Below, piece by piece: positions 1 through 64,000 of a stretch of 64,000 nt of DNA (the stretch's first letter is position 1; the number at the start of each line of letters is the position of its first letter). Source of the DNA: Oscillospiraceae bacterium (GTDB lineage: Bacteria; Bacillota; Clostridia; Oscillospirales; Oscillospiraceae); contig SVKQ01000001.1 in NCBI GenBank assembly GCA_015068325.1, positions 1-64,000 of the forward strand, written 5' to 3'. The position numbers and the translations under genes were made by a program. The notes beneath the pieces were generated by a model. It was not told the origin of the DNA, did no database searches, and saw only the letters and a list, made by a program, of their open reading frames with translations.

Positions 1-7
1 GTAGTTG

Positions 8-49
8 GCATTGTAGGAAAATCCAAAAGTTTAGATTTTCCCACAATGC
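8..49. repeat. Imperfect inverted repeat at window edge
   Basis: The arms GCATTGTAGGAAAATCC and its near-complement face each other with almost no loop. The repeat lies in sequence unlike the conjugation genes, just beyond the point where the Maff2 gene loses its usual C-terminus. It could be a terminator-like hairpin or part of an inserted element. Nothing else is recognisable in positions 1-121. Confidence 0.5.
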
Positions 50-121
50 TTATCTTTTGGTCTTTGGTTCGGAATAGTGTAGTGCTGGCGGTCTATCTCT
101 TGTTTTCGGTTGCTTGCTTCC

Positions 122-262
122 TTACCGTACATGAGCATTGGCCCCGGGGTTGTCCGAGCCGTACCCTTCCAGCAGGTTAATCACGCCCCACACCGCAAGG
201 CCAGCGCCCAGAGCCACGACCAGCGTTTGCAGGGTATCTACCGCGCTTGTGAAAAATCCCAT
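122..262 (-). CDS. Maff2 family small membrane protein, C-terminally shortened
   Basis: A 46-aa product starting MGFFTSAVDTLQTLV with one clear hydrophobic segment (LVVALGAGLAVWGVINLL) and a LLEGYGSDNPGA motif typical of the Maff2 family, found beside VirD4/PcfB in Clostridia conjugative elements. A good GGAGGAA ribosome site lies just upstream. Family members are usually about 60-75 aa with a second hydrophobic segment. Here the frame closes just after GANAH, so the second half is missing. That suggests a truncation or an insertion at this point. Role in transfer unknown; it may be a pilin- or channel-like subunit. Confidence 0.7.
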   Translation of the reverse strand: MGFFTSAVDTLQTLVVALGAGLAVWGVINLLEGYGSDNPGANAHVR

Positions 263-292
263 GAATGTTCCTCCTTCATCTGTTCAGGTATG

Positions 293-318
293 AAAAAAGC
301 CGCCTCTTGGGGCGGCGG
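293..318 (-). terminator. Intrinsic terminator between VirD4 and Maff2 genes
   Basis: On the minus strand GCCGCC and GGCGGC form a stem with a short loop, followed by TTTTTTC. It sits between two co-oriented conjugation genes, so it probably lowers rather than abolishes downstream transcription. Confidence 0.65.
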
Positions 319-343
319 ACTTCGGGCCAACCTGGCCCGAAGT
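319..343. repeat. 25-bp palindrome, copy 1 (ACTTCGGGCCA-3-TGGCCCGAAGT)
   Basis: Perfect 11-bp arms around a 3-bp centre, abutting the VirD4 stop codon. The same palindrome recurs at 2651-2675, 3979-4003 (one arm change) and 4486-4510. Confidence 0.9.
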
Positions 344-2178
344 TACGCGAAGGCGTCCGGGTCGTCTACATCGTCATAGTTCAGGATGTCCTCGTCCTCG
401 TCTATGGCCGGTAGGTCCGTCTCGGTCGCTTCGTAAACGGTATACTGCTCGTTTTCATCGAGCTTTGTCATGCGCCGGGTCACAAGTTTGGAGAGGTCAA
501 AGGCGTTATGCTCCTTGTCGGCCTCAGCGGTGTACTTGTAATTCGGGTGCTTTTTCAGATCGTACTTCGGGGAATAAAAAGGCCGCAGCCCCCGCAGTTG
601 GAGGATGCAGCGGTTTCCGTCCATGGTGGTGAGCTCGTCCATGGTCATAAGCTCCTTGCCGAGCCGCTGGGTGTTCTGCCCGTAGCTCTCCGAGTGGCCC
701 CGTGTCCGGCTCTCCGTATTCATGGAAATGGTCTCTTTCCCCAAAGCCTCCGAAAGCTCCTTGATGGTGGTATGCTCCCGGCCTCCGAGGAAAACCACGC
801 TGTCCATGTTGCCCATGATCGTCTCCGCATGGTCTTTATACAGGGCCTTTAGCTGGCTCTGTGCCTGCAAGAACATGGTCAGGCTGATTTCCCGGGAGCG
901 GATGACGGCCACAATCTTTTCGAGCTGGGGCACCTGTCCCGTGTTGGCCGCCTCGTCCCACAGCACCCGCACATGATGGGGCAGGCGGCCTCCGTGAACA
1001 TTGTCGGCCCGTTCACAGAGAAGATTGAACATCTGCGAAAAGGCAAGGGCCACGACAAAGTTATAGGTGGTGTCCGTGTCGGAGATTACGAAAAAGGTGG
1101 CGGTTTTCCTGTCGCCCAGGCGGTCAAGCTCCATTTCATCGTAGGACATGATCTCCCGAAGCTGGGGAATATCGAAGGGGGCCAGCCTTGCGCCGCAGGA
1201 AATCAGGATGCTGCGGGCCGTCTTGCCGCTTGCCAATTTGTATTTCTTATACTGCCGCACGGCAAAGTGATTGGGCTTGCGCTTTTCCAGCCCGGCCATC
1301 ATGTAATCCACGGCGTTCTTGAAATTGTCGTCGTCCTCCCGGGTCTCCATGCTGTTTATCATGTCCACAAGGGTATTGATGTTCTTGTCCTCGGGCTTGC
1401 CCTCAAAGACGATATAGGCCACAAGCGCACAGTACAAAAGGGTCTCTGCCTTTGTCCAGAACTCGTCACCCTCCTTGCCGTCGCCCTTGGTATTGGTAAT
1501 CAGGGCGTTGATGAATTTCAGAATATCGCTCTCCGTTTTAAGGTAGGCGATGGGGTTATAGTGCATGGACTTTGCAAAGTCCACGCTGTTGAACACCTTG
1601 ATCCGATACCCCTGCTTTTGTAAGAAGTGCCCCACCTGTCCCAAAATGCTTCCCTTCGGGTCAACGACCACATAGGAGGAATGGGCTTGCAGGAGCTGCG
1701 GGGTCAGCCAGAAGCGGGTCTTGCCGCTTCCCGATGATCCTATCACGCAGGCGTTCAGGTTACGGGCGTTGGCCGGGTTTTTGGGCCGGGTGTTGATCGT
1801 CAGATATTCCGTCCCGGTGAGAATGACGTTGTTTTTGAAAACCGGGTCTATGAAGGGCTTGATGTCCTTCGCCGTACCCCACCGGGCGCTGCCGTATTCC
1901 ACATCCTTTCTGAATTTCTTTGCGTTTTTTGATTTCACATACACAACAAGCCGTATGATGACCGCGCCGATCAGCCCTACAAGCCAGTCTTGAGAGTTCA
2001 GGCCCGGCGCAAAGGAGCGAAAGGCGGGGCCGATGGTTTTGACGATATGGATGAGCTTATGTCCCATATCCGCGCCATCGGCCAGCCGGTAGGCCGTGCC
2101 GAGCTTCAGACAGACCCAAAACACAAAGGCATACGGGAGATTGAGCAGGACATATCTGCGGGTTTTACCTGTCCACAT
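343..2178 (-). CDS. VirD4/TraG-type conjugative coupling ATPase
   Basis: The 611-aa protein is a type IV coupling protein. It brings the relaxase-DNA complex to the transfer channel at the membrane and hydrolyses ATP. Two hydrophobic segments lie in the first 80 residues (about 10-30 and 64-82). Walker A (GSSGSGKT, residues about 147-154) and a Walker B-like segment (VLWDEAAN, about 400) are present. The start overlaps the end of the upstream pcfB gene by 14 bp, indicating translational coupling. The PcfB-VirD4-Maff2 order is the usual one in Gram-positive integrative conjugative elements. Length is normal and no lesion is seen. Confidence 0.93.
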   Translation of the reverse strand: MWTGKTRRYVLLNLPYAFVFWVCLKLGTAYRLADGADMGHKLIHIVKTIGPAFRSFAPGLNSQDWLVGLIGAVIIRLVVYVKSKNAKKFRKDVEYGSARWGTAKDIKPFIDPVFKNNVILTGTEYLTINTRPKNPANARNLNACVIGSSGSGKTRFWLTPQLLQAHSSYVVVDPKGSILGQVGHFLQKQGYRIKVFNSVDFAKSMHYNPIAYLKTESDILKFINALITNTKGDGKEGDEFWTKAETLLYCALVAYIVFEGKPEDKNINTLVDMINSMETREDDDNFKNAVDYMMAGLEKRKPNHFAVRQYKKYKLASGKTARSILISCGARLAPFDIPQLREIMSYDEMELDRLGDRKTATFFVISDTDTTYNFVVALAFSQMFNLLCERADNVHGGRLPHHVRVLWDEAANTGQVPQLEKIVAVIRSREISLTMFLQAQSQLKALYKDHAETIMGNMDSVVFLGGREHTTIKELSEALGKETISMNTESRTRGHSESYGQNTQRLGKELMTMDELTTMDGNRCILQLRGLRPFYSPKYDLKKHPNYKYTAEADKEHNAFDLSKLVTRRMTKLDENEQYTVYEATETDLPAIDEDEDILNYDDVDDPDAFA

Positions 2179-2632
2179 GGCCGACCTCCCGTTTCAGCTC
2201 CCGGGCCTTGTTCTCCACGCGGGCCTTTTCTCCGAAGTGCCGTAGCTGCTGCCGGATGGAGAGGCGGCGGGATTTGTTCATCACCCGCTTGCTGTATTCG
2301 GAAAGGCAGGCGGTAATCGCGTCAGACTGTCCCGACTTGAAGAACAGCAGGTATTTTTCCGGCGCGACCTTGTAAAAGGCGTAGTCCACGTTGAATTTCC
2401 GGGCCACCCGGTCAAACTGCCGTGGCGCGCCAACATATTCCGCCGCTTCGGTGCCGGTGCGGTGGTTCATCAGCTTCTTTACCGACTGTCTGCCATGGGG
2501 CGTCAGGCCCTTTTGATATGCCTGCTGCGCCATTCGGACGAGCACAGCGGCGAGCCTTGCCAGCGTCCGGGCGGACAGCTTGCCGCCATTGTATAGGATA
2601 GCGACAGTCTTGCGTTCCAGTTCCTCCTGCAA
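2165..2632 (-). CDS. PcfB family (DUF3801) conjugation accessory protein
   Basis: This 155-aa protein matches the PcfB/DUF3801 family: an N-terminal helix with GGKLSARTLARL, a conserved KVAPEKYLLFFKSGQ-like block near residue 90, and a basic C-terminus. PcfB of enterococcal pCF10 is an accessory factor that links relaxase and coupling protein. It lies directly upstream of, and overlaps, the VirD4 gene. The start has a GGAGG-type site (GGAGGGATTG). Family assignment is by sequence recall and gene order. Confidence 0.85.
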   Translation of the reverse strand: MQEELERKTVAILYNGGKLSARTLARLAAVLVRMAQQAYQKGLTPHGRQSVKKLMNHRTGTEAAEYVGAPRQFDRVARKFNVDYAFYKVAPEKYLLFFKSGQSDAITACLSEYSKRVMNKSRRLSIRQQLRHFGEKARVENKARELKREVGHVDR

Positions 2633-2650
2633 TCAATCCCTCCTTTCCCG

Positions 2651-2675
2651 ACTTCGGGCCATGTTGGCCCGAAGT
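2651..2675. repeat. 25-bp palindrome, copy 2
   Basis: The ACTTCGGGCCA arm and its exact complement around TGT. It lies in the short gap between ardA (stop about 10 bp away) and pcfB. Confidence 0.9.
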
Positions 2676-2684
2676 CGCAGTTCT

Positions 2685-3389
2685 TCACCGTTCCGCAGCC
2701 TTCACCGGGGCGGGCCGTTCCTCCTCGGGAGGCTTTGTGCTCAAATCCCGGTACGTTTGCAGCGTTTCCCGGATGGATACGGGCTCGGGGTAGGCGAAAA
2801 TGCGGTGTTCCTCCGGGATGTCCTCTCTGCCGGAATAGACCTCCACAAAGCCTCGGAGCTCGCCTTCAATATAGCCCCCGTCCGTAAACGCGCCGCCCTC
2901 CATGGCAAGGCAGCGCCCGTAGGCTTCAAAGTCGAAGAAGGCCCGCAGATTATCGGGAATGTCCAGAGCGCCAAGCTCCTCCACGAAATACAGGCCCAAA
3001 TCTTCCTCGTCCTTGATGTCCGGGTAGAAGTAGTAGCAATCCAGATTTTGCGCCAGATTGATAAGGTCTTTGATGCTGCCGGTCCGTTCTCCCAACTCCA
3101 CAGCGGCGGCGAATTTGTCCATGTCGTGCTGATCCTCCACCTCTTGCAGAACGTGGGCCAGGTGGTTTAGCTCGTCGATGCTCTCATACTCACCCAAGCA
3201 GTCGTACAGGCCCGGAACATCGGTCTCGTAATCCGTGATGAAGATTTCCTCGTACCGAACACCGTCCACATGGATCTTCTTCAAGAGCGCCTGCACATCT
3301 TCCTTCTCAGCCGGTAGCTTCAAATAGGCCCCGTCAAGGTAGCCCTCGTTATACCTGCCGAGATTGGTGATAAAGGCTTCAAGCATCAT
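2685..3389 (-). CDS. ardA: Antirestriction protein ArdA
   Basis: A 234-aa, strongly acidic protein (pI clearly low from the many D/E) of the ArdA family. ArdA proteins mimic B-form DNA and block type I restriction enzymes during conjugative entry. The N-terminal block with ITNLGRYNEG and the later FDFEAYGR are ArdA hallmarks. Two Met codons stand at the start; the reading overlaps the end of the upstream DUF7768 gene by 11 bp. The product is somewhat longer than the classic roughly 165-aa enzyme, as is common in Clostridia elements. The last 30 residues are Pro/Glu-rich. Confidence 0.88.
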   Translation of the reverse strand: MMLEAFITNLGRYNEGYLDGAYLKLPAEKEDVQALLKKIHVDGVRYEEIFITDYETDVPGLYDCLGEYESIDELNHLAHVLQEVEDQHDMDKFAAAVELGERTGSIKDLINLAQNLDCYYFYPDIKDEEDLGLYFVEELGALDIPDNLRAFFDFEAYGRCLAMEGGAFTDGGYIEGELRGFVEVYSGREDIPEEHRIFAYPEPVSIRETLQTYRDLSTKPPEEERPAPVKAAER

Positions 3390-3729
3390 GTTCCTGTCCC
3401 TGCCGCTTTACATCCAGGATGCCCGCAAGGGTGGTTGCGGTGATATTCAGCCGGGCGGCAACGGCGATGTCGTTTTTCACGGCTTCGTCGATTGCCTCCC
3501 CGCACACTACAAGGACATGAGCCCGCCGGAGCAGGTCGCGGCCCATGTCGATCCCGCTTTTATGCTCCTCCGGGATGGCGTCGTTGAGGATCAGGGGAAG
3601 ATAGAGGACGGGGCAAAGCGGGGAAAAGCCCGCCTCATACACGGCGCGGCAATAGCCCGCCGCCCGCTGGCCGTCCTTTTCGTGCTCGCCGCTCCACGCG
3701 GCGGTGATATATGCCAGGGGCCGTTTCAT
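3379..3729 (-). CDS. DUF7768-type nucleoside deoxyribosyltransferase-like protein
   Basis: A 116-aa protein with an N-terminal YITAAWSG strand-loop and a later LVVCGEAID segment, giving the Rossmann-like pattern of the DUF7768 / nucleoside 2-deoxyribosyltransferase-like fold. Such genes routinely precede ardA in conjugative elements of Clostridia. The start has AGGAGGTAT nearby. The biochemical role is unknown and activity is not implied. Confidence 0.7.
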   Translation of the reverse strand: MKRPLAYITAAWSGEHEKDGQRAAGYCRAVYEAGFSPLCPVLYLPLILNDAIPEEHKSGIDMGRDLLRRAHVLVVCGEAIDEAVKNDIAVAARLNITATTLAGILDVKRQGQEHDA

Positions 3730-3773
3730 GGCCGATACCTCCTTTTTCAGTCGTTGGGGTCAACCCATCTCCC

Positions 3774-3949
3774 CGCCCTTCCCATTCTTGGGAAGGGGGC
3801 GGCTCTGGAGAATCATCCCCGTCGCTTGATGACAGATGGCATATCCGGGGTGGGCGGTCAAGAGCAAAGCCGCCTGCGGCGGTGGCAAAGCCACTCTTGA
3901 CGGCCCGCGCCCGGATATGCGAAAAAGCAACCGGCGACGGGGAATCATT
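3774..3949. other. Large nested inverted-repeat region (structured RNA or ssDNA element)
   Basis: A gene-free stretch between the ParB gene and the DUF7768 gene is packed with nested complementary segments. AATCATCCCCGTCGC (3811) faces GGCGACGGGGAATCATT (3933). GCATATCCGGG (3839) faces CCCGGATATGC (3910). GGTCAAGAG (3856) faces CTCTTGAC (about 3893). A GCCGCC/GGCGG tip is central. A separate hairpin (CGCCCTTCCC/GGGAAGGGGGCG) spans 3774-3802. The whole can fold as one arm of about 140 nt. Candidates are a structured leader RNA of the minus-strand ardA operon or a single-strand DNA origin or transfer site. Confidence 0.75.
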
Positions 3950-3978
3950 CAAGAGCCGTGTCATTGGGAGAGAAAGCA

Positions 3979-4003
3979 ACCTCGGGCCAACATGGCCCGA
4001 AGT
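3979..4003. repeat. 25-bp palindrome, copy 3 (one mismatch)
   Basis: ACCTCGGGCCA faces TGGCCCGAAGT around ACA. It lies 4 bp beyond the stop codon of the ParB-like gene. Confidence 0.88.
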
Positions 4004-4006
4004 CCA

Positions 4007-5392
4007 TTACTTTTCCTGCTCGGCCTTCTTTTCCGGCTTGGCAATCTCCTTCTGCTTGCCCTTCCACTCGTCCAGAAGTTTCAGAATCTGATCCTTCATT
4101 TCACGGGGCGTCTTGTCCTTGCCGAAATACTGGCTGAGCTCCTGACTGGAAATAATCACTTTATCTACCTCCTTTTTTTCTTCGAGCATGATACCGTCGA
4201 TCACATCGCCGTTGAGCATGTTCTTCTGGTCGAGCTCTCTCATGCGCTGCGCCTGGGAGAGAGAGGGGGCCGACTGCTGGCCCTCAATGGCGATTGCGAT
4301 ATACCGCTGGTTTTTGGGCTTGATGTAGGAAAGCTCCACGGCGGGGGTGAACGCGATCTTTTTCGCATCCACCATTTTCATAAGGTCAGGGACAAGATCG
4401 TTGAGCTTGATATACCGCTGTACCTGCTTGACCGCCATCTTGTTGCGGTCCGCGACAATCTGATTGGACCGCTGGCCGTTCTCCAACTTCGGGCCATCTT
4501 GGCCCGAAGTGGCAAGGTCGCCTCGGGCGCCCTGCCGCTTGATGGCCTCCAACTGCATTTTCAAGGCCTTGGCCCGCTCGCTGGGGAGGATGCTCTCGCG
4601 CTGGGTCGTGTTGTCCTCCACCATCTGCGTGATGGCCTGCTCGTCCGTCAGATTGCGGACGATACAGGGCATGTCCGCAAAACCGGCAAGCTCGCTGGCC
4701 TTCATGCGGCGGTGGCCGGAGACCATTTCATACCCGCCGCCCTCCCGGGGACGGACTACGGCGGCGTTGGTAATGCCCTTGTCCTTGACGCTCTCCACCA
4801 TAGCCCGCATTTCATCATCGTCCCGGACCTGGAACGGGTGATTTTTGAAGGGGTGCAGCTCCGACAGCTTGATGTATACGACCTGCTCCACCTCCTGGGA
4901 GCGTGGGGCCGTCACAGGCTCGGCCTTGGCCGGGGGCTCAGCTTTTGGGGCCAGAGGCTCCGATTTCACAGTGGCTTTGTCCTTGGGAGCTTTTGCAGCC
5001 TTGGCAGGAGTCGCCTTGTCCTTGAGGGCTTTGCTCTGCTTCGGTGCTTTGGCCGGGGCCGGAGACTCTTTCTTGACGGCATCCCTGGCCGGAGGCTTTG
5101 GCTGCTTGTCGTCAACGGCTTTCGCGGCTTTCCCGGACGCCGCCTCTTTCTCGGCCTTGATCTCGTTGATCTTCTCAAACGGGATCACGACATTCTCCGG
5201 CGAAGGGATGTCCTTTTTGCCGGGACCGGAGGGACCTTCCGCCATCTCAAACAGAGAGGCGGGACCCTCGTTAGCAGGAGGCTCGGGCTTCACTTCCGAT
5301 ACCTCCGGGACGGGAGGAGCAGGATTTTTCTGCTCCACATCCTTGACAGGCGATGCCTGATCCGTTGTACTGGCTGTATTTTCTTTTGCCAT
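4007..5392 (-). CDS. ParB/RepB/Spo0J-type DNA-binding partition protein
   Basis: A 461-aa protein. Residues 1-165 are low-complexity Ala/Pro/Lys/Glu. Residues about 170-265 form a ParB N-terminal nuclease-like domain with the SGHRRMKA motif (box II) and ERAKALKMQ following. The C-terminal part is helical and Lys-rich. Family members bind centromere-like palindromes and help maintain plasmids or conjugative elements. Its position upstream of ardA-pcfB-virD4 fits the element. One copy of the 25-bp palindrome lies inside the gene and encodes TSGQDGPKL between the ParB domain and the HTH region. The start has a GGAGG site. Confidence 0.85.
   Translation of the reverse strand: MAKENTASTTDQASPVKDVEQKNPAPPVPEVSEVKPEPPANEGPASLFEMAEGPSGPGKKDIPSPENVVIPFEKINEIKAEKEAASGKAAKAVDDKQPKPPARDAVKKESPAPAKAPKQSKALKDKATPAKAAKAPKDKATVKSEPLAPKAEPPAKAEPVTAPRSQEVEQVVYIKLSELHPFKNHPFQVRDDDEMRAMVESVKDKGITNAAVVRPREGGGYEMVSGHRRMKASELAGFADMPCIVRNLTDEQAITQMVEDNTTQRESILPSERAKALKMQLEAIKRQGARGDLATSGQDGPKLENGQRSNQIVADRNKMAVKQVQRYIKLNDLVPDLMKMVDAKKIAFTPAVELSYIKPKNQRYIAIAIEGQQSAPSLSQAQRMRELDQKNMLNGDVIDGIMLEEKKEVDKVIISSQELSQYFGKDKTPREMKDQILKLLDEWKGKQKEIAKPEKKAEQEK
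4486..4510. repeat. 25-bp palindrome, copy 4, inside the ParB gene
   Basis: Perfect 11-bp arms around TCT, in frame in the coding sequence. The added residues lie in what should be an exposed linker. Confidence 0.9.
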
Positions 5393-5417
5393 TTCGCAAC
5401 CTCCTTTGTTCTGGCAT

Positions 5418-5446
5418 GAAAAAAGGGCCTAACCTTCGTTAGACCC
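5418..5446 (-). terminator. Terminator-like hairpin upstream of the ParB gene
   Basis: On the minus strand GGGTCTAAC and GTTAGGCCC pair around GAAG and are followed by a T-run. It lies just 5' of the ParB start, so it either ends an upstream transcript or acts as a leader attenuator for the conjugation operon. Confidence 0.7.
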
Positions 5447-5640
5447 ACGGATAAACGGGACGGCACCATCTCCTTCCTTGCGCTTATATAGCAAACGCCG
5501 CCCATAGTCTCTCTTGGGCGGCGTATTGATTTCCTATTCAATTTGTGTATGGTATAAAAGCATTTGCGGCAGCGTTAAAAAACGTAGATTTTATGCGGGT
5601 TTCAGAGTTTGTCGTTATCACTATTCGTACCATGAAAGAA

Positions 5641-5677
5641 ACCTCTTTTGTCTACCAAGACAAGAGAGGTTTTCTTT
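5641..5677. terminator. Bidirectional terminator
   Basis: ACCTCTTTTGTCT pairs with AGACAAGAGAGGT around ACCA, with A-rich and T-rich flanks (TTTCTTT). It separates the conjugation segment from the acetyltransferase gene. Confidence 0.75.
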
Positions 5678-5678
5678 G

Positions 5679-5707
5679 TTGTGTTTGGCAACACCGTATG
5701 GTACAAT
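5679..5707 (+). promoter_or_regulatory. Putative promoter of the GNAT gene
   Basis: TTGTGT (5679) and TACAAT (5702) with a 17-bp spacer, 36 bp before the start codon. Confidence 0.45.
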
Positions 5708-5742
5708 TATTCCGACAAATCGAACTATGAGGAGCGCTTGAA

Positions 5743-6231
5743 ATGATTGAGATAAAAGAAACGACGATCAAAGATATTGATAATATTAAACGACTTTGGG
5801 CTGACGGTGATGTTATGCGGTTTGTTGGATTCCCTGATGGATTGAACCAAACAAGTGAGGAAATGAAAAACTGGTTTCGGCGGATCGAATCCAATCGACC
5901 GGTTCTAAATCACTACTCGATATTTGAAGACGGGAACTACTGCGGAGAATCCTTTTATGAGATTGATGCGGAACATCAAAGCGCCGCATTGGACATTAAG
6001 CTTTTTGGATTTGCACGAGGGCGGGGCATTGCTACGGCAGGATTATCCTATGCAATCAAAGAAGCATTTCAAAACGGCGCAGAGATCGTATGGGTCGATC
6101 CGAATCCGGAAAACATGAAAGCAATCGCATTGTATGAGAGGCTTGGTTTTCAGCAGAAAGACTTTCCGGAATACCTGATTTCCAAGGATGAGGAGCAAAC
6201 CTCAATCTATATGGAGCTTAGCAAAAGCTGA
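5743..6231 (+). CDS. GNAT family N-acetyltransferase
   Basis: A 162-aa single-domain GNAT enzyme that transfers acetyl from acetyl-CoA to an amine. The acetyl-CoA loop (RGRGIATAG, about residues 92-100) and the motif B segment (NPENMKAIALYERLGF) are intact. Substrate is unknown; RimI/RimJ-like or small-molecule acetylation are both possible. The gene is more AT-rich than the flanking DNA and stands alone between a terminator and the HD gene, so it is probably part of acquired cargo. Confidence 0.85.
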   Translation: MIEIKETTIKDIDNIKRLWADGDVMRFVGFPDGLNQTSEEMKNWFRRIESNRPVLNHYSIFEDGNYCGESFYEIDAEHQSAALDIKLFGFARGRGIATAGLSYAIKEAFQNGAEIVWVDPNPENMKAIALYERLGFQQKDFPEYLISKDEEQTSIYMELSKS

Positions 6232-6278
6232 CTCCATGCGCAGATTCCGGTTTGTCAAGACGGTGACAGTCGTTACAT

Positions 6279-6307
6279 TTGAATCGTATCATTAAGTATG
6301 ATACAAT
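6279..6307 (+). promoter_or_regulatory. Promoter with operator-like dyad for the HD gene
   Basis: TTGAAT and TACAAT are 17 bp apart. The spacer and -10 contain a perfect dyad GTATCAT-5-ATGATAC (6286-6304). A repressor bound there would block RNA polymerase. The cognate regulator is not identified. Confidence 0.6.
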
Positions 6308-6348
6308 CATTCGGGTAAATCGATATTTGTGCGAAGGGGTCAAGCAAG

Positions 6349-7005
6349 ATGACATACGAAGATATCGTCCACAATAAAGAAATACTTGAATATTATAATC
6401 GGGGCAATGCGATTCTTGACGTACTGGGATATACAGATCACTCGCCGGCCCATACAAAGCTGGTGGCGGAAAGGGCGGCTGATTTGCTGAAGGCCTTTCA
6501 ATATGGGCAGGATATGATTGAGCTGGCGAAGATAGCAAGTTACATGCATGATATAGGGAATGCAATCAACAGGCACCATCACGCAGAGTATGGAGCTCTG
6601 CTAGCTAATGAGATTCTGAAAGAAACTGATTTGACTATTCCAGAGAGGGTACAAATTGTTTCTGCTATAGCTAATCATGATGAATCCTATGGAGTTGCAT
6701 CGGATCCAGTCTCTGCAGCGCTGATCATTGCAGATAAAACGGATGTGCGTCGAAGCCGTGTTCGTGAAAAAGATCCTATACTGTTTGATGTGCATGACCG
6801 GGTGAACTATGCGGTAACAGCAACAAGACTCAGATATGGTTTGGAAGAAAAGCGAATCACGCTTTATCTGACGATCGATGAGAGTATTTGCACAATGTAT
6901 GAGTATTTTGATATATTTCTTGGCCGTATGACCATGTGCTCACATGCTGCAAGAATCCTGAACGCACAATTCTCGTTGAAAGTGAATGGTCAGAGGGTCT
7001 TGTAG
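6349..7005 (+). CDS. HD domain phosphohydrolase
   Basis: A 218-aa protein with the metal-binding HD pattern: H31/H35 (HSPAH), the HD doublet in MHDIG (H67, D68), H110 in ANHDE and a later ADKTD aspartate. HD enzymes hydrolyse phosphomono- or diesters such as nucleotides. The substrate here cannot be told from sequence. A good dyad promoter precedes it and a small membrane protein gene follows 40 bp later, probably in the same transcript. Confidence 0.85.
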   Translation: MTYEDIVHNKEILEYYNRGNAILDVLGYTDHSPAHTKLVAERAADLLKAFQYGQDMIELAKIASYMHDIGNAINRHHHAEYGALLANEILKETDLTIPERVQIVSAIANHDESYGVASDPVSAALIIADKTDVRRSRVREKDPILFDVHDRVNYAVTATRLRYGLEEKRITLYLTIDESICTMYEYFDIFLGRMTMCSHAARILNAQFSLKVNGQRVL

Positions 7006-7045
7006 CAGCTGGCACATGAATTTCAGCTTGCGAAGGAGACCAGAT

Positions 7046-7204
7046 ATGAACAAAGCCAAAACATTTCAAACGATCGTGCTGATAGTATTGGTTGTTGTCG
7101 GTATACTTCAGTTTTTCGATACACCAAAAGTCATCGATTATATTTTAGGAATTGTCGCTCTGGGTTTTGGCCTTATGGGTTATTTCTTCATGAAGAAGTC
7201 ATAG
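7046..7204 (+). CDS. Small two-helix membrane protein
   Basis: A 52-aa product starting MNKAKTFQTIVLIVL with two hydrophobic segments (residues about 8-24 and 31-48) and a basic C-terminal KKS. The start is set by GAAGGAGACC 6 bp upstream. It follows the HD gene and probably shares its promoter. No family is recognised. Confidence 0.65.
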   Translation: MNKAKTFQTIVLIVLVVVGILQFFDTPKVIDYILGIVALGFGLMGYFFMKKS

Positions 7205-7254
7205 TCAAATTCCCATTGGCTCAAGGCAGGGCGGGCATGTATCATTTCGGCGCT

Positions 7255-7290
7255 CTTTCTGTGAGAGCGGGGCACCCTCTGTAAGGAAGG
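7255..7290. repeat. Dispersed hairpin repeat with GTAAGGAAG loop, copy A (decayed)
   Basis: The core GGGCACCCTCTGTAAGGAAG resembles the hairpins at 18531-18566 and 29215-29256. Here one arm has decayed. Confidence 0.5.
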
Positions 7291-7318
7291 TGCTTTGCGG
7301 TGGGTAATTACCATTGAA

Positions 7319-7356
7319 AAAAGATCGAAAACAGGAGCGACCGGTGCGGTCGCTCC
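7319..7356 (-). terminator. Terminator of the XRE-TPR gene
   Basis: GGAGCGACCG-GTG-CGGTCGCTCC (7334-7356). On the minus strand it is followed by a T-rich tail, downstream of the regulator gene that ends at 7444. Confidence 0.65.
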
Positions 7357-7443
7357 TGCTCCTGCGTAGGGATGGTTTTTGTGGGGCAAAACCCGATGCT
7401 CGCGCTGACGGCAGACGGGAAACGCATAAAAGGCCGCGGCCGC

Positions 7444-8457
7444 TTATTGCAGCTTTTGAATGGCCCGTTCTACCTCCTCGTATGTCTCGCCGCTGACGAT
7501 GCCCCAGTCCTCGCGCAGCAGGCGCAGCTGCTCCCGGTAGGCGGCAATGGCGCCGGCCTTGTCGCCCCGGATCTCGCAGATATGGGCGATGCTCATGGCG
7601 CTGTCGGTGTACTTGGGGGAGGGCTGGATCTCCTGCCCCCGGCGGTACCACTCGATGGCCCTGCCGTACTCCTGGCGCTGGGTGTAGATATCGCCCAGGG
7701 TGGTGGCCCAGCACCACTCCTGATTTTCCATATTCTCCAGCTGGCTGAGATACTTTTCGGCCTCGCCATTCTCTCCCGCCGCCAAAGCGATCAGGTAGCG
7801 ATACATGGGCACGCGGAAGGTGTCGTCCATGCGCGCCAGCTTCTCCAGCCACTCTCTGGCCTCGGTGAGCCGGCGGTCATCGATCAGGTTGTCCAGCAGC
7901 CACATGAGGGAGGACCGGTTCTCCGGGTAGCGGCGGCAATAGTCGCTGTACCAGTCGATGAGGGCGTGGTGATTGCGTATGCACCAGTCGGGCATGTAGC
8001 TGCCCCAGGCGTTGGCCAGTTCACTGACCGCGTCTGGACTGCCGGTTCTCTCCACGGCCTCTTTGCCGTGCTCCACCGCCAACAGGCGATACTGCTCGGC
8101 CTGGTTATTGTAGAGCTTGGTCAGCGTCAACTGCGCTTTACCTGCATGCGCCGGATTCTCCGCAATCGCACGGAGCTGCTGCTCGAGCTGCCGCTGCTCG
8201 GCCTCGCTGAACAAGCCGCGGGCGTAGATGCGGTTCTCGACGCGGTCCATCTGCTGCTCCGGGGTCATGGCGAACAGCTGGTCGATGGTGACACCGAAGT
8301 ACACGGCAATCTCCGGCAGCATCTGCACATCCGGGATGCTGGTGCCGCACTCCCATTTGCTGACGGTCTGCGCCGTCACGTTCAGCGCGGCGGCCAGCGC
8401 CTCCTGGGTGAGGCCGCGATCGTTCCGCAGGCGGCGAATCTCTTTTCCCATTTCCAT
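7444..8457 (-). CDS. XRE-type regulator with TPR-like C-terminal domain
   Basis: A 337-aa protein. Residues 1-70 are a Cro/CI-type helix-turn-helix (LTQEALAAALNVTAQTVSKWE). The remainder is a run of helical repeats resembling tetratricopeptide repeats, likely a peptide- or protein-sensing domain. The start at 8457 is chosen because AGGAGGA precedes it; an upstream in-frame Met lacks a ribosome site. Such HTH-TPR proteins are often single-gene regulators in Bacillota. The target is unknown. The gene ends at a terminator. Confidence 0.85.
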   Translation of the reverse strand: MEMGKEIRRLRNDRGLTQEALAAALNVTAQTVSKWECGTSIPDVQMLPEIAVYFGVTIDQLFAMTPEQQMDRVENRIYARGLFSEAEQRQLEQQLRAIAENPAHAGKAQLTLTKLYNNQAEQYRLLAVEHGKEAVERTGSPDAVSELANAWGSYMPDWCIRNHHALIDWYSDYCRRYPENRSSLMWLLDNLIDDRRLTEAREWLEKLARMDDTFRVPMYRYLIALAAGENGEAEKYLSQLENMENQEWCWATTLGDIYTQRQEYGRAIEWYRRGQEIQPSPKYTDSAMSIAHICEIRGDKAGAIAAYREQLRLLREDWGIVSGETYEEVERAIQKLQ

Positions 8458-8579
8458 GATGATGTCCTCCTTTTTTGTTACAAGCTCATCATAGCAGATA
8501 AAAAGCTGAAGCACCAGCGACTGTCACGGGAAACAACTCGCACGGCAGTTGTTTTTTGGCCCATGCAGGACCGGAAAGG

Positions 8580-8610
8580 ACCTATGAGGCCGCGGATGCG
8601 GCCTCATAGG
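8580..8610. repeat. Strong hairpin in a gene-free stretch
   Basis: CCTATGAGGCCGC and GCGGCCTCATAGG pair around a 4-nt loop. It lies between the divergent XRE-TPR and GyrI-like genes. A related TTACGAAG-type segment follows at about 8619. It may be a transcription stop or a REP-like repeat. Confidence 0.6.
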
Positions 8611-8628
8611 AGGTTCCTTCTTACGAAG

Positions 8629-8715
8629 CGCCGCCTGCGGGGGCGCTCTTTTGCCTGGTATGAATGACGGGACGGCAGAGACTGCAAGCGGCACACACCC
8701 GCAGGCGGCGGCGCT
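8629..8715. repeat. Long-spaced inverted repeat
   Basis: GCGCCGCCTGCGGG (8629) faces CCCGCAGGCGGCGGCGC (8699), about 55 bp apart. No gene is supported inside. Possible small-RNA or insertion remnant. Confidence 0.5.
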
Positions 8716-8750
8716 TTGGTGGGAAGAAGCTCAAGCCCCGCTTTTTCCTG

Positions 8751-8779
8751 TTGATTGCGCCAGCGGCTTCCTGTATAAT
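8751..8779 (+). promoter_or_regulatory. Promoter of the GyrI-like gene
   Basis: TTGATT and TATAAT with a 17-bp spacer, 37 bp before the ATG. Confidence 0.65.
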
Positions 8780-8815
8780 ATCCCCAACACATCGGTATCG
8801 ATCGGGGGGCCGGAG

Positions 8816-9448
8816 ATGGCGTTCGACTTCAAAAAGGAATACAAAGAATTTTACATGCCGCAGGATCAGCCCGCTGTCGTCACCGTGCCGAGGATGCAGT
8901 ATATAGCGGTGCGCGGGCAGGGCGATCCAAATGCGGAGGGCGGAGCGTACAAGCGGTCTATCGAATTGCTGTATGGCGTGGCCTTCACCATCAAGATGAG
9001 CAGGAAAGGCGGCCGCCAGATCGAGGGATTTTTTGACTATGTGGTCCCGCCGCTTGAGGGCTTTTGGTGGCAGGAGGGCGTTGCCGGCATCGATTATGCC
9101 CATAAGGAAAGCTTTCAGTGGATCTCTGTGATCCGCCTTCCGGACTTTGTGACGAAGGGCGATTTTGACTGGGCGGTCGAGGAGGCCGCCAGAAAGAAGA
9201 AAACAGACTTCTCTCCGGTGGAGTATCTGACCTATGAGGAGGGCATATGTGTCCAGTGCATGCACGTCGGCCCGTATGATGACGAGCCTGCCACCATTGC
9301 GCGGATGCACGCCTATATGGAGAGCAGGGGATATGTCCTGGATGTGACGAGGCAGAGACCGCATCACGAGATCTACCTGAGCGACGCCCGAAAGGTCCCG
9401 CCGGAAAAGCGCAAAACGGTGGTCAGACATCCGATCAAAAGGGCGTGA
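8816..9448 (+). CDS. GyrI-like small-molecule-binding domain protein
   Basis: A 210-aa protein beginning MAFDFKKEYKEFYMP, typical of stand-alone GyrI-like (SHS2-fold) proteins. Conserved segments are IAVRGQGDPN near residue 30 and the later MHVGPYDDEPATI. The fold binds small hydrophobic or cationic compounds; it also forms the sensor domain of BmrR-type regulators. No DNA-binding domain is attached. The ATG at 8816 has a promoter and a G-rich ribosome site ahead; frame extension upstream is not needed. Confidence 0.8.
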   Translation: MAFDFKKEYKEFYMPQDQPAVVTVPRMQYIAVRGQGDPNAEGGAYKRSIELLYGVAFTIKMSRKGGRQIEGFFDYVVPPLEGFWWQEGVAGIDYAHKESFQWISVIRLPDFVTKGDFDWAVEEAARKKKTDFSPVEYLTYEEGICVQCMHVGPYDDEPATIARMHAYMESRGYVLDVTRQRPHHEIYLSDARKVPPEKRKTVVRHPIKRA

Positions 9449-9535
9449 CGTCTCCCAGCCTGCCGTGCCGCCGGCGGCATGCGCGGGCCATGAGGCATGT
9501 GAGGAACACCACGCATTGCGCCCCGACAAGCAATA

Positions 9536-9568
9536 CCCCGGGCCCTTTCGTAAAGAAGGCGCCCGGGG
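9536..9568. terminator. Hairpin 3' of feoAB
   Basis: CCCCGGG and CCCGGGG pair around a loop containing TTTCGTAAAGAAGG. It lies between the convergent GyrI-like and feoAB genes. The loop resembles the GTAAGGAAG hairpin family. Confidence 0.5.
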
Positions 9569-9638
9569 TAGTTTCCTGTGTGGTCATCCGTGCCGCGGCG
9601 GCGCGGGGATCCGGGTCATTGCGCCGCTGGCGGCAGGG

Positions 9639-11975
9639 TCAAAGCAGTATCCCGGCCAGATGCACCAGCAGGGCGGCGACCCAGGCGATGAGGCATTGCC
9701 AGACCACCATGGCCAGGGCCCAGCGGGAGCCCAGCTCCCGGCCCACGGAGGTGACGGCGGCCACGCAGGGGGTGTAGAGCAGTGAGAACACCAGCAGAGA
9801 GGCGGCAGACAGGGGGGAAATGGCGGCAGTGATGCCGCCGGTGAACAGAATCTCCAAGGTGGACACCACGCTCTCCTTGGCCATGAAGCCGGTGAGGAGC
9901 GAAGTGACGATCCGCCAGTCGCCCAACCCCAGGGGCTGCAGCAGCGGTGCGATGACACCCGCCAGCAGGGCCAGGATACTGTTGTGGGAGTCGGCAACCA
10001 GGTTGAAGTGAACGTCGAAGCTCTGCAGCAGCCAGACCACGATGGTGGCGAGGAAGATCACGGAGAAGGCCCGCTGCAAAAAGTCCCTGGCCTTGTCCCA
10101 CAGGAGCCGCGCCACATTCGCAGCGCCGGGGAGGCGGTAGTTGGGCAGCTCCATGACAAAGGGGACAGCCTCGCCCCGGAACAGCGTGCCTTTGAACAGA
10201 AAGGACACCAGAACACCGATGACGATGCTCAGCAGATACAGGCCGATCATGATGAGGGCGCCGTGGCCGGGGAAAAAGGCGCTGACAAAGAAACCGTAGA
10301 TGGGCACCTTGGCCGAGCAGCTCATGAAGGGCGTCAGCAGGATGGTCATTTTCCGGTCCCGTTCGCTGGGCAGGGTGCGGGTGGCCATGACGGCGGGCAC
10401 CGTGCAGCCAAAGCCGATCAGCAGGGGCACGATGCTGCGGCCGGAGAGACCGATCTTCCGCAGCAGCTTGTCCATGATAAAGGCCACCCGGGCGATGTAA
10501 CCGCTGTCTTCCAGCAGGGAGAGAAAGAAAAACAGCGTCACGATGATGGGCAGAAAGCTCAGCACGCTGCCCACGCCCACGAAGATGCCGTCCACGATGA
10601 GGCTGCGGAGCGTTGCGTTGACGTGGGCGACAGTCAGCAGCTTGTCCGCCGCCGCGGTGAGAGCATCGATGCCGGCGGCCAGGGCGTCCTGCAAAAAGGC
10701 GCCGATTACGTTGAAGGTGAGCCAGAACACCACGCCCATGATGGCAATAAAGGCCGGGATAGCCGTGTACTTTCCCGTCAGGATCCGGTCGATCCGCTCG
10801 CTGCGCAGGCGCTCCCGGCTCTCCCGGGGGCGCGTCACCGTCTGGCGGCAGACCTTCTGGATGAAGGCAAAGCGCATGTCCGCGATGGCAGCGCCGCGGT
10901 CCAGACCGCGCTCGGCCTCCATCTGAAGGATGATGTGCTCGATCATCTCCTCCTCGTTCCGGTCCAGCGCCAGCTGGTCCAGGATGAGCCGGTCCCCCTC
11001 GGTGACCTTGCTGGCGGCAAAGCGCACCGGCAGCCCGGCCCGGCGGGCATGGTCCTCGATCAGATGGATGATGCCGTGGAGGCAGCGGTGCACGGCGCCG
11101 CCGTGGTCGCTCTCGTCGCAGAAATCCTGCCGCAGCGGGCGCTCCTGATACCGGGCGATATGCAGCGCGTGGTCCATCAGCTCGTCCACACCGAAGTTTT
11201 TGGCGGCGGAGATGGGCACCACCGGGACGCCCAGCAGCGCCTCCATGGCGTTGATGTCGATGGCACCGCCATTGGCGGCGACCTCGTCCATCATGTTCAG
11301 CGCCACCACCATGGGCACGTTCATCTCCAGCAGCTGCATGGTCAGGTACAGGTTTCGCTCAATATTGGTGGCGTCCACGATGTTGATGATGGCCCGGGGC
11401 TTTTCGTTCAGTACGAAGTTGCGGGATACGATCTCCTCGCTGCTGTAGGGCGACATGGAGTAGATGCCCGGCAGATCCGTCACCAGCGTCTCGGGATGGC
11501 CCTTGATCCGGCCGTCCTTCCGGTCCACCGTGACCCCGGGGAAATTGCCCACGTGCTGATTCGCGCCGGTGAGCTGGTTGAACAGGGTGGTCTTGCCGCA
11601 GTTCTGATTGCCCACCAGAGCAAAGGTCAGCGTGGTGCCCTCCGGCAGGGGATCGCCGGTGCCCTTCGGATGGAAACGGCCGCCCTCGCCCAGACCCGGG
11701 TGCTCGTTTTTCCGGGGCTTCTGCCCGGCCGGTCCCGGCTTTGCCTGAGCGGGGATCTCCTCGATCCCGATCTGGGCGGCATCCGCCAGCCGGAGCGTCA
11801 GCTCGTAGCCGTGGATCAGCAGCTCCATGGGATCGCCCATGGGGGCGTACTTTACCAGCGTCACCTCCGTGCCCGGGATGACGCCCATATCCAGAAAATG
11901 CTGCCGCAGAGCGCCGTCGCCCCCCACGGAGCAGATCCGTGCGCTCTTGCCTATCTCCAGTTCGCGCAGAGTCAT
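9639..11975 (-). CDS. feoB: Ferrous iron transporter, FeoA-FeoB fusion
   Basis: A 778-aa inner-membrane Fe(II) importer. Residues 1-75 are a FeoA (SH3-like) domain. A Gly/Pro-rich linker follows. From about residue 113 comes the FeoB GTPase domain with the P-loop GNQNCGKT and the VTVDRKDG switch region. From about residue 395 lie the membrane gate helices, including GFGCTVPAVMATR and the SCSAKVPIY motif. FeoA is usually a separate gene; the fusion is seen in some anaerobes. The promoter TTGTCA-17-TATAAT (12012-12040) drives it. No Fur box could be identified with certainty. Confidence 0.93.
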   Translation of the reverse strand: MTLRELEIGKSARICSVGGDGALRQHFLDMGVIPGTEVTLVKYAPMGDPMELLIHGYELTLRLADAAQIGIEEIPAQAKPGPAGQKPRKNEHPGLGEGGRFHPKGTGDPLPEGTTLTFALVGNQNCGKTTLFNQLTGANQHVGNFPGVTVDRKDGRIKGHPETLVTDLPGIYSMSPYSSEEIVSRNFVLNEKPRAIINIVDATNIERNLYLTMQLLEMNVPMVVALNMMDEVAANGGAIDINAMEALLGVPVVPISAAKNFGVDELMDHALHIARYQERPLRQDFCDESDHGGAVHRCLHGIIHLIEDHARRAGLPVRFAASKVTEGDRLILDQLALDRNEEEMIEHIILQMEAERGLDRGAAIADMRFAFIQKVCRQTVTRPRESRERLRSERIDRILTGKYTAIPAFIAIMGVVFWLTFNVIGAFLQDALAAGIDALTAAADKLLTVAHVNATLRSLIVDGIFVGVGSVLSFLPIIVTLFFFLSLLEDSGYIARVAFIMDKLLRKIGLSGRSIVPLLIGFGCTVPAVMATRTLPSERDRKMTILLTPFMSCSAKVPIYGFFVSAFFPGHGALIMIGLYLLSIVIGVLVSFLFKGTLFRGEAVPFVMELPNYRLPGAANVARLLWDKARDFLQRAFSVIFLATIVVWLLQSFDVHFNLVADSHNSILALLAGVIAPLLQPLGLGDWRIVTSLLTGFMAKESVVSTLEILFTGGITAAISPLSAASLLVFSLLYTPCVAAVTSVGRELGSRWALAMVVWQCLIAWVAALLVHLAGILL

Positions 11976-12011
11976 AAGGCGCCCCTCTTTTTTCTCAAAA
12001 GTCCGGGCCTT

Positions 12012-12040
12012 ATTATACTGAAAATGCGGGGACGTGACAA
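12012..12040 (-). promoter_or_regulatory. Promoter of feoAB
   Basis: On the minus strand TTGTCA, 17-bp spacer and a perfect TATAAT, about 37 bp before the feoAB start. Confidence 0.75.
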
Positions 12041-12100
12041 GGCCTTTCGGGAAAAAGAGCGAAAAAGAGCGGCCGCCGTGGCGTTATTTGACCGATACGG

Positions 12101-12150
12101 GGCCGGGCGGGCCGGGGTGCAGGGAGAAGCGCACCCCGCTTTGCCCGGCC
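12101..12150. repeat. GC-rich nested hairpin in the feoAB/c-di-GMP gene gap
   Basis: GGCCGGGC faces GCCCGGCC and CGGGGTGC faces GCACCCCG, around AGGGAGAAGC. It lies in a 446-bp gap with no supportable gene. Confidence 0.5.
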
Positions 12151-12273
12151 CGTGAGTGCGGGACTTCCCGGCCGGGGCAGTCCTCTGTGGATATTGGATG
12201 CCCCGGAGACCGCAAACAGGCGGTAAAAAGAGGATATTTTCCCACAATCTGGCGGCTGACGGCGCCTTTTTCG

Positions 12274-12302
12274 TTGAAAACAGCCGCGCTGCATGGTATA
12301 CT
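12274..12302 (+). promoter_or_regulatory. Promoter of the c-di-GMP signalling gene
   Basis: TTGAAA and TATACT separated by 17 bp, about 120 bp before the ATG at 12422. Confidence 0.6.
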
Positions 12303-12421
12303 GAAACAAATCGAGCGCGCGATATGTGACGGCGCCGAACGGCGCTGCGGTGAAAGCGGCCCCGGCAGAGAGACGATCGCCGCCGGAAACGGAACAGATA
12401 CAGAAAACGGAGGTAGAGCGG

Positions 12422-15400
12422 ATGCTGAAGAGCCATGAGAAATTCCACTCGGCAAACGGCAAGCGGCTGGTGCTGGTGGTGGATGACGAGCTCATCAACC
12501 GGGAGCTGCTGGGGCTGGCACTGGAGGAGGACTATGAGGTGATCTATGCCGCCGACGGCGCCGAGGCGCTGGCGCAGGTCCGGGAGAACCGGGACATGCT
12601 CTCGCTGATCCTGCTGGACCTGATGATGCCGGTCATGTCCGGCATTGAGGTGCTGAAGGTGCTGAAGGCCGATCAGACGATGCGGCAGATCCCCGTGATC
12701 GTGCTGACGGCGGACCAGGAGGCGGAGATCGAGAGCTTGGACCTGGGTGCGGCGGACTTCATCCCCAAGCCGTATCCCCAGACCGGCGTCATCCTGGCCC
12801 GGGTGCTGCGCACCATCGAGTTGTCCGAGGACCGGGAAATCATCCAGTCCACGGAGCGTGACCCGCTGACGGGACTCTACAACCGGGAGTACTTCTACCG
12901 CTACGCCGAGCAGTTCGACCAGCACCACCGGGACCTGGAGATGGACGCCATCATCGTGGATGTGAACCACTTCCACATGATCAACGAGCGCTTTGGCAAC
13001 GGTTACGGCGACGAGGTGCTGCGCCGCATCGGAGAAAAGGTGCGGGCGATGGTGCAGGACACCGGCGGCATCGTGTGCCGGCGGGAGGCGGATACCTTTA
13101 TGGTCTATTGCCCCCATGGCAAGGACTACAAGGCCATTCTGGAGAACGCCTCCGTGGGTCTGACGGGTGACGATTCGGTGAACAACCGGGTGCGCCTGCG
13201 CATGGGCGTATACGCCAATGTGGACAAGACGATGGACATCGAGCGGCGCTTTGACCGGGCCAAGATGGCCGCCGACACGGTGCGATCCAGCTTCACCAGG
13301 ACCATCGGACTGTACGACGATCGGCTCCACGAGCAGGAGCTCTACGCCGAGCAGCTGATCGAGGACTTCCAGCGGGCTATCGAGGAAAAGCAATTCACGG
13401 TGTTCTACCAGCCCAAATTCAACGTGCGGCAGGAGAGCCCCGTCCTGGCCAGCGCCGAGGCGCTGGTGCGCTGGCAGCACCCCACGCTGGGCCTCATCAG
13501 CCCCGGTGTGTTCATCCCCCTCTTTGAGGACAACGGCCTGATCCAGCGGCTGGACCGCTACGTGTGGCAGACCGCCGCGGCGCAGATCCGCGCCTGGAAA
13601 GAGCAGTTCGGCTTTGCACTGCCGGTGTCCGTCAATGTCTCCCGCATCGATATGTACGATCCCGATCTGATCGGTACGCTGCAGCGATGCGTGGAGGAGA
13701 ACGGGCTGGGGCCCGGCGAGTTCCTGCTGGAGATCACTGAGTCGGCCTATACCCAGGATTCCGCGCAGATCATCACCACGGTGGAGGAGCTGCGGGCGCT
13801 GGGCTTCCAGATCGAGATGGATGACTTCGGCACCGGCTACTCCTCGCTGAACATGATCTCCAACCTGCCCATCGACGCGCTGAAGCTGGACATGCAGTTC
13901 ATCCGCAACGCATTCAGGGACGGCAAGGATACCCGCATGCTGGAGGTCATCATCGACATTGCCGGACATCTGCACGTGCCGGTGATCGCCGAGGGCGTGG
14001 AGACGGAGATGCAGCTGTCCGTGCTGCGGGAGTTGGGCTGCGACATCGTGCAGGGCTACTACTTCTCCAAGCCGGTGCCTGCCGGCGCGTTCGAGCCGTT
14101 CCTCCGGGCCCGGGCGGAGCAGGAGGCGGCTGCGGCCGCCGCGGCCGCAGCCGGAACGGAGGAGCAGGCCCCGCCGCGGGAGGAGTCCCGGGAGGAGATC
14201 CGGGCTGCGGCGGCGGAGAAGAACCTGGGCGGCATCCCCCTGTGGACCATCAGCTATATCTTCGTGGTGCTGGCGTTCCTGGCGGCGGCGGCGCTGATCC
14301 TCTCCAACGCGATGATCACAAAGGGCTATCAGCGCATGGAGGATTCCAGTGACCGCTACATGTCGGCCAATCTGGCCGCCGGTGAGCTGGAGTCCGCCTC
14401 CGACTATCTGACCGACCGGGTGCGCTGTTTCGTCATCACCGGCGAGGTACAGTATCTGAACGACTTCTTTGAGGAGGTCGAGGTGACACGGCGCCGGGAC
14501 AACGCGCTGGAGCAGCTCCAGAAGCTGCTGAGGGGCAATGCCGGCGGCGCCTATGAGCGGCTGGCGACCGCGCTGGACTACTCCAACCAACTGGTGGAGC
14601 GGGAATATCTGGCCATGCGCCTGGTGCAGGTGGCCAGCGGCATCCCCGACAGGGCGGTGCCGGAGGAGGTGGCCACCATCGCGCTGAGTCCGGAGGAGCG
14701 GGCGCTGACGGCGGAGGAGCAGCGCGCCAAGGCCCGGGAGCTGGTGTTCGGCGAGCAGTACATGGACGCCAAGGGGCTGATCAAGGAGAACGTGAGAGCC
14801 TGTACGGCCGACCTGATCACCTCCTCCAGCCGGAGGACGCCGCCGGCGACCTGAACCGCCTGCTGCAGCTCCAGACGACGCTGACGGTGGTGCTGCTGCT
14901 GATCGTGCTGGTGCTGGTGATTTTCATCAGCGGCCAGGTGCGCAAGCCGCTGACCCGGATGGTGAAGGGCATGCGGGGACACCGGAGCGTATCGCCCACC
15001 GGCGCCGCCGAGCTGCGTTTCGTCACGGCCACCTACAACGAGATCCTGGAGGAGAACCAGCGGACCCACTCGCAGCTCACCTATGAGGCCTCTCACGATA
15101 CGCTGACCGGCCTCTACAACCGCAGCGCCTATGAGATGTTCATCCGCAACACGGACGAGCACATCGCCCTGCTGATCGTGGATGTGGATAAATTCAAGAA
15201 GGTCAACGACACCTACGGCCACGCCGTGGGCGACAAGATCCTGCAGCGGGTGGCGGAGATCCTGCGCCAAAGCTTCCGCTCGGTGGATATCCTCTGCCGG
15301 TACGGCGGCGATGAGTTCGTGGTCATCATGACTCGCGTGAACAGCTCCATGGGACAGCTGGTGCTCAACAAGATCGCCCATGCCAACGAGCTGCTGCAGA

Positions 15401-15552
15401 ACCCGGAGGACGGGCTGCCGAAGGCGTCCCTCAGCGTCGGCGTGGCCTTTTCCGACCGGCAGAATCCGAAGGCGGACATTTTCCGGGACGCCGACTCCGC
15501 CCTGTACCGGGTGAAGGACGCCGGGGGCTGCGGCTGCTGCATCTACGAATAA
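12422..15552 (+). pseudogene. REC-GGDEF-EAL-sensor-GGDEF cyclic dinucleotide protein, frameshifted
   Basis: One very long signalling gene reads as two pieces. The first (12422-14854, GGAGG before the ATG) holds a receiver domain (DLMMPVMSG), a GGDEF domain with a degenerate site (READTF), an EAL phosphodiesterase with AEALVRWQ, DDFGTGYSS and EGVE, an Ala-rich linker, a membrane helix near residue 610 and an external sensor region. At about 14822-14824 the frame shifts. The other frame continues without a break from 14824 (LQPEDAAGDLN...) into a second membrane helix, a HAMP-like link and an intact RYGGDEF cyclase ending at 15552. One missing base explains the break. It could be a true mutation, programmed slippage or an assembly error. 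Confidence 0.85.
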
Positions 15553-15561
15553 GCAACACAC

Positions 15562-15592
15562 GCCGCGCCGTCCCGCTGCGGGACGGCGCGGC
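15562..15592. repeat. GC-rich hairpin between the two large signalling genes
   Basis: GCCGCGCCGTCCCG pairs perfectly with CGGGACGGCGCGGC around CTG. There is no T-run, so it is more likely an RNA-stability or partial-termination element than a full terminator. Confidence 0.55.
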
Positions 15593-15618
15593 AGCAGAGC
15601 ATCAGGGAGGAGAAGCGG

Positions 15619-18435
15619 ATGGATCGACCCGACAGGAGCGGCGGCTTCGCCCGATACTACTCGACCATAGACGTGTGGGCCATCGCCTTCGGCTGCATCG
15701 TCGGCTGGGGCGCTTTCGTCATGCCCGGCACTACCTTTCTGCCCATCGCCGGCCCTGTCGGCACGCTGATCGCCATGGCAATCAGCACCGCCATCATGCT
15801 GGTCATCGGGTCCAACTACGCCTATCTGATGGCTCGTCGGCCAGGCATCGGCGGCGTATACGCCTATACCAAGGAGGCCTTCGGCCGGGATCACGCCTTT
15901 CTGTGCTCCTAGTTTCTGTGCCTGTCCTATCTGACCATCGTGTTCCTCAACGGCACGGCGCTGTTCGTGGTCATACGGACCGTGTGCGGCGGCGTGCTGC
16001 AGCGGGGTCTGCACTATACCGTGGCCGGCAACGAGATCTATCTGGCCGAGGTGGCCGTGTCTGTGGCGGCGCTGGCGGTGATCGGTGTGCTGTTCATCTG
16101 CGCCAAGCCCTTCCTGCAGCGGTTCCACACGGTGCTGGCCTTGGCGCTGCTGGCCGGCGTGGCGGTGATAGCGGCGGTGTGTCTGCCCCATGTGCGGCTG
16201 GGAACGATGACGGGGGGCTTTGGCCTGAACGGCCTGCACCCGTCCTACGTGGTGTTCTCCATCGTGCTGCTGGCGCCGTGGGCCTTCGTGGGCTTCGATG
16301 TGATCTCCATGGAGACGGCCCACTTCGCTTTCCCCGTGGGGCGGTCGAAGCGGATCATGGCGTCGGCGATCCTGCTGAGCGGGCTGGTCTACGCCGCGCT
16401 GTCTCTGGTCAGCGTGGCGGCGGTGCCGGACGGATACGGCTCCTGGGGCGCCTATTTTGACAGACTGGACGATGCCTTCGGCGTGGCGTCTGTACCCACC
16501 TTTTACGCGGCGCAGGCCATCATGGGCCGGCCGGGCCTGATCCTTATGGGCGTCACCGCCCTGGCAGCTATTCTGACCGGTATGATCGGCGCCTGCCGGG
16601 CCACCACGCGGGTGCTGTCCACCATGGCAGAAGACCGCATCCTGTCGGAGAAATTCTCCGCCACAAAGCACAGCATCCTCTTCATCATGGGCATCTCCAT
16701 CGTCATCGCCTTCCTGGGCCGGAACGCACTGAACTGGTTCGTGGAGCTGACCTCCTTCGGCGCCATCGTGGGCTTTGGCTACACCTCCGCTGCGGCATAT
16801 CGGCTGGCCCGGGCGGAGGAGAACCGCCGCGTCGCCCTCACCGGCCTGATCGGTACGGTCATCACGGTGGCCTTTGCCATCGTGCAGCTGGTGCCGAGGC
16901 TGGCGGCCATCGAGGCCATGAGCGCCGCATCCTTCCTGCTGCTGTCGCTGTGGTGCCTGTTAGGCTTCGTGTTCTACTGGCGCACGGTGACCCACAGAGC
17001 CCTGTCGGAGTACAGCGGCATCTCCACCTCCGGTGTGGTGCTGTTTGCGCTGCTGCTGTACGCCATCCTCATGTGGCTGGGCAAGCTCCTGTCGGGGAGC
17101 GGCACCGTGGAGGCGGCGCGCGCCATCCTGGGGCGGGATGGCGTCGTGCTGCTGATCGTGGTCTTCGTGGGACTGGCCGTGATGCTGTATATCCAGAACC
17201 TGGTGCGCCGGCGCCACGAGGAGCTGGAGCGTGAGAAGATCCGGGCGGTGGAGAGCAACTTGGCCAAGAGCCGGTTCCTGTTCAACATGTCCCACGACAT
17301 CCGCACGCCCATGAACGCCATCATCGGCTACACGAATCTGGCGCTGCAGGAGAACGAGTCGCCGGAGATCGGGCGTTATCTCACCAAGATCGACACCTCC
17401 AGCAAGCACCTGCTGACGCTGATCAACGACGTGCTGGAGATGAGCCGCATCGAGAGCGGTAAGAGCGAGCTGACCTACGAGCCGACGGACCGGTGCGGCG
17501 TTTTTGACGAGGTGCGGGACATTTTTGCCCAGCAGATGCGCGACAAGGAGCTGGATTTCTCGGCGCAGACCTCCCAAGTGCGCCACCGGTACGTGTGGTG
17601 CGACAGAAAGAGCGTGAGCCGTGTCCTGCTGAATATCGTCGGCAACGCCTATAAGTTCACTCCGGCAGGCGGCACCATCGCTGCCTCCGTCTGGGAGATC
17701 GGCACCGGGGAGAGGGACCGCGGCTCCTATGAGATCCGCGTGCAGGACAGCGGCATCGGCATGTCCCGGGAGTTCGTCGAGAAAATGTTCCGCGCCTTTG
17801 AGCGGGAGCGCACCTCCACGGTGAGCGGCATCGAGGGCACCGGCCTGGGCCTGGCCATCACCAAGAGCCTGGTCGACCTGATGGACGGCACCATCGAGGT
17901 GATCACCTCCCCCGGCGCCGGCACGGAGTTCATCATCCGCCTGGCCTTCCAGCTGGCGGAGGAGCGCGAGGTGTACGAGGCCGCCCGGCAGGAAACGTCT
18001 GCTGACACCGCACCCGCCGAGCCGGATTTCACCGGCAGGCGCCTCCTGCTGGTGGAGGACAACGAGATCAACCGGGAGATCGCCACCATGCTGCTGTCCC
18101 AGGCCGGCTTCGTACTGGAGACAGCGGAGAACGGACGGGAGGCCGTGGACAAGGTGGCGGCCTCAACGCCCGGCTATTACGACGCGATCCTGATGGACAT
18201 CCAGATGCCGGTGATGGACGGCTACGAGGCCACCCGGGCTATCCGCGCGCTGGACGACAGGGCGCTGGCCGCCGTCCCCATCGTGGCGCTGACGGCCAAC
18301 GCCTTCAAGGAGGACGAGCAGGCCGCCATGGAGTCCGGCATGCAGGCCCACATCGCCAAACCGCTGGATATGGATAAAATGCTGCAGACGCTGGCCGCGG
18401 TGCTGGCGGACGGGGCGGGGAAGGACGTGGAGTGA
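15619..18435 (+). pseudogene. Amino acid permease-histidine kinase-receiver fusion with in-frame TAG
   Basis: A 938-codon frame is open apart from TAG at 15910-15912 (codon 98). Residues 1 to about 535 form an APC-type permease-like region with many membrane helices. Then come a HisKA domain (NMSHDIRTP, His at about 559), a HATPase domain (GTGLGLAI) and a receiver (LMDIQMPVMDG, Asp about 860). The layout recalls transporter-sensor kinases such as CbrA, where the carrier part senses a solute. The reading on each side of the TAG is continuous and TAG stands where a Trp (TGG) would fit. Ribosome site GGGAGGAG. No DNA-binding output; the neighbouring cyclic dinucleotide protein could be its partner. 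Confidence 0.85.
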
Positions 18436-18530
18436 TCTTCGCCCATGCCGCGGCGGTGCCGCTGTGTACCGATGTGCATCGCCCCGCGCCGACCGGCAGC
18501 GGACACGGCATACGGACAGGAAAAAGACGG

Positions 18531-18566
18531 CCTTGGGGCACCCTCCGTAAGGAAGGTGCCCCAAGG
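18531..18566. terminator. Terminator-like hairpin with GTAAGGAAG loop, copy B
   Basis: CCTTGGGGCACC pairs with GGTGCCCCAAGG around CTCCGTAAGGAA. It lies between the kinase gene and the 3' end of the recombinase. It belongs to the dispersed hairpin family seen at 7255 and 29215. Confidence 0.7.
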
Positions 18567-18623
18567 CGGCTCTTGTATCTGAATTGAATATTGTTTTGAT
18601 GTGGTATCGGCGTGCCCTTATGG

Positions 18624-20636
<2,013 letters not shown>

Positions 20637-20640
<4 letters not shown>

Positions 20641-21992
20641 CTTGCGTCACGCTCCCTTCCGTATTTCTTTCTCTGCTGCTCCTCTTGGGCCCGGTACTCG
20701 TTGGCATAGAGCAGATCGGTCTTTTCTTTCATTTGGAGGGAACGCTCCTCGATCCCCTCGTTCAACTTCAGCCGTTTCCGCAGCTCGGTGATCCGGGCGG
20801 TGACATTGGCTTTTTCCTCCCGCAGGGTAACCTTTACCTCTGGCGTTGCTCTGTGGATTTTGTTTTGCAGCTTTCGCCGCTGGTCGGTCAATGTCTCCAA
20901 TTCCGTTGCAAGCTGCTTCCTGTCGGCATACAGATCCTCCAGCGTCTCAATGCGGTATTTGCCCATATACCGCACCTGTTCGGTGAAGGTGTCCAGCTTC
21001 TTTAGGTCCTCCTTCAGATACGGGCTGGTGGGTTTGTAATCCGTATTCCTGGGCAGAATACCCAGCAGATAGCAGTAGTGGAGATACTGCCGGTAGATAT
21101 GGCTCGTCCTCACAAAGGGCTTGAACCAGTCGTGCAGCTCCTGCGGCATCTGCCTTGGATAGTCGATCCGTGCGGGTCTGCTCCCAAAGGAGGCGGCACC
21201 ACCCATATATCGGGAGATCTCCTGCGGCGTCCACCGCTCATCCAGTGTGTCCAGCCGGGTGAAGTGCTCATACTGCGGCAATCGGAGCTTCCAGTACTTC
21301 CCGGTGAAGTCGGTGATATATCCCTTGCGCCGGAGGTATGCTTCCATAAGCCGGGGATTTCGGCTGTAGATAATCGCCTCGTGTACGTCCTCCCGGTAGA
21401 CGTTGTACCGGGTTGGTTTTCCGGCCTTTTCATCCAGCCAGACCTGCCGGGACGGGGCCTTGTGCGGATTCTTTATCACCGAGAGGCCGTATTCCCGGCA
21501 CAGGCTGTCGGAGAGGTCCCGCAGCCGCCGCTGCTCCACCTTGGAGTAGTTGTACTTGCCGCCGTCCCGGAAAGACACGGAATTGAAACAGAAGTGGTTG
21601 TGCAGGTGGTCCTTATCCAGGTGGGTGGTCACGATGATCTGGAAGCGGTCGCCCCACATCTCCTTTGCCAGTCTCACCCCGATCTCGTGGCAGAGCTCCG
21701 GCGTCACCTCGCCGGGCTTGAAGCTCTGATAGCCGTGCCAGGCGATATACTTGTCCTCCTTGCCAAACCGCTTCTTGGTCTGGATCATCTGCTGCAAGGC
21801 GATCTCCTTGAGGCAGTTGATGGCGGTGACGTATTCGCCCTGCTTGGTGGCGGCGGGACGCTGGACGTAGGAGAGCACGTCCCACAGGGGCTGGAGGTCC
21901 GGCTTTTCCGCCATGGTCTTTTCCGGGTTCTCCACATAGGCCAGGAGGTCTTTCAGTCGGCCTTTGATGTGCCATAGCTTTGTGGTTGCCAT
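20637..21992 (-). CDS. MobP/MobA-type relaxase
   Basis: A 451-aa relaxase that would nick the transfer origin and stay attached to the DNA end. The metal-binding three-His motif is clear (HLDKDHLHNHFCFN, about residues 125-138). The AWHGYQSFKPGE segment is typical of this relaxase group. The C-terminal third is coiled coil. The ATG overlaps the mobC stop (TAATG). Confidence 0.92.
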
Positions 21993-22276
21993 TACGCCAC
22001 CTCCATGAGGGTGAGGATCAGCGCCTCGATCCGGCGGCACTCCTCGGCGGTTTCGGGAAGAAAGCGCACACATTTTTGCAGGCTGTCGTGGACGTGATAT
22101 ATCTCCTCCAGCAGGTCCCAAAAGTCAGGACCGGGCTGCGGCATCGGTTTCTTGCCCTTACAGACTTGGCGGATATACTCCGCCTGGGAGAGGCCGCAGA
22201 GGGCGGCGTCCCGTTCCAGTTTTTCTTTCTCTTCTTCGGTCAGTCGTATCCGAATACGGACCGTTTCATTTTTCAT
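21992..22276 (-). CDS. mobC: MobC relaxosome protein
   Basis: A 94-aa mobilization accessory protein with a ribbon-helix-helix-like N-terminus (VRIRIRLTEEEKEKLERDA) followed by LSQAEYIRQ, as in MobC proteins that bind the transfer origin. Several Met codons crowd the start. AAGGAG directly abuts the first, so the third downstream Met (22276, MKNETVRI) has the best spacing. Confidence 0.85.
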   Translation of the reverse strand: MKNETVRIRIRLTEEEKEKLERDAALCGLSQAEYIRQVCKGKKPMPQPGPDFWDLLEEIYHVHDSLQKCVRFLPETAEECRRIEALILTLMEVA

Positions 22277-22319
22277 AATCATCATCTCCTTGAGTTAAAA
22301 TACTTGTTCTTTGCAGGGT

Positions 22320-22620
22320 CATAGGGCGGCACGCCCTGAGAAGGTCCACAGACCGGGAGGCTGTGGATCTGGATTTTGGGGGGGGCAAAATCCGATGCTC
22401 GTTATAACTGTGGACAGGGGTATCCCTGCCCCCAGCCGATCTCTTTCGACGTTCTCTCCGAACATCGTTCCTGCCCCGGAGTCTCACCGGAGCGTCGCTG
22501 CGCTTCGTCGACACAAGCTTCATATCACTCGCCCCGCCGTAAACGGCAGGTCTCGCTCATTCCGCTGCGCCTCCTCTCCCCGCAAAATCTTCGATTTTGC
22601 GGGGACCCCATTTTTCGGAG
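22320..22620. other. Candidate transfer origin region
   Basis: A gene-free stretch upstream of mobC. It carries a perfect 12-bp inverted repeat CCCCGCAAAATC/GATTTTGCGGGG (22578-22604) and nearby short inverted repeats (CCGCCGTAAACGGC). Position and palindromes fit an oriT, but the nic site cannot be fixed by eye. A GGGGCAAAATCCGATGCTCG segment (22383) is similar to one at 7383. Confidence 0.5.
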
Positions 22621-22759
22621 GGGAGTCATGGCACGGTCATATCCTGTTCGGACGGTCATTCAGTTTTCCTTTGAGGCAGTTCCCTCTACTATCCCTCTTG
22701 GAACTTTTTCGGGAAAATGCCAGAAACTTTTTTCGCTTTTTTCTGGCAAATAGAAAAAA

Positions 22760-22836
22760 GCCGATTTACATGAGCCCCCTGCCGAAAGGATAGAAATATC
22801 CTTTCAAAGCAAGAAGTCATGTAAATCGGCTTTGTG
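22760..22836. terminator. Long bidirectional hairpin
   Basis: GCCGATTTACATGA (22760) pairs perfectly with TCATGTAAATCGGC (22817) and encloses AAAGGATAGAAATATCCTTT. Flanks are A-rich and TTTGTG. It may mark the outer limit of the mobilizable element. Between here and 23099 I see no gene. Confidence 0.65.
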
Positions 22837-23099
22837 ACAAGTCGAAGCCTGTTTGTACACCGTCCTGTCAACAGGCTGAAAACAGGCGGACAGCGTCGGC
22901 GTTTGGTAGCAGCCGAAGCGTTAGCGGCAGCTCAGGCGCGCCGCAACCCGTGGCATGAGCCACGCATAATCTGTGCTTCTCAGATATTCAGTTGTGTGCT
23001 CCCCAGAGAGGAGCATGGGTTATTATACCAAGGATGCGAAAATTGTCAAGGAAAAATATGGAGAGTAGAATGCATCATATGTTTTTCCACCCCATGCTC

Positions 23100-23537
23100 T
23101 CACAACTTTTTGCAGGCGAGTTCGATGCACAGGGCGGCAGCATCCCCGTTCACGCCGTCAAAGCGATAGTCATAGACTTCTCCGTCAAAAATACCGTGTT
23201 TTCTCTCCAGCATCTGTGCCACCGGCGCAGGCAGGTTTCCGTGCATTCTTGCCTTGAAGCGCTCTTTGATGGTCTCGATATCAGCGTACACAAGGATTCT
23301 GACAGCGCCGTCCGGTAAGAGCTTGATCTGCTCCGGCTCAGATATCACATAAATGATGTTGGTTCCCGAAACGGCGTCCGCAAGCTTTTTTCGGAACAGG
23401 GCGGCCGCCTCGCTTTCGGACTTCGCCATCCGCAGATAGTCCTTGCCGGTGACTATTTCCGCGTGGATATCTTTCTGGATTGCTTCTGCAAGCGTGGATT
23501 TCCCGCTGCAGTTTTCTCCGATGATTCCAATTACCAT
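23100..23537 (-). CDS. P-loop nucleotide kinase-like ATPase
   Basis: A 145-aa protein with an N-terminal Walker A (GENCSGKST, residues about 7-15) and the size and layout of a small nucleoside/shikimate-kinase-like P-loop enzyme. A KERFKARMHG lid-like basic segment follows near residue 90. The start at 23537 has CGGAGGACA; the longer frame lacks one. Substrate unknown. It is the last of the minus-strand cargo genes. Confidence 0.75.
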   Translation of the reverse strand: MVIGIIGENCSGKSTLAEAIQKDIHAEIVTGKDYLRMAKSESEAAALFRKKLADAVSGTNIIYVISEPEQIKLLPDGAVRILVYADIETIKERFKARMHGNLPAPVAQMLERKHGIFDGEVYDYRFDGVNGDAAALCIELACKKL

Positions 23538-23601
23538 TCTTTGTCCTCCGTATGTATCACATTGATTCATATTATGTTTTTTTCCTGCTGGATTTGCCGA
23601 C

Positions 23602-23712
23602 TCACTCGATCCCCGTGAACGCAAAGCCGTCGAGCCATTTCATTACCGTCTCGCAGATGGTTTCCAGGCATTCCTTTTCTAAAGGGGAATGCAGGCCGGC
23701 GTTCTGGATCAT
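23602..23712 (-). CDS. Short ORF, possible alpha/beta-hydrolase C-terminal remnant
   Basis: A 36-aa frame with GTGGAGGTC 9 bp ahead of the ATG. The peptide (starts MIQNAGLHSPLEKE) resembles the catalytic-His end of an alpha/beta hydrolase. The frame is continuous with the stop of the upstream acetyltransferase gene. Either a decayed gene end or a small gene; weakly supported. Confidence 0.3.
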   Translation of the reverse strand: MIQNAGLHSPLEKECLETICETVMKWLDGFAFTGIE

Positions 23713-23742
23713 ATGTTTGACCTCCACAAATACTGATTTGTC

Positions 23743-24303
23743 TCACAGTTTCAACACAGCGGGCATTTCGCCGTCGTCCTCATCATAAGCTTCGGGAACC
23801 TCTTCAAAGCCAAATCCCGCATACATCCTGCGAGCGACTTCATTCTCATTCGCATGGCACAGCCAGGCATATTTTGCCTTTCGGCATGGGCCGGAGCGGA
23901 TGAAATCGAGTATGAGTTCCAGCGCTTGCTTGCCGTAGCCTTTTCTCTGATAGCGTTTGTCTATCATAAAACGCCAAATAAAGTAGCTGTCCCTTGTAAA
24001 CCAGTATTTTTCATTCAGGTCATCTTCCGGATCAAGTGGGATATCATATCCGATCATCACGAACCCAATCGGCTTTTCTCCCAAATAGATCCCAAAAGTA
24101 AAAACATGAAAGCCTGCTTCGCGGATTACGCCTGCCAGGGCAAGATTGCTGACATTGTCAGGCAGATAATTCTTCTGTTCTTTCGTCAAACGAAGATCTT
24201 CTACGTCGTGCCAGTTGAGATAAGTGATCTTTTCCAAATGCAATTGATTCATATCTTTCATGCTTCCATTCATTTGCGATTTGTCTGTTTCTTTGTTATC
24301 CAT
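23743..24303 (-). CDS. GNAT acetyltransferase (spermidine acetyltransferase-like)
   Basis: A 186-aa GNAT protein. The acetyl-CoA loop is YQRKGYGKQA, after the FIWRFMID strand, and the C-terminal MYAGFGFEEV block is present. The WRFM-D context is shared with the N-terminal domain of the 25836-27326 fusion. A start at 24303 has TGGAG upstream; a second Met at 24252 (MNQLHLEK) fits the domain start better and may be used instead. Confidence 0.8.
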   Translation of the reverse strand: MDNKETDKSQMNGSMKDMNQLHLEKITYLNWHDVEDLRLTKEQKNYLPDNVSNLALAGVIREAGFHVFTFGIYLGEKPIGFVMIGYDIPLDPEDDLNEKYWFTRDSYFIWRFMIDKRYQRKGYGKQALELILDFIRSGPCRKAKYAWLCHANENEVARRMYAGFGFEEVPEAYDEDDGEMPAVLKL

Positions 24304-24361
24304 GTCACGCACTCCACATGCCTTGGGACAACAGCGTGAATAAAATGACTGCTGCTTTGCT

Positions 24362-25225
24362 TCAGATATTCTTGTAGAGCTCGTAGCAATCGTGGCCTTT
24401 CGGCACGTCCTTGAGCTCGCCTCTGAGCAGATAGCCGTTCTTTTTGAAGAAATCGACGTTCCAGTCGCCCGCATTTGTCAAAATCATGGAAGCGCCGTTT
24501 TCCTTTGCCAGTTTTTCCACTTCCTGCATAAAATACGTGCCCAGACCCTGACGCCTGAGCGGCTCTTCCACAAACAGTGCGTCAACAAAGCCGTTTCCGC
24601 CCTTGTCCACGTCCGCCATCACGCCGGCAATGAACCTGCCGTCTTTGTCCACAAGCTTCTTGTAAAAATCAACGCTCTCGTATTCCGGCTCATAGGCTTC
24701 GCTGTATGTCCGAATGCCGTTTTCGATAACGTCCGCGTCGTCCCTGCTGCCGAGCGAGACCCTGAACCGGGCGCCGCTGTTGTCCGACGGCACATATTCC
24801 GGCGTTTCCCTGTCAAGATATTTGACCAGGGAATAACTGATATAGCCGTTTGCCTTTTTCAGCGTCGTGAAAACCGTGTAGCCGTGTTTTTCATAGAAGG
24901 GTCTTGCCATATAACTGGCGGTTCCGAGCGTCACGACCCGACAGCCTTTCTCTCTCGCGATGCGCTCGACTTCGCGGATGATCATAGAGCCGAGCCCGTG
25001 ATGCCGATAGCGTTCATCCACCCAAAGCGTGTCAAGGAACATTCTCGACCAGCGGTATTCGTAGGCTTCCGCAATACATCCGCCGACGATCTCGCCGGCT
25101 TCGTTCTCGACCTTGAGGACGAATTCTTCCTCGTCCGCATCCACCTCGCGGGGCACAATTTCATTGATCTTCCCGCCGATATAGGCGGCCTCTTCTTTTG
25201 TCAGATCCTCGATTTTGTATTCCAT
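24362..25225 (-). CDS. Tandem GNAT acetyltransferase
   Basis: A 287-aa protein with two GNAT domains. The first (1-135) has YRHHGLGSMIIREVE; the second (150-287) has LRRQGLGTYFMQEVE. Each repeats the V-x-x-x-x-R/Q-G-x-G acetyl-CoA pattern, so both may bind the cofactor. Tandem GNATs can act on antibiotics or metabolites; the substrate here is unknown. It lies 59 bp upstream of the next acetyltransferase and probably shares a transcript. Confidence 0.85.
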   Translation of the reverse strand: MEYKIEDLTKEEAAYIGGKINEIVPREVDADEEEFVLKVENEAGEIVGGCIAEAYEYRWSRMFLDTLWVDERYRHHGLGSMIIREVERIAREKGCRVVTLGTASYMARPFYEKHGYTVFTTLKKANGYISYSLVKYLDRETPEYVPSDNSGARFRVSLGSRDDADVIENGIRTYSEAYEPEYESVDFYKKLVDKDGRFIAGVMADVDKGGNGFVDALFVEEPLRRQGLGTYFMQEVEKLAKENGASMILTNAGDWNVDFFKKNGYLLRGELKDVPKGHDCYELYKNI

Positions 25226-25314
25226 TTTTCATTTCCTCTTATTCCGGCGGCGGGGAGCGCTCCCCGCCGCTGTTCTGTGTCAGACTGATCGGCGAACGGA
25301 CAGCCTGACATGGG

Positions 25315-25677
25315 CTATTTTATTTCTGCGTTGTTTTTCTTCAGGAAGTCGATATCCCTGCCGTAAGCTGCGGCAGTCTCCGCATCATTCGTTTGAAATG
25401 CTTCAAACAATTCGGCTGGGATCTTTCCGGGCTTTGTCCGTTCATAGATGGTGAGGTTCCAGGAATGCTTGCATTTTCTGCATCTGTAGATCAACCACAC
25501 ATCGACGTTGTTCCCGTTGGCGTTTACTCTGAATTTGCCGGAATTGAGAAACTCCTGCTTTTTTCCACAACCTCCACAACGATGAAACACACGGATCCCG
25601 TTTGCTTTTTCGACCTCCTGCCGGATCGTGCTGTTTTTTGCTCCGGACAGTCTCCTGCCCGGTATGTTTTTGCTCAT
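25315..25677 (-). CDS. DUF1062 family zinc-ribbon protein, C-terminally short
   Basis: A 120-aa protein with a zinc ribbon of paired Cys motifs (CGGCGKK and CRKCKHSW) and the GKFRVNANGN core of the DUF1062 family. Relatives I know are nearer 180-210 aa, so the C-terminal half is probably lost. The start has GGAGGAACGT. Function unknown. Confidence 0.7.
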   Translation of the reverse strand: MSKNIPGRRLSGAKNSTIRQEVEKANGIRVFHRCGGCGKKQEFLNSGKFRVNANGNNVDVWLIYRCRKCKHSWNLTIYERTKPGKIPAELFEAFQTNDAETAAAYGRDIDFLKKNNAEIK

Positions 25678-25835
25678 ACGTTCCTCCCAAATATCCTTTA
25701 GGAACCGTCTGAGCTTATAGAATTGTGAAGTATTTAAGCTCAGACTACTGAGCGTTCACATACTTTCTGGTCATAAAAGCGATCTCCTTTCCGATTGAAT
25801 AATCAAAGATTCTGTAAAATCGGTGTATTTCCCCT

Positions 25836-27326
25836 CTATTCTTTCGCGTTTTTGTAAATTTCACAGGCGATGTTGTTCATCGCTTCGTCGGCTGCTTCCG
25901 TGACGTTGTTGTACATCACGGCAACGCAGATGTCTTTCTTGCGGGAAAAGACCCAGCTGGTCAGAAAACCCCAGTTCTCTCCGCCGTGGCCGGCCACGCT
26001 GTCTTTGCGGGCTTCCGATTCCCAAACGTCGAGGCAGAGCCCGTAGCCGTCCAGCACCGGCGTCATCATGCGCCGCGCGGTCTTCTTTTTGAGGAAGCCG
26101 CCCCGGCGGTAGCTCCTGGAGAGGGCAAGGCCGATCTTGACAAGCTCTGTGGGCGTCGTCCACAGACCGGCAGCGGCGTGCTCGGGATAGTAATGGTAAC
26201 CGTGGGCGGGATCCTCCTTCTGCGCCAGCCTGAAGCCGAACGCTGCGTTGGAAACCAGCTCTTCGTCCAGCGGCTGGAAAAAGCCGGTGCGCTGAAGGCC
26301 CAAAGGCTCGGCGACCTCCTTCTGGAAGGCCTCGCGGAGCGCGGTCCCCGTAATGCGTGTAAACGCAAGCTCGGCCAGGGTGATGCCGCCGCCGGAGTAC
26401 ATGTGCTGTTTGCCGTAAGGACGAATCCTTCTGAGCTTCGGCGTGACGCCCTTGCCGTTCAGCACGTCTTCGAGCGAGAGCGGCTCGTGATCCGCACGGT
26501 AGCCGGGGAAGCCGTGCAGGTTGTAGCCCGCCGTGTGGCTGAGCAGGGCGGCAAAGGTCACGGGGCCCTTCTTGACGAATTCCGGCACCACGCCCGAGAT
26601 ATCCGCGTCAAGGTCGATGAGCCCCTTGTCCACGTACCGCAGGAGGGTCAGCGCAAACATGGGTTTCGATACGGAACCCGCCTGGAACAGCATATCCGGG
26701 TTCACCGGGAAGTCCTCGCCATAGCGTCCGCTGCCGGCACAGTAGGTGAGGAAATCACCGTCTCCGGCCTGGACGGCAATGCTGACGCCGTAGCCCCTTT
26801 TGCCCTTGATGCGCATGGCCTTATCCACATCGACGCCATAGACATTCTTGATGATCCGGTTGGGGCCTTTGAGCATCCGCATCAGCACAGCCTCATCGCC
26901 ATCGATGATGCCGGTCTCCCGGAAGCCCGCTTTATGATAAACGTGCAGGCCCAGCTCGTTCTCCGGCTCGGTGGAGAGGAAAAGCCGGTCCGCGCCGTTT
27001 TCTTTGAAGTATTTGATGATCTCCTGCAGGGCGGCCTGGCCGTAACCCTTGCCCTGCTCGTTCTTGTCGACCATGAAGCGCCAGAGCCAGTAGCGGTCGT
27101 CCTCATCCTCTTCTTCCGGATTGAATGCGAACATGCAGAAGCCCACCAGCTTCTCATCTGCATAGATGGCAAAGGGCCGGGCCACGCCGGCCTGCTCCGC
27201 GTTCGCCTCGTCCGCCTGCCGCAGTGAGACGTCGTTCGGGGCGACGAAGGGCTGATCCTCCCGCACGGAAAGAGCCAGAACGGCTTCTCTGTTATTATCA
27301 TTGATCGGTTCCAGTTTAATTATCAT
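25836..27326 (-). CDS. GNAT-beta-lactamase-like serine hydrolase fusion
   Basis: A 496-aa two-domain protein. Residues 1-152 are a GNAT acetyltransferase (LWRFMVDKNEQGKGYGQAA). Residues about 160-496 are a class C beta-lactamase/esterase-like domain with the S-x-x-K motif SVSK (218-221), the YSGGG segment at the Tyr-motif position and HGGENWG at the third motif. No signal peptide, so it should act in the cytoplasm, unlike true beta-lactamases. Possible roles are modification or hydrolysis of amide/ester compounds. AAGGAGAAAA precedes the ATG. Confidence 0.88.
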   Translation of the reverse strand: MIIKLEPINDNNREAVLALSVREDQPFVAPNDVSLRQADEANAEQAGVARPFAIYADEKLVGFCMFAFNPEEEDEDDRYWLWRFMVDKNEQGKGYGQAALQEIIKYFKENGADRLFLSTEPENELGLHVYHKAGFRETGIIDGDEAVLMRMLKGPNRIIKNVYGVDVDKAMRIKGKRGYGVSIAVQAGDGDFLTYCAGSGRYGEDFPVNPDMLFQAGSVSKPMFALTLLRYVDKGLIDLDADISGVVPEFVKKGPVTFAALLSHTAGYNLHGFPGYRADHEPLSLEDVLNGKGVTPKLRRIRPYGKQHMYSGGGITLAELAFTRITGTALREAFQKEVAEPLGLQRTGFFQPLDEELVSNAAFGFRLAQKEDPAHGYHYYPEHAAAGLWTTPTELVKIGLALSRSYRRGGFLKKKTARRMMTPVLDGYGLCLDVWESEARKDSVAGHGGENWGFLTSWVFSRKKDICVAVMYNNVTEAADEAMNNIACEIYKNAKE

Positions 27327-27679
27327 AATTGGGTTTTCTCCTTGAACATGAATATTTGATATGGGATCGTTCCTGTATGGCGTCGACTGCTGAAAATTGG
27401 CGCAAAAATACCGCAGCGAAGCAGCTCCCGTCGTGGCTGCGTCCTGCGGTTCCCACTATCCGAAAGTTACTCAAAAACGGCGCACTAACCCAGAGGGGTA
27501 TACCCCTCAGTCATGCTCTGCGCCTTTATTCAGTTAATCAGCGATAACCACTCTATTAATCATTGGTTTACGCTCCTTTCATGGATTCGCAAAACAATTA
27601 TACATGATATCTCCTTGAAAATCAATGCTCAAGTACAATCATACCACCTCGTAAGCCGCAACGAATGAAGCGCTGTATC
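27327..27679. other. Gene-free stretch
   Basis: No convincing gene. It contains a short dyad AGGGGTATACCCCT (about 27494). Any frame here lacks ribosome sites and recognisable domains. Confidence 0.6.
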
Positions 27680-28126
27680 CTATTGTCGCCTCAATTCTAA
27701 CTCCCGGTTTATTCTTTCTGCCAGATTCTTTTGCCGGCGATAGGAAAAAACTGAAATGACAAATGCCGTCAAGAGCATGGAAACAACCGCCAGAAGCGCA
27801 GGAAGCAGGCCTTTATCTGTCGGGATCCAGCCGACGAGAAAAGCGATTGTCAACATGATCGCGCAGCCAGTCACCATGTGAATCGCAATCTGCACGGAAC
27901 GGCTTAGCTTTTCGTTGGTGTAAATGATACAAGGAAGGCCGAATCCGAGGCCGATCCCCAAGCTGCCGAGAGCCATTTTGGTGACGGAATAACCGGAAGC
28001 GGAATAGACGCCGCCCATGTTCAGATCGGCAATCAAGGAGCCGAGCAGAAACAGGAAAGAGGAGATCGCCACCGTTGTTTTGGTACGCTGGACTAAAAAT
28101 ACGATACTATCTTTCTTCTTCATCAT
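27680..28126 (-). CDS. DUF3021 family membrane protein
   Basis: A 148-aa protein with four hydrophobic segments and a basic C-terminal tail, as in DUF3021 proteins that pair with LytTR regulators. It follows the LytTR gene by 8 bp. These pairs resemble LytTR regulatory systems where the membrane partner inhibits the regulator; that role is inferred. The start has TAGGAGGAATC. Confidence 0.82.
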   Translation of the reverse strand: MMKKKDSIVFLVQRTKTTVAISSFLFLLGSLIADLNMGGVYSASGYSVTKMALGSLGIGLGFGLPCIIYTNEKLSRSVQIAIHMVTGCAIMLTIAFLVGWIPTDKGLLPALLAVVSMLLTAFVISVFSYRRQKNLAERINRELELRRQ

Positions 28127-28134
28127 GATTCCTC

Positions 28135-28569
28135 CTATAATCCCAAATAGTTTTTAAGATCAGGCAAGTACTTTCGGGAAACGTAATCAGACAGCCCGTT
28201 TCTCATTTTCAGGAGCAGACTTCCCCCGAAACTAGCTTCCACGCTTTGTACATAAGAAAGGTTGACGGCGCAGGATTTGGATATCTGCATGAAGCCGCTG
28301 CCCACCTGATCCAATACTTCATACAAGCGTTTTCGCGTCCTGAACTCTTCCTTTTTCGTATAGAGCTTTGTTTCCCCGCCCACTACCCGGATCATGTAGA
28401 CCTCCTGCTCTGAAAGAAGGAACGTACGTCCGTCACGCTCCGCCAGGACAGGGGTGTCCTTTGCCTGCAATATGTCCAAAGCCCGTTGTATCTCCGGGGT
28501 TATTCGATCCGTATAAATGACCGCCCGCGGAGGCGTGTGCTCCGGCGAGACTTCAATCTTGACCTGCAT
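28135..28569 (-). CDS. LytTR-type DNA-binding regulator
   Basis: A 144-aa stand-alone LytTR protein. The C-terminal half has the family pattern (YMIRVVGGETKLYT, FMQISKSCAVNLSYV, KMRNGLSDYVSRKYLPDLK). The start at 28569 (MQVKIEVS) has AAGGGGATC; a longer upstream frame has no site. The dyad at 28586-28600 lies 17 bp upstream and may be its own operator. Confidence 0.85.
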   Translation of the reverse strand: MQVKIEVSPEHTPPRAVIYTDRITPEIQRALDILQAKDTPVLAERDGRTFLLSEQEVYMIRVVGGETKLYTKKEEFRTRKRLYEVLDQVGSGFMQISKSCAVNLSYVQSVEASFGGSLLLKMRNGLSDYVSRKYLPDLKNYLGL

Positions 28570-28585
28570 AAGAGATCCCCTTTCT

Positions 28586-28600
28586 TGTTGAGTGCACATC
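28586..28600. promoter_or_regulatory. Dyad near the LytTR start
   Basis: TTGAGTGCACATCAA, arms TTGA/TCAA around GTGCAC. Its place just ahead of the ribosome site suggests an autoregulatory operator. Confidence 0.4.
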
Positions 28601-28775
28601 AACTTAGATGAGAACAGTATAATCGGGTAAATATCGTTTGTCATCTGTTTGGCGCTAAGAGGTAAATAATTGCAGGTGAAATGCAAGGACACCCCTGCCA
28701 AAGCAAAACATGACGGATGCGTCATATTATGGTATAAAATAGGGCGGTGGAGATTTCTCCCTACCGCCCGGTACA

Positions 28776-29153
28776 TTATGCATAAATCAGATCGTTGTTC
28801 ACAACCTCCATAGCTCGATTCCGAATGTTGTTCATCCGCTGTAGCCACAGCATTTGATCCTGGACCTTAAGTTGTTCTGTGACGCCTTCACGGGCCGCCA
28901 TCTGCTTAACCAGCTCAAGAAACATTGTCTCGGCTTGCTCGTTCAGATCGGCAAGATAAGCGTTCAGCGTGCCGGAGGTCAGCAGCTCCGTGTACAGCGC
29001 CTTACGGTGCTGCCGGAGATACCGCAGATGCCGCTGACCCCAAGCGCCGATGGGCCTTTGTTCTTCAGCGGGCAGCTTCAAACATGGAACGAAATAATTG
29101 CCTTGCAGCTCATACCAAAGTCCGTTCTTTTCGTCGTAGATGTGTTTTTCCAT
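28776..29153 (-). CDS. TnpV-like transposon protein, copy 1
   Basis: A 125-aa protein of the TnpV type known from Tn4451-like Clostridia elements. Signature segments are NGLWYELQG, GAWGQRHLRYL and QMLWLQRMNNI. GGAGGATTACATC precedes the ATG at 29153. Function unknown. A second copy lies at 51663. It marks mobile DNA. A hairpin (GGGCGGT/ACCGCCC) follows the stop. Confidence 0.85.
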   Translation of the reverse strand: MEKHIYDEKNGLWYELQGNYFVPCLKLPAEEQRPIGAWGQRHLRYLRQHRKALYTELLTSGTLNAYLADLNEQAETMFLELVKQMAAREGVTEQLKVQDQMLWLQRMNNIRNRAMEVVNNDLIYA

Positions 29154-29214
29154 GATGTAATCCTCCAAATTTGATTGATTCCTGCAATTCAATCACTCTG
29201 GCTGATTACAAAAG

Positions 29215-29264
29215 CCCCAAGGGAGGCAACTTCCTTACGAAGTGCCTCCCTTGGGGGCCGTCTT
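29215..29264. terminator. Terminator hairpin with GTAAGGAAG loop, copy C
   Basis: CCCCAAGGGAGGCA pairs with TGCCTCCCTTGGGG; the loop on the minus strand reads CTTCGTAAGGAAG. The plus side ends in a T-run. It lies just 3' of the sirtuin gene. Confidence 0.7.
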
Positions 29265-29291
29265 TTTTTTGTGTCTTTCCCGATGATGCGG

Positions 29292-30209
29292 TCACTGCAG
29301 GTCCCGGATGATTTGGCCGATGTCGCCATCAATGCAGATGGACCGGTCCGCGATGGCGGAGGGGCAGGCCGCGTCACCGTAGTTGAGGCAGGCGTAGGTA
29401 GCCTCTGGATTCCGGGCCGTCATCTGCCAAAAGGGGTACTTGATGATGCCGGGGGTGTTATAGCCCACGCCCAGTTCCAGATACAGCACCCGGCCGCCCC
29501 GGGTGCGCAGGAAGTCGGCATAGCGCTCCGCGGCGGCGTGCCAGCCCTCGTCCTCTGCAAAGGTGTCGTCGGAGCGCAGATTCATGCGCATGGGCTTGCT
29601 GCAGACGGGACATCGGGGGACCAACTCCGTGGGCACTGTCATCCGGAGCTGCGCACCCTCCGGGACCGTCAGTGCGCCGTTGTCTCCCACGGTGAAGCCC
29701 TGGGCCATGACCATCTGCCGGACGGCTGACTCGTTGTCGTAGGTCTTCCGGTGGCAGGGCTCGCTGCACTGCCACAGGCCGTAGTCGCCTTGAGTGTAGA
29801 AGAGGCGCTTCTTGTCGAAGCCGGCCTTCTGGAAGCAGTGGTCCACGTTGGTGGTGAGGACGAAATAATCCCTGTCCTGCACCAGCGCCAGCAGTTCCCG
29901 ATAGACGGGCCTGGGCGGGTCGGTGTAGCGGTTGATGAAGATATAGCGGCTCCAGTAGGCCCACAGCTCCTCCGGGGTGGAGAAGGGATAGAAGCCGCCG
30001 CTGTACATGTCCCGAAAGCTGTATTTGGCGGCAAAATCGGAAAAATACCGCTGGAACCGCTCTCCGCTGTACACATAGCCGGCGGAGGTGGAGAGCCCGG
30101 CACCGGCACCGATGACCATCGCGTCGGACGCTGCCAGTGCCTGACGCAGCTGATCGATCTTATCCGAGGATGGCCCGGTAGATCTGTTCATCGGTTTCGC
30201 TGAAAACAT
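29292..30209 (-). CDS. Class M (SirTM-like) sirtuin
   Basis: A 305-aa Sir2-fold protein of the macrodomain-linked class. GAGAGLSTSAG (NAD site, about 34-44), TTNVDH (about 118-123) and Cys pairs (CSEPC, CPVC) that would bind zinc are present. SirTM enzymes transfer ADP-ribose to a protein, in other bacteria a GcvH-like lipoyl carrier. No GcvH-L or lipoate ligase gene lies nearby. Here the gene overlaps the macrodomain gene by 50 bp and ends the peptide-maturase operon. A start at 30191 (MNRSTG) is also possible. The domain ends in IGQIIRDL near the stop, so no truncation. Confidence 0.87.
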   Translation of the reverse strand: MFSAKPMNRSTGPSSDKIDQLRQALAASDAMVIGAGAGLSTSAGYVYSGERFQRYFSDFAAKYSFRDMYSGGFYPFSTPEELWAYWSRYIFINRYTDPPRPVYRELLALVQDRDYFVLTTNVDHCFQKAGFDKKRLFYTQGDYGLWQCSEPCHRKTYDNESAVRQMVMAQGFTVGDNGALTVPEGAQLRMTVPTELVPRCPVCSKPMRMNLRSDDTFAEDEGWHAAAERYADFLRTRGGRVLYLELGVGYNTPGIIKYPFWQMTARNPEATYACLNYGDAACPSAIADRSICIDGDIGQIIRDLQ

Positions 30210-30936
30210 TGAAGATCACCTCGATCGAATGGTTGTGTTCTGCCCGGCAGGCCCGAACCGTCTCCACGGCGATTTCCGCCGCCCGCCGCCGGGGAAAGCC
30301 GAACACGCCGGTGGAGATACAGCAGAAGGCGACGCTTTTCACATTGTGCTCCGCCGCCAGCGCCAAACAGGCGCGGTAACAGGAGGCCAGCTGCGTCTCC
30401 TGCTCCGCCGTCGCCGTCCCGCCGCCGACGATGGGCCCCACGGTGTGGAGCACATACCGGCAGGGCAGGTTGTAGGCGGGCGTGATCTTGGCCTGGCCGG
30501 TGGGCTCCTCGTATCCCTGCGCCTCCATGAGCTCCGCGCAGGCGCTGCGCAGCTGGATCCCCGCGTAGGTGTGGATGCAGTTGTCGATGCAGTTGTGGCA
30601 AGGCTGGTAGCAGCCGGTCATGCCGCTGTTGGCAGCGTTGACGATGGCACCGCAGCGCAGCGTGGTGATGTCGCCGCGCCACAGGTAGAAGCCCGGCTCC
30701 ACAGGGGTCAGGTCCGACAGCTCTGTCACGCCCTTTTCGGCGATGGCCTCCTGCAGATATGCGTCCTGCACAGCGGCAAACTCGCTGCCGATGGGGCGGG
30801 GCGGGCGCACGTTCATCAGCGAGCGCAGCAGATCCTTCTGTCCCTGCCGGTCATCCGGCACGGCGATGCGGCCGAAGCGGGGCTCCTCCCGCAGGAGCTC
30901 CTGGATCAGGAAAATTCGTCTCTCAGCCTGGTTCAT
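30160..30936 (-). CDS. Zinc-type macrodomain ADP-ribosyl hydrolase
   Basis: A 258-aa protein with a helical N-terminal lead of about 85 residues and a macrodomain. The ADP-ribose site begins IVNAANSGMTG. The following CYQPCHNCIDNC cluster and later STGVFGFP match the Zn-macro group linked to SirTM sirtuins. Such proteins remove ADP-ribose from the sirtuin's target. The start overlaps the upstream reductase gene by 14 bp. Confidence 0.9.
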   Translation of the reverse strand: MNQAERRIFLIQELLREEPRFGRIAVPDDRQGQKDLLRSLMNVRPPRPIGSEFAAVQDAYLQEAIAEKGVTELSDLTPVEPGFYLWRGDITTLRCGAIVNAANSGMTGCYQPCHNCIDNCIHTYAGIQLRSACAELMEAQGYEEPTGQAKITPAYNLPCRYVLHTVGPIVGGGTATAEQETQLASCYRACLALAAEHNVKSVAFCCISTGVFGFPRRRAAEIAVETVRACRAEHNHSIEVIFNVFSETDEQIYRAILG

Positions 30937-31888
30937 GTCGATCCACCCTTATCACGATCTTGCCGTTGACACCGCCCGCGTCCTGGGCGGCTGCGGCACA
31001 CGGTATCTCCTCCAGATCATACACCCTGCCGACGGCGGGGACAAGCCTCTTTTCCCGCAGGAAGGCGAAGATCTCATCCATGATCGTCTGGGTGGGGTAG
31101 TTGGAGAAGAAGCCGGTAAGATAGACGCCGTTGGGGATGTCCTTGATGGGGTCAAACCCGTTCAGCGCATAAACGCCGCCCAGCAGACCCGTCTGGCAGA
31201 CGATACCGCCCTTTTCCACGGAGGTGAGCGTGTCCTTCAGATCGCGGGGACCGATCAAATCAAGGGCTTTTGTAATGCCATGTACTTTGCCGGTCAACTT
31301 GCCGTCGTCGAGCACGGCTTCATCCGCTTCCGCGATCAGCGCCAGCTTGCTCTCCCGATGTGTCGTGGCGATCACGCGGCTGCCAAGCGCTTTTGCGATC
31401 TGTATCGCGGCATAGCCCAGCGCACAGGTGGCGCCGCGGATCAACAGCGTATCGTCTGCGGTCAGGCGCAGGCACTCGAACAGCGAGCCCCACGCCGTGA
31501 ACCAGGTTTCCGGCACCGCGCCCAGCACCTCCCAGGGCAGGCCGCTCTCCACCGGGAACACGATCCGGCGGGGCAGCAGCGCATATTCGGCGTAGCTGCC
31601 GTGGAAGGAACGGCCCATGCCGCCCATCAGCGCGACAACTTTCTGCCCGGCGGCTAGGCCGCTGTCGGAGGGGTCGGCGATCTCGCCGACACATTCGATA
31701 CCGGGGATGATTGGCTTCCGGATGTAGTCGGCCCGGATCTCATGCAGCCGCAGCAGCTTTTCGGAATGGTTCAGCCCGAAGGCCTTGACCCGTACCAGTA
31801 CCCAGCCGGGACGGACTTCGGGGGTCGGAACTTCGGACAGAACGACGTCCTTACCTTCTGTAATCCTGTTAAGCAATACAGCCTTCAT
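30923..31888 (-). CDS. Zinc-binding-dehydrogenase-type quinone oxidoreductase
   Basis: A 321-aa medium-chain reductase: N-terminal GroES-like domain with FGLNHSEKLL and PGIECVG, then an NADP-binding Rossmann domain (LGYAAIQIAKALG at about 155). No catalytic zinc Cys is apparent, matching the NADPH:quinone reductase branch. It overlaps the upstream radical SAM gene by 20 bp and the downstream macrodomain gene by 14 bp, so it is embedded in the same operon. Start with GGAGGAAAT. Substrate unknown; it could act on the peptide product. Confidence 0.85.
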   Translation of the reverse strand: MKAVLLNRITEGKDVVLSEVPTPEVRPGWVLVRVKAFGLNHSEKLLRLHEIRADYIRKPIIPGIECVGEIADPSDSGLAAGQKVVALMGGMGRSFHGSYAEYALLPRRIVFPVESGLPWEVLGAVPETWFTAWGSLFECLRLTADDTLLIRGATCALGYAAIQIAKALGSRVIATTHRESKLALIAEADEAVLDDGKLTGKVHGITKALDLIGPRDLKDTLTSVEKGGIVCQTGLLGGVYALNGFDPIKDIPNGVYLTGFFSNYPTQTIMDEIFAFLREKRLVPAVGRVYDLEEIPCAAAAQDAGGVNGKIVIRVDRHEPG

Positions 31889-32957
31889 CTTTTATTTCCT
31901 CCGTTTTCGGCGTCAGCAGACCGGTTTCCTCGCTGGCCCAGCACTGCGGGTCATCGCCGTAAAAATCGCCGGTATAGCCTTTTGCCACGGCGGGACAGCC
32001 GCGGCAGAATTGTTTCAGTTTACAGCGGGAGCACTTGGAGAACGCATCATACTTGCGATAGGCTTCCATGCCGGTGATCCAAACATCCGCGAGGCGGTCC
32101 TCAAAGATGTTTCCGACCTTGCTCTCCGCTGCGCGGCGGCAGGCGTAGATATCGCCGGTGGGGAGGATCGTAATGTGGCAGTTGCCGCAGTTGCAGCCGC
32201 CGTAGATCATGCCGTCGCAGGTGTAGGCCGGGAGCTGGAATGCCCCGGTCTCATACTCGTACAGCGTCCAGAGATGGTCTTTTTTGCTGAAATAGGTGCC
32301 GCAGCCCTCTGCCTCGTACTCCCGGAATTTCTGATCGCAAATGGCCAGCAGGTTCCGGTACTCCTGCGGCGTCATGGAAGTGTCCAACTCGCCGCCGGAG
32401 GGAACGTACCGGGAGAAGGCGAAGATGTTGGCGCCGGCCTCTGCCACGGCGTCGATGATGCCGGGCACTTCCATATAGTTCTGCTTGGATACCGTGGTCA
32501 TGATGACGCTGCGGATGCCGGCCCGGTTGATGCAGCCGATCTTCTCCAGCGTGCAGTCAAAGCTGCCGGGCTTGCGGAACCAGTCGTGGGTCTCCCGCAG
32601 GCCGTCCAGCGAGAGCTGATATTTCTGACAACCGAAAAACTTCAGCTCACGGCAGACCTGGTCGTTCAAATGAAAGGGGTTGCCCATGATCGTGAAGGGG
32701 ATCTCATGCGCATGAAACAGTTCCAGCAGCCGCCAGAAATCCGTGTGCAGGATCGGGTCGCCGCCGGTGAGATAGAAATAGGGCAGACGGTCGTAGACCG
32801 CGCAGAAGTCCAAACAGTTGTAGAAAGTGTCCTCCATCTGCTGCCAGGTCATGCTGTCCAGCTTCCGGCAGGGATCCCCGGAGAAGATATAGCAGTGCCT
32901 GCACCGCTGGTCACATTCATCTGTGATATGCCATTGAAAAGAGAAATACGGTTTCAT
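31869..32957 (-). CDS. Radical SAM/SPASM peptide maturase, ACGX system
   Basis: A 362-aa enzyme. The CxxxCxxC [4Fe-4S] motif is CDQRCRHC (Cys 15, 19, 22). GGDP (SAM binding) follows. C-terminal SPASM cysteines occur in CGNC, CSRCKLKQFCRGC and after. Such enzymes modify ribosomally made peptides. The 50-aa ACGX-repeat gene 80 bp upstream is the expected substrate. The ATG at 32957 has AAGGACG; an in-frame Met at 32978 lacks a site. A strong hairpin lies between peptide and enzyme genes. Confidence 0.9.
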   Translation of the reverse strand: MKPYFSFQWHITDECDQRCRHCYIFSGDPCRKLDSMTWQQMEDTFYNCLDFCAVYDRLPYFYLTGGDPILHTDFWRLLELFHAHEIPFTIMGNPFHLNDQVCRELKFFGCQKYQLSLDGLRETHDWFRKPGSFDCTLEKIGCINRAGIRSVIMTTVSKQNYMEVPGIIDAVAEAGANIFAFSRYVPSGGELDTSMTPQEYRNLLAICDQKFREYEAEGCGTYFSKKDHLWTLYEYETGAFQLPAYTCDGMIYGGCNCGNCHITILPTGDIYACRRAAESKVGNIFEDRLADVWITGMEAYRKYDAFSKCSRCKLKQFCRGCPAVAKGYTGDFYGDDPQCWASEETGLLTPKTEEIKDEGCIA

Positions 32958-33005
32958 TGCCTTCGTCCTTTTATCCATAACCGGCCAGGCCGGATCATTT
33001 TGTTG

Positions 33006-33030
33006 TCCCGGCGGAGAGCCTCCGCCGGGA
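33006..33030 (-). terminator. Attenuator hairpin between peptide and maturase genes
   Basis: TCCCGGCGGAG pairs perfectly with CTCCGCCGGGA around AGC. There is no long T-run, so read-through is likely. This would give more peptide than enzyme transcript. Confidence 0.7.
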
Positions 33031-33037
33031 GAAGGGC

Positions 33038-33190
33038 TTACTTGTCGGCCGCGCCGCAGGCAGCGGGAGCCTCGGCAGCACCGCAGGCAGCGGGGGCCTC
33101 GGCGGGCTTGTCGGCAGCACCGCAGGCAGTGGCGGGAGCGGTCTCCTCATCCTTCTTCTTGCCCCATCCGAACAGATCAGAAAGTGCCAT
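33038..33190 (-). CDS. ACGX-repeat ribosomally synthesised peptide precursor
   Basis: A 50-aa peptide: leader MALSDLFGWGKKKDEE, then Ala-rich sequence with three ACGA units (Cys 23, 36, 45) separated by Asp/Glu/Lys/Pro. This is the ACGX-repeat family, modified by the adjacent radical SAM enzyme. AGGAGG stands 8 bp ahead of the ATG at 33190. The three Cys are the probable modification sites. The mature structure and activity are not known. Confidence 0.9.
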   Translation of the reverse strand: MALSDLFGWGKKKDEETAPATACGAADKPAEAPAACGAAEAPAACGAADK

Positions 33191-33241
33191 GGTCATATCC
33201 TCCTTTACGGTTGTCAAAGAGATGTCCTCTCTGCATATTTC

Positions 33242-33269
33242 ATTATACGGGCGTCCGGCGGGCGCACAA
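33242..33269 (-). promoter_or_regulatory. Promoter of the ACGX operon
   Basis: On the minus strand TTGTGC, 16-bp spacer, TATAAT, 50 bp before the peptide start. Confidence 0.7.
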
Positions 33270-33275
33270 GTACGC

Positions 33276-33304
33276 ACTTTTTTATGCGTGGGTTATAAAA
33301 AAGT
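33276..33304. promoter_or_regulatory. Operator-like inverted repeat between hxlR and the peptide operon
   Basis: ACTTTTTTAT and ATAAAAAAGT, perfect 10-bp arms 9 bp apart, just upstream of both divergent promoters. A likely binding site for the adjacent HxlR protein. Confidence 0.55.
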
Positions 33305-33311
33305 AACTGTC

Positions 33312-33340
33312 TTGCCAGACGGCCGCATGTGCGGTATACT
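33312..33340 (+). promoter_or_regulatory. Promoter of the HxlR gene
   Basis: TTGCCA and TATACT with a 17-bp spacer, 43 bp before the ATG. Confidence 0.65.
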
Positions 33341-33383
33341 GACGAATGTAACATTCTTTTGGAAAGTAACGGAGGGTACAGGC

Positions 33384-33719
33384 ATGTTGACGAGGGAAGA
33401 ATTGCCGGATTGCCCGGTGGCCACCACCGTGCAGCTGATCGGGAACAAGTGGAAGCTGCTCATCATCCGCAATCTGCTGGGCCGTCCGTGGCGGTTCAAC
33501 GAACTGCACAAGAGCCTGGAGGGCATCAGCCAGAAGGTGCTGACCGACAGCCTGCGCCAGATGGAGGCGGACGGGATCATCACCCGCACCGTCTACCCGG
33601 AGGTCCCGCCCCGGGTGGAGTACGCCCTGTCGGAGCTGGGCGAGAGCATGCGTCCGATCCTGGACGCCATGCAGACCTGGGGAAACGGCTACAAGGCGCA
33701 GCGGGAGCAGGACGACTGA
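33384..33719 (+). CDS. HxlR family transcriptional regulator
   Basis: A 111-aa winged-helix protein. The CPVATTVQLIGNKWKLLIIR N-terminus, with the Cys near residue 9, is the family hallmark; the Cys can be redox-sensing as in YodB/QorR. It is divergent from the ACGX operon, which includes a quinone-oxidoreductase-like gene. Control of that operon is likely. The ATG at 33384 has GGAGGG. A strong terminator follows. Confidence 0.92.
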   Translation: MLTREELPDCPVATTVQLIGNKWKLLIIRNLLGRPWRFNELHKSLEGISQKVLTDSLRQMEADGIITRTVYPEVPPRVEYALSELGESMRPILDAMQTWGNGYKAQREQDD

Positions 33720-33750
33720 CCGCACCGGCGCCGGGACAGGACAATAAAAA

Positions 33751-33792
33751 GAGGACCCCGCGGACCGTTTTCGGCCCGCGGGGTCCTCTTTG
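33751..33792. terminator. Terminator between HxlR and BlaR1 genes
   Basis: GAGGACCCCGCGG faces CCGCGGGGTCCTC with a GTTTTC-containing loop, followed by TTTGTG; the minus side ends in a T-run as well. Serves both convergent genes. Confidence 0.85.
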
Positions 33793-33833
33793 TGTACCTG
33801 TCTGATTGGCCCGTATGCGCATCGGGCGGGCTG

Positions 33834-35981
33834 TCAGGGAAGCTCCCATTCGCTGCCGGTCAGCGCGGAGCGGGCGTCCTGCTCCGTGAGGGAGGAGATG
33901 GAGTTCAGCTCCTCGCCGTCTTCGCTGAGGACCAGCTGTCCGTTCCGAACGGCGATGTCGAAAAAGTGCTCCGCGCCGGTCTGGGTCACGCCCAGCACCT
34001 GGGGATGGCCGTGCTGCTCCGTGAAGCGCAGGTCGTACCAGTCGCTGTGGAAGATGCCGACGTACTTTATCTGGCCGTCCACCCGGGCGGCCATGGTAAA
34101 GGTGAACAGACCGGAGGTGGGACCGAAGCCCAGAGAGCAGGTCTCCGTGACGCCGTCGCCGTCCACGTCGAAGCGCAGGACATCATACCCGTCCTCGTAA
34201 TAGTGACCCTCATGGCGCATGTTCTCCGGGTACTCGCCGCCGGCATAGGTCTCGTCCCGCAGGAGCAGGGTGTTGCCATCCAGCGCGGCCGTCAGGGGGA
34301 AGGAGTTGTGCAGCACCACGATGTGGTAATCCATGCCGTTTTGCGTCTCGCCCCAGTAGGTGGGAGTGCCCTGCACATCGATTTCCAGCGACTGGCCGTC
34401 CCGTTCGCCGCCCTGCAGATACAGGGTGAAGGTGACGGCACTGCGGCGCGGTGTCGCGCTGTCCCAGGCGGGCGGCGTCCAGATGATCCGGGAGCCGGAG
34501 AGGACGGCGGCGCGGCCCGCGACGGTGGACCCGCTGCCGTTGGTGGTGTCCATCTGCGTGAGGGGCGGTGTGCCCCGGTTCAGGGTGCCGCTGAAGTAGC
34601 TGATGTCCACGGCGTCGCAGCCCAGCTCCGGTGCCAGCATCAGGAAAGGGGGCATTTTGTCGTTCCCGTAGCGGGGCTGGTGCCAGGTCAGCGCTTCGGC
34701 GGGCAGGACGGCGCGGAGACAGTCGGCCAGCTCCCGACTGCGGATCAGCGTCAGCTGCCCCTCATACGACAGCTCCACCTGATCCTCGCTACCCTCCGGC
34801 AGAGAGAGATAGATCCCCTCGGGGAAGTAGAGACTGCAGCCCTCCGGTGCCTCGATCCGGAAGCCGCCTTCGGTCAGCTGATCGGTATCCAGCTGCCGCA
34901 GCAGGGCACTCAGCGTCCGCTGCTGCTGCTGATCCAGCGCGCGGGCATAGTAGGCAGCGCCGCCGGAGCCGCTGTAGTAGACCAACAGCTCCGCGTCGCT
35001 CAGCCGCCAGGAAGTGCGGGTGCGCAGCCAGTGGGGACCGTCCTTCACCGGCGGATCGGTCAGGAAGCAGACAGCCGTCACCACCAACGCCAGCACCGCC
35101 AGCAGCACCAGCCAGAAGGCGGGCTTTTTGTAGTGGAGGGCGCCCTTGATCCGCTGGCCCACCCGCAGCTCGCCGAAGGCCACGGGGCACACGGCGGCGG
35201 TGCGGCGGGGCGCGGCGCAGTGCAGCAGCGCCGCGGAGTAGCGTCGGCGGCCCTCGTCATCCAGCGCGCGGAGCACCCGCTGGTCGCAGGCGTACTCCAT
35301 ATCGCGGCAGAAGAGGATATAGGCGGCCCACAGCAGCGGCTGGAACCAGTGGAGGGCCAGCAGCACGAAGGCCAGCACCTTCCACACGTGGTCGCCCCGG
35401 GCGATGTGGGCGCGCTCGTGGGCCGCCACCTGGGCCAGCGTGTCGCCGTCCATGCGGAAGGGCACGTAGATGCGGGGACGCAGCAGTCCCAGCACGAAGG
35501 GGGAGTCCACCCACTCGCTCTGCCACAGACCGTCCGGCGAGCGGACGGCGGTGCGCAGACGGAAGCGCAGGTGCAGGTACGTGCCCAGGCAGTAGAGCCC
35601 CAGCAGGGCGGCACCGGTGATCCAGATGACCGCCAGCAGATCCGCCGTGTGGGCCGCCGTGCCCGCCGGCACGGTGACGCCCTCGTAATAGACGCTCTGG
35701 AGATACTGCTCCACCTGCGTGTTCACCGCCGGGATGCCGGTCTCGATGACCGGACGGGCGGCGTGGAGGGAGCCGGGCACGATGGTCTGGGCGCTGGGCA
35801 CCAGACTGAAGCTGCTGGGAATGGAGAAGGGCAGCGCCAGCCGCGCGGCCACCACGCCCCACAGGGTGCAGTGGATCCACCGGGGCGCCCTGCGCAGCAG
35901 CAGCCGCAGGACGACCACCGCCAGCACCAGCCAGCCGGCGGTCACGGCCCGGTTCACAAAGCCCAGAAATACGGTGTTCAT
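33834..35981 (-). CDS. BlaR1/MecR1-like M56 membrane metalloprotease
   Basis: A 715-aa integral membrane protein. Residues 1-310 hold membrane helices and the zinc protease motif HERAH (HExxH, near residue 195). The C-terminal 390 residues are an external sensor region without clear beta-lactamase motifs. BlaR1 proteases cleave the BlaI repressor on sensing a signal. The ATG overlaps the blaI stop (ATGA). With no penicillin-binding motif, the sensed signal is probably not a beta-lactam, but this is inferred. Confidence 0.88.
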   Translation of the reverse strand: MNTVFLGFVNRAVTAGWLVLAVVVLRLLLRRAPRWIHCTLWGVVAARLALPFSIPSSFSLVPSAQTIVPGSLHAARPVIETGIPAVNTQVEQYLQSVYYEGVTVPAGTAAHTADLLAVIWITGAALLGLYCLGTYLHLRFRLRTAVRSPDGLWQSEWVDSPFVLGLLRPRIYVPFRMDGDTLAQVAAHERAHIARGDHVWKVLAFVLLALHWFQPLLWAAYILFCRDMEYACDQRVLRALDDEGRRRYSAALLHCAAPRRTAAVCPVAFGELRVGQRIKGALHYKKPAFWLVLLAVLALVVTAVCFLTDPPVKDGPHWLRTRTSWRLSDAELLVYYSGSGGAAYYARALDQQQQRTLSALLRQLDTDQLTEGGFRIEAPEGCSLYFPEGIYLSLPEGSEDQVELSYEGQLTLIRSRELADCLRAVLPAEALTWHQPRYGNDKMPPFLMLAPELGCDAVDISYFSGTLNRGTPPLTQMDTTNGSGSTVAGRAAVLSGSRIIWTPPAWDSATPRRSAVTFTLYLQGGERDGQSLEIDVQGTPTYWGETQNGMDYHIVVLHNSFPLTAALDGNTLLLRDETYAGGEYPENMRHEGHYYEDGYDVLRFDVDGDGVTETCSLGFGPTSGLFTFTMAARVDGQIKYVGIFHSDWYDLRFTEQHGHPQVLGVTQTGAEHFFDIAVRNGQLVLSEDGEELNSISSLTEQDARSALTGSEWELP

Positions 35982-36349
35982 TCGGATGCACCTCCCTCAT
36001 GGCTGTCGATCAGACGGCGCAGCGCCTCCACCTCCGCCTCGGTGAGCTTTTCCCGGCGGGCAAAGGCCGCCACGAAGGCCGGCAGCGACCCCTCGAAGGT
36101 GCGCTCCACCAGCCCGTCCAGCTCGGCGGCCTGGGCCTCCTCCTTGCTGACCAGGGCGGTGACGGTGGCGCACTCGTTCTTCACCACGCCCCGCTCCGCC
36201 AGGCGGCGGATCACCGTGTAGGTGGTGGCCTTGGACCAGCCCAGCCTTTCCCGGCACAGCCGCACCAGCTCGGTGCTGTTCACCGGCTCGTGCTCCCACA
36301 GGATCAGGCAGAAGCGGTACTCGCTCTCAAAGATTTTCGGTGTCGGCAT
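35978..36349 (-). CDS. BlaI/MecI family repressor
   Basis: A 123-aa winged-helix repressor (ESEYRFCLILWEHEPVNSTELV, GWSKATTYTVIRRL). It pairs with the BlaR1-like protease. GGAGGGG precedes the ATG at 36349. Its dyad operator overlaps the -10 (36407-36423), so autoregulation is expected. Confidence 0.92.
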   Translation of the reverse strand: MPTPKIFESEYRFCLILWEHEPVNSTELVRLCRERLGWSKATTYTVIRRLAERGVVKNECATVTALVSKEEAQAAELDGLVERTFEGSLPAFVAAFARREKLTEAEVEALRRLIDSHEGGASE

Positions 36350-36406
36350 GGGACACCCCTCCTTATACCCAAAAGGTCGAATCAATTAAACCCATCTGTC
36401 GGGACA

Positions 36407-36435
36407 AGTTTAACACAGTAAACCTCGCCTGTCAA
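36407..36435 (-). promoter_or_regulatory. Promoter and BlaI operator of the blaI-blaR1 operon
   Basis: On the minus strand TTGACA, 17-bp spacer, TAAACT. A dyad GTTTA-6-TAAAC (36408-36423) overlaps the -10. Confidence 0.75.
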
Positions 36436-36540
36436 CCGGGTAGGGAAAATTTTTGGCCGTTGGCCGGGAACGGGCAACAGGGGGGCTCACGAACGGCCCT
36501 GACGGGGGTAAGAGTAGAGGGCCGAAGGGGGGTGAGGAAC

Positions 36541-36846
36541 ATGGACGAGCTGAGGCTCCTGTCGGAGATCTGCTCCTGTGCCACGGCGATGGCGGCGGCG
36601 GTGGTGCTGCTGGTGAAACCGGCACGGGAGCGGTTCACAGGCTTCAGGGCGCTGCGGGACGGGCAGAAGTGCCTGCTGCGCAGCAGTATGCTGCGGACCT
36701 ATTACCGCAACCGGGAGAGCGGCGCTATCCGCCAGTATGAGCTGGAGAACTTCAATCTGGCGTACCGGGCCTACAAGGCGCTGAAGGGCAACAGCTTCAT
36801 CGACCGGATCTACGCCGAGGTGCAGAAGTGGCAGGTGCTCTCATGA
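36541..36846 (+). CDS. Small protein of a phage-type lysis cassette
   Basis: A 101-aa protein with an N-terminal hydrophobic segment (residues 12-28) and a basic helical remainder. It precedes a holin and a GH25 lysozyme in the same direction. Similar short membrane proteins are found at this place in Clostridia prophages. Ribosome site GGGGTGAGG. Function unknown. Confidence 0.7.
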   Translation: MDELRLLSEICSCATAMAAAVVLLVKPARERFTGFRALRDGQKCLLRSSMLRTYYRNRESGAIRQYELENFNLAYRAYKALKGNSFIDRIYAEVQKWQVLS

Positions 36847-36935
36847 GGCACCGTCGCCCCGCCGGACACATACGCTGGAGGGGTGGGATACAACAGAGGG
36901 ACCCGCGGCCTATCCGCGGGGGAAAGAGAGGAACG

Positions 36936-37145
36936 ATGAGCAAACGATGGTGGAGAGCGGCGGCCGTACGGGCCGTGCGCACCGTGGCCCAGGCGGCGGC
37001 CTCGCTGATCGGTGTGGGCGCCGTGATGAGCGACGTGCACTGGCCGACGGTGGCCAGCGCCTCGCTGCTGGCGGGGATCCTGTCCCTGCTGACCAGCGTG
37101 GCGGGCCTGCCGGAGGTGGACGGGACGGAGGAGCGCGGCGCATGA
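36936..37145 (+). CDS. Phage holin (r1t-like)
   Basis: A 69-aa protein with basic N-terminus and two hydrophobic segments (residues about 12-32 and 40-57). The AQAAASLIGVGAVMSDVHW segment is typical of r1t-type holins. It forms membrane holes that release an endolysin. The stop overlaps the lysozyme start (ATGA). Confidence 0.82.
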   Translation: MSKRWWRAAAVRAVRTVAQAAASLIGVGAVMSDVHWPTVASASLLAGILSLLTSVAGLPEVDGTEERGA

Positions 37146-38023
37146 GGAAATTCGGCATCGACGTGTCTACCTGGCAGGGGGATTTCAACTTTGAAAAAGC
37201 CGTGGCCGAGGGGGTGCAGTTTGCCGTCCTCAAGGGCGGCGGCGGGGACGACGGGCTCTATGTGGACCGGCGCTTCGCCGACAACTACCGCAAGGCCGCG
37301 GCGCTGGACCTGCCGGTGGGCTGCTACTGGTTCAGCCGGGCGCTGACGGCAGAGGAGGCCCGGCGGGAGGCGGACTACTTCTACGACCGCTGTCTGCAGG
37401 GCCGGCAGTTCGCCCTGCCGGTCTATATGGACGTGGAGCACAAGGCCATGCTGGCCCTGGGCAAACGGAAGCTGACGGACGTCGTAAAGGCCTGGTGCGC
37501 CGCGCTGGAGGAGAAGGACATGCTGCCCGGTATCTACAGCTCCAAGTACTATTTCGACGCATATCTCTACGACGGTGAGTTGATGCAATACCCCCACTGG
37601 GTGGCCTCCTGGTCCAAAAGCTGCCGCTTCACACCGGAGAGCTGCTTCGGGATGTGGCAGTTCGGCGGGGAGACGAACCTGCTGCGCAGCAACAAGGTGG
37701 CGGGCGTGGTGTGCGACCAGGACTATCTGCTGATCGACTACCCGGCCCGGATCCGGCGGGAGGGGAAAAACGGCTTCGCGACGGAGAGCGCCGCGCAGAA
37801 GGAGGTGTGTACGGTGACGCTGCCTGTTCTGCGCAAGGGGATGCAGTCCGGCTATGTGAAGACGGCCCAGATCCTGCTGAACGCTTATTTCAACGCCGGT
37901 CTGGCGGTGGATGGCGGCTTCGGCAGCAAGACCTATGCCGCCGTGGTGGCCTATCAGAAAAACCGCGGGCTGACCGTGGACGGCGTGGTGGGCACCCAGA
38001 CCTGGGGCCAGCTGCTGAAGTAA
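37142..38023 (+). CDS. GH25 lysozyme with C-terminal peptidoglycan-binding domain
   Basis: A 293-aa endolysin. Residues 1-190 are a GH25 muramidase (FGIDVSTWQG; YMDVEH at about 98, acidic pair). Residues about 225-293 are a PG_binding_1 domain (VDGGFGSKTYAAVVAYQ and TVDGVVGTQTWGQLL). No signal peptide, so export depends on the upstream holin. No other phage genes lie nearby, so the cassette is isolated and perhaps domesticated. Confidence 0.92.
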   Translation: MRKFGIDVSTWQGDFNFEKAVAEGVQFAVLKGGGGDDGLYVDRRFADNYRKAAALDLPVGCYWFSRALTAEEARREADYFYDRCLQGRQFALPVYMDVEHKAMLALGKRKLTDVVKAWCAALEEKDMLPGIYSSKYYFDAYLYDGELMQYPHWVASWSKSCRFTPESCFGMWQFGGETNLLRSNKVAGVVCDQDYLLIDYPARIRREGKNGFATESAAQKEVCTVTLPVLRKGMQSGYVKTAQILLNAYFNAGLAVDGGFGSKTYAAVVAYQKNRGLTVDGVVGTQTWGQLLK

Positions 38024-38028
38024 AAAGG

Positions 38029-38072
38029 GGAGAGCGGCCGCCCTGCCTACTCTGGCAGGGCGGCCGCTCTCC
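38029..38072. terminator. Long hairpin after the lysozyme gene
   Basis: GGAGAGCGGCCGCCCTGCC pairs with GGCAGGGCGGCCGCTCTCC around TACTCT. On the minus strand it is followed by TTTTT. Confidence 0.75.
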
Positions 38073-38082
38073 TCCGGTGGAC

Positions 38083-38132
38083 GGAGCAGCCGGGCGGAGA
38101 GGGGAAGAGGCATCCTCTCACCCGGCTGCTCC
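38083..38132. terminator. Second hairpin before the anti-sigma gene
   Basis: GGAGCAGCCGGG pairs with CCCGGCTGCTCC across a 26-nt loop. Probably the 3' terminator of the sigma/anti-sigma operon. Confidence 0.55.
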
Positions 38133-38151
38133 GACATGTCATGGGCAGGGA

Positions 38152-39186
38152 TCAATCGTCATCCCGTTCGTCCCGGTCGTCGTCATCGTCGACGTCGAGA
38201 TCATTGTCCTCGTCGTCCTCATCGATGTCGTGGTCCTCGTCGTCCTCGTCATCGCGGTCGCTGCGTCCATCCCGGTCGTTCCGGTCATTGTCCAGGCTGT
38301 CATCGTCCCGGTCATCGGCGGCGTCGTCATCACGGTCGTCGGCCCAGTCCTCCAGATCGTCGATGAGATCGTCGATGAGGTCGTTCAGGTCGTCGTCATC
38401 CCAGCCGGCGCTGCGGTAGTCGGAATAGTCCCCCAGGTCGATGCCCATGTCTTTCAGCTGGCGTGCCAGGTCGCTCATGCTCAGAGCGGCCAGATCTGTG
38501 TAGTCCAACGCGGGATGGGCGTCCACCAGCTTTTGCAGCAGGGCCGCCTTGCCGGGGCTGATGCCGTAGGCCTCCGCCAGATCCTCCAGCGCGTCGTCGT
38601 CATGGATGGTCTGACCCAGAACGGCGCCGGAGCCCACCAGGGAGGTGAGACAGCCGTCCAGCTCCCGGGAGAGGCGGGTGCTGAGCGACTGGGCCCGCTG
38701 GGGATCGCGGCTGTCCACCGACAGGAGGACGACGCTGCGGCCCCGGGTGAGATAGCCGTGGCGGACCATGGAGCCCAGGATGGCGTTGAGGGCCGTGTTC
38801 AGGTCGGCGCGTCGCAGGTCCATGCCCTCCAGGATCAGCTGGCCGTCGGCATTTTCGGCGGCGGCCCGCAGAACACGTTCCTGCCGGTCAATCTGCAGCT
38901 GGACGCCGGGGTTCACGTCCAGATAGACGGTGGCGGCGGGGCGACGGGCGAACAGGGTCAGCGACAGCACGCACAGGGCCAGACAGGCGGCCGCGGCGGC
39001 CAGCGCACGGATCAGAGGAACAGAAGGCTTCTTCTGCTTCTGCGGAGCGATGCCGTCGAGATACCACTCGTCGCCGGAGGCCTGTTCCACCGGGCGGGAC
39101 CAGACGGCCTCGGCCTCATGGGGAGTCAGAGCGCGGGCGCCGTCCCGGATGTGCTGTTCCAGTTTTGCGTTTGTCATGTAGCTCAT
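38152..39186 (-). CDS. RsgI-like anti-sigma factor with Asp-rich tail
   Basis: A 344-aa single-pass membrane protein. An N-terminal cytoplasmic part (1-57), a membrane helix (about 58-79), an RsgI-type external domain (VYLDVNPGVQLQID, then RADLNTALN, about 82-200), a helical part, and a last segment of roughly 85 residues made almost wholly of Asp with Arg, Glu and Asn. It should sequester the co-encoded sigma factor; the ATG overlaps the sigma stop (ATGA). The acidic tail would lie outside the membrane and may bind cations or wall polymers. Confidence 0.82.
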   Translation of the reverse strand: MSYMTNAKLEQHIRDGARALTPHEAEAVWSRPVEQASGDEWYLDGIAPQKQKKPSVPLIRALAAAAACLALCVLSLTLFARRPAATVYLDVNPGVQLQIDRQERVLRAAAENADGQLILEGMDLRRADLNTALNAILGSMVRHGYLTRGRSVVLLSVDSRDPQRAQSLSTRLSRELDGCLTSLVGSGAVLGQTIHDDDALEDLAEAYGISPGKAALLQKLVDAHPALDYTDLAALSMSDLARQLKDMGIDLGDYSDYRSAGWDDDDLNDLIDDLIDDLEDWADDRDDDAADDRDDDSLDNDRNDRDGRSDRDDEDDEDHDIDEDDEDNDLDVDDDDDRDERDDD

Positions 39187-39758
39187 AGTGCTCCCTCCAA
39201 CTGACGGCGCAGCTTGCCGAGACCGCGGCTGTACTTGCTCAGCACAGTGGACAGCGGCAGCTGCAGGATTTGGGCGATCTCCCGATGCTTTAGGCCCGAC
39301 ACGGCGTGGAGCACGATGATCTGATACTCCTCCGGGGGCAGGTGGGCCAGAGCGGACTCCAGCACGATGCGGTCCTCCCGGTCTCTGATGCCGTCCAGCT
39401 CCGCGGGCCGGCCCAGCTCCTCGGCGCTGACAGCGGCGTAGTGCTGCTGACGGCGGAAACGCATCATGCACACGTTCCGCGTGATGGTCAGCACCCAGGC
39501 CATGGGTTTGCCCCGGGGCTGATAGAGATGGGCAGCGGAGCGGATCTTCAAAAAGGTCTCCTGCATGGCGTCCTCGGCGTCGGAGCGGTTGCGCAGCAGG
39601 GACAGGGCGAAGGCGAACACGGCATCCGCCGTCTGCTCATACAGGGCGCTGAAGGCAGCTCCGTCACCCAGGGCGATCTTACAGAACAGTGTTTCGTCGA
39701 TGGGAACAGCCGCGCGCCGGGGCGGGCTGGCGTAGTCCACGGCGGAGAAAGTCAGCAT
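39183..39758 (-). CDS. ECF-type RNA polymerase sigma factor
   Basis: A 191-aa sigma-70 family protein with region 2 (NRSDAEDAMQETFLKI; AWVLTITRNVCMMRFRR) and region 4 (LPPEEYQIIVLHAVSGLKHREIAQIL). The start at 39758 has a GAGG site; a Met at 39803 lies at the promoter start and is unlikely to be used. Paired with the downstream RsgI-like anti-sigma. Confidence 0.92.
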   Translation of the reverse strand: MLTFSAVDYASPPRRAAVPIDETLFCKIALGDGAAFSALYEQTADAVFAFALSLLRNRSDAEDAMQETFLKIRSAAHLYQPRGKPMAWVLTITRNVCMMRFRRQQHYAAVSAEELGRPAELDGIRDREDRIVLESALAHLPPEEYQIIVLHAVSGLKHREIAQILQLPLSTVLSKYSRGLGKLRRQLEGAL

Positions 39759-39801
39759 ATGGTCCTCACCTCGCTGCCATGTCAGAATACTTTCCATGCC
39801 C

Positions 39802-39831
39802 ATTATAGTACGTTTTTTTCCTGCTGCACAA
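39802..39831 (-). promoter_or_regulatory. Promoter of the sigma/anti-sigma operon
   Basis: TTGTGC, 18-bp spacer, TATAAT on the minus strand; it overlaps the end of the DUF4956 gene. Confidence 0.6.
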
Positions 39832-40471
39832 GCCCCAGAATGACAGTCAGGTTGCCGTTGCGGCAGCGAAGCTGGTCGATGAAGTCCTTTTCCGCGGCCG
39901 GGTCGCGCAGCTCTACCAGATAGGACAGCTCGTACATGGTGCCCATATTGGTGGTCTTGACCCGCTCCAGCCGGGCGGAGCGGGTATAGGCCTGAAACAG
40001 ATCGTCAAAGAGACCGTTGTAGCTCAGATCCTCGGGGATGGTGACGCGGAGCTGGCGCTGGCGGGAGGCGGTGCGGTCCAGCCCCAGCCTCTGCAGCAGC
40101 AGCAGTACCAGTGATACAGCCACGGCGATCAGCACGGCCAGCGTCAAAAAGCCCATGCCGGCAGCCAGACCCACCGCCATGGAGAAGAAAAGGAAGCCGA
40201 TCTCAGCGGCCGTGCCGGCGGCGCTGCGGAAGCGCACCAGACCGAAGGCACCCAACACCGCCACCGAGACGCCCAGGTTGCCGTTGACGATCATGATGAC
40301 GCAGCTCACCAACAGGGGCAGGACCGCCAGCACCAGCTGGAACTTGCCGCTGCGACCCTCCACCAGACGGTAGAGCAGGGCGATGAGCAGCCCCAAAGCC
40401 ACGGCGGTGCCCATGATGGGCAGCACGGTGGCAATGTCAAAAACACCGTCGTGGGAAATACTTGTCAGCAT
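39803..40471 (-). CDS. DUF4956 family membrane protein
   Basis: A 222-aa protein with four hydrophobic segments in the first 130 residues and a soluble C-terminal ferredoxin-like part (residues 140-222). The segment GAFGLVRFRSAAGTAAEIGF is characteristic. These proteins accompany VTC-type polyphosphate polymerases; here the start overlaps the end of that gene by 7 bp. Confidence 0.87.
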   Translation of the reverse strand: MLTSISHDGVFDIATVLPIMGTAVALGLLIALLYRLVEGRSGKFQLVLAVLPLLVSCVIMIVNGNLGVSVAVLGAFGLVRFRSAAGTAAEIGFLFFSMAVGLAAGMGFLTLAVLIAVAVSLVLLLLQRLGLDRTASRQRQLRVTIPEDLSYNGLFDDLFQAYTRSARLERVKTTNMGTMYELSYLVELRDPAAEKDFIDQLRCRNGNLTVILGLVQQEKNVL

Positions 40472-41238
40472 ACGATTTTCCTCCTGTTCTCTGTCTGTTC
40501 ATCCGGCCCGCGGCTCAGCAGCGCCTCCAGCTCCGTGGAGCCCAGCTCCTTTTTGTAAATGCTTCCGTATTTGGAGAAGGAGACGGGATAGATCCGCAGG
40601 TCCGACAGGATGCGGACGAACCACAGCGGCGTGGCGCCCAGGATCTTGGTCTCCATCAGATACCAGCCATGGGGCAGCAGCGGCCGGCCGGCGTCGCCGT
40701 TCTCCAGCCCCATGCGGGTGCGGCGGCTGCGGATGTTCCGGTCGAAGGTGACGCGGAACTCCGGATCCTGCCGAGCGAACAGCGCCACGCGGTCATAGGC
40801 GATGCAGATGCTGCGGTGCAGGGGATAGCGGGCCAGAAAAAAGTCCAGCTCCCGGAGGATCTGGCTGTCCTCGGCGGGACGTACGCCCTGATCCAGATAG
40901 AGGTAGGCGTCCTGCAGCGTCAACTGGATGCGGCGCTTGTTGACGATGTCGCCGTACTTCTTCTTGATCTCCAGGTAGACGGCGGAGTCCGGCGCGGGAA
41001 CGCCGTAGCTGCGCAGGCGCAGCTTTTCCTTGTAAAGCGGCTTTTCGATGGAGCGCCGGATCAGCAGGTTGTCAGGGGTGTCGTAGTAGATGTTGCAGAT
41101 GGTGTGCAGGCCGTAGGCGTCCTGCTCCATATAGGGCTTGAGGCGCTGGCGGAGCCGCTGATACACGGTCTCCGGCATGAGATACTTCTTTTCGCAGCGG
41201 TTGAACACGGCGGCAAAGGCCGGTGTGGTGCGCTCCAT
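40465..41238 (-). CDS. VTC-domain polyphosphate polymerase-like protein
   Basis: A 257-aa protein with the VTC tunnel fold pattern: the RCEKKYLMP start, IYYDTPDN, KEKLRLRSYG, YLEIKKKYG and KRRIQL, basic residues lining the active tunnel. VTC enzymes make inorganic polyphosphate from ATP. AAGGAG is 9 bp ahead of the ATG at 41238; a GTG 9 bp further upstream is too close to it. Confidence 0.9.
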   Translation of the reverse strand: MERTTPAFAAVFNRCEKKYLMPETVYQRLRQRLKPYMEQDAYGLHTICNIYYDTPDNLLIRRSIEKPLYKEKLRLRSYGVPAPDSAVYLEIKKKYGDIVNKRRIQLTLQDAYLYLDQGVRPAEDSQILRELDFFLARYPLHRSICIAYDRVALFARQDPEFRVTFDRNIRSRRTRMGLENGDAGRPLLPHGWYLMETKILGATPLWFVRILSDLRIYPVSFSKYGSIYKKELGSTELEALLSRGPDEQTENRRKIVC

Positions 41239-41376
41239 GGGATCCACTCCTTTCGCGTTGTGTGCTCTATCAGTAAAACGCGGCAGGGAGGCGTTTTATC
41301 GCAGGGGAGAGAAAAATTTTTGGAGGCCCGGCAAACCGGACTGCATGGAGCGGCGGAAAATTGTGGCGCAAAGTCG

Positions 41377-41405
41377 TTGACAACGGAGCGAAACTGTGGT
41401 ATCCT
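41377..41405 (+). promoter_or_regulatory. tRNA cluster promoter
   Basis: TTGACA, 17-bp spacer, TATCCT; 33 bp before tRNA-Gly. Confidence 0.8.
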
Positions 41406-41438
41406 ATCAAAGCTGACGATTTCTGCGGAGGGCGCTGT

Positions 41439-41513
41439 GCGGGTGTAGCACAATGGCCAGGGCACCAGCCTTCCAAGCTGGGGATGCGGGTTCGATTCCC
41501 GTCACCCGCTCCA
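41439..41513 (+). tRNA. tRNA-Gly (TCC)
   Basis: GCGGGTG pairs with CACCCGC; anticodon TCC; GTTCGATTC T-arm; CCA encoded. First of five tRNAs. Confidence 0.96.
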
Positions 41514-41526
41514 ACTGTTTATCTAT

Positions 41527-41603
41527 GCGCCAATAGCTCAGTTGGATAGAGCAACAGCCTTCTAAGCTGTGGGCCGGGGGTTCGAGTCCCTCTTGGCGTG
41601 CCA
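41527..41603 (+). tRNA. tRNA-Arg (TCT)
   Basis: GCGCCAA pairs with TTGGCGT; anticodon TCT in a regular 7-nt loop; CCA encoded. Confidence 0.96.
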
Positions 41604-41652
41604 TTTCTCTCCGGTCCCGCGGCGAACCGTCAGCTGCCCGTGCGGACGTATG

Positions 41653-41729
<77 letters not shown>

Positions 41730-41784
41730 CAGCGGAAATCAGGGATTGGGAGTGATCCCGATCCCTGTTTCCCTATCTCCACAC

Positions 41785-41859
41785 AGGGGTGTAGCCAAGT
41801 GGTAAGGCAAGGGACTTTGACTCCCTCATCCGCTGGTTCGAGTCCAGCCATCCCTGCCA
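41785..41859 (+). tRNA. tRNA-Gln (TTG)
   Basis: AGGGGTG pairs with CATCCCT; anticodon TTG; CCA encoded. Confidence 0.95.
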
Positions 41860-41893
41860 GAACGCTCCGGGGCCGTGCCCCTTTTGCATATCC

Positions 41894-41969
41894 GCTCCGT
41901 TAGCTCAGTCGGTAGAGCACCTGCCTTTTAAGCAGGGTGTCCGGGGTTCGAATCCCCGACGGGGCACCA
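41894..41969 (+). tRNA. tRNA-Lys (TTT)
   Basis: GCTCCGT pairs with ACGGGGC; anticodon TTT; CCA encoded. Confidence 0.96.
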
Positions 41970-41973
41970 GAAA

Positions 41974-42004
41974 AGCGACCACCCCTGTGGGGTGGTCGCT
42001 TTTC
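41974..42004 (+). terminator. tRNA cluster terminator
   Basis: AGCGACCACCCC-TGT-GGGGTGGTCGCT followed by TTTT. Confidence 0.9.
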
Positions 42005-42026
42005 TGGTCGAAGGGAAGTTCGAAAT

Positions 42027-42056
42027 GAGAAATGCCGCCCGGGGGCGGCATTTCTC
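42027..42056 (-). terminator. pyrE terminator
   Basis: GAGAAATGCCGCCC pairs with GGGCGGCATTTCTC around a 2-nt loop. It lies downstream of the pyr operon. Confidence 0.65.
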
Positions 42057-42102
42057 GTATTTCCGTGTGGTATCCCGTTGCGCGGCGCGCTGCTTCGTGC
42101 GC

Positions 42103-42738
42103 TTATCTGGCGGTGATCCAGCTCTCGTCGGAGGGATCGTTGCGGAAGGCGATGAGCCGCTCCACATCCTCGGGGCGGATATAGCCCTCGGCGGCGGCCA
42201 CGCGGGTGACGGTGTCGAAGTCGGTGAGGGAGTGGTTCTCCACGCCGGCCTCGGCCATGCGGCGCAGGCCCTTGGCCATGCCATAGGTGAAGATGCTGAC
42301 GATGCCAAGCACGTCGGCGCCGGCTTCCCGCAGGGCGCTGACCACCTCCAGCACGCTGCCGCCGGTGGAGATGAGATCCTCCACCACCACCACTTTCTGG
42401 CCCGGCTCCAGCCGGCCCTCGATGCGGTTCTGGCGGCCGTGGTCCTTGTTGCCGCTGCGGACATAGCCCATGGGCAGGCCCAGAATGTGGCCGGTGATGG
42501 CCGCGTGGGCGATGCCGGCGGTGGACGTGCCCATCAGCACCTCCACGTCCGGATACAGGGTGCGGATCAGCTCTGCCAAGCCGTTTTCAATGTCGCTGCG
42601 GACGGCGGGGGCGGTGAGGGTCAGGCGGTTGTCGCAGTAGATGGGGCTCTTGATGCCGCTGGCCCAGGTGAAGGGCTCCTCGGGCCGCAGAAAGACGGCG
42701 CCGATGGAGAGCAGGTCCTTTGCAATGCGCTCTTTCAT
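42103..42738 (-). CDS. pyrE: Orotate phosphoribosyltransferase
   Basis: A 211-aa enzyme converting orotate and PRPP to OMP in pyrimidine synthesis. The PRPP-binding loop VVVVEDLISTGGS (about residues 120-132) and the flexible loop (GYVRSGNKDHGRQN) are intact. AGGAGG is best spaced for the ATG at 42738. Third gene of the pyrF-HAD-pyrE operon. Confidence 0.95.
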   Translation of the reverse strand: MKERIAKDLLSIGAVFLRPEEPFTWASGIKSPIYCDNRLTLTAPAVRSDIENGLAELIRTLYPDVEVLMGTSTAGIAHAAITGHILGLPMGYVRSGNKDHGRQNRIEGRLEPGQKVVVVEDLISTGGSVLEVVSALREAGADVLGIVSIFTYGMAKGLRRMAEAGVENHSLTDFDTVTRVAAAEGYIRPEDVERLIAFRNDPSDESWITAR

Positions 42739-42754
42739 GTTCATATCCTCCTTA

Positions 42755-43405
42755 TCATTCCATCAGCAGGGCCGTGAGGCTCTGCACAGTTTCGGTGATG
42801 CGGCGGGCCCCGGCCTGCTCCAGCTCGGCGCGGCTGCCGTAGCCGTACAGCACGCCCACAGCGGTCAGACCCACCCGGCGGGCACCCTCCACATCGTGGC
42901 GGCGGTCACCCACCATGACGGCACCGGACAGATCTGTGATCCCGGCGCGGCGCAGGGCGTTGCGGATGATGCGATCCTTGTGGGCGGCCTCCGGCGGCGC
43001 GGGCGGCGCGCCGCAGATGACGGACAGGTGCTCCGCCAGTCCGAAGTGGTGCAGGATGCGCACCGCCATCTCCTCCGGCTTGGTGGTGGCCACCAGCAGA
43101 CGCTTGCCGGCGGCGCGGAGGGCGGAGAGCATGTCGGCCACGCCCGGATAGGGCTCGTTTTCCTGCCAGCCGCGGTGGTCGTAGTAGTCCCGGAACAGGC
43201 GGACGGCCTCGTCAGACTGGGCCGGCGACAGGCCGAAGCGGTCCTGAAAGGCCTCATACAGCGGCGGACCGATGAGCCAGGTCAGCTTTTCCGGCGGCTC
43301 GTGGACGCCGAAGGGCGCCAGCGCCGTGGAGGCGGCGGTGGTAATGCCTACCCGGGGATCGGTCAGCGTGCCGTCCAGGTCGAAGAGGATGGTATGCCAA
43401 CCCAT
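42755..43405 (-). CDS. HAD family phosphatase (phosphoglycolate phosphatase-like)
   Basis: A 216-aa HAD-superfamily hydrolase. Motif I is FDLDGTLTD (nucleophile Asp near residue 9), motif II VATTK, motif III/IV MVGDRRHD. A four-helix cap lies between motifs I and II. It sits between pyrF and pyrE with short gaps (3 and 16 bp). Role may be nucleotide or phosphoglycolate dephosphorylation. Confidence 0.87.
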   Translation of the reverse strand: MGWHTILFDLDGTLTDPRVGITTAASTALAPFGVHEPPEKLTWLIGPPLYEAFQDRFGLSPAQSDEAVRLFRDYYDHRGWQENEPYPGVADMLSALRAAGKRLLVATTKPEEMAVRILHHFGLAEHLSVICGAPPAPPEAAHKDRIIRNALRRAGITDLSGAVMVGDRRHDVEGARRVGLTAVGVLYGYGSRAELEQAGARRITETVQSLTALLME

Positions 43406-43408
43406 GGA

Positions 43409-44107
43409 TCAGCCCACGAAGTCCGCCATGCAGCGGCGGTAGGCGGCCACGGGATCGCCCGACTTGGTGATGGGGCGGCCCACCACGATGTAGTCCGAGC
43501 CCAGCTCACGGGCGCGGGCGGGGGTGGTGACGCGCTGCTGGTCGCCGCGGTCGGCCTCACTGAAGCGGATGCCGGGGGTGACAGTCAGGAAGCCGGCGCC
43601 GCAGGTGTCGTGGACGCGGCCGGCCTCCAGCGGGGAGCAGACCACACCGTCCAGCCCGGCGGCCTTGGCGTTGGCGGCGTACTGCAGCACCACCTCGTCC
43701 AGCGGGCGGGCGATCAGCAGCTCGTTCTGCATGCGGGTCTGGTCGATGGAGGTCAGCTGGGTCACGGCGATCATCAGGGGGCGGGTGCCGTCGGGCCGGA
43801 CCAGACCCTCCATGGCACCGCGCATCATGTCCATGCCGCCGGCGGCGTGCAGGTTGCAGATGTCCACGTCCAGCCCGGCCAGCACGGCGGCGGAGCTGCG
43901 GACGGTGTTGGGGATGTCGTGCATCTTCAGGTCCAGGAAGATCTTGTGGCCCCGGGCCTTGATCTCGCGGACGATGGAGGGGCCGGTGGCGAAGAACAGC
44001 TCCATGCCGATCTTCACGAAGGGCTTCTCATCGGTGAACTTGTCCAGAAATGCGTAGGTGTGCTCCGCGGTGGCGAAGTCGCAGGCGACGATGACGTCTT
44101 TTCCCAT
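43409..44107 (-). CDS. pyrF: Orotidine 5'-phosphate decarboxylase
   Basis: A 232-aa TIM-barrel enzyme that decarboxylates OMP to UMP. The active-site segment FLDLKMHDIPNTV (residues about 57-69, D-x-K-x-x-D) and the C-terminal VTPGIRF and VVGRPITKS phosphate-binding strands are present. AGGAGGATAT precedes the ATG at 44107. First enzyme gene after a long attenuator leader. Confidence 0.95.
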   Translation of the reverse strand: MGKDVIVACDFATAEHTYAFLDKFTDEKPFVKIGMELFFATGPSIVREIKARGHKIFLDLKMHDIPNTVRSSAAVLAGLDVDICNLHAAGGMDMMRGAMEGLVRPDGTRPLMIAVTQLTSIDQTRMQNELLIARPLDEVVLQYAANAKAAGLDGVVCSPLEAGRVHDTCGAGFLTVTPGIRFSEADRGDQQRVTTPARARELGSDYIVVGRPITKSGDPVAAYRRCMADFVG

Positions 44108-44162
44108 GGTTCGATATCCTCCTGTATCATCATGCCGCACGCAGCGGCGTATTGACCGGCGT

Positions 44163-44201
44163 AAAAAAACGGCCCGCGATGCCATGGCATCAGCGGAGCC
44201 G
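44163..44201 (-). terminator. Second leader terminator, just before pyrF
   Basis: On the minus strand CGGCTCCGC/GCGGGCCG with inner GATGCC-ATG-GCATC hairpin, then TTTTTTT. It lies about 50 nt before pyrF and overlaps the end of a 35-codon frame. Confidence 0.75.
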
Positions 44202-44297
44202 GAGAAAAACGGGACGGACGGGGGAACGGTCGGCGGAGACGGAAACAGCGCGGCCCCACGCGGCGGCGATGCGGTTGCGGCGGGACTGACGTTTCAT
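44190..44297 (-). CDS. Leader peptide-like small ORF before pyrF
   Basis: A 35-aa very basic peptide (MKRQSRRNRIAAAWGRAV...). AAAGGAGCACGCC gives a good start at 44297. It lies between the two leader terminators and its last codons fall in the second one, so translation could affect that terminator. No known family. Confidence 0.45.
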   Translation of the reverse strand: MKRQSRRNRIAAAWGRAVSVSADRSPVRPVFLRLR

Positions 44298-44318
44298 GGC
44301 GTGCTCCTTTCTGCAGAC

Positions 44319-44353
44319 AAAAGAAAAAGCTGCTCTCCGCCAGGGAGCGCAGC
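44319..44353 (-). terminator. First leader terminator of the pyr operon
   Basis: GCTGCGCTCC pairs with GGAGAGCAGC, followed by TTTTTCTTTT on the minus strand. It lies 36 nt downstream of the PyrR-like hairpin. Confidence 0.8.
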
Positions 44354-44388
44354 AAGACGAACGCAGGGCATGGGCCCGGCGCATGCGC

Positions 44389-44412
44389 GGTCCTTGGCGG
44401 CCTCACGGGACC
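44389..44412 (-). promoter_or_regulatory. PyrR-binding-like leader hairpin
   Basis: GGTCC-CGTGAGGC...AAGGACC on the minus strand matches the PyrR RNA-binding hairpin (GUCC, then G-GAGGC loop, then GGA). When PyrR with UMP binds such a site the downstream terminator forms. The pyrR gene is not in the window. Confidence 0.7.
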
Positions 44413-44432
44413 GACCTTAAAGTACCGTAAGC

Positions 44433-44461
44433 AGTATAGTGGAAAGAGGCGGGTTTGTCAA
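44433..44461 (-). promoter_or_regulatory. pyr operon promoter
   Basis: TTGACA, 17-bp spacer, TATACT; leader about 320 nt long before pyrF. Confidence 0.88.
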
Positions 44462-44583
44462 GGCACATTTGCGCATTTTTTCGCGGTTTTTCGCGGCGGC
44501 ACCGGAACCCTCCGGGAGAAAAAACACGGTTGCAACAGGCAGCAAAATGTGGTATGATGATTCGGCGTGAGAGGGCGGCCGTC

Positions 44584-45186
44584 TCAACGGAGCGACGCCA
44601 GCCACCGCACCAGCAGACGCTTGCCGTCGGTGGGCCGGCGCAGCCGCTCCGGATGCCACTGCACGGCAAAAACGGGCAGGGTATCGTGGCAGATGGCCTC
44701 CACGGTGCCGTCCTCCGCCCACTGCACGGCGCGCAGACCGCTGCCGAGGCGGTCCACGGCCTGGTGATGGGAGCTGTTGACAGGGAAGCGCTCTCCGTAG
44801 AGCTCCCGCAGAAGCGGGTCGTCGGTGCGGGAGCCGTGGATGCGGTCCTCACCGTTGATTTGGCTGTGGTCGGGGATGTCCTGGTGCAGCGTGCCGCCGA
44901 AGAAGACGTTGATCAGCTGTGCTCCGCGGCAGATGCCCAGCACGGGGCGTCCGGCGGAGGCAAAGCGCTCCAGCGCGGTCAGCTCGCGGGCGTCCCGCGC
45001 CTCGTCGATGTCCGCGCAGCCGCGGTCGTCCTGGCCGTAGTGTCGGGGATGGATGTCGCCGCCGCCTGGCAGCAGCAGTCCGGCGCAGCCGTCCGGATCG
45101 TCGGTCTGCACCCAGGCGCCCAGCTCCGCCAGCGTGTCGACATAACGGGCAAAGCCGTCGATGGGGTCGGGCAGATAGATCTTCAT
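44584..45186 (-). CDS. Class I amidotransferase-like hydrolase (peptidase C26, gamma-glutamyl-GABA hydrolase type)
   Basis: A 200-aa protein. The nucleophile elbow GICRGAQLIN (Cys near residue 87) and the FAVQWHPE His/Glu pair are intact. The family hydrolyses gamma-glutamyl amides. Members are usually about 230-250 aa, so this one is compact. GGAGGG spacing favours the ATG at 45186. Confidence 0.82.
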   Translation of the reverse strand: MKIYLPDPIDGFARYVDTLAELGAWVQTDDPDGCAGLLLPGGGDIHPRHYGQDDRGCADIDEARDARELTALERFASAGRPVLGICRGAQLINVFFGGTLHQDIPDHSQINGEDRIHGSRTDDPLLRELYGERFPVNSSHHQAVDRLGSGLRAVQWAEDGTVEAICHDTLPVFAVQWHPERLRRPTDGKRLLVRWLASLR

Positions 45187-45204
45187 ACGCATCCCTCCAC
45201 CCAC

Positions 45205-45233
45205 AGCGTATGCGTCCGCGGGCCGTTTGTCAA
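45205..45233 (-). promoter_or_regulatory. Promoter of the amidotransferase-like gene
   Basis: TTGACA, 17-bp spacer, TACGCT on the minus strand; the -10 is about 20 bp from the start codon. Confidence 0.65.
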
Positions 45234-45432
45234 GGGCGGATCGGTATAAGGGGCGGTATGGAAGCAATCGCGGCGGCGGGGATCACGCGAAAGATCCGGC
45301 TCCTCTGGCCGGTGCATCCGCCAGGTCCGCCTTGCTTCGCACGCTCCGCCGCAGGTCCTACGAATTCAAAATTTCATATCGTTCTTGCCTGTTTTTCCTG
45401 CACTTTCTGGAGCGGGAGAGCATGGGAGATAC

Positions 45433-45521
45433 GGAGGTGTATCGAAGTGGTCATAACGGGCCTGACTCGAAATCAGGTAGACCGCAAGGTCTCGTGGGTT
45501 CGAATCCCACCGCCTCCGCCA
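45433..45521 (+). tRNA. tRNA-Ser (CGA)
   Basis: A class II tRNA of 89 nt with a long variable arm. GGAGGTG pairs with CGCCTCC; anticodon loop CTCGAAA gives CGA; CCA encoded. AT-rich DNA begins directly after it, a common island insertion point. Confidence 0.95.
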
Positions 45522-45525
45522 TCAT

Positions 45526-45562
45526 AGGATTGCTATTTTAACAAGATAGCAATCCTTTTTTC
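45526..45562 (+). terminator. tRNA-Ser terminator
   Basis: AGGATTGCTAT pairs with ATAGCAATCCT, followed by TTTTTT. Confidence 0.88.
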
Positions 45563-45693
45563 TGCCTTAAAAGCCTTGATATTCAAGGATATCAAGAGCA
45601 CTTGAACCAAATCAGCAGAAGAAAAACCTGAGTTCTTTCCATGTTGTATTTTTGTTAATATCTTTCATGATAATTACTCCATAGTAATCGATT

Positions 45694-47259
45694 TCATTCG
45701 TCTATATATTCCCAATGAAATCCGCCTGCTGTCTTTTGATACCCTTTTGCACATTTATGGGCATTAGATATTCCTGTTTTCCGATATACGTCTGCTATAG
45801 AATCATAGCATATGCCTGTTTCAACACACCGTATCGGCTTGCTTTGCAATGCAGTCGTATGAGCCCTTGCACATTTAGGACATCCACGCCCCGATAATAG
45901 ATTATGAGCCTTTGTCGACCACTCATTACCACATCTTCTACATTTGCACCTTATTGATATGTCCCCTCTGACATAAGGCTCTAAAGGAATGACATCCTCA
46001 CTTATTATAGATAATCGTGACACAAATTCTTCGTTAGTGAGGGTTCTTTTAAAAGCAGTAGTTTTTCTTGCACATTTAGGGCAAGCATGACCTCTTAGTA
46101 AACTCGTCGGCAGAGCTTTCCACTCGTGTCCGCACACCTTACATTTACAGAGTAGCTTAACCTCCGATCTCTCATATGCCTCTAAAATTTCAACTGAAGG
46201 ATTTACATCATTTAGAAGAGTTCGGAATTCAGCATCGTCTCTTTTTTGCGCATTTTCTATAGCGCTTTTTATAATGCTGTCCCAATTCTGTGAAATGACC
46301 TCAAAAGGAATATTGAAGTATAAACAAATACTTTTTATGAGGTCTTTGATTGAATGATAATCACCCTCAGAGCTAATTTCAGTGTTGAACAGTTTGTAAT
46401 GTCCTTCTAACTGCTCTGAAATACCTTCTGGACAATCTTCGAAGATTGTTAAAAGATAAATATCCTTTTCATTGCATAAGCGCTGTTTTTCATTGTCATT
46501 TGCCAACCTATCTTTATGCCAATACCATGCTCCGAACTCAATTGCAAAATCCAGGTTTGGTATAAAAATATCCAACTCTTTACCTATGGTTTCTTTATCT
46601 CTTGACTTTACCTCGGATTTTCCAAGAGCGGTAGAAAAACTACCTATCAATACTTGTTCGACGATAGATGTAGAAGCATGACTACAATTGGGGCAACGAC
46701 TTCCTTTATCCAACAAGTTATTTGGTGTGGCAGACCAAACGTATCCGCAGATATTACATTTGCATTTGATTTTATGCTGACTTGTTATATATGGTTCTAA
46801 TGGTGTTATATTAGGATTGATAAGTGAGAGAGCTTCAGAGAACTCCTCATTTGATTTTCTTCTATCAATTCCCCTTTTTTGACGACTACAACGAGGACAT
46901 TTATGTCCTTTACTTAATAAATTGTTAGGAGATACTTTCCATTCATTGCCGCATATTTTACAACGACAAAGAATTGTTCCCTTGTTTCCTTTGTATTTTT
47001 CTAATGGCTCAATATCAGAATTAATTTGAGCTAATTCTTTCACAAAATCAGAATTGTTCTTTTTAATATTACCTGCGCAATAAGGACAGCCATATCCTCG
47101 TAGTAATGAATTTGGTCTTGCATACCAAGAATTTCCGCAAGCCTTACAGTGACACAAAATTTTAGTATGGTTATTAGTGTAGGGTTCTTCAGGTGTTATC
47201 CGAGGGTTAATTTCCTTAAGTTCAAGGAGAAATTGATCGTTTGTTTTTGTTTTACTCAT
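45694..47259 (-). CDS. Multi-zinc-ribbon protein with nuclease-like centre
   Basis: A 521-aa protein. Five zinc-ribbon units of about 26 residues (CxC-x2-CG-x-W...LL-x-G-x2-CP-x-C) occur, three before and two after a central region. The centre (about 200-275) contains ELDIFIPNLDFAIEFGAWYWH, a Vsr/PD-(D/E)XK-like nuclease pattern (E-x-D, then I-E-F). The C-terminus (about 470-521) resembles a NUMOD1-type DNA-binding module (CYDSIADVYRKTGIS). Such proteins resemble mobile or homing nucleases. It sits directly beside tRNA-Ser in AT-rich DNA. Confidence 0.8.
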   Translation of the reverse strand: MSKTKTNDQFLLELKEINPRITPEEPYTNNHTKILCHCKACGNSWYARPNSLLRGYGCPYCAGNIKKNNSDFVKELAQINSDIEPLEKYKGNKGTILCRCKICGNEWKVSPNNLLSKGHKCPRCSRQKRGIDRRKSNEEFSEALSLINPNITPLEPYITSQHKIKCKCNICGYVWSATPNNLLDKGSRCPNCSHASTSIVEQVLIGSFSTALGKSEVKSRDKETIGKELDIFIPNLDFAIEFGAWYWHKDRLANDNEKQRLCNEKDIYLLTIFEDCPEGISEQLEGHYKLFNTEISSEGDYHSIKDLIKSICLYFNIPFEVISQNWDSIIKSAIENAQKRDDAEFRTLLNDVNPSVEILEAYERSEVKLLCKCKVCGHEWKALPTSLLRGHACPKCARKTTAFKRTLTNEEFVSRLSIISEDVIPLEPYVRGDISIRCKCRRCGNEWSTKAHNLLSGRGCPKCARAHTTALQSKPIRCVETGICYDSIADVYRKTGISNAHKCAKGYQKTAGGFHWEYIDE

Positions 47260-47741
47260 GACGAAGCACCACTATTTCTATAGTCATTTTAGGTAGTATA
47301 CCACAAATATTCAGTCCATTCAAGTTTTCCATAACTATTCGCCGAGCGTCTTCTTGGCTCTAATCAAAGTGCTTTTTGAGAGAAACGCCCTGCAAGTTTG
47401 CGGCTTGCAGGGCGTTGTTGACTCATTTGAAATGAAATTACAATGGGTTAATTAAAATTGTTATAGAGATGCTAGTAAAAACATAGAAACTACTGGAATG
47501 TCAACGCTTCTTGTGGTACAATAAAATAGTTTATTGTAGGAATTTATTTGCGCAATTGAAACAAGTAAAATGGCATACAAGAAAACGACAATACCATGTG
47601 GATTCAACACCCGATTATTTGCAGAAATACGAAAACTGTAAGAACTCAAATGAAGCGCCTTAAGACGGCAATACCAAATCATACTGCAAAACTCGTTGCT
47701 GATTCATGAAGAACAATAGAAGCCATAGGGAGCATTCACGC
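47260..47741. other. Gene-free AT-rich stretch with one hairpin
   Basis: A perfect hairpin AACGCCCTGCAAG/CTTGCAGGGCGTT (47385-47417) is the only clear feature. Other frames lack ribosome sites. The promoter of the following kinase gene is probably here but not obvious. Confidence 0.6.
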
Positions 47742-50282
47742 ATGAAAAAGATTCTCACTATTATTGTCAACGTGATCATTATAGCTGCTATACTGATCTT
47801 CGTTGTTCTCTACTCCCGTTTTGAAACCACCGATTCATACCGGAGACAAATAGAACACTTTGAGAGCACAATGGTCACCATGGAGAAGGTGACAGAGAAT
47901 TATCTGGAAGGCGAGCAGCAGATCTGCGATGTTTGGGCGCGCTATATCAACAGTGAGCACATGACAATGGAAGAGGCGGCTGCGTTTATCCGGGCCTCCC
48001 ATGTGCTTGAAAACGCCTCGGCACATCTGATTTCTCTCGAAAGCTTCACGGGTCTCTCCACGCGCCCGAAACAAGGCACGCTTGATGACTATGCTGTTTC
48101 CTACAAGCAGATAGCTCTCCTGGAGAACGTGGATTGGATCAATGAAATCGGAACGTCAATCAACATCACCCGCGCGTACACCAATCCGATGAACGGCGAG
48201 CAGTCACTGGCTTTCTGCAACCTTGTTATGCTGAATAACCTGGAAAGCGATTCTCCCGAGGCTGCTGTCCTGCTGCGCGTTATTCCCATCTCTGAGCTGG
48301 AACAGAAATGGGTTTTCCCGCAGACAGAGCTGGTGAATGCTGAGCTTTCCATGATCGACGCCAACGGGGATTACATCCTGAAAGGACACAGCTTCAAGAA
48401 TTCCAGCTTTTTTGAGTTCTACAAATCATATAATCCGACAGATCCCGAATCGTCAGATAAATTGTTCGACAGGATCACTTCATCGACCGGTTCCGTTCCG
48501 ATGCTCAACTCTCACGGGCAGGAATGCATACTTGCCTTCACACCGATCTCGGCAACTTCCGGTTGGACACTGTTGGGTTTCGTGCCGGCGAAGGATCTCC
48601 ATGTGGATGCAGAAAACTGGCTGCTGGTCGGAGTCATTTCTGCCGGTCTTCTGATTCTTTTCCTGCTTGACCTGCACTATATGATCTACCTTAACAAGCG
48701 ATTTCAGGCTGCGGCACGGGAGGCGGAATCCGCAAGTAAAGCAAAGACCGATTTTCTCTCCACCATGTCTCACGACATCCGCACGCCCATGAATGCCATC
48801 ATAGGCCTTACGACAATTGCCGAGAAGAATCTCGGGGATGTTGAGTCGACGGGTGAGAGTCTTCGGAAAATCAGCCTGGCCAGCAATCATCTGCTGACGC
48901 TGATCAACGATATTTTGGATATATCGAAGGTAGAAAGCGGAAAGCTGAAGTTGAGTCCTTTGACATTCTCCATTGTGGAAACGGTTGAAAACCTTGTCAA
49001 TATCTCGCAGCCGATGATCAAGGAAAAGAACATTGATTTCAGATTCCACATCAATCAGATAGAAAAGGAATATTTATACACAGACCAGCTTCGTCTGAAT
49101 CAGATTTATATCAATATCCTCTCCAACGCCATCAAGTACACGGAACCCAGCGGGCGTGTCACCGTAGATATGCGCGAGGAAAAGAGCGCCATACCCGGTT
49201 GCATACGGCTGAGCTATATTGTAGCAGATACGGGCATCGGTATGAGCCCGGAATTCATGACGACTATGTATCAGCCCTTCTCGCGCCAGATCGACAGCCG
49301 TGTCAACAGCATTCAGGGGACTGGTCTTGGTCTGGCTATTACAAAGCAGATGGTCGATCTGCTTGGCGGCACGATCGACTGCCAGAGCGAGCAGGGCAAG
49401 GGGACGACCTTCACCGTCGTACTGGATATCCCCGTAGCTGACAGACAGCGGGATGACATGAAGCTTGATCCTATTGACGTGCTGCTCGTTGATGATGATG
49501 AGATCCTGCTCCAGGCGGCTGCTGATATTCTGGTGTCTCTTGGCGCTTCAGTGGAGAAGGCGCAGAGCGGCCTGGAGGCGCTCGGAATGGTCCAGCACAG
49601 GCATCTTTCCGGGCGGGATTACGGCGTAGTCATCGTGGACTGGAAAATGCCGGAGATAGACGGCGTTGAGACAATCCGCCGGATCCGCGCGGAGGTGGAT
49701 GAGAATATCCCGATCCTGCTGATCTCCGCTTATGACTGGTCGGACATTGAGGACCGGGCAAAAGCGGCAGGCGCGAACGGCTTCGTCAGCAAACCTCTTT
49801 TCCGCTCTACGCTCTATGATAAGATCAACGAGCTGATCGGGAAGAAGTCCGTTTCCCAGGAGCCGGAGGATGATTATTCCGATTTGCAGGGGCTGCATAT
49901 CCTGGTGGCAGAGGATAACGACATCAACTGGGAAATCATATCCGCTATGCTTTCCATGTTTGGAATCACCACCGAGCGGGCGGAAAACGGCCGCCTCTGT
50001 GTGGAGCGGATGCGCGCGGCTGCGGAGGGCAGTTATGAACTGATCTTCATGGATATACAGATGCCGGAGATGAATGGGCTTGACGCGACTAGGGCAATCC
50101 GGAAACTGGAAAATCCTTGGGCGGCCTCTATCCCGATTGTAGCGATGACGGCAGACGCATTCTCCGAAAACGTCACGGAATGCCTGGATGCCGGAATGAA
50201 CGGCCATATTGCAAAGCCCGTTGATATCAAGCTGGTTATCAAGGAGATCCGAAGAATCAAGGAAGGAAAAGGGAAATCATGA
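47742..50282 (+). CDS. Hybrid sensor histidine kinase with two receiver domains
   Basis: An 846-aa membrane kinase: helix at residues 4-24, external sensor (25-305), second helix (about 307-327), HisKA (TMSHDIRTPMNAIIG), HATPase (GTGLGLAIT), REC1 (VDWKMPEIDG) and REC2 (FMDIQMPEMNG). The ATG at 47742 has GGGAG ahead. The stop overlaps the start of a solute-binding lipoprotein gene (ATGA), so sensing through that protein is likely. No separate response regulator is adjacent. Confidence 0.92.
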   Translation: MKKILTIIVNVIIIAAILIFVVLYSRFETTDSYRRQIEHFESTMVTMEKVTENYLEGEQQICDVWARYINSEHMTMEEAAAFIRASHVLENASAHLISLESFTGLSTRPKQGTLDDYAVSYKQIALLENVDWINEIGTSINITRAYTNPMNGEQSLAFCNLVMLNNLESDSPEAAVLLRVIPISELEQKWVFPQTELVNAELSMIDANGDYILKGHSFKNSSFFEFYKSYNPTDPESSDKLFDRITSSTGSVPMLNSHGQECILAFTPISATSGWTLLGFVPAKDLHVDAENWLLVGVISAGLLILFLLDLHYMIYLNKRFQAAAREAESASKAKTDFLSTMSHDIRTPMNAIIGLTTIAEKNLGDVESTGESLRKISLASNHLLTLINDILDISKVESGKLKLSPLTFSIVETVENLVNISQPMIKEKNIDFRFHINQIEKEYLYTDQLRLNQIYINILSNAIKYTEPSGRVTVDMREEKSAIPGCIRLSYIVADTGIGMSPEFMTTMYQPFSRQIDSRVNSIQGTGLGLAITKQMVDLLGGTIDCQSEQGKGTTFTVVLDIPVADRQRDDMKLDPIDVLLVDDDEILLQAAADILVSLGASVEKAQSGLEALGMVQHRHLSGRDYGVVIVDWKMPEIDGVETIRRIRAEVDENIPILLISAYDWSDIEDRAKAAGANGFVSKPLFRSTLYDKINELIGKKSVSQEPEDDYSDLQGLHILVAEDNDINWEIISAMLSMFGITTERAENGRLCVERMRAAAEGSYELIFMDIQMPEMNGLDATRAIRKLENPWAASIPIVAMTADAFSENVTECLDAGMNGHIAKPVDIKLVIKEIRRIKEGKGKS

Positions 50283-51574
50283 AAAAAACGATGTGTATGT
50301 TTTTGGCAGCGCTGATGATCCTGGGTCTGGCCGCATGCGGCGCAAAGACGCAGGATTCGGAGGCGAAGGATGGGTTCCGTCCGGCTCTGGATACTTCCGT
50401 CAGTTGCCATATCAGCGTTGCCGGCGGCTACAACAATTTTGAGGCGCTGGAAGCTGAGTTTGACCGTTTTAATGAATATTATCCCAATGTGGAGCTTGTA
50501 TTTACAAAAATTGATGACTATAACAACATGATCGGAATGGTCCTGAACGGAACCGGCGCCCCCGATATCTACGTCAATTACTCTTGGATGTATGGCCGGG
50601 AGCAATATAAGGCGTCCATCGACCATGCCGAAGACTTGTCCGATCCCGCGCTGGGTCTTGATCTGGGCTGCATCCGCGGCAATATACTTTTGAATACAGA
50701 TGACGGTGCGCTTCCGATGGTCCCGGTTTTCTCAAACACCTACGGCATGCTCGTGAACAACAGCCTTTTTGAAAAAGAGGGCCTGAGCGTTCCTACAAGC
50801 TATCAGGAACTGGTGGCGGTGTGTGATGCGTTTCATGAAAAGGGCTATGAAAACCCGATGATGGGCTTCTCCCAGCAGGAGACGACTTCGCTTTTTACCT
50901 TGACGCTTTATCCGTACTTCTGCGGAACAGTTGCGCACGATGAAGAGGCTGTTAAAAAGCTCAATGCGCTTGAAGCATCAGCCGGCGAGTATATGCGGCC
51001 CGCCCTTGAGAAGCTCGTACAGTTCCTAAACGACGGCTGCGTAGAGCTTGATGCGTGTGCGGAGATTGAAAACAACTATGACGCTGTGATTCTTCGCTTC
51101 TTTGAAGGGGACGTACCCATGATGCTCTGCTCCGGTGACGCAGTGTCCGGAACAAAGAAGCGGGAAAGCCGTTCTGAGGCATTTATTGCCAACCCCTTTA
51201 CATACACCTTCGCCCCTGTTCCCATGTCGGATGACGGAGCATATTTCCTTGATATGCCGAATCTGCAGTTCTCTGTCAACAAAGACAGTTCAAATTTGGA
51301 CATGGCCAACGAATTTATGCGTTTTCTGATCACGCCGCGGGAGCTGAACGAGATGGCGCAGAATAAGGGGCTGATATCGCCGACAAAGGATCTGTCTTTT
51401 AACAGCCTGTACGCCGCATTGGGGGCTGTTCCGGAATCCCGAATCCTGTCGCCGGAAGTTTTCGGATTGTCGGATGATGCTGTCATCCAGTTGAGGCTGG
51501 CCGGTTATCTTGTCGGAACGGGCGAAATAACGATAGATGAAGCAGTTGCCAGATACGGCACATTTACACAATGA
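50279..51574 (+). CDS. Family 1 extracellular solute-binding lipoprotein
   Basis: A 431-aa protein. The lipobox LGLAACG (Cys near residue 20) follows a hydrophobic signal. The remainder has the bilobal SBP pattern (FDRFNEYYPNVELVF; MVLNGTGAPDIYV; PMVPVFSNTYGMLVNNSLF). No ABC permease genes follow, so it probably feeds the upstream kinase with ligand information rather than serving transport. Confidence 0.9.
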   Translation: MKKTMCMFLAALMILGLAACGAKTQDSEAKDGFRPALDTSVSCHISVAGGYNNFEALEAEFDRFNEYYPNVELVFTKIDDYNNMIGMVLNGTGAPDIYVNYSWMYGREQYKASIDHAEDLSDPALGLDLGCIRGNILLNTDDGALPMVPVFSNTYGMLVNNSLFEKEGLSVPTSYQELVAVCDAFHEKGYENPMMGFSQQETTSLFTLTLYPYFCGTVAHDEEAVKKLNALEASAGEYMRPALEKLVQFLNDGCVELDACAEIENNYDAVILRFFEGDVPMMLCSGDAVSGTKKRESRSEAFIANPFTYTFAPVPMSDDGAYFLDMPNLQFSVNKDSSNLDMANEFMRFLITPRELNEMAQNKGLISPTKDLSFNSLYAALGAVPESRILSPEVFGLSDDAVIQLRLAGYLVGTGEITIDEAVARYGTFTQ

Positions 51575-51662
51575 CCGCGCTGTACCAGCCAAGGCCAAGT
51601 ATCGTGTTTTAAGGCTTGTTGCAAGTGACAGCGGCGGGGATTGCTCCCCGCCGCCCGTTACC

Positions 51663-52085
51663 TTATGCGTAGATTAACTCGTGATTTACAATCTCTATTG
51701 CCCTGTCCCGGATGTTGTTCATCCGCTGCACCCACAGCATTTGATCCTGTGCTTTGAGCTGTTCAGTGACCCCCTCACGCTCGGCCATTTGCTTTGTCAG
51801 CAGGAGCATTTGCTCCGTTGCTTGCTCGTTGATATCGGCAAGATAGGTATTCAGTCTGCCGCCGGTCAAAAGCTCTATGTACAGGGCTTTTCGCTCCGTC
51901 TTGATGTACCGCAGGTACCGCTGTCCCCAAATGCCGATGGGCTTTTCATCTTGAACCGGTACTGTCAGGCAGGGGATGTAATAATCACCCTGCAGTTCGT
52001 ACCATAAACCGTTGCTTTTATCGAAAATATACTCTTCCGTGTTGAAATCCTCCTGTATAATAGCTCCGTTGATGTATTCGCACAT
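51663..52085 (-). CDS. TnpV-like transposon protein, copy 2, with altered start
   Basis: A 140-aa frame about two-thirds identical to copy 1 at 28776 over its length (NGLWYELQG, GIWGQRYLRYI, QMLWVQRMNNI). Aligning the starts, the ATG of copy 1 is ACG here, behind the same GGAGGATT site. The frame can still be entered at the ATG at 52085, with GGGAG 9 bp ahead, adding about 15 foreign residues. Confidence 0.7.
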   Translation of the reverse strand: MCEYINGAIIQEDFNTEEYIFDKSNGLWYELQGDYYIPCLTVPVQDEKPIGIWGQRYLRYIKTERKALYIELLTGGRLNTYLADINEQATEQMLLLTKQMAEREGVTEQLKAQDQMLWVQRMNNIRDRAIEIVNHELIYA

Positions 52086-52190
52086 ATGTCACAGGCTCCC
52101 GATTGTCACACCTTGTTATGTCCTGTTATGGGTTTTTCTTGCCCTTGCTTTTGCCCTTATGAGCAGCGCGAGCGTTATAGAAACGGTGTA

Positions 52191-52813
52191 ACATTTAATA
52201 AAGGGCTTCGGTGAGCAGATTGCGGAAAATCCTTTGTTTTCAACGGTTTCAGAGGATTTCATTAACGCCCTATAATCACTGGCGGATGCCTATGATTTTG
52301 GGGAATTCAAATCGGCGTTTATAGAGGAGAAATGTGGCATGGAATATTGGGATTATCCGAATGATAAGACAGCCTTGTTTGAGTCAAGCGCGAAAAAACT
52401 ATTACTGGTGTGCCGAAAATAGGTATACCTATTTGTGCTCAAAGGAAGAATCTGATCAGATTGATCCGTGGAATGATTTGCAGGGATATGGCTGGGTGAT
52501 CAGCAGCTATCTGCGATATGATGTTATCAAGCACGGCGAAGTCATATTCTCCAATCCGGAGATGGAAAACGATGATAAAGCAGGGTGTTTCGTCATTATC
52601 AGAGATGAGCCTTTTGAGTATACGATCCAATCATGGGGAGAACGGAAACTGATCAGCCATGAAGTTCGCAAAGATCAAGGCTTTGATGAAGCACTGCACC
52701 CGGTATATTTCGCCTCACACAAGAAAGCGTTGAGGAAAGCGGTGGAAATGTCGATGAAAGATGACTGCCAATATATTGTGTGTAGGCAGTTGGGCAGTTA
52801 TGATAGGCATTAA
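52191..52813 (+). pseudogene. Decayed gene(s) of unknown function
   Basis: From 52191 a frame reads EQIAENPLFSTVSEDFINAL, meets TAA at about 52272, and continues SLADAYDFGEFKS into MEYWDYPNDKT (ATG at 52339 with GAGGAG). It stops near 52420. Another frame then runs to 52813 (SKEESDQIDPWNDLQGYGW...GSYDRH). The pieces fit one or two genes broken by a stop and a frameshift. No family is recognised. Confidence 0.5.
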
Positions 52814-52853
52814 AAAGTATAAGGGCAAATTCCTGTTTGCGGGGTTCTGCTCT

Positions 52854-52972
52854 GGTACACTTTTAGGCGCTCTTTCTATGCCATGGTACACTTTTAGGCG
52901 CTCTTTCTATGCCATGGTACACTTTTACGCGCTCTTTCTATGCCATGGTACACTTTTACGCGCCCTTTCATA
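52854..52972. repeat. Four tandem 31-bp direct repeats
   Basis: Units start at 52854, 52885, 52916 and 52947, each beginning GGTACACTTTTA; units 3 and 4 have ACGC for GGCG, and the last is partial. The pattern resembles the multiple terminal repeats of IS21-type elements, but no transposase is present. Confidence 0.85.
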
Positions 52973-52977
52973 CAAAA

Positions 52978-53010
52978 GGCCGGCAATTCTATCAGAATTG
53001 CCGGCCTTTT
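52978..53010 (+). terminator. Hairpin after the tandem repeats
   Basis: GGCCGGCAATTCT pairs with AGAATTGCCGGCC around ATC, then TTTTC. Confidence 0.8.
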
Positions 53011-53035
53011 CTCTTTGTGCTGCGATGAAAAGGGG

Positions 53036-53160
53036 GATGAAACTAAGGGCCTGTCTGCATGGCTGGATGGCGCAGCGGCAATCGGCCTTTGGCAGCAGAA
53101 ATACCTCCGTGACAGTTACAGGAGCGGTATGATTTGCTGTACATTTTTCCGCGTGTCGGG
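53036..53160 (+). pseudogene. Possible TnpV-like remnant
   Basis: The translation contains IGLWQQKYLRD, like the GIWGQRYLRY core of TnpV, and a later SGKL. It has no proper start and is too short to judge. Confidence 0.25.
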
Positions 53161-53254
53161 AAAGCTGCGCGGAAGGAGATGACAGCAGGAGAACAGCATC
53201 ACGCAGAGGAATGGCACCTTGCCTTGCCGCATCCCCGCCAAAAGCAAGAACAGT

Positions 53255-53851
53255 TCAGTTCCGTTTGCCGCGCTCCAAAGGAAGAAATCCGCGCAGGCAA
53301 AGATCGGTCGCCCGCCTTCCAAACTCCAGCAAGGAGTATGCCCCCTCGGAGAGACACCAGTCAAAAACCAGCCCGCGGTGGAGCAGGCAGTACACTTTGG
53401 CTAACTCCACGTGAGAAACATCCCCACGGATCTCGCCGCGCTTCTGCCCCTCCAAAATCAAGCTGCAAATGATTCGGTTATAAGGCCGGGCGCTGTCCAA
53501 ATAATAGTTCCGCTTGACCGAAGAGACCTGGTGCCGGCATAAGGCGGCCGCACGACTGACATCAAAAGTCTGCTCCGTCAGACGAAGGAACACATCGTTA
53601 AATTCACGCAGTTTATCGACAGCAGACAGTTCTTTCCGGCTCTGCATGCCCGCAAACCACTCCGCGTAAACGCTGTCGGCAAACCAGGCGGCTGCCAACT
53701 CATCCTTGCTTTCAAACACATGATAGAATGCGCTTTTGGAGCATTTCGCCTCTGCCAGGATTTGCTCCAGTGATGTGTTGGAAAAGCCCTGCTTTTCAAA
53801 AAGCGCAGAGGACGCAGCAAGTACGCGCTCCTTCACATTATCTTGATTCAT
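53255..53851 (-). CDS. TetR/AcrR family regulator
   Basis: A 198-aa regulator. The N-terminal HTH (ALFEKQGFSNTSLEQILAEA, SKSAFYHVFESKDEL) is typical; the C-terminal domain is ligand-binding and dimerising. It is divergent from the amidase-RraA-TRAP-nitrilase operon and is its probable repressor. The -35/-10 at 53884-53912 drives it. Confidence 0.92.
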   Translation of the reverse strand: MNQDNVKERVLAASSALFEKQGFSNTSLEQILAEAKCSKSAFYHVFESKDELAAAWFADSVYAEWFAGMQSRKELSAVDKLREFNDVFLRLTEQTFDVSRAAALCRHQVSSVKRNYYLDSARPYNRIICSLILEGQKRGEIRGDVSHVELAKVYCLLHRGLVFDWCLSEGAYSLLEFGRRATDLCLRGFLPLERGKRN

Positions 53852-53883
53852 GCAATAACTCCTTGGCGATCAATCTCACTTGC

Positions 53884-53912
53884 ATATTAACGCGCCTCTT
53901 TGAATAAGTCAA
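53884..53912 (-). promoter_or_regulatory. Promoter of the TetR gene
   Basis: TTGACT, 17-bp spacer, TAATAT on the minus strand. Confidence 0.75.
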
Positions 53913-53960
53913 CACCCTATCCTCGAGACGCGGACAACGTCTAATACACGTAATATCGAC

Positions 53961-54008
53961 AATAAGCCGCAGGGATATGTGATATATCACATATCCCTGC
54001 GGCTTATT
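53961..54008. repeat. Perfect 48-bp palindrome
   Basis: Two perfectly complementary 24-bp halves meet without a loop at GATATATC. It is flanked by TTTT on the plus side. It lies between the divergent TetR and catabolic promoters. It may be a regulator site, a terminator or a transposon trace. Confidence 0.92.
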
Positions 54009-54049
54009 TTGTTACTAATTACGAATTTCAAACGGTGCCGCTTTTTAAC

Positions 54050-54077
54050 TTGCATTTGCATGTAAAAAGCCTATAAA
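54050..54077 (+). promoter_or_regulatory. Putative promoter of the catabolic operon
   Basis: TTGCAT, 16-bp spacer, TATAAA, about 87 bp before the first gene. Confidence 0.55.
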
Positions 54078-54163
54078 ATGAAACTAGGTATCATACTCGG
54101 TGCCGTACTCGACCTATTTTTGCAGACAAGCGCACGGATTTGAGGTGCGGAAAGGAGGGCCCC

Positions 54164-55066
54164 ATGTTTTTTACGCAGAGCGTTTATGAATTTGACCCCG
54201 CCCATCATGCGATTGCAAAAATCCCATCCGGTACGCTGATTACAATGCAGACACAAGATTGCTTTGGCGGTCAGGTCAAGGCTGGACAAAAGGTCAATGA
54301 GTTGAATTTGTCACACACCAATCCCGCGGTTGGACCGATCTATGTCATCAGCGCCGAACCTGGCGATGCTGTACGCGCAGATATTTTGGATATCATACCA
54401 CTCGGCCCCGGGGTCACCTGCACTGTCCCTGCGTGCGGCCCGCTCTGCAATACATGTGAGCCGCGCACCATTTTCCTTGAAAACAGAGAAGGGTTTGTTG
54501 ACTTCCAAGGCCTGCGCTTTTTCACCGACCCGATGGTCGGTGTCATTGGCTGCACACCGATCCAACCCGTCCCCACAGGGTGGGTCGGTGACCATGGCGG
54601 CAACATGGACTGCAAGCATATCAGAAAAGGCGCCTCCGTATACTGCCCTGTTTTTTTGGAGGGCGGACTATTCCTCTTGGGCGATGTCCATGCCGTGATG
54701 GGAGATGGGGAACTGTGCGGAACGGGACTTGAAGTGCCTGCGCTTGTCACACTCCGCCTGACGGTGATCAAGCAGGTGAACCTGCGCCTGCCCGTGCTGG
54801 AGACACCTGACAAATGGTATGTGATCGGTCACGGAAAAACGTATCCGGAAGCGCTCCAGCTGACCACACAGGTCATGCAGGAGCTGTTGATGCAGCAATA
54901 TGGCTTGGATGCGGCGGACGCCTTCCTCTACCTCTCCCTCCAGGGTGATGTGGAAGTATGTCAATCCTGCATCCCCTGCAGCATTGACATGGTCCTTCGC
55001 TGCGGTGTTCCCAAACAGATCGGAAAGCCGTTGATCGGTACGCTGCACGAGAACCGACCCCGGTAA
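54164..55066 (+). CDS. Acetamidase/formamidase family hydrolase
   Basis: A 300-aa enzyme of the FmdA_AmdA family, which hydrolyses short amides to acid and ammonia. Family segments include SHTNPAVGPIYV, GDHGGNMDCK and LLGDVHAVMGDGE. AAAGGAGGG precedes the ATG at 54164. First gene of the TetR-controlled operon. Confidence 0.88.
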   Translation: MFFTQSVYEFDPAHHAIAKIPSGTLITMQTQDCFGGQVKAGQKVNELNLSHTNPAVGPIYVISAEPGDAVRADILDIIPLGPGVTCTVPACGPLCNTCEPRTIFLENREGFVDFQGLRFFTDPMVGVIGCTPIQPVPTGWVGDHGGNMDCKHIRKGASVYCPVFLEGGLFLLGDVHAVMGDGELCGTGLEVPALVTLRLTVIKQVNLRLPVLETPDKWYVIGHGKTYPEALQLTTQVMQELLMQQYGLDAADAFLYLSLQGDVEVCQSCIPCSIDMVLRCGVPKQIGKPLIGTLHENRPR

Positions 55067-55118
55067 AAGGCAGGGATCGGCGTAAGCTATTCAGCAAAGT
55101 GTCTGGGAGGTACGTAAA

Positions 55119-55757
55119 GTGAAATTGTCTATGGAACTGCGCGAGCGCATCCATCAGGTCGACCCTGCGCAGATTGGCCACTATATCGGAAATGGATATA
55201 TGGATGCTGCCATTAAGCCGATCTCCCCTCAAATGCGTTGCCTGGGGCCTGCGGTGACGGTTCGTATTACCGGAAACGACAATGCGATGCTGTATTATGC
55301 GATCCTGCACGCCGAGGAGGGCTCTGTTATCGTTGTTGACCGCGGCGGCGACCGGAATCGCGCCTGCTGCGGAGACGTAGTTGCTCTGAGTGCACAGCTG
55401 CGGCATCTTGGCGGGATCGTAATTGACGGCATGGCGACAGATTCCCTGGGGATCGCAGAAAAAGGATTTCCTGTTTTTTGCCGGGGCGTCTCGGCCTTTA
55501 CAACACTGATCCACGGAGTCGAGGGACAAATGAACATCCCCATCATATGCGGTGGGGTGATCGTAAATCCGGGCGATTTGATTTACGGCAACGCTGACGG
55601 CGTGATTGTCATACCCGGTGAGCATCTTGAGGAGCTTTTGTCCAAGGCGGAAGAGGCAACCAGGGCTGAGCTTGACCTGTGCAATGAATTGATCACAAAA
55701 GGAAAAACGATGTCCGATTTTTACCCTGTCATTCATACGATGTCCCGGTTCCTGTAA
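55119..55757 (+). CDS. RraA-like aldolase/decarboxylase
   Basis: A 212-aa protein of the RraA / HMG aldolase family. Conserved segments are GDVVALSAQ, the GIVIDGMATDS strand and GGVIVNPGDLIYGNADGVIVIP. These enzymes cleave 4-hydroxy-4-methyl-2-oxoglutarate-type or oxaloacetate-type acids with a metal. Start is GTG at 55119 with GGGAGG 8 bp ahead. Confidence 0.87.
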   Translation: MKLSMELRERIHQVDPAQIGHYIGNGYMDAAIKPISPQMRCLGPAVTVRITGNDNAMLYYAILHAEEGSVIVVDRGGDRNRACCGDVVALSAQLRHLGGIVIDGMATDSLGIAEKGFPVFCRGVSAFTTLIHGVEGQMNIPIICGGVIVNPGDLIYGNADGVIVIPGEHLEELLSKAEEATRAELDLCNELITKGKTMSDFYPVIHTMSRFL

Positions 55758-55798
55758 ATCGCTTTTCATGTCAAAAAAGAACGAAAGGAGAATGAGTC

Positions 55799-56851
55799 AT
55801 GAAAAAACTGCTTTTCTGTATTCTGGCACTGTCATTAGCCGTTTCATTGGCCGCATGCGGAGAAAACCGCAACGGGAACGTCAATCACAACAATGAGAAT
55901 TCCAACCTCTCCGGCAATCAAGAGACGGAAGTCATCACCCTCATGCTTGCTACAAAGATGCCTGAAGACAGCTTTGAAGGGAAAACATACCAGCATTTTG
56001 CGGATCTTGTCAACGAATATACAAACGGCTCCGTACTCGTTCAAGTGTATCCCAGCGAGCAGCTTGGCGACAGCACGACCACGGTCACAAACATGACCCT
56101 CGGTACCATCGACATGTATGCCGAAGGGATCTCCTATTACTCAGGCTATACTGACAAGACAGCCTGGACCTCTGTGCCATTCCTCATTCCAAGCTGGGAG
56201 GAGTTTTCCGCACTTATGCAGGGCGAGTTTGGCGCTGCGCAGGAGGCAGATCTCAACGCAGCCGGGCTGACACTGATCAGCAGAAGCAGGACATGGATGC
56301 GCGGTCCCTATTACGTTATGTGCAGTACAAAACCCATCGAAACCCCTGATGATCTCAAGGGACTCCGTCTTCGCACGCACGATTCCGCCGCTTTCATGGC
56401 CGCCATGGACGGCGTTGGGATGAACCCCCTGGTAATTGCCTATACGGATACATACAGTGCTTTGCAGCAGGGCACCGTCGAAGCGGTCATTTGTCCGATC
56501 TCCAATGTGGAGTCCATGGCCTTTTATGAACAGGCGCCATATATCTGCAAATTTGATATCTATCCACAGGAGATTACCGTTGTGATGAACCTGGACAAGT
56601 TCAATAGTCTGACGGCAGAACAGCAAGACGCACTGGTTCGAGCCGCTGACGACACCGCCGCCTACTCCAATGAGGCCATAGAGGCCGTCATTCAGGAGAT
56701 CATCAGCTCGGTTTCCGGGAAGGGTGCCGTTTTTATGGATGATTTTGATATTTCTCCCTTGCATGATGCGCTGGAAGAAAACGGCTATTACCGTGAGCAG
56801 GTTGCCAATGGCACCATTCCGCAGGCAGTTGCCGATGCATGGCTTCCATAA
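55799..56851 (+). CDS. TRAP transporter substrate-binding lipoprotein DctP
   Basis: A 350-aa extracytoplasmic receptor. Signal with lipobox LAACG (Cys near 20), an Asn-rich linker, then the DctP fold (FADLVNEYTNGSVLVQVYPSEQLG; DDLKGLRLRT). The family binds organic acids through a conserved Arg; RLRTHD here is consistent. The cognate permeases follow. Confidence 0.92.
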   Translation: MKKLLFCILALSLAVSLAACGENRNGNVNHNNENSNLSGNQETEVITLMLATKMPEDSFEGKTYQHFADLVNEYTNGSVLVQVYPSEQLGDSTTTVTNMTLGTIDMYAEGISYYSGYTDKTAWTSVPFLIPSWEEFSALMQGEFGAAQEADLNAAGLTLISRSRTWMRGPYYVMCSTKPIETPDDLKGLRLRTHDSAAFMAAMDGVGMNPLVIAYTDTYSALQQGTVEAVICPISNVESMAFYEQAPYICKFDIYPQEITVVMNLDKFNSLTAEQQDALVRAADDTAAYSNEAIEAVIQEIISSVSGKGAVFMDDFDISPLHDALEENGYYREQVANGTIPQAVADAWLP

Positions 56852-56927
56852 AGGCCCTCTCCGGTTTCCCCGGTGCCTCGGGAATGCCTCTTCCGCTTTC
56901 AAGCGCCGCCCATAGGGAGAATCTGCC

Positions 56928-57425
56928 ATGAAAACATTTGACAAATTGCTTGGGGCCTTTGTGAGTGCCCAAGGGTTTCTTGCCGGTTTGCTTCTGGCAG
57001 CGGTCATTCTGCTGGACATTGCAGAGATATCACAGCGGATCCTGTTTAACCGCTCCTTTATCTGGATTCAAGAGGTCAGCACCGTTATGATGCTTTGGCT
57101 CGCCCTGTGTGGGTTCAGCAAAATCACCTATGACCGCGGTGACATGGTTGTCAGCTTTTTTGTAAGAAAGCTGCCCCAACGGATTCGTCTTGCGGTGGAG
57201 CTTTTTGTCTATCTTCTCAGCATCGCGTTCCTCCTTGTCGCGTTATATTACGCAGCCGTTCTCTTTGACCGGCAGGCAGGAAGCACAACCATGGTCGCAT
57301 ACATCCCGCTCCGTCTGCGCAGTCTGCCGCTTCTCATCAGCTTTTTCAGCATTTTAGCCTGCAATGTCAAATTTATGATTGAATTGCTTCTGAATAACTC
57401 CTTGTGGAAGGAGGCACAGACATGA
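56928..57425 (+). CDS. TRAP transporter small permease DctQ
   Basis: A 165-aa protein with four membrane helices and the family's FIWIQEVSTVMMLWLALCGFS core. Its stop overlaps the DctM start (ATGA). Confidence 0.9.
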   Translation: MKTFDKLLGAFVSAQGFLAGLLLAAVILLDIAEISQRILFNRSFIWIQEVSTVMMLWLALCGFSKITYDRGDMVVSFFVRKLPQRIRLAVELFVYLLSIAFLLVALYYAAVLFDRQAGSTTMVAYIPLRLRSLPLLISFFSILACNVKFMIELLLNNSLWKEAQT

Positions 57426-58699
57426 TCGCTGCCATCTTGTTCATTTTGCTGGTTGTTCTCGTGGTATTGGGCGTACCTGTCACCATAGCCATGTGTGCTT
57501 CGGCGCTGGCGGCAATTCTCTTATCCGGGCTGGATCCTGTGATCATCCCCAGCATCTTTTCCGGCGGAATCAGCAACTATACATTGATTGCTGTGCCGTT
57601 CTTTATTCTCCTGGGCAACATCATGAACAGCGGCGGCATCACACGGCGCATCTTCGATTTTGCAGACGCATTGGTGGGGCATTTGCGAGGCGGATTGGCC
57701 CAGGTGAATATCCTTTCGTCTCTTATTTTTGCCGGCATCTCCGGTACATCCGCCGCAGATGCCGCCGGCCTTGGCCTGGTTGAAATCGACGCGATGAAAA
57801 AAAGAGGATACGACATGCCGTTTACCGTGGGAATCACGTTGGCTTCTTCTGTTTTGGGGCCGATCATTCCGCCCAGTGTCACGTTCCTGATCTTTGCATC
57901 CCTCACGTCCGTTTCCCCGGGGAAGCTATTTATCGCAGGAATACTTCCCGGCATTCTGATTGCCGCGGCATTGATGATAACCTGCGCGTTCCTTTGTTCA
58001 AAGGGAAAGATCCAGGTACCGGACCCCACGCCTTTTAGCGGTCGGCGTCTCTGGAAAACCTTCTGTCAAGGGTTTTTTGCCCTCATCACCCCGGTGCTCC
58101 TTGTTGTAGTCATAACAAGCGGCATTGCCACGGCCACGGAAGCCGGCATCGTCGGCGTAGTATACGCCCTTTTTGTCGGGCTGATCTACCGGGAATTGAC
58201 CTGGAAAGTCCTTTGGAAGGCAATCACGGACACAGTAAAATCATCCGCGCTGATACTCTTTTTGATCGGCTGTGGTTCTGTCATTGGCTGGATCATCTCC
58301 GCCCAGCGTATCCCGCAGCTGTTGGCAGACGCTGTGCTGTCTCTCCCCGTCGGGCGGGTCGTCATCCTCTGCCTGATCAATATCTTTCTGCTGTTGCTGG
58401 GGTGCTTTATGGATGGAACGTCCATACAACTCATCATGGTTCCTATCCTCGTGCCGATCGCGGTGGCGCTGCAGGTCGATTTGCTGACATTGGGTGTCAT
58501 TATGACGATCAACATCATGATCGGCACGGCAACCCCGCCGGTTGGGCTTGGCCTGTTTATCATGTCATCCATATCCGGCCTTCCGCTGGAAAAGGTGATT
58601 GAGGGGATCAAACCGTTCTTTCCGCCTCTGGTCGCTGGTTTGCTTGCCATTACGTATATCCCGTTTTTCACCACATGGCTGCCCGGTCTCATGAAATAG
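57422..58699 (+). CDS. TRAP transporter large permease DctM
   Basis: A 425-aa membrane protein with about 12 helices. Family segments are SSLIFAGISGTSAADAAGLG, GPIIPPSV and NIMIGTATPPVGLGLF. It couples sodium flow to substrate uptake. The ATG at 57422 has GGAGG 8 bp upstream. Confidence 0.94.
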   Translation: MIAAILFILLVVLVVLGVPVTIAMCASALAAILLSGLDPVIIPSIFSGGISNYTLIAVPFFILLGNIMNSGGITRRIFDFADALVGHLRGGLAQVNILSSLIFAGISGTSAADAAGLGLVEIDAMKKRGYDMPFTVGITLASSVLGPIIPPSVTFLIFASLTSVSPGKLFIAGILPGILIAAALMITCAFLCSKGKIQVPDPTPFSGRRLWKTFCQGFFALITPVLLVVVITSGIATATEAGIVGVVYALFVGLIYRELTWKVLWKAITDTVKSSALILFLIGCGSVIGWIISAQRIPQLLADAVLSLPVGRVVILCLINIFLLLLGCFMDGTSIQLIMVPILVPIAVALQVDLLTLGVIMTINIMIGTATPPVGLGLFIMSSISGLPLEKVIEGIKPFFPPLVAGLLAITYIPFFTTWLPGLMK

Positions 58700-58726
58700 T
58701 GATGTACAGCAAAGGAGCAGTTTGTC

Positions 58727-59554
58727 ATGACAAAGAGTCTTGTCCGCGTTGCTCTGTGCCAGAGGTGCAGTTCTGGCAGCTTTGAGCACAATCTCTCCGC
58801 CTCGGCAGCCATGGTCCGCCAGGCGGCACAAATGTATGAAGGCCTTGACGTGATTATCCTCCCGGAGGCGAACAGCTTTTTTCCGCATTCCCCCGAAGAG
58901 AGCCGCGCATGCGCGCAAGAAATCCCGGGGCCCTATACGGATGTCTTTTCCGCCCTGGCACGAGAGCTTGATGTCAATATCATTCCGGGCAGCATCATAG
59001 AAAAGACCGTTCACAACAAGGTAAAGAACTCAGTCTGCTTTATCAACCGTCAGGGCAATATCGTAGCAAAATATGAAAAAGTACATTTGATGGACGCTCT
59101 CGGTGCAAGAGAATCGGACAATGTGGATGCGGGTGATACGATATGCGTTTTTGATACTGACTTTGGCCGGGTCGGAATACAGGTGTGCTATGATTGCCGC
59201 TTTCCGGAACTCGCGCGAAGCATGGTGCTGGCCGGTGCGGAAATACTGTTTGTCCCTGCCTGCTTTCCATGTGGAAATCTGCTGCCGCCGCGTACAGATC
59301 ACTGGGATCTTTTGGTGGATGCCATGGCGCTTCAAAATCTCACTTGGGTTGTTGCCTGCAACCAGTACGGGGACTTGGAGACAGAGCATCCCTTTGGACG
59401 GAGCAGAGTTGTGAGCCCCTGGGGTACGCCTGTTTCTGTCGCCCGGGAGGGGGATTGCATCTTATACGCAGCGATGGACATGGAATATCAATCCTCCGTC
59501 CGCGCCAAGGTGGGGGGACTTTCCAACCGGCGTCCGGACGTATACAGGCTTTGA
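58727..59554 (+). CDS. Carbon-nitrogen hydrolase (nitrilase superfamily)
   Basis: A 275-aa cytoplasmic amidase/nitrilase with the catalytic triad Glu47 (LPEAN), Lys119 (YEKVHL) and Cys155 (QVCYDCRFPE). The branch resembles omega-amidase-like enzymes rather than true nitrilases. Last gene of the operon; it may release ammonia from an imported amide. Confidence 0.9.
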   Translation: MTKSLVRVALCQRCSSGSFEHNLSASAAMVRQAAQMYEGLDVIILPEANSFFPHSPEESRACAQEIPGPYTDVFSALARELDVNIIPGSIIEKTVHNKVKNSVCFINRQGNIVAKYEKVHLMDALGARESDNVDAGDTICVFDTDFGRVGIQVCYDCRFPELARSMVLAGAEILFVPACFPCGNLLPPRTDHWDLLVDAMALQNLTWVVACNQYGDLETEHPFGRSRVVSPWGTPVSVAREGDCILYAAMDMEYQSSVRAKVGGLSNRRPDVYRL

Positions 59555-59715
59555 GAGGGCCATATACCGCCCCAACGAGGCCCTCCCGCCGACTGCGGCA
59601 GAACAGCATGCGGCGAAAAACCTGGAGTCCAGTACTCCCATACGGATCATATCGTCGTGATCTGAGCCGGATCAAAGAAAACAAAGCGCGGTGGAGTCAG
59701 ACTCCGCTGATGAGA

Positions 59716-59766
59716 GACCCGGTCGTGCAAGGCTCTGGCCTTGCACGACCGGGTCCTTCTCTTTGT
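59716..59766. terminator. Terminator between nitrilase and LysR genes
   Basis: GACCCGGTCGTGCAAGG pairs with CCTTGCACGACCGGGTC around CTCTGG, followed by CTTCTCTTTG. It serves both convergent genes. Positions 59555-59715 hold no supportable gene. Confidence 0.82.
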
Positions 59767-59779
59767 CTGCCGCGGTCCG

Positions 59780-60667
59780 CTACAGCGGGAAGGCCACGGC
59801 GTCGCGATAGAGCTTCTTCAGCACCGCGAGGAAAGCCCGGAGGGACGGCCGGCTGTCATCCTTATTGGTACACAGGACGCACGAAAAGCTCTCCCTGCAG
59901 TCGAACGGGATCCAGGCGAACTGGCCGCTGTGGTCGTTCAGAAAGCCCGGCGCCAGGCAGATGCCGCGGCCGGCGGCCACGTTGGTGAGCGTGGTATCAT
60001 GGTCGGGGCTGTTGAAGTAGCCGATCCTCCCGGTGGAGATCAGCCGGTGCTGGACCGCCCTCAGCGCGGCGGGGGAGCCGCCGCCCACCATCAGTGTTCT
60101 GCCTTGGAGATCGGCCTCGGTGATCCGGTCCTTTTCAGCCAGCGGATCGTCCCGCTGTGTGATGAGGTAGATGTGGCTGGTAAACAGGTCGTGTACGACG
60201 ATGCCCGGGATCTGGCGGGTGTGCTCCTTGAGAGAGAAGAGAATATCTGTTTCGTCTTTCAAAAAGCCATCCATGCCGTTTTCGTACTGGAACTTTGGCG
60301 TGATCTGCACGTCCGGATGGGATTCGGCAAACAGGCGCATGGCCTCCGGCAGAAAGTACACCGCCTGCCGCACCATCAGGCTGATGGAGATGCTGTCCCG
60401 GTATTTGGCGCTGAAATTCTGCCCCTGCTCGATGGCGCGCTTCAGGTCCTCCCGCATGCCGGAGAGAAACGTGACGAACTGGCTCCCCGCCGGCGTCAGG
60501 GAGACGCCTTTGCCGCTGCGGTCAAAAAGGGAAAAGCCCACCTCCTCCTCCAGCAGCCGGATCTGATAGGAGAAAGTCGGCTGGCTCACGAACAGGTTGT
60601 CGGCGGCCCGGCTGAAGTTCAGCGTCCGGGCCAGCTCGATGCAGTAATCGATCTGTTTGGTCGTCAT
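59780..60667 (-). CDS. LysR family transcriptional regulator
   Basis: A 295-aa regulator: N-terminal HTH (ARTLNFSRAADNLFVSQPTFSYQI) and a type-2 periplasmic-binding-like effector domain. It is divergent from the flavodoxin-aldo/keto reductase operon and probably activates it. The gap contains an AT-rich region rich in T-N11-A pairs. Confidence 0.93.
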   Translation of the reverse strand: MTTKQIDYCIELARTLNFSRAADNLFVSQPTFSYQIRLLEEEVGFSLFDRSGKGVSLTPAGSQFVTFLSGMREDLKRAIEQGQNFSAKYRDSISISLMVRQAVYFLPEAMRLFAESHPDVQITPKFQYENGMDGFLKDETDILFSLKEHTRQIPGIVVHDLFTSHIYLITQRDDPLAEKDRITEADLQGRTLMVGGGSPAALRAVQHRLISTGRIGYFNSPDHDTTLTNVAAGRGICLAPGFLNDHSGQFAWIPFDCRESFSCVLCTNKDDSRPSLRAFLAVLKKLYRDAVAFPL

Positions 60668-60716
60668 AGCAGCCTCCGAATTATTTAATATTTTAATTGA
60701 TTATATATGATTTCGA

Positions 60717-60746
60717 TTGGACTTTGCAATAGTTGGGCGATATAAT
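60717..60746 (+). promoter_or_regulatory. Promoter of the flavodoxin operon
   Basis: TTGGAC, 18-bp spacer, TATAAT, 33 bp before the ATG. Confidence 0.7.
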
Positions 60747-60778
60747 GGGGACAACAAAAAGATTTGGAGGGCAGCACC

Positions 60779-61300
60779 ATGGCCAGGACTTTGATCGCAT
60801 ACTTCTCCCGGGCGGATGAAAACTATTTCGGCGGCGCCATGCGCTACGTGAAGGTGGGCAACACGGAGATCGTCTGCAGTATCATGCAGGAGCTGATCGA
60901 CGCGGACACCTTCAGGATCAAGATGACGACCCCCTATTCTCCCGTCTACATGACCTGCATCGAGGAGGCCAAGCGGGATCTCCGGGCCAAGGCCAGACCG
61001 GAGCTGGTGTCTCTGCCGGCGTCCATTGACGGGTACGACACCGTTGTGCTGGCATACCCCAACTACTGGGGCACGATGCCCATGGCGGTGTTCACCTTCC
61101 TGGAGGCCTTTGATTTCTCCGGCAAGACGATCCTGCCCCTGTGCACCAACGAGGGCAGCGGTATGGGCAGCAGCGAGCGGGACATCCAACGTACCTGCCC
61201 CGGTGCGGCGGTGAAGGCCGGCCTCTCCATCACCGGCAGCAGAGCCGCTGATTCCGCGGAAAGTGTGAAGCGCTGGCTCTCTGCGGGCGGCCTGCTGTGA
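60779..61300 (+). CDS. Flavodoxin-like FMN protein
   Basis: A 173-aa flavodoxin fold. The FMN loop (LIAYFSRADENYFGG), the YPNYWGTMP loop and LCTNEGSGMGSSERD are characteristic of flavodoxins of the BilS/WrbA-like group in gut anaerobes. GGAGG precedes the ATG. It probably supplies electrons to the reductase encoded next. Confidence 0.87.
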   Translation: MARTLIAYFSRADENYFGGAMRYVKVGNTEIVCSIMQELIDADTFRIKMTTPYSPVYMTCIEEAKRDLRAKARPELVSLPASIDGYDTVVLAYPNYWGTMPMAVFTFLEAFDFSGKTILPLCTNEGSGMGSSERDIQRTCPGAAVKAGLSITGSRAADSAESVKRWLSAGGLL

Positions 61301-61310
61301 GGAGGAAAAT

Positions 61311-62153
61311 ATGGAATACATCACGCTGAACAACGGCATCAACTGCCCGGTGGTGGGCATCGGCACTTTCATGCTCTCTCCTGCCGAGGCGGAGAACAGT
61401 GTCCGGGAAGCCCTGAAGATGGGCTACTCTCTGGTAGACACCGCCAACGCCTACGTCAATGAGCGGGCCGTGGGCCGCGGCATGAAGGAAAGCGGCGTCA
61501 AGCGGGAGGACGTGTTCCTCTCCACCAAGCTGTGGCCCAGCGAGTATGAGAATCCCAACGCCGTGGACGAGACGCTGGAGCGCCTTGGCGTGGATTATGT
61601 GGATCTGCTCTACATCCACCAGCCCGCAGGCAACTGGCTGGCCGGGTACCGTCAGCTGGAAAGAGCATACAGAGAGGGCAAGGCGAAGAGCATCGGCATC
61701 TCCAACTTCGAGGGCAAGTATATCGCGGAGCTGGAGACCAGGTGGGAGATTGCACCCCAGTTCATCCAGGTGGAGGCCCACCCCTATTTTACCCAGACGG
61801 AGCTGCGCAGGACGCTGGACAAGTACGGCATCCGGCTCATGAGCTGGTACCCCCTGGGACACGGCGACAAGGCGCTGATCAACGAGCCGGTCTTCGCGGA
61901 GCTGGGCCGGAAGTACGGCAAGACGCCCGCCCAGATCATCCTGCGCTGGCACACCCAGATGGGCTTTGCGGTCATCCCCGGCAGCAAGAACGTGGCGCAT
62001 ATCCGCGACAACCTGGATATCCTCGATTTCACGCTGACCGGCGACGAGATGGCGGAGATCACCAAGCTGGACAGGGGCGAGCGGTACTATCACCGCACGG
62101 ACGAGCAGCTCAGGCAGTTCGCCGGCTGGAAGCCTCAGTTTGAGAAGCGATAA
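61311..62153 (+). CDS. Aldo/keto reductase
   Basis: A 280-aa (alpha/beta)8 NADPH-dependent reductase. The catalytic set is D (LVDTANAY), Y (in NAYVNE), K (STKLWP) and H (YIHQP). The C-terminal VIPGSKN segment binds the cofactor phosphate. It follows the flavodoxin gene by 10 bp. Confidence 0.93.
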   Translation: MEYITLNNGINCPVVGIGTFMLSPAEAENSVREALKMGYSLVDTANAYVNERAVGRGMKESGVKREDVFLSTKLWPSEYENPNAVDETLERLGVDYVDLLYIHQPAGNWLAGYRQLERAYREGKAKSIGISNFEGKYIAELETRWEIAPQFIQVEAHPYFTQTELRRTLDKYGIRLMSWYPLGHGDKALINEPVFAELGRKYGKTPAQIILRWHTQMGFAVIPGSKNVAHIRDNLDILDFTLTGDEMAEITKLDRGERYYHRTDEQLRQFAGWKPQFEKR

Positions 62154-62207
62154 GACCCATGCCGGCGGCGATGCCGCGTGAGACGGATCCCGCCCGACAG
62201 CACAGCA

Positions 62208-62246
62208 AAACCTCCTTTGCACGGTCGTGCAAAGGAGGTTTCGTTT
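62208..62246. terminator. Terminator between convergent reductase genes
   Basis: AAACCTCCTTTGCAC pairs perfectly with GTGCAAAGGAGGTTT around GGTC, flanked by CGTTTC. Confidence 0.85.
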
Positions 62247-62257
62247 CGTTCATGTGC

Positions 62258-62893
62258 TTATCGCGCCAGCGCCATTCCCATATCGTATACCTTTTGCCGC
62301 TCCTGGGGGAAGACCGTCTCATGGCGCGCTTTCTTGGCCTCCGGGTCGAACAGCGACCACTCCCAGTCGGTTTTGCTGTAGTCCCTGAGCTGGAGCGTGT
62401 TGCCGCTGACAAAGATCCGGGTGGGCCCCACAAAGCGGGACAGCGTCTGCTGATAGTTCTGCAGCAGCCCCAGATAGGCCGTGTCCGGCGCGTTGCTGGT
62501 CATGAGGAGCAGCACCGGGATGGGGCGCTCGTTGCAGCAGGGCGTCTCCAGATTGTAGGTCAGGTTCTGGAAAATGAGCCGCTCGTAGAGGGCCCGGAAA
62601 GAGGCGGTCAGCTCTCCGAGATAGTTGGGCGAGCCGATAATCAGACCGTCCGATTCCCGGATGGCGTCCAGCACCGGCATCAGGCCGTCGCGGCAGATGC
62701 AGTGACCCTTGTGCGTCTCCCTCTTGCAGCCGAAGCAGGAGATGCAGCCGGTGTACTTCTCCAGACGGAACAGATCGAACCGCTCCACGGCGGCGCCGGC
62801 GGCCTCCGCGCCCCGGGACGCCTCGGAGAGCAGCGTCTCTGTGTTCCAGCCCATCCTGGGGCCCGCGTTGACGGCGATGATTTTCCTGTGCAT
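62258..62893 (-). CDS. NADPH-dependent FMN reductase / flavodoxin family protein
   Basis: A 211-aa flavoprotein. The FMN-binding segment NAGPRMGWNTETLL at the start and GSPNYLGELTASFRALYERL are family hallmarks. A four-Cys cluster (CISCFGCKRETHKGHCIC) could bind a metal or iron-sulfur centre, as in iron-sulfur flavoproteins. GGAGAG precedes the ATG at 62893. Confidence 0.87.
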   Translation of the reverse strand: MHRKIIAVNAGPRMGWNTETLLSEASRGAEAAGAAVERFDLFRLEKYTGCISCFGCKRETHKGHCICRDGLMPVLDAIRESDGLIIGSPNYLGELTASFRALYERLIFQNLTYNLETPCCNERPIPVLLLMTSNAPDTAYLGLLQNYQQTLSRFVGPTRIFVSGNTLQLRDYSKTDWEWSLFDPEAKKARHETVFPQERQKVYDMGMALAR

Positions 62894-62935
62894 ATTTCTC
62901 TCCTTCGATGTCGTCTGCCCGATCTTTTCCATCGC

Positions 62936-63877
62936 TTACGCCCGGTTGAACTTTTCCTTGGGCTGCCGGCAGCGGGGGCACTTCCAGTCGTCAGGCAGCT
63001 CATCGAAGGCCACGCCGTCGTGCTCGGCGGGGTCGTAGACATAGCCGCAGATGGAGCAGACGTACTTGCCGGACGACTCCCGGGCGGTGAAGTCCACCTC
63101 CGGGAACACCGTCTCCACCGGATGGTCCAGATCCATCACGCGCTTTGCCTCCAGATTCTCGTAGCCCTGCGGCGTATGCGTGCCACAGTAGACCGTCGGA
63201 TGATTGCGAATAAACTCGCGCACTCTGTTCTGGGTCTCGCGGGCGGCGGGCAGATCGTCATACACAACGGACAGCTTGTCGGCATACATCGCCTCATCCA
63301 CATAGGTGATGTCGCCGTGGAACATATAGAAAAGGCCGTCGTTTTCCACGATGATGATGCTGTTGCCGTTGGTGTGGCCCTTGGCCCTGATGAAGGTGAT
63401 GCCGTCGCAGATCTTCTGGCTCTCCGGGAAGTTGTAGTAGGGGCCGTCCGTAAACGCAACGGGAACGATATTGCCGATGCCCTGCAGCTCGGCAGCGGAC
63501 AGCTCGTCGGCGTTGACATAGATCTTCGCGCGGGGGAAAGAGCGCAGCTCGCCGGAATGGTCGCTGTGCCGGTGGGTCAGCAGGATCTTCGTCACCTGCT
63601 CCGGCCGGTAGCCCAGGGCGGCAAGAGCGTCCATGTAGCTGCAGATGTCCCGGCCGGTATAGGCCGCGCTGGTCTCATCGGGCTGCTCCTCCGGCGTGCC
63701 GGCGGGCAGGCCGGTGTCTACCAGGATCACCTCGTCGCCGGTGTCGATGAGATAGTTCTGCAGACTGCCGCGGTAGCGGATATTGTGGTCGAACCGGTCC
63801 GTGCCCTCCTCGCCGCCGAAGGCGAAGGGCTGGGTATAAAACCCGTCTTTTCTGAATTTGACCGCCTGGATGATCAT
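62936..63877 (-). CDS. MBL-fold hydrolase with C-terminal rubredoxin domain
   Basis: A 313-aa protein. Residues 1-245 are a metallo-beta-lactamase fold with [11 protein letters not shown] and later [10 protein letters not shown]. Residues about 258-313 are a rubredoxin domain ([11 protein letters not shown] and [11 protein letters not shown]) that would bind one iron. The pairing suggests an electron-transfer or oxygen/ROS-handling role, but the MBL part lacks the full flavodiiron pattern. AGGAGGAAAA precedes the ATG at 63877. Confidence 0.87.
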
Positions 63878-64000
63878 CGGTTTTCCTCCTTCATTTTTAT
63901 GGTGCGCGGCACATTTCCCGCGACAGAACGCAAAAAGACTGTGATCAGCAGGATATAGCATATGGTTTTGGGCAGCATCAGCATGCCCAGCATGGGAACA
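63874..64000 (-). CDS. C-terminal end of a membrane protein gene (cut by window edge)
   Basis: About 41 codons are visible with a hydrophobic segment ([14 protein letters not shown]) and a basic tail ending MKEENR. Its stop overlaps the MBL gene start (ATGA), so the two genes are coupled. The family cannot be told. Confidence 0.5.

What the first reader, a model, noticed from the sequence alone, without database searches (positions are those of the whole stretch)
29292..33719. ACGX peptide-maturase operon fused to a sirtuin-macrodomain ADP-ribosylation pair
A three-unit ACGX peptide, its radical SAM/SPASM enzyme, a quinone-oxidoreductase-like gene, a Zn-macrodomain and a SirTM-like sirtuin run in one direction. 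The last four genes overlap (20, 14 and 50 bp). SirTM-macro pairs are known mainly with lipoyl carrier genes, which are absent here. Overlap suggests ADP-ribosylation may control, protect or modify the peptide pathway. I do not recall this combination being described.
Basis: partly seen in the sequence, partly recalled or inferred. Interest (0 to 1): 0.9.

Follow-up and report, generated by a model that had tools for sequence, protein, structure and literature searches.

The report
Redox peptide operon with ADP-ribosylation pair
A stress-type operon seen again and again in Clostridia puts a cysteine-repeat peptide and its radical SAM enzyme beside a protein-tagging sirtuin and the macrodomain that removes the tag, which offers a concrete candidate for the unknown target of these sirtuins outside the lipoate system.

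Summary
Confirmed: ACGX peptide, ACGX radical SAM/SPASM maturase, MDR quinone-oxidoreductase-like gene, Zn-macrodomain and SirTM run on the minus strand (overlaps 20, 14, 50 bp), divergent from a one-cysteine HxlR regulator. In a class-wide draw all 16 genomes with an over-cut-off ACGX maturase hold a SirTM, against 52 of 375 others; 13 of 16 have it adjacent. Linkage changes at least 8 and 11 times on the two trees, persists across oxidoreductase types, and comes with a conserved HxlR-type operator. The known SirTM substrate route, lipoyl-GcvH-L, is unlikely: 22 of 27 linked genomes lack an LplA/LipB-type enzyme. I found no paper describing it in the held library. Unproven is the acceptor. 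Best reading: the matured, cysteine-rich peptide replaces lipoyl-GcvH-L as the thiol carrier that SirTM tags and the Zn-macrodomain restores. Alternatives: the partner oxidoreductases, or co-regulation only. Against: most SirTM genomes lack ACGX, and one ACGX-SirTM genome has no Zn-macrodomain match. A second kind of extended SirTM operon: a new variant of known parts.

The parts
33384..33719 (+). HxlR-family regulator, divergent, with one Cys, in a CPVATT motif
   Evidence: PF01638 110 bits; RrpB redox-regulator model 121 bits, below its cut-off 175; a CP...T motif in 94 of 96 ACGX-locus HxlRs
33292..33307 (-). distal operator-like site GTTAC-N6-ATAAC
   Evidence: read; a site within 3 mismatches of GTTACAAAAAGGTAAC in 76 of 100 ACGX loci scanned; of the 64 loci with both sites the spacing is 25 or 26 bases in 62
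33268..33282 (-). core operator-like site AAAAAGTGCGTACTT overlapping the -35 box
   Evidence: within 2 mismatches in 85 of 100 ACGX loci scanned; the only exact copy in the held genome
33242..33269 (-). putative promoter of the peptide operon: TTGTGC - 16 - TATAAT
   Evidence: read directly; matches the consensus of aligned loci; not tested, and not listed by the scan
33038..33190 (-). ACGX precursor peptide, 50 aa, three ACGA units
   Evidence: TIGR04341 44.1 bits, cut-off 28
31869..32978 (-). ACGX radical SAM/SPASM maturase, 369 aa
   Evidence: TIGR04340 566.6 bits, cut-off 400; PF04055, PF13186
30923..31888 (-). MDR-family NAD(P)H quinone-oxidoreductase-like enzyme, 321 aa
   Evidence: PF08240, PF00107, PF13602; TIGR02824 135 bits, below cut-off; overlaps the maturase gene by 20 bp
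30160..30936 (-). Zn-macrodomain (protein-ADP-ribose hydrolase), 258 aa, CxxxxHxC motif
   Evidence: NF003163 350.7 bits; aligned over 1-257 with 8rsi; overlaps the MDR gene by 14 bp
29292..30209 (-). SirTM-class sirtuin, 305 aa, TNVD and QGDYG (Gln where other sirtuins have His)
   Evidence: phmmer to 5a3a 234.6 bits; motif counts in linked loci; overlaps the macro gene by 50 bp
29214..29227 (-). weak terminator-like stem after the operon
   Evidence: consensus match only

Best explanation
A redox/electrophile-stress operon. Step 1 (inferred from family and operator): the one-cysteine HxlR regulator represses the operon through the operator over the -35 box until its cysteine is modified by a quinone, aldehyde or disulfide stress. 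Step 2 (inferred from family): the maturase modifies the Cys-Gly units of the ACGX peptide to give a thiol or thio-heterocycle redox carrier. Step 3 (inferred): the partner oxidoreductase, MDR here and nitroreductase plus PNPOx-ferredoxin elsewhere, passes reducing equivalents from NAD(P)H or ferredoxin to or through the carrier. Step 4 (inferred): SirTM mono-ADP-ribosylates the matured peptide at its Cys or the neighbouring Asp/Glu, holding it off, and the Zn-macrodomain removes the tag when stress comes. The peptide thus plays the part that lipoyl-GcvH-L plays in the Streptococcus/Staphylococcus extended operon, and MDR or the flavoproteins the part of OYE/LLM. Shown here: the genes, their recurrent clustering, the shared operator, one-way co-occurrence, and lack of lipoate enzymes in most tested linked genomes. 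Sub-confidences: recurrent functional unit 0.95; SirTM acting independently of lipoate in these genomes 0.85; peptide as the direct acceptor 0.4.
For: Linked downstream in 59 of 92 informative loci of 114 distinct ones, 22 being cut off; loci were chosen by the maturase alone. Class draw: 16 of 16 ACGX genomes have a SirTM match against 52 of 375, 13 of 16 adjacent; 10 of 10 genera against 36 of 213. Family draw: 34 of 36 against 113 of 364. The relation is one-way: ACGX nearly always goes with SirTM, not the reverse. Linked with each oxidoreductase type: MDR only 10 linked and 7 not, MDR plus flavoprotein 8 and 3, NTR/PNPOx-ferredoxin 41 and 23, so peptide and maturase are the constant partners. 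At least 8 (SirTM tree) and 11 (maturase tree) label changes are forced by well-supported branches; reversed pair order in 2 loci, L122 and L154. LplA/LipB domain absent from 22 of 27 genomes with the pair beside ACGX, 20 of the 22 at least 92% complete. Genome G341 (92% complete): its only Zn-macro match lies in the ACGX operon, and its SirTM stands without a macro neighbour elsewhere, about 108 bp behind an exact copy of the operator core. Zn-Macros are reported as the only known hydrolases of the Cys-ADP-ribose bond (PMC11490716, passage), and the peptides hold at least 3 Cys-Gly units (found by rule in 103 of 114 loci).
Against: No direct evidence of ADP-ribosylation of the peptide. 113 of 147 SirTM genomes in the family draw have no ACGX maturase, so the pair has other work too. 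The same operator core also precedes solo SirTM loci, 4 of 18 in ACGX genomes and 7 of 37 in others at <=2 mismatches, so co-regulation alone could bring them together. In 33 of 92 informative loci the pair is not downstream. In 14 of 59 linked loci only one of the two genes was found, and G244 has SirTM in its ACGX locus but no Zn-macro match in the genome, which does not fit a reversible switch. In GcvH-L the likely acceptor is Asp27, not Cys (PMC4518038 passage). The window's own genome carries GcvH and LplA elsewhere.
Confidence: 0.42

Rival explanations
1. SirTM and the Zn-macrodomain act on another protein of the operon, the oxidoreductase, the maturase or the HxlR regulator, and not on the peptide; they throttle the pathway rather than tag the carrier.
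For: OYE, an operon oxidoreductase, interacts with GcvH-L in the known system (PMC4518038 passages). PNPOx-ferredoxin-like matches also stand upstream of SirTM in 15 of 60 loci without adjacent ACGX.
Against: The oxidoreductase differs (MDR, or NTR plus PNPOx-ferredoxin) while the link to peptide and maturase stays. 44 of the 60 non-ACGX SirTM loci show no MDR, NTR or PNPOx-ferredoxin match upstream, though 11 of the 60 were cut short there.
Confidence: 0.22
2. Co-regulation only: ACGX cluster and SirTM/macro pair belong to one HxlR stress regulon and cluster for joint expression; the SirTM target is elsewhere in the cell.
For: The same operator core lies before ACGX operons (85 of 100) and in the 4 kb before some other SirTM loci (11 of 55 scanned at <=2 mismatches); HxlR paralogues about 60% identical stand near some of these.
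Against: The one-way co-occurrence, 16 of 16 class-wide, is stronger than shared regulation needs; the split pair in G341 keeps the eraser in the ACGX operon.
Confidence: 0.25
3. Chance neighbours or passive hitch-hiking on one mobile segment.
For: The ACGX locus is sporadic: 1 of 32 genomes of the genus, the window's own, has it over cut-off, and a TnpV gene lies directly behind the operon.
Against: 59 of 92 loci, repeated gain or loss on both trees, reversed pair order in two loci, distant SirTM in L146 and L153, and overlapping genes.
Confidence: 0.03
4. The pair still acts on a lipoylated protein; the host has a GcvH (contig C19) and an LplA (contig C16).
For: Both families are over cut-off in G000, and in 3 more of the 27 linked genomes (G368, G391, G244).
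Against: 22 of 27 linked genomes show no LplA/LipB domain; GcvH and LplA are on other contigs in G000; Zn-Macro from a minimal operon (MorMacro) could not demodify GcvH-L (PMC11490716, passages).
Confidence: 0.05
5. Toxin-antitoxin or defence use: SirTM as an ADP-ribosylating toxin and the macrodomain as antitoxin, by analogy to DarT/DarG (analogy recalled).
For: Eraser upstream of writer, with overlap in 39 of 43 measured macro-SirTM neighbours.
Against: No PADLOC model matched macro or SirTM at E<=0.01; G244 has SirTM without any Zn-macro match in the genome.
Confidence: 0.03

Closest known systems
Extended SirTM operon of Lactobacillales and Staphylococcaceae (GcvH-L / Zn-Macro / SirTM / LplA2 with OYE and LLM; Rack et al. 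2015, PMC4518038)
   Same: Zn-macro then SirTM in tight overlap, with oxidoreductases; redox-stress setting; a modified carrier-type protein is plausible in both
   Different: No GcvH-L, LplA2, OYE or LLM in the locus; instead an HxlR regulator, a Cys-repeat peptide, a radical SAM maturase and MDR or NTR plus PNPOx-ferredoxin; 22 of 27 such genomes tested lack an LplA/LipB domain
Minimal Zn-Macro/SirTM pairs (PMC11490716)
   Same: Same two enzymes; such pairs are frequent in the same family of bacteria, some with the same operator core
   Different: Here the pair is part of a peptide operon
NCBIfam ACGX system (TIGR04340 maturase, TIGR04341 peptide)
   Same: Both models passed; same anatomy
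   Different: The models name peptide and maturase only; the nearly constant HxlR, the oxidoreductases and the frequent SirTM/Zn-Macro pair are added here
SbtM thio(seleno)oxazole maturase (TIGR04082; PMC11002830)
   Same: Second-best maturase model (153 bits); its Cys-containing substrate loses four hydrogens to give a thiooxazole
   Different: Far below the cut-off of 350; product chemistry of the ACGX maturase is unknown

Membership tests
ACGX peptide system | Maturase over TIGR04340 cut-off | tested here: met
   566.6 bits against 400
ACGX peptide system | Short peptide with ACG repeats over TIGR04341 cut-off, next to the maturase | tested here: met
   44.1 against 28 bits, three ACGA units
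ACGX peptide system | Peptide is actually modified at Cys-Gly | not testable with these tools
   needs mass spectrometry
SirTM (class M sirtuin) | Sequence kin of a solved SirTM, with Gln in place of the catalytic His | tested here: met
   5a3a 234.6 bits (its identity as SpySirTM is recalled); TNVD and QGDYG in the window; TN.D in 52 of 52 and QG[DEN]YG in 49 of 52 linked SirTMs of over 200 aa. The His-to-Gln exchange is from PMC11490716 passages; that it is this Gln is my reading
SirTM (class M sirtuin) | Genetic pairing with a Zn-macrodomain | tested here: met
   50 bp overlap in the window; macro>SirTM in 43 of 59 linked loci, SirTM>macro in 2, only one of the two found in 14
SirTM (class M sirtuin) | Protein ADP-ribosyltransferase without deacylase activity | not testable with these tools
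   needs an assay
Zn-Macro | Zn-loop Cx4HxC and N-terminal extension | tested here: met
   CYQPCHNC in the window; motif in 46 of 46 linked macros of over 200 aa; alignment 1-257 to 8rsi
GcvH-L/LplA2 extended SirTM operon | GcvH-L and LplA2 genes in the operon | tested here: not met
   none among the six operon-region proteins; in G000 the families match on contigs C19, C8 (weak) and C16, the window being C21
GcvH-L/LplA2 extended SirTM operon | OYE and/or LLM oxidoreductase | tested here: not met
   the operon oxidoreductase is MDR-type
SbtM thio(seleno)oxazole maturases | Over TIGR04082 cut-off | tested here: not met
   153 against 350 bits
HxlR/YodB-type thiol-redox regulator | HxlR fold, N-terminal conserved Cys, divergent target operon | tested here: met
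   PF01638; CP...T motif in 94 of 96; divergent HxlR in 61 of 65 and 29 of 33 loci with >=1.5 kb upstream. The YodB likeness is recalled
HxlR/YodB-type thiol-redox regulator | DNA binding lost on Cys modification by an electrophile | not testable with these tools
   needs a gel shift

The most novel reading that the evidence does not exclude
A ribosomally made, radical-SAM-matured Cys-repeat peptide is the substrate of a SirTM sirtuin: reversible ADP-ribosylation, on cysteine or a thio-heterocycle-bearing unit, switches a lipoate-free thiol carrier on and off. This would be the first doubly modified peptide of this kind that I know of, a second SirTM target, and a natural role for the Zn-macrodomain's ability to cleave Cys-ADP-ribose.
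Probability: 0.33. Interest if true: 0.92.

Novelty: new variant of a known kind. Interest (0 to 1): 0.78.

Why it matters
[quoted passage not shown] Here a second kind of extended SirTM operon, in at least 16 genus codes of the class sampled, comes with its own short candidate substrate, a maturase and a regulator. That makes the target question directly testable in vitro with four small genes, and would give the uncharacterised ACGX peptide system its first functional frame: regulated redox chemistry instead of an antimicrobial peptide.

Tried and rejected
Chance linkage: rejected by the counts. Lipoyl-GcvH substrate: disfavoured. Among genomes without LplA/LipB, the GCV_H matches were weak; two (G581 at 22.2 bits, G727 at 29.1 bits) reach the family's cut-off and I take them, untested, for biotin/lipoyl-domain kin, so the claim rests on LplA-B_cat. 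A basic patch in the macrodomain as a GcvH-L-binding marker: inconclusive. The loop has no Lys/Arg in the window but 1 to 4 in 38 of the 41 linked macros where the pattern matched; not used. Defence library: no model for macro or SirTM; I read the viperin matches of the maturase as generic radical SAM kinship. Peptide differences between linked and unlinked loci: read by eye, none seen; not tested. Literature: 'ACGX' with 'radical SAM' 0 papers, 'ACGX-repeat' 0, SirTM with macrodomain 14 papers, listing only apart from two, macrodomain/sirtuin/radical SAM/RiPP 3-of-4 gave 12, unrelated by title, SirTM/operon/Zn-macro/peptide maturase/nitroreductase 3-of-5 gave 2; for maturase chemistry. This covers only the held open-licence library. 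No structure prediction was run: a monomer model would not settle the acceptor. Papers: of PMC4518038, PMC11490716 and PMC11002830 I saw passages only; other papers listings only.
Full report
WHAT IS THERE. Curated models name the first four; SirTM is named from its nearest solved chain, 5a3a (recalled to be the S. pyogenes SirTM). The last four genes overlap by 20, 14 and 50 bp. The HxlR gene 33384-33719 faces the other way. The nearest solved macrodomains are 8rsi and 5kiv. Key motifs are present: CYQPCHNC for Cx4HxC, TNVD and QGDYG.

HOW OFTEN IT RECURS. Loci were chosen by the maturase alone. Six were exact duplicates, leaving 114 distinct loci. With a macro and/or SirTM hit on the same strand starting within 4.5 kb downstream as the criterion, 59 are linked, 33 are not although at least 4.5 kb is available, and 22 are cut off by contig ends. 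By sample: 47 of 64 informative in the scan, and 13 of 31 in the family sample before removing duplicates, where two more have the pair just upstream. The divergent HxlR is there in 61 of 65 and 29 of 33 loci with at least 1.5 kb upstream.

A WIDER TEST. In a draw of 391 genomes of the class, 16 have an ACGX maturase over the curated cut-off. All 16 have a SirTM match (in G768 only 44% identical), against 52 of the other 375 (Fisher 1.4e-13). Among genomes at least 90% complete and at most 5% contaminated it is 16 of 16 against 50 of 302; by genus, 10 of 10 against 36 of 213. The pair is adjacent in 13 of the 16; G051, G768 and G803 have it elsewhere (coordinates, neighbourhoods). Three further genomes have a below-cut-off maturase relative; these show no ACG peptide upstream and no SirTM (0 of 3). 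In the family draw the figures are 34 of 36 (E<=1e-80; 34 of the 36 over cut-off) against 113 of 364. I assume that the paired searches drew the same genomes, as their handles suggest. Family, class and scan samples share some contigs and are not independent, and Fisher tests ignore kinship. The relation is one-way: ACGX goes with SirTM, but 113 of 147 and 52 of 68 SirTM genomes lack an over-threshold ACGX maturase.

WHAT THE UNIT LOOKS LIKE. HxlR, peptide and maturase are followed by MDR and/or a nitroreductase (PF00881) plus a PNPOx/ferredoxin fusion (PNPOx_N with 4Fe-4S domains), then Zn-macro and SirTM. Gaps are operon-like, with starts chosen by script: maturase-nitroreductase overlap in 38 of 64, PNPOx-ferredoxin to macro <=25 bp in 26 of 34, macro-SirTM overlap in 39 of 43. 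The pair follows each oxidoreductase type, so the peptide and maturase are its constant partners. On the SirTM tree (112 rows, quick method) linked and solo need 26 changes, at least 8 forced by starred branches; on the maturase tree (111 rows) 21, at least 11 forced. Leaving 11 cut-off solo rows unlabelled did not change the 26. Labels are somewhat clustered (shuffled means 33.9 and 24.8). Two loci have the pair in reverse order (L122, L154), and two (L146, L153) hold a SirTM only 36-37% identical to the window's.

REGULATION. Upstream of the peptide lies a conserved element, GTTACAAAAAGGTAAC then AAAAAGTGCGTACTTG, followed by a -10-like box. The core is within 2 mismatches in 85 of 100 loci scanned; both sites in 64, at a spacing of 25 or 26 in 62 of these. 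In the window the core is exact at 33268-33282 (minus) and is the only exact copy in the held genome. The same core lies in the 4 kb before some SirTM loci without adjacent ACGX (<=2 mismatches: 4 of 18 in ACGX genomes, 7 of 37 in others; none in five letter shuffles of each locus that was listed). The HxlR has a CP...T cysteine in 94 of 96 loci. That this cysteine senses electrophiles is inferred from YodB-type kin (recalled). No minus-strand terminator-like site lies between the ends of the maturase and SirTM genes; two weak ones lie inside the maturase gene, and a weak minus-strand promoter-like site lies inside the MDR gene (31044-31016).

WHY NOT LIPOATE. The only SirTM substrate described is lipoylated GcvH-L (PMC11490716 and PMC4518038, passages). 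I tested 27 genomes with the pair beside the ACGX genes (two of them, G165 and G317, upstream). 22 show no LplA/LipB catalytic domain: 11 of 16 and 11 of 11, which also held three unlinked genomes, one of them with the domain. Of the 22, 20 are at least 92% complete; G409 (86%) and G075 (70%) are not. The window's genome does have GcvH and LplA on other contigs, so for it alone the lipoyl reading is not excluded.

MECHANISM. Zn-Macros are reported as the only known hydrolases of the S-glycosidic Cys-ADP-ribose bond and also act on Asp/Glu-linked ADP-ribose (PMC11490716, passages; its introduction adds that proof for the zinc's part was lacking). In GcvH-L the likely acceptor is Asp27. The peptides, found by rule in 103 of 114 loci, are rows of 3 to 13 Cys-Gly units with acidic residues close by. 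The nearest characterised maturase model, SbtM, makes a thiooxazole with loss of four hydrogens from its Cys substrate (PMC11002830 passage), but the window's maturase is far below that model's cut-off. I therefore propose a matured peptide as lipoate-free thiol carrier, with SirTM and Zn-Macro as its off and on switch. A telling case is G341 (92% complete): its only Zn-macro match is in the ACGX operon, and its SirTM stands without a macro neighbour elsewhere, about 108 bp behind an exact operator core. A contrary case is G244 (96% complete), with SirTM in the ACGX locus and no Zn-macro match.

VERDICT. A recurrent operon of known parts in a combination I found no paper for (searches; held library only). 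The substrate is the open point.

Noticed in passing
window 28779-29153 (-): A TnpV gene (PF14198, 158 bits) lies directly behind the operon; an ORF family that looks alike by eye occurs near 5 of the collected ACGX loci, L146 among them and perhaps the window. With 1 of 32 genomes of the genus holding ACGX, the locus may be mobile.
   Followed up: partly
window 25839-27326 (-): One 496-aa protein joins a GNAT acetyltransferase domain to a serine beta-lactamase-like domain.
   Followed up: no
window 33837-36385 (-): A BlaR1-type M56 peptidase gene and a penicillinase-repressor-type regulator adjoin the HxlR gene; no beta-lactamase was looked for.
   Followed up: no
window 27683-28848 (-): A DUF3021 gene next to a LytTR-domain regulator gene.
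   Followed up: no
L221 (G341:C13) and L176 (G341:C20): The SirTM/Zn-macro pair is split: macro in the ACGX operon, SirTM alone elsewhere with an exact copy of the operator core about 108 bp before the SirTM match.
   Followed up: partly
L189 (G244:C5): SirTM in the ACGX locus but no Zn-macro match anywhere in a 96% complete genome.
   Followed up: partly
L252, L255, L236, L224, L221: SirTM or SirTM/macro loci without adjacent ACGX carry the operator core (0-1 mismatch) just before the first gene of the pair, which suggests an HxlR stress regulon for these pairs beyond ACGX.
   Followed up: partly
L299, L300, L301: Maturase relatives 36-37% identical to the window's have neither ACG peptide nor SirTM near; their target is unknown.
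   Followed up: no
L227, L232: Two SirTM-like stretches in tandem behind one macro gene; the first one in L232 (G172) has an in-frame TAG.
   Followed up: no

What the first reader, a model, noticed from the sequence alone, without database searches (positions are those of the whole stretch)
29292..33719. ACGX peptide-maturase operon fused to a sirtuin-macrodomain ADP-ribosylation pair
A three-unit ACGX peptide, its radical SAM/SPASM enzyme, a quinone-oxidoreductase-like gene, a Zn-macrodomain and a SirTM-like sirtuin run in one direction. The last four genes overlap (20, 14 and 50 bp). SirTM-macro pairs are known mainly with lipoyl carrier genes, which are absent here. Overlap suggests ADP-ribosylation may control, protect or modify the peptide pathway. 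I do not recall this combination being described.
Basis: partly seen in the sequence, partly recalled or inferred. Interest (0 to 1): 0.9.

Follow-up and report, generated by a model that had tools for sequence, protein, structure and literature searches.

The report
Peptide maturase operon with ADP-ribosylation switch
In this gut-type bacterium, genes for a small cysteine-repeat peptide and its modifying enzyme share one operon with a pair of enzymes that add and remove ADP-ribose, and because the same partnership recurs in many related bacteria, the peptide is a testable candidate for what that enzyme pair acts on.

Summary
Divergent HxlR regulator, operator, ACGX peptide, ACGX radical SAM/SPASM maturase, quinone-oxidoreductase-like gene, Zn-macrodomain and class-M sirtuin (SirTM) form one operon; overlaps of 20, 14 and 50 bp are exact. 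The link is not chance: in a 391-genome class sample 16 of 16 genomes with the maturase carry a SirTM (66 of 391 overall), 13 in cis; in one family 11 of 11 against 4 of the other 27. The link was made or broken repeatedly. It runs one way: 50 of the 66 SirTM genomes lack the maturase. New findings: a conserved operator, one hit in this genome; an invariant HxlR cysteine; peptide cysteines mostly in CX3D/E or CX3C, the former as in PapB substrates; no GcvH, the known SirTM substrate type, in 24 of 27 maturase genomes. Best reading: a thiol- or electrophile-stress cassette whose matured peptide is reversibly ADP-ribosylated, taking the place of lipoyl-GcvH-L. Functional coupling is well supported; the peptide as substrate is inferred (about 0.4). 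Decayed loci that keep macrodomain and sirtuin argue against strict dependence. I found no description of the combination in the open-access library searched.

The parts
33384..33719 (+). HxlR/MarR-type regulator, divergent, with a single N-terminal cysteine (Cys10)
   Evidence: Pfam HxlR E 4.8e-32; RrpB-like 121 bits, below that model's cut-off of 175; Cys10 conserved in 95 of 95 aligned HxlR sequences of ACGX loci and 36 of 37 of SirTM loci without the maturase
33264..33285 (-). Putative HxlR operator ATAAAAAAGTGCGTACTTGTGC (AAGT-N4-ACTT inverted repeat), between regulator and peptide gene
   Evidence: Conserved in 81 of 90 distinct ACGX loci with an HxlR gene; its 13-base core gives one hit at 1 mismatch or fewer in the 1.96-Mb own genome, an exact one (the reversed-letter control also gave one hit)
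33312..33340 (+). sigma-70-like promoter of the HxlR gene (consensus match only)
   Evidence: 10 of 12 matches
33038..33190 (-). ACGX-repeat precursor peptide, 50 aa; all three Cys stand in CX3D/E
   Evidence: TIGR04341 44.1 bits, cut-off 28; sequence
31869..32978 (-). ACGX radical SAM/SPASM peptide maturase (likely start 32957); CX3CX2C cluster motif
   Evidence: TIGR04340 566.6 bits, cut-off 400; Radical_SAM and SPASM Pfam hits; alignment A1
30923..31888 (-). ADH-superfamily, PIG3-like quinone oxidoreductase; many other loci carry nitroreductase and/or a PNPOx-ferredoxin protein here
   Evidence: Pfam ADH_N/ADH_zinc_N; best NCBIfam TIGR02824 135 bits, below its cut-off of 297
30160..30936 (-). 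Zn-macrodomain ADP-ribosyl hydrolase (eraser): Cx4HxC, NAAN, Dx3H
   Evidence: NF003163 350.7 bits; 8rsi/5kiv relatives; motifs read in the sequence
29292..30209 (-). SirTM class-M sirtuin (writer): Asn121, Gln140 (QG for HG), Arg212, GVGYNTP
   Evidence: 5a3a alignment, E 1.3e-68; residue roles
29214..29227 (-). terminator-like stem downstream of the sirtuin gene, probable end of operon
   Evidence: consensus match only

Best explanation
A dedicated, cysteine-bearing HxlR repressor senses thiol-reactive (quinone, disulfide or electrophile) stress and releases one operator. The operon makes (1) an ACGX peptide, which the SPASM rSAM enzyme converts, probably to Cys-Asp/Glu thioether links within its CX3D/E repeats; (2) an NAD(P)H or flavin oxidoreductase that supplies or takes electrons or detoxifies the trigger; (3) a SirTM that puts ADP-ribose on the matured peptide (on a repeat carboxylate or an unlinked thiol) and a Zn-macrodomain that takes it off, giving an NAD-dependent on/off switch. 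The peptide would stay in the cell and play the part that lipoyl-GcvH-L plays in the staphylococcal and streptococcal SirTM operon. Shown: operon anatomy, recurrence, co-occurrence, conserved operator-like site, CX3D/E spacing, absence of GcvH. Inferred: the inducer, repression by HxlR, thioether chemistry, ADP-ribosylation of the peptide, intracellular role.
For: Maturase genomes carry SirTM in 16 of 16 (class; 66 of 391 overall), 9 of 10 (order; 47 of 245) and 11 of 11 (one family; 4 of the other 27); Fisher p 8e-14, 1.5e-6 and 1.1e-6, not corrected for phylogeny. In cis: 13 of 16 (class), 11 of 11 (family), 5 of 10 (order), and 34 of 52 loci with at least 5 kb downstream, window included. 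ACGX-linked SirTMs are scattered: 27 label changes on the SirTM tree, at least 8 forced by well-supported branches; sirtuin-first gene order in L045, L080, L082 and L232. A redox gene lies within 2.5 kb after the maturase in 81 of 81 loci. HxlR Cys10 in 95 of 95; operator in 81 of 90 distinct loci. D/E at +4 of 352 of 564 cysteines, against 0, 0, 3 and 10 at +1, +2, +3 and +5; PapB links Cys to Asp/Glu in CX3D/E. GcvH absent from 24 of 27 maturase genomes; where present, not near the cassette. Precedent: SirTM modifies the operon's own enzyme-modified small protein.
Against: Most SirTM genomes lack the maturase: 50 of 66 (class), 38 of 47 (order). SirTM and macrodomain persist after loss of the peptide system (L131: peptide gene with a stop, maturase gone; L193: maturase gone), and sit straight behind the HxlR gene in L136 and L148. 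Three loci with room (L060, L061, L067) have the peptide system but no SirTM match in the genome; L008 has only a fragment; G151 has none (MAG gaps possible). Of 20 further SirTM regions fetched, mostly SirTMs away from the maturase, 3 hold the operator core. The maturase scores far below the PapB cut-off (59.5 of 340 bits). The +4 spacing is not the only peak: D/E stand at +8 of 383 of 481 cysteines, and the L232 peptide has no CX3D/E at all. No biochemistry.
Confidence: 0.42

Rival explanations
1. Shared regulon, separate targets. SirTM and macrodomain serve a general thiol- or electrophile-stress response in these bacteria; the ACGX peptide is another effector of that response. They sit together because they must be expressed together, and the ADP-ribosylated protein is the oxidoreductase, the maturase or something outside the operon.
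For: An HxlR gene lies in the fetched stretch in 41 of 93 sirtuin rows without a maturase upstream (rows, cut-short loci included); the same or a similar operator stands before HxlR in 14 of 38 loci that have HxlR but no maturase; PNPOx-type genes are frequent there; macrodomain and sirtuin outlive the peptide system.
Against: Does not by itself explain why the maturase is rarely found without a SirTM while the reverse is common, nor why the pair is kept when it lies elsewhere in the genome, mostly without the operator core nearby.
Confidence: 0.43
2. The peptide is a secreted or killing product and ADP-ribosylation is self-protection or immunity.
For: Operon with a modified peptide resembles RiPP clusters; reversible capping could keep it inactive.
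Against: The recurring genes within the cassette are redox, macrodomain, sirtuin and regulator genes. ABC- and MATE-transporter-like clusters (my reading of the sequences) turn up in the flanks of 9 and 8 of 81 loci but never between maturase and sirtuin. No search by transporter or peptidase profile was run.
Confidence: 0.08
3. Anti-phage defence island using NAD-linked enzymes.
For: Other sirtuins act in defence (recalled); weak viperin-like rSAM match.
Against: PADLOC gives no hit for sirtuin, macrodomain or oxidoreductase, and the viperin match (44 bits) reflects, I infer, only the rSAM core beside 567 bits for TIGR04340.
Confidence: 0.04
4. Chance neighbours.
For: SirTM pairs are common in the class (66 of 391).
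Against: All co-occurrence and cis counts and repeated linkage on the tree.
Confidence: 0.03

Closest known systems
SirTM extended operon (GcvH-L, LplA2, Zn-macrodomain, SirTM, OYE, LLM) of Staphylococcaceae and Lactobacillales
   Same: Same writer/eraser pair by sequence and catalytic motifs; operon-encoded small protein modified by an operon-encoded enzyme; redox oxidoreductases; stress logic
   Different: No GcvH in the operon; instead an ACGX peptide and rSAM maturase, a divergent HxlR regulator, and QOR or nitroreductase plus PNPOx-ferredoxin
Lone SirTM/Zn-macrodomain pairs
   Same: Pair without GcvH-L; substrate unknown; common in the same order and class
   Different: Here the pair is tied to a peptide maturation system, which offers a candidate substrate
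ACGX system (NCBIfam TIGR04340 and TIGR04341)
   Same: Both models matched above their cut-offs
   Different: In the literature library searched I found no described chemistry or function, and no ADP-ribosylation or HxlR link
PapA/PapB ranthipeptide (freyrasin) system
   Same: Repeated CX3D/E motifs in the peptide; radical SAM/SPASM enzyme
   Different: Maturase scores 59.5 against a cut-off of 340 bits; about a third of the cysteines (192 of 568) stand in CX3C instead; no structural proof of thioether links

Membership tests
Class M sirtuin (SirTM) | QG in place of catalytic HG | tested here: met
   Gln140-Gly141 aligned with SpySirTM Gln137 (rule)
Class M sirtuin (SirTM) | Conserved Asn118, Arg192 and GVGx[NT]TP of SpySirTM | tested here: met
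   Asn121, Arg212, GVGYNTP in the alignment; chain numbers shifted by 10 to match the paper's Gln137
Class M sirtuin (SirTM) | Genetic linkage to a Zn-macrodomain | tested here: met
   50-bp overlap in the window; of 130 adjacent pairs counted over all loci, 100 overlap by 20 bp or more with the macrodomain first
Class M sirtuin (SirTM) | Protein ADP-ribosylation without deacylation | not testable with these tools
   needs enzyme assay
Zn-macrodomain | Cx4HxC zinc loop, NAAN, Dx3H dyad, N-terminal extension | tested here: met
   Read in the translation; motifs from PMC11490716 section 4; full-length alignment to 8rsi
SirTM extended operon | GcvH-L gene in the operon | tested here: not met
   The own genome's one GcvH match lies on another contig, C19; none near the cassette in 27 maturase genomes; positive control G613 has GcvH about 1.1 kb from its SirTM
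SirTM extended operon | LplA2 gene in the operon | tested here: not met
   None of the window operon's genes is a lipoate ligase; not searched by profile in other genomes
SirTM extended operon | OYE and LLM oxidoreductases | tested here: not met
   Only an ADH/PIG3-type oxidoreductase in the window operon
ACGX system | TIGR04340 maturase and TIGR04341 peptide above cut-off | tested here: met
PapB ranthipeptide maturase | NF047865 above cut-off | tested here: not met
   59.5 of 340 bits
PapB ranthipeptide maturase | Substrate with CX3D/E motifs | tested here: met
   352 of 568 cysteines in 92 distinct peptides; window 3 of 3; one of the 92 peptides has none
PapB ranthipeptide maturase | Cys-to-Asp/Glu thioether product | not testable with these tools
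   needs mass spectrometry
HxlR redox sensor | HxlR domain with conserved N-terminal cysteine | tested here: met
   that this cysteine senses thiol stress is recalled from HxlR relatives

The most novel reading that the evidence does not exclude
The ACGX peptide is a new kind of ADP-ribosylation substrate: a radical-SAM-modified, intracellular CX3D/E peptide whose activity is switched by SirTM and reversed by the Zn-macrodomain, replacing lipoyl-GcvH-L. As far as I recall it would be the first RiPP-type product under reversible ADP-ribosyl control, and it would give a substrate to part of the orphan lone SirTM pairs.
Probability: 0.35. Interest if true: 0.92.

Novelty: new variant of a known kind. 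Interest (0 to 1): 0.74.

Why it matters
Substrates of SirTM/Zn-macrodomain pairs outside the GcvH-L operon are open. Ariza 2024 (sections 7 and 11 read) reports that the Zn-macrodomains tested from a lone pair and from fusion proteins do not act on GcvH-L, and asks for the substrates of the fused forms. The ACGX family has a name but, in the literature searched, no described chemistry or role. This linkage, found in many anaerobic gut-type bacteria, turns two open questions into one experiment: co-express peptide and maturase, add sirtuin and NAD, and look for a mass gain that the macrodomain removes.

Tried and rejected
Chance adjacency: rejected by counts and tree. Lipoyl-carrier reading: rejected for 24 of 27 maturase genomes. 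Defence island: PADLOC empty apart from the generic rSAM core. A specificity control with the PapB family over the same 391 genomes failed: 321 genomes match at E 1e-60, presumably through a widespread related SPASM maturase (my inference), and only 2 (G439, G359) pass the cut-off, neither in the SirTM list; too few to use. So the co-occurrence has no independent accessory-gene control, only the within-family count. First architecture script stopped on an error and was redone. The HxlR model was contaminated by antisense ORFs of the peptide region; it was rebuilt, and HxlR counts use the rebuilt model. Co-regulation of SirTM in trans by the same operator was looked for and mostly not found. 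No structure prediction was run.

Limits: the 80 loci are the best 80 of 569 confirmed hits of a capped scan, so biased to close relatives of the window; many contigs are short MAG pieces. Fisher tests ignore phylogeny. The SirTM cut-off (E 1e-30) lets in some other sirtuins, which raises the background rate. The operator profile was built from 67 exact sites in the same loci, and its control was a single-base shuffle of 40 loci. The tree is a quick one with many weak branches; on it the ACGX label is also more clustered than chance (0 of 500 shuffles as low), and changes may be losses as well as gains. Five of 106 maturase loci are duplicates; removes them, searches do not (one search counts distinct peptides).
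Full report
OBSERVATION. On the minus strand from 33190 to 29292 lie an ACGX peptide, a radical SAM/SPASM maturase, a quinone-oxidoreductase-like protein, a macrodomain and a sirtuin; a divergent HxlR gene (33384-33719) closes the block. The peptide and maturase pass the NCBIfam cut-offs for the ACGX system and the macrodomain passes that for protein-ADP-ribose hydrolase. The sirtuin has no Pfam hit but aligns over residues 17-301 with SpySirTM 5a3a at E 1.3e-68. It keeps the class-M features described in PMC4518038 (outline, Results part 1 of 3, the structure section and the Discussion read): Gln for the catalytic His, Asn118, Arg192 and GVGx[NT]TP. The macrodomain has the Cx4HxC zinc loop, NAAN and Dx3H of Zn-macrodomains (PMC11490716, outline and sections 4, 7 and 11 read). 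Overlaps of 20, 14 and 50 bp are as stated. Homologues suggest the maturase starts at 32957.

RECURRENCE. A scan of named species genomes gave 80 loci, the best of 569. With the window, 81 of 81 have a redox gene (QOR, nitroreductase or PNPOx-ferredoxin) within 2.5 kb after the maturase; of 52 with at least 5 kb downstream, 34 have a SirTM in cis, 31 of these with the macrodomain. Of the 18 without, 14 have a full SirTM elsewhere in the genome (for L050 it is on the same contig, about 10 kb upstream; the genome of L013 has a second maturase locus with SirTM in cis, L239), L008 has a fragment, and L060, L061 and L067 have none. Over all 79 genomes behind these loci, 66 have a SirTM match; of the other 13 loci, 10 have less than 2.5 kb of contig after the maturase.

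UNBIASED SAMPLES. Order: maturase in 10 of 245 genomes, SirTM in 47 of 245, both in 9 of 10; 5 of the 10 in cis, 3 elsewhere in the genome (G036, G076, G098), G094 unresolved at a contig end, and G151 without SirTM. Class: maturase 16 of 391, SirTM 66 of 391, both 16 of 16; 13 in cis, G036 and G529 not, G563 unresolved at a contig end. The two samples share some genomes; together 22 distinct maturase genomes, 21 with SirTM. Family of G294: maturase 11 of 38, all 11 with SirTM in cis; SirTM in 4 of the other 27. Fisher p values are 1.5e-6, 8e-14 and 1.1e-6, without phylogenetic correction. The association is one-sided: the peptide system nearly implies SirTM, but SirTM does not imply the peptide system.

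REPEATED LINKING. On a tree of 143 different SirTM sequences the label 'next to an ACGX maturase' needs 27 changes, at least 8 forced by well-supported branches; shuffled labels need about 44 and none of 500 shuffles is as low as 27, so the label is partly inherited and partly shifting. Gene order also varies: macrodomain then sirtuin with an overlap in 100 of 130 adjacent pairs counted, sirtuin first in L045, L080, L082 and L232. One operon inherited once would not look like this; gains and losses cannot be told apart.

REGULATION. A 22-bp site, ATAAAAAAGTGCGTACTTGTGC in the window (33264-33285), lies between HxlR and the peptide gene. A profile of it scores 14 or more in 81 of 90 distinct ACGX loci with an HxlR gene, against none in 467 kb of shuffled sequence; 67 sites in these loci built the profile. 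Fourteen of 38 loci with HxlR but no maturase also reach that score. In the own genome the 13-base core occurs once, exactly, with no one-mismatch copy; the reversed-letter control also gave one hit. The regulator thus looks dedicated to this operon. HxlR Cys10 is present in 95 of 95 and 36 of 37 aligned sequences. That such cysteines sense quinones, disulfides or electrophiles is recalled from YodB/HypR-type relatives, not shown here.

PEPTIDE. A peptide was found in 99 of 106 maturase loci, 92 distinct. Of 568 cysteines, 352 have Asp or Glu at +4 and 192 have Cys there; of the 192, 185 have their partner Cys in CX3D/E. Asp/Glu is almost absent at +1, +2, +3, +5 and +6 (0, 0, 3, 10 of 564 to 568 and 15 of 498), but peaks again at +8 (383 of 481), partly from CX3CX3D/E and partly from a second acidic stretch in the repeat; one peptide (L232) has no CX3D/E. 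The window peptide has three cysteines, all CX3D/E. PapB links Cys to Asp or Glu in this spacing (PMC9413430, outline, abstract and passages seen). The maturase is not a PapB family member by score, so this is a likeness of substrate, not of descent. In PapB products the link is to the carbon beside the carboxylate, so, I infer, an acceptor of the kind modified in GcvH-L (an Asp) would remain; the CX3C cysteines could stay free. Zn-macrodomains are said to be the only known hydrolases for ADP-ribosyl-cysteine.

SUBSTRATE QUESTION. GcvH (PF01597) is found in 5 of 65 genomes given to the search: 3 of 27 with the maturase (G000, G098, G529; on other contigs than the maturase, and in G529 about 50 kb from the SirTM) and 2 of 38 with SirTM only (38 chosen from the SirTM-only genomes, not all of them). 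In G613 GcvH lies about 1.1 kb from the SirTM, which serves as a positive control. So in 24 of 27 maturase genomes the known substrate type was not found.

EVIDENCE AGAINST THE PEPTIDE AS SUBSTRATE. Of 66 SirTM genomes in the class sample 50 lack the maturase. L131 carries a peptide gene interrupted by a stop, a remnant of the oxidoreductase and no maturase, yet DUF1848, macrodomain and sirtuin genes follow behind the operator; L193 lacks the maturase; L136 and L148 have macrodomain and sirtuin straight behind the HxlR gene. Of 20 more SirTM regions fetched, 3 hold the operator core; one of the 20 (L239) is an in-cis locus cut before the operator. These facts fit a general stress role of the pair with the peptide as one client or neighbour; hence near-equal weights for the two leading explanations.

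LITERATURE. In 5.39 million open-access papers: 'ACGX' with 'radical SAM' 0, 'TIGR04340' 0, 'ACGX' alone 14, none on the peptide judging by title and abstract start; three of macrodomain, radical SAM, RiPP, sirtuin, HxlR: 12, none relevant judging by title and abstract start; 'protein-ADP-ribose hydrolase' with 'SPASM domain' 0. The five-term SirTM, GcvH, Clostridia, peptide, operon search returned only Rack 2015. Subscription journals and preprints were not searched.

VERDICT. The linkage is real, very probably selected and, as far as searched, undescribed. It is a new variant of the SirTM operon kind, with a rSAM-peptide module in place of the lipoyl module. The mechanism needs a short biochemical test.

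Noticed in passing
28776-29192 (-): TnpV, a transposon-encoded protein (Pfam TnpV E 9.9e-47), lies directly downstream of the sirtuin gene.
   Followed up: no
33834-36385 (-): BlaR1/M56 peptidase-like gene and a BlaI-type repressor gene side by side, next to the HxlR gene.
   Followed up: no
25836-27326 (-): A single ORF joins a GNAT acetyltransferase domain to a beta-lactamase-family domain.
   Followed up: no
36947-38023 (+): GH25 lysozyme domain with a peptidoglycan-binding domain.
   Followed up: no
L012:10038-10985 and L131:2842-3762: A DUF1848 protein (PF08902 in L012; its L131 relative by likeness of sequence) stands between the oxidoreductase or its remnant and the macrodomain, overlapping the macrodomain gene; an occasional accessory of the cassette.
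   Followed up: partly
L029, L026, L036 and others, between maturase and macrodomain: PNPOx-like flavin protein with two 4Fe-4S ferredoxin motifs, often beside a nitroreductase, in place of or after the QOR; a possible electron donor.
   Followed up: partly
L161 (G139) and L170 (G159): Tandem runs of three and two diverged sirtuin-like genes (32-42% to the window sirtuin) with no macrodomain match in the fetched stretch.
   Followed up: no
L147, L150, L160: A diverged maturase group (52-55% identity) whose peptides start MLxxVA and carry ACGAADP-type repeats, in cis with SirTM in L147 and L150 (L160 ends at a contig edge).
   Followed up: partly
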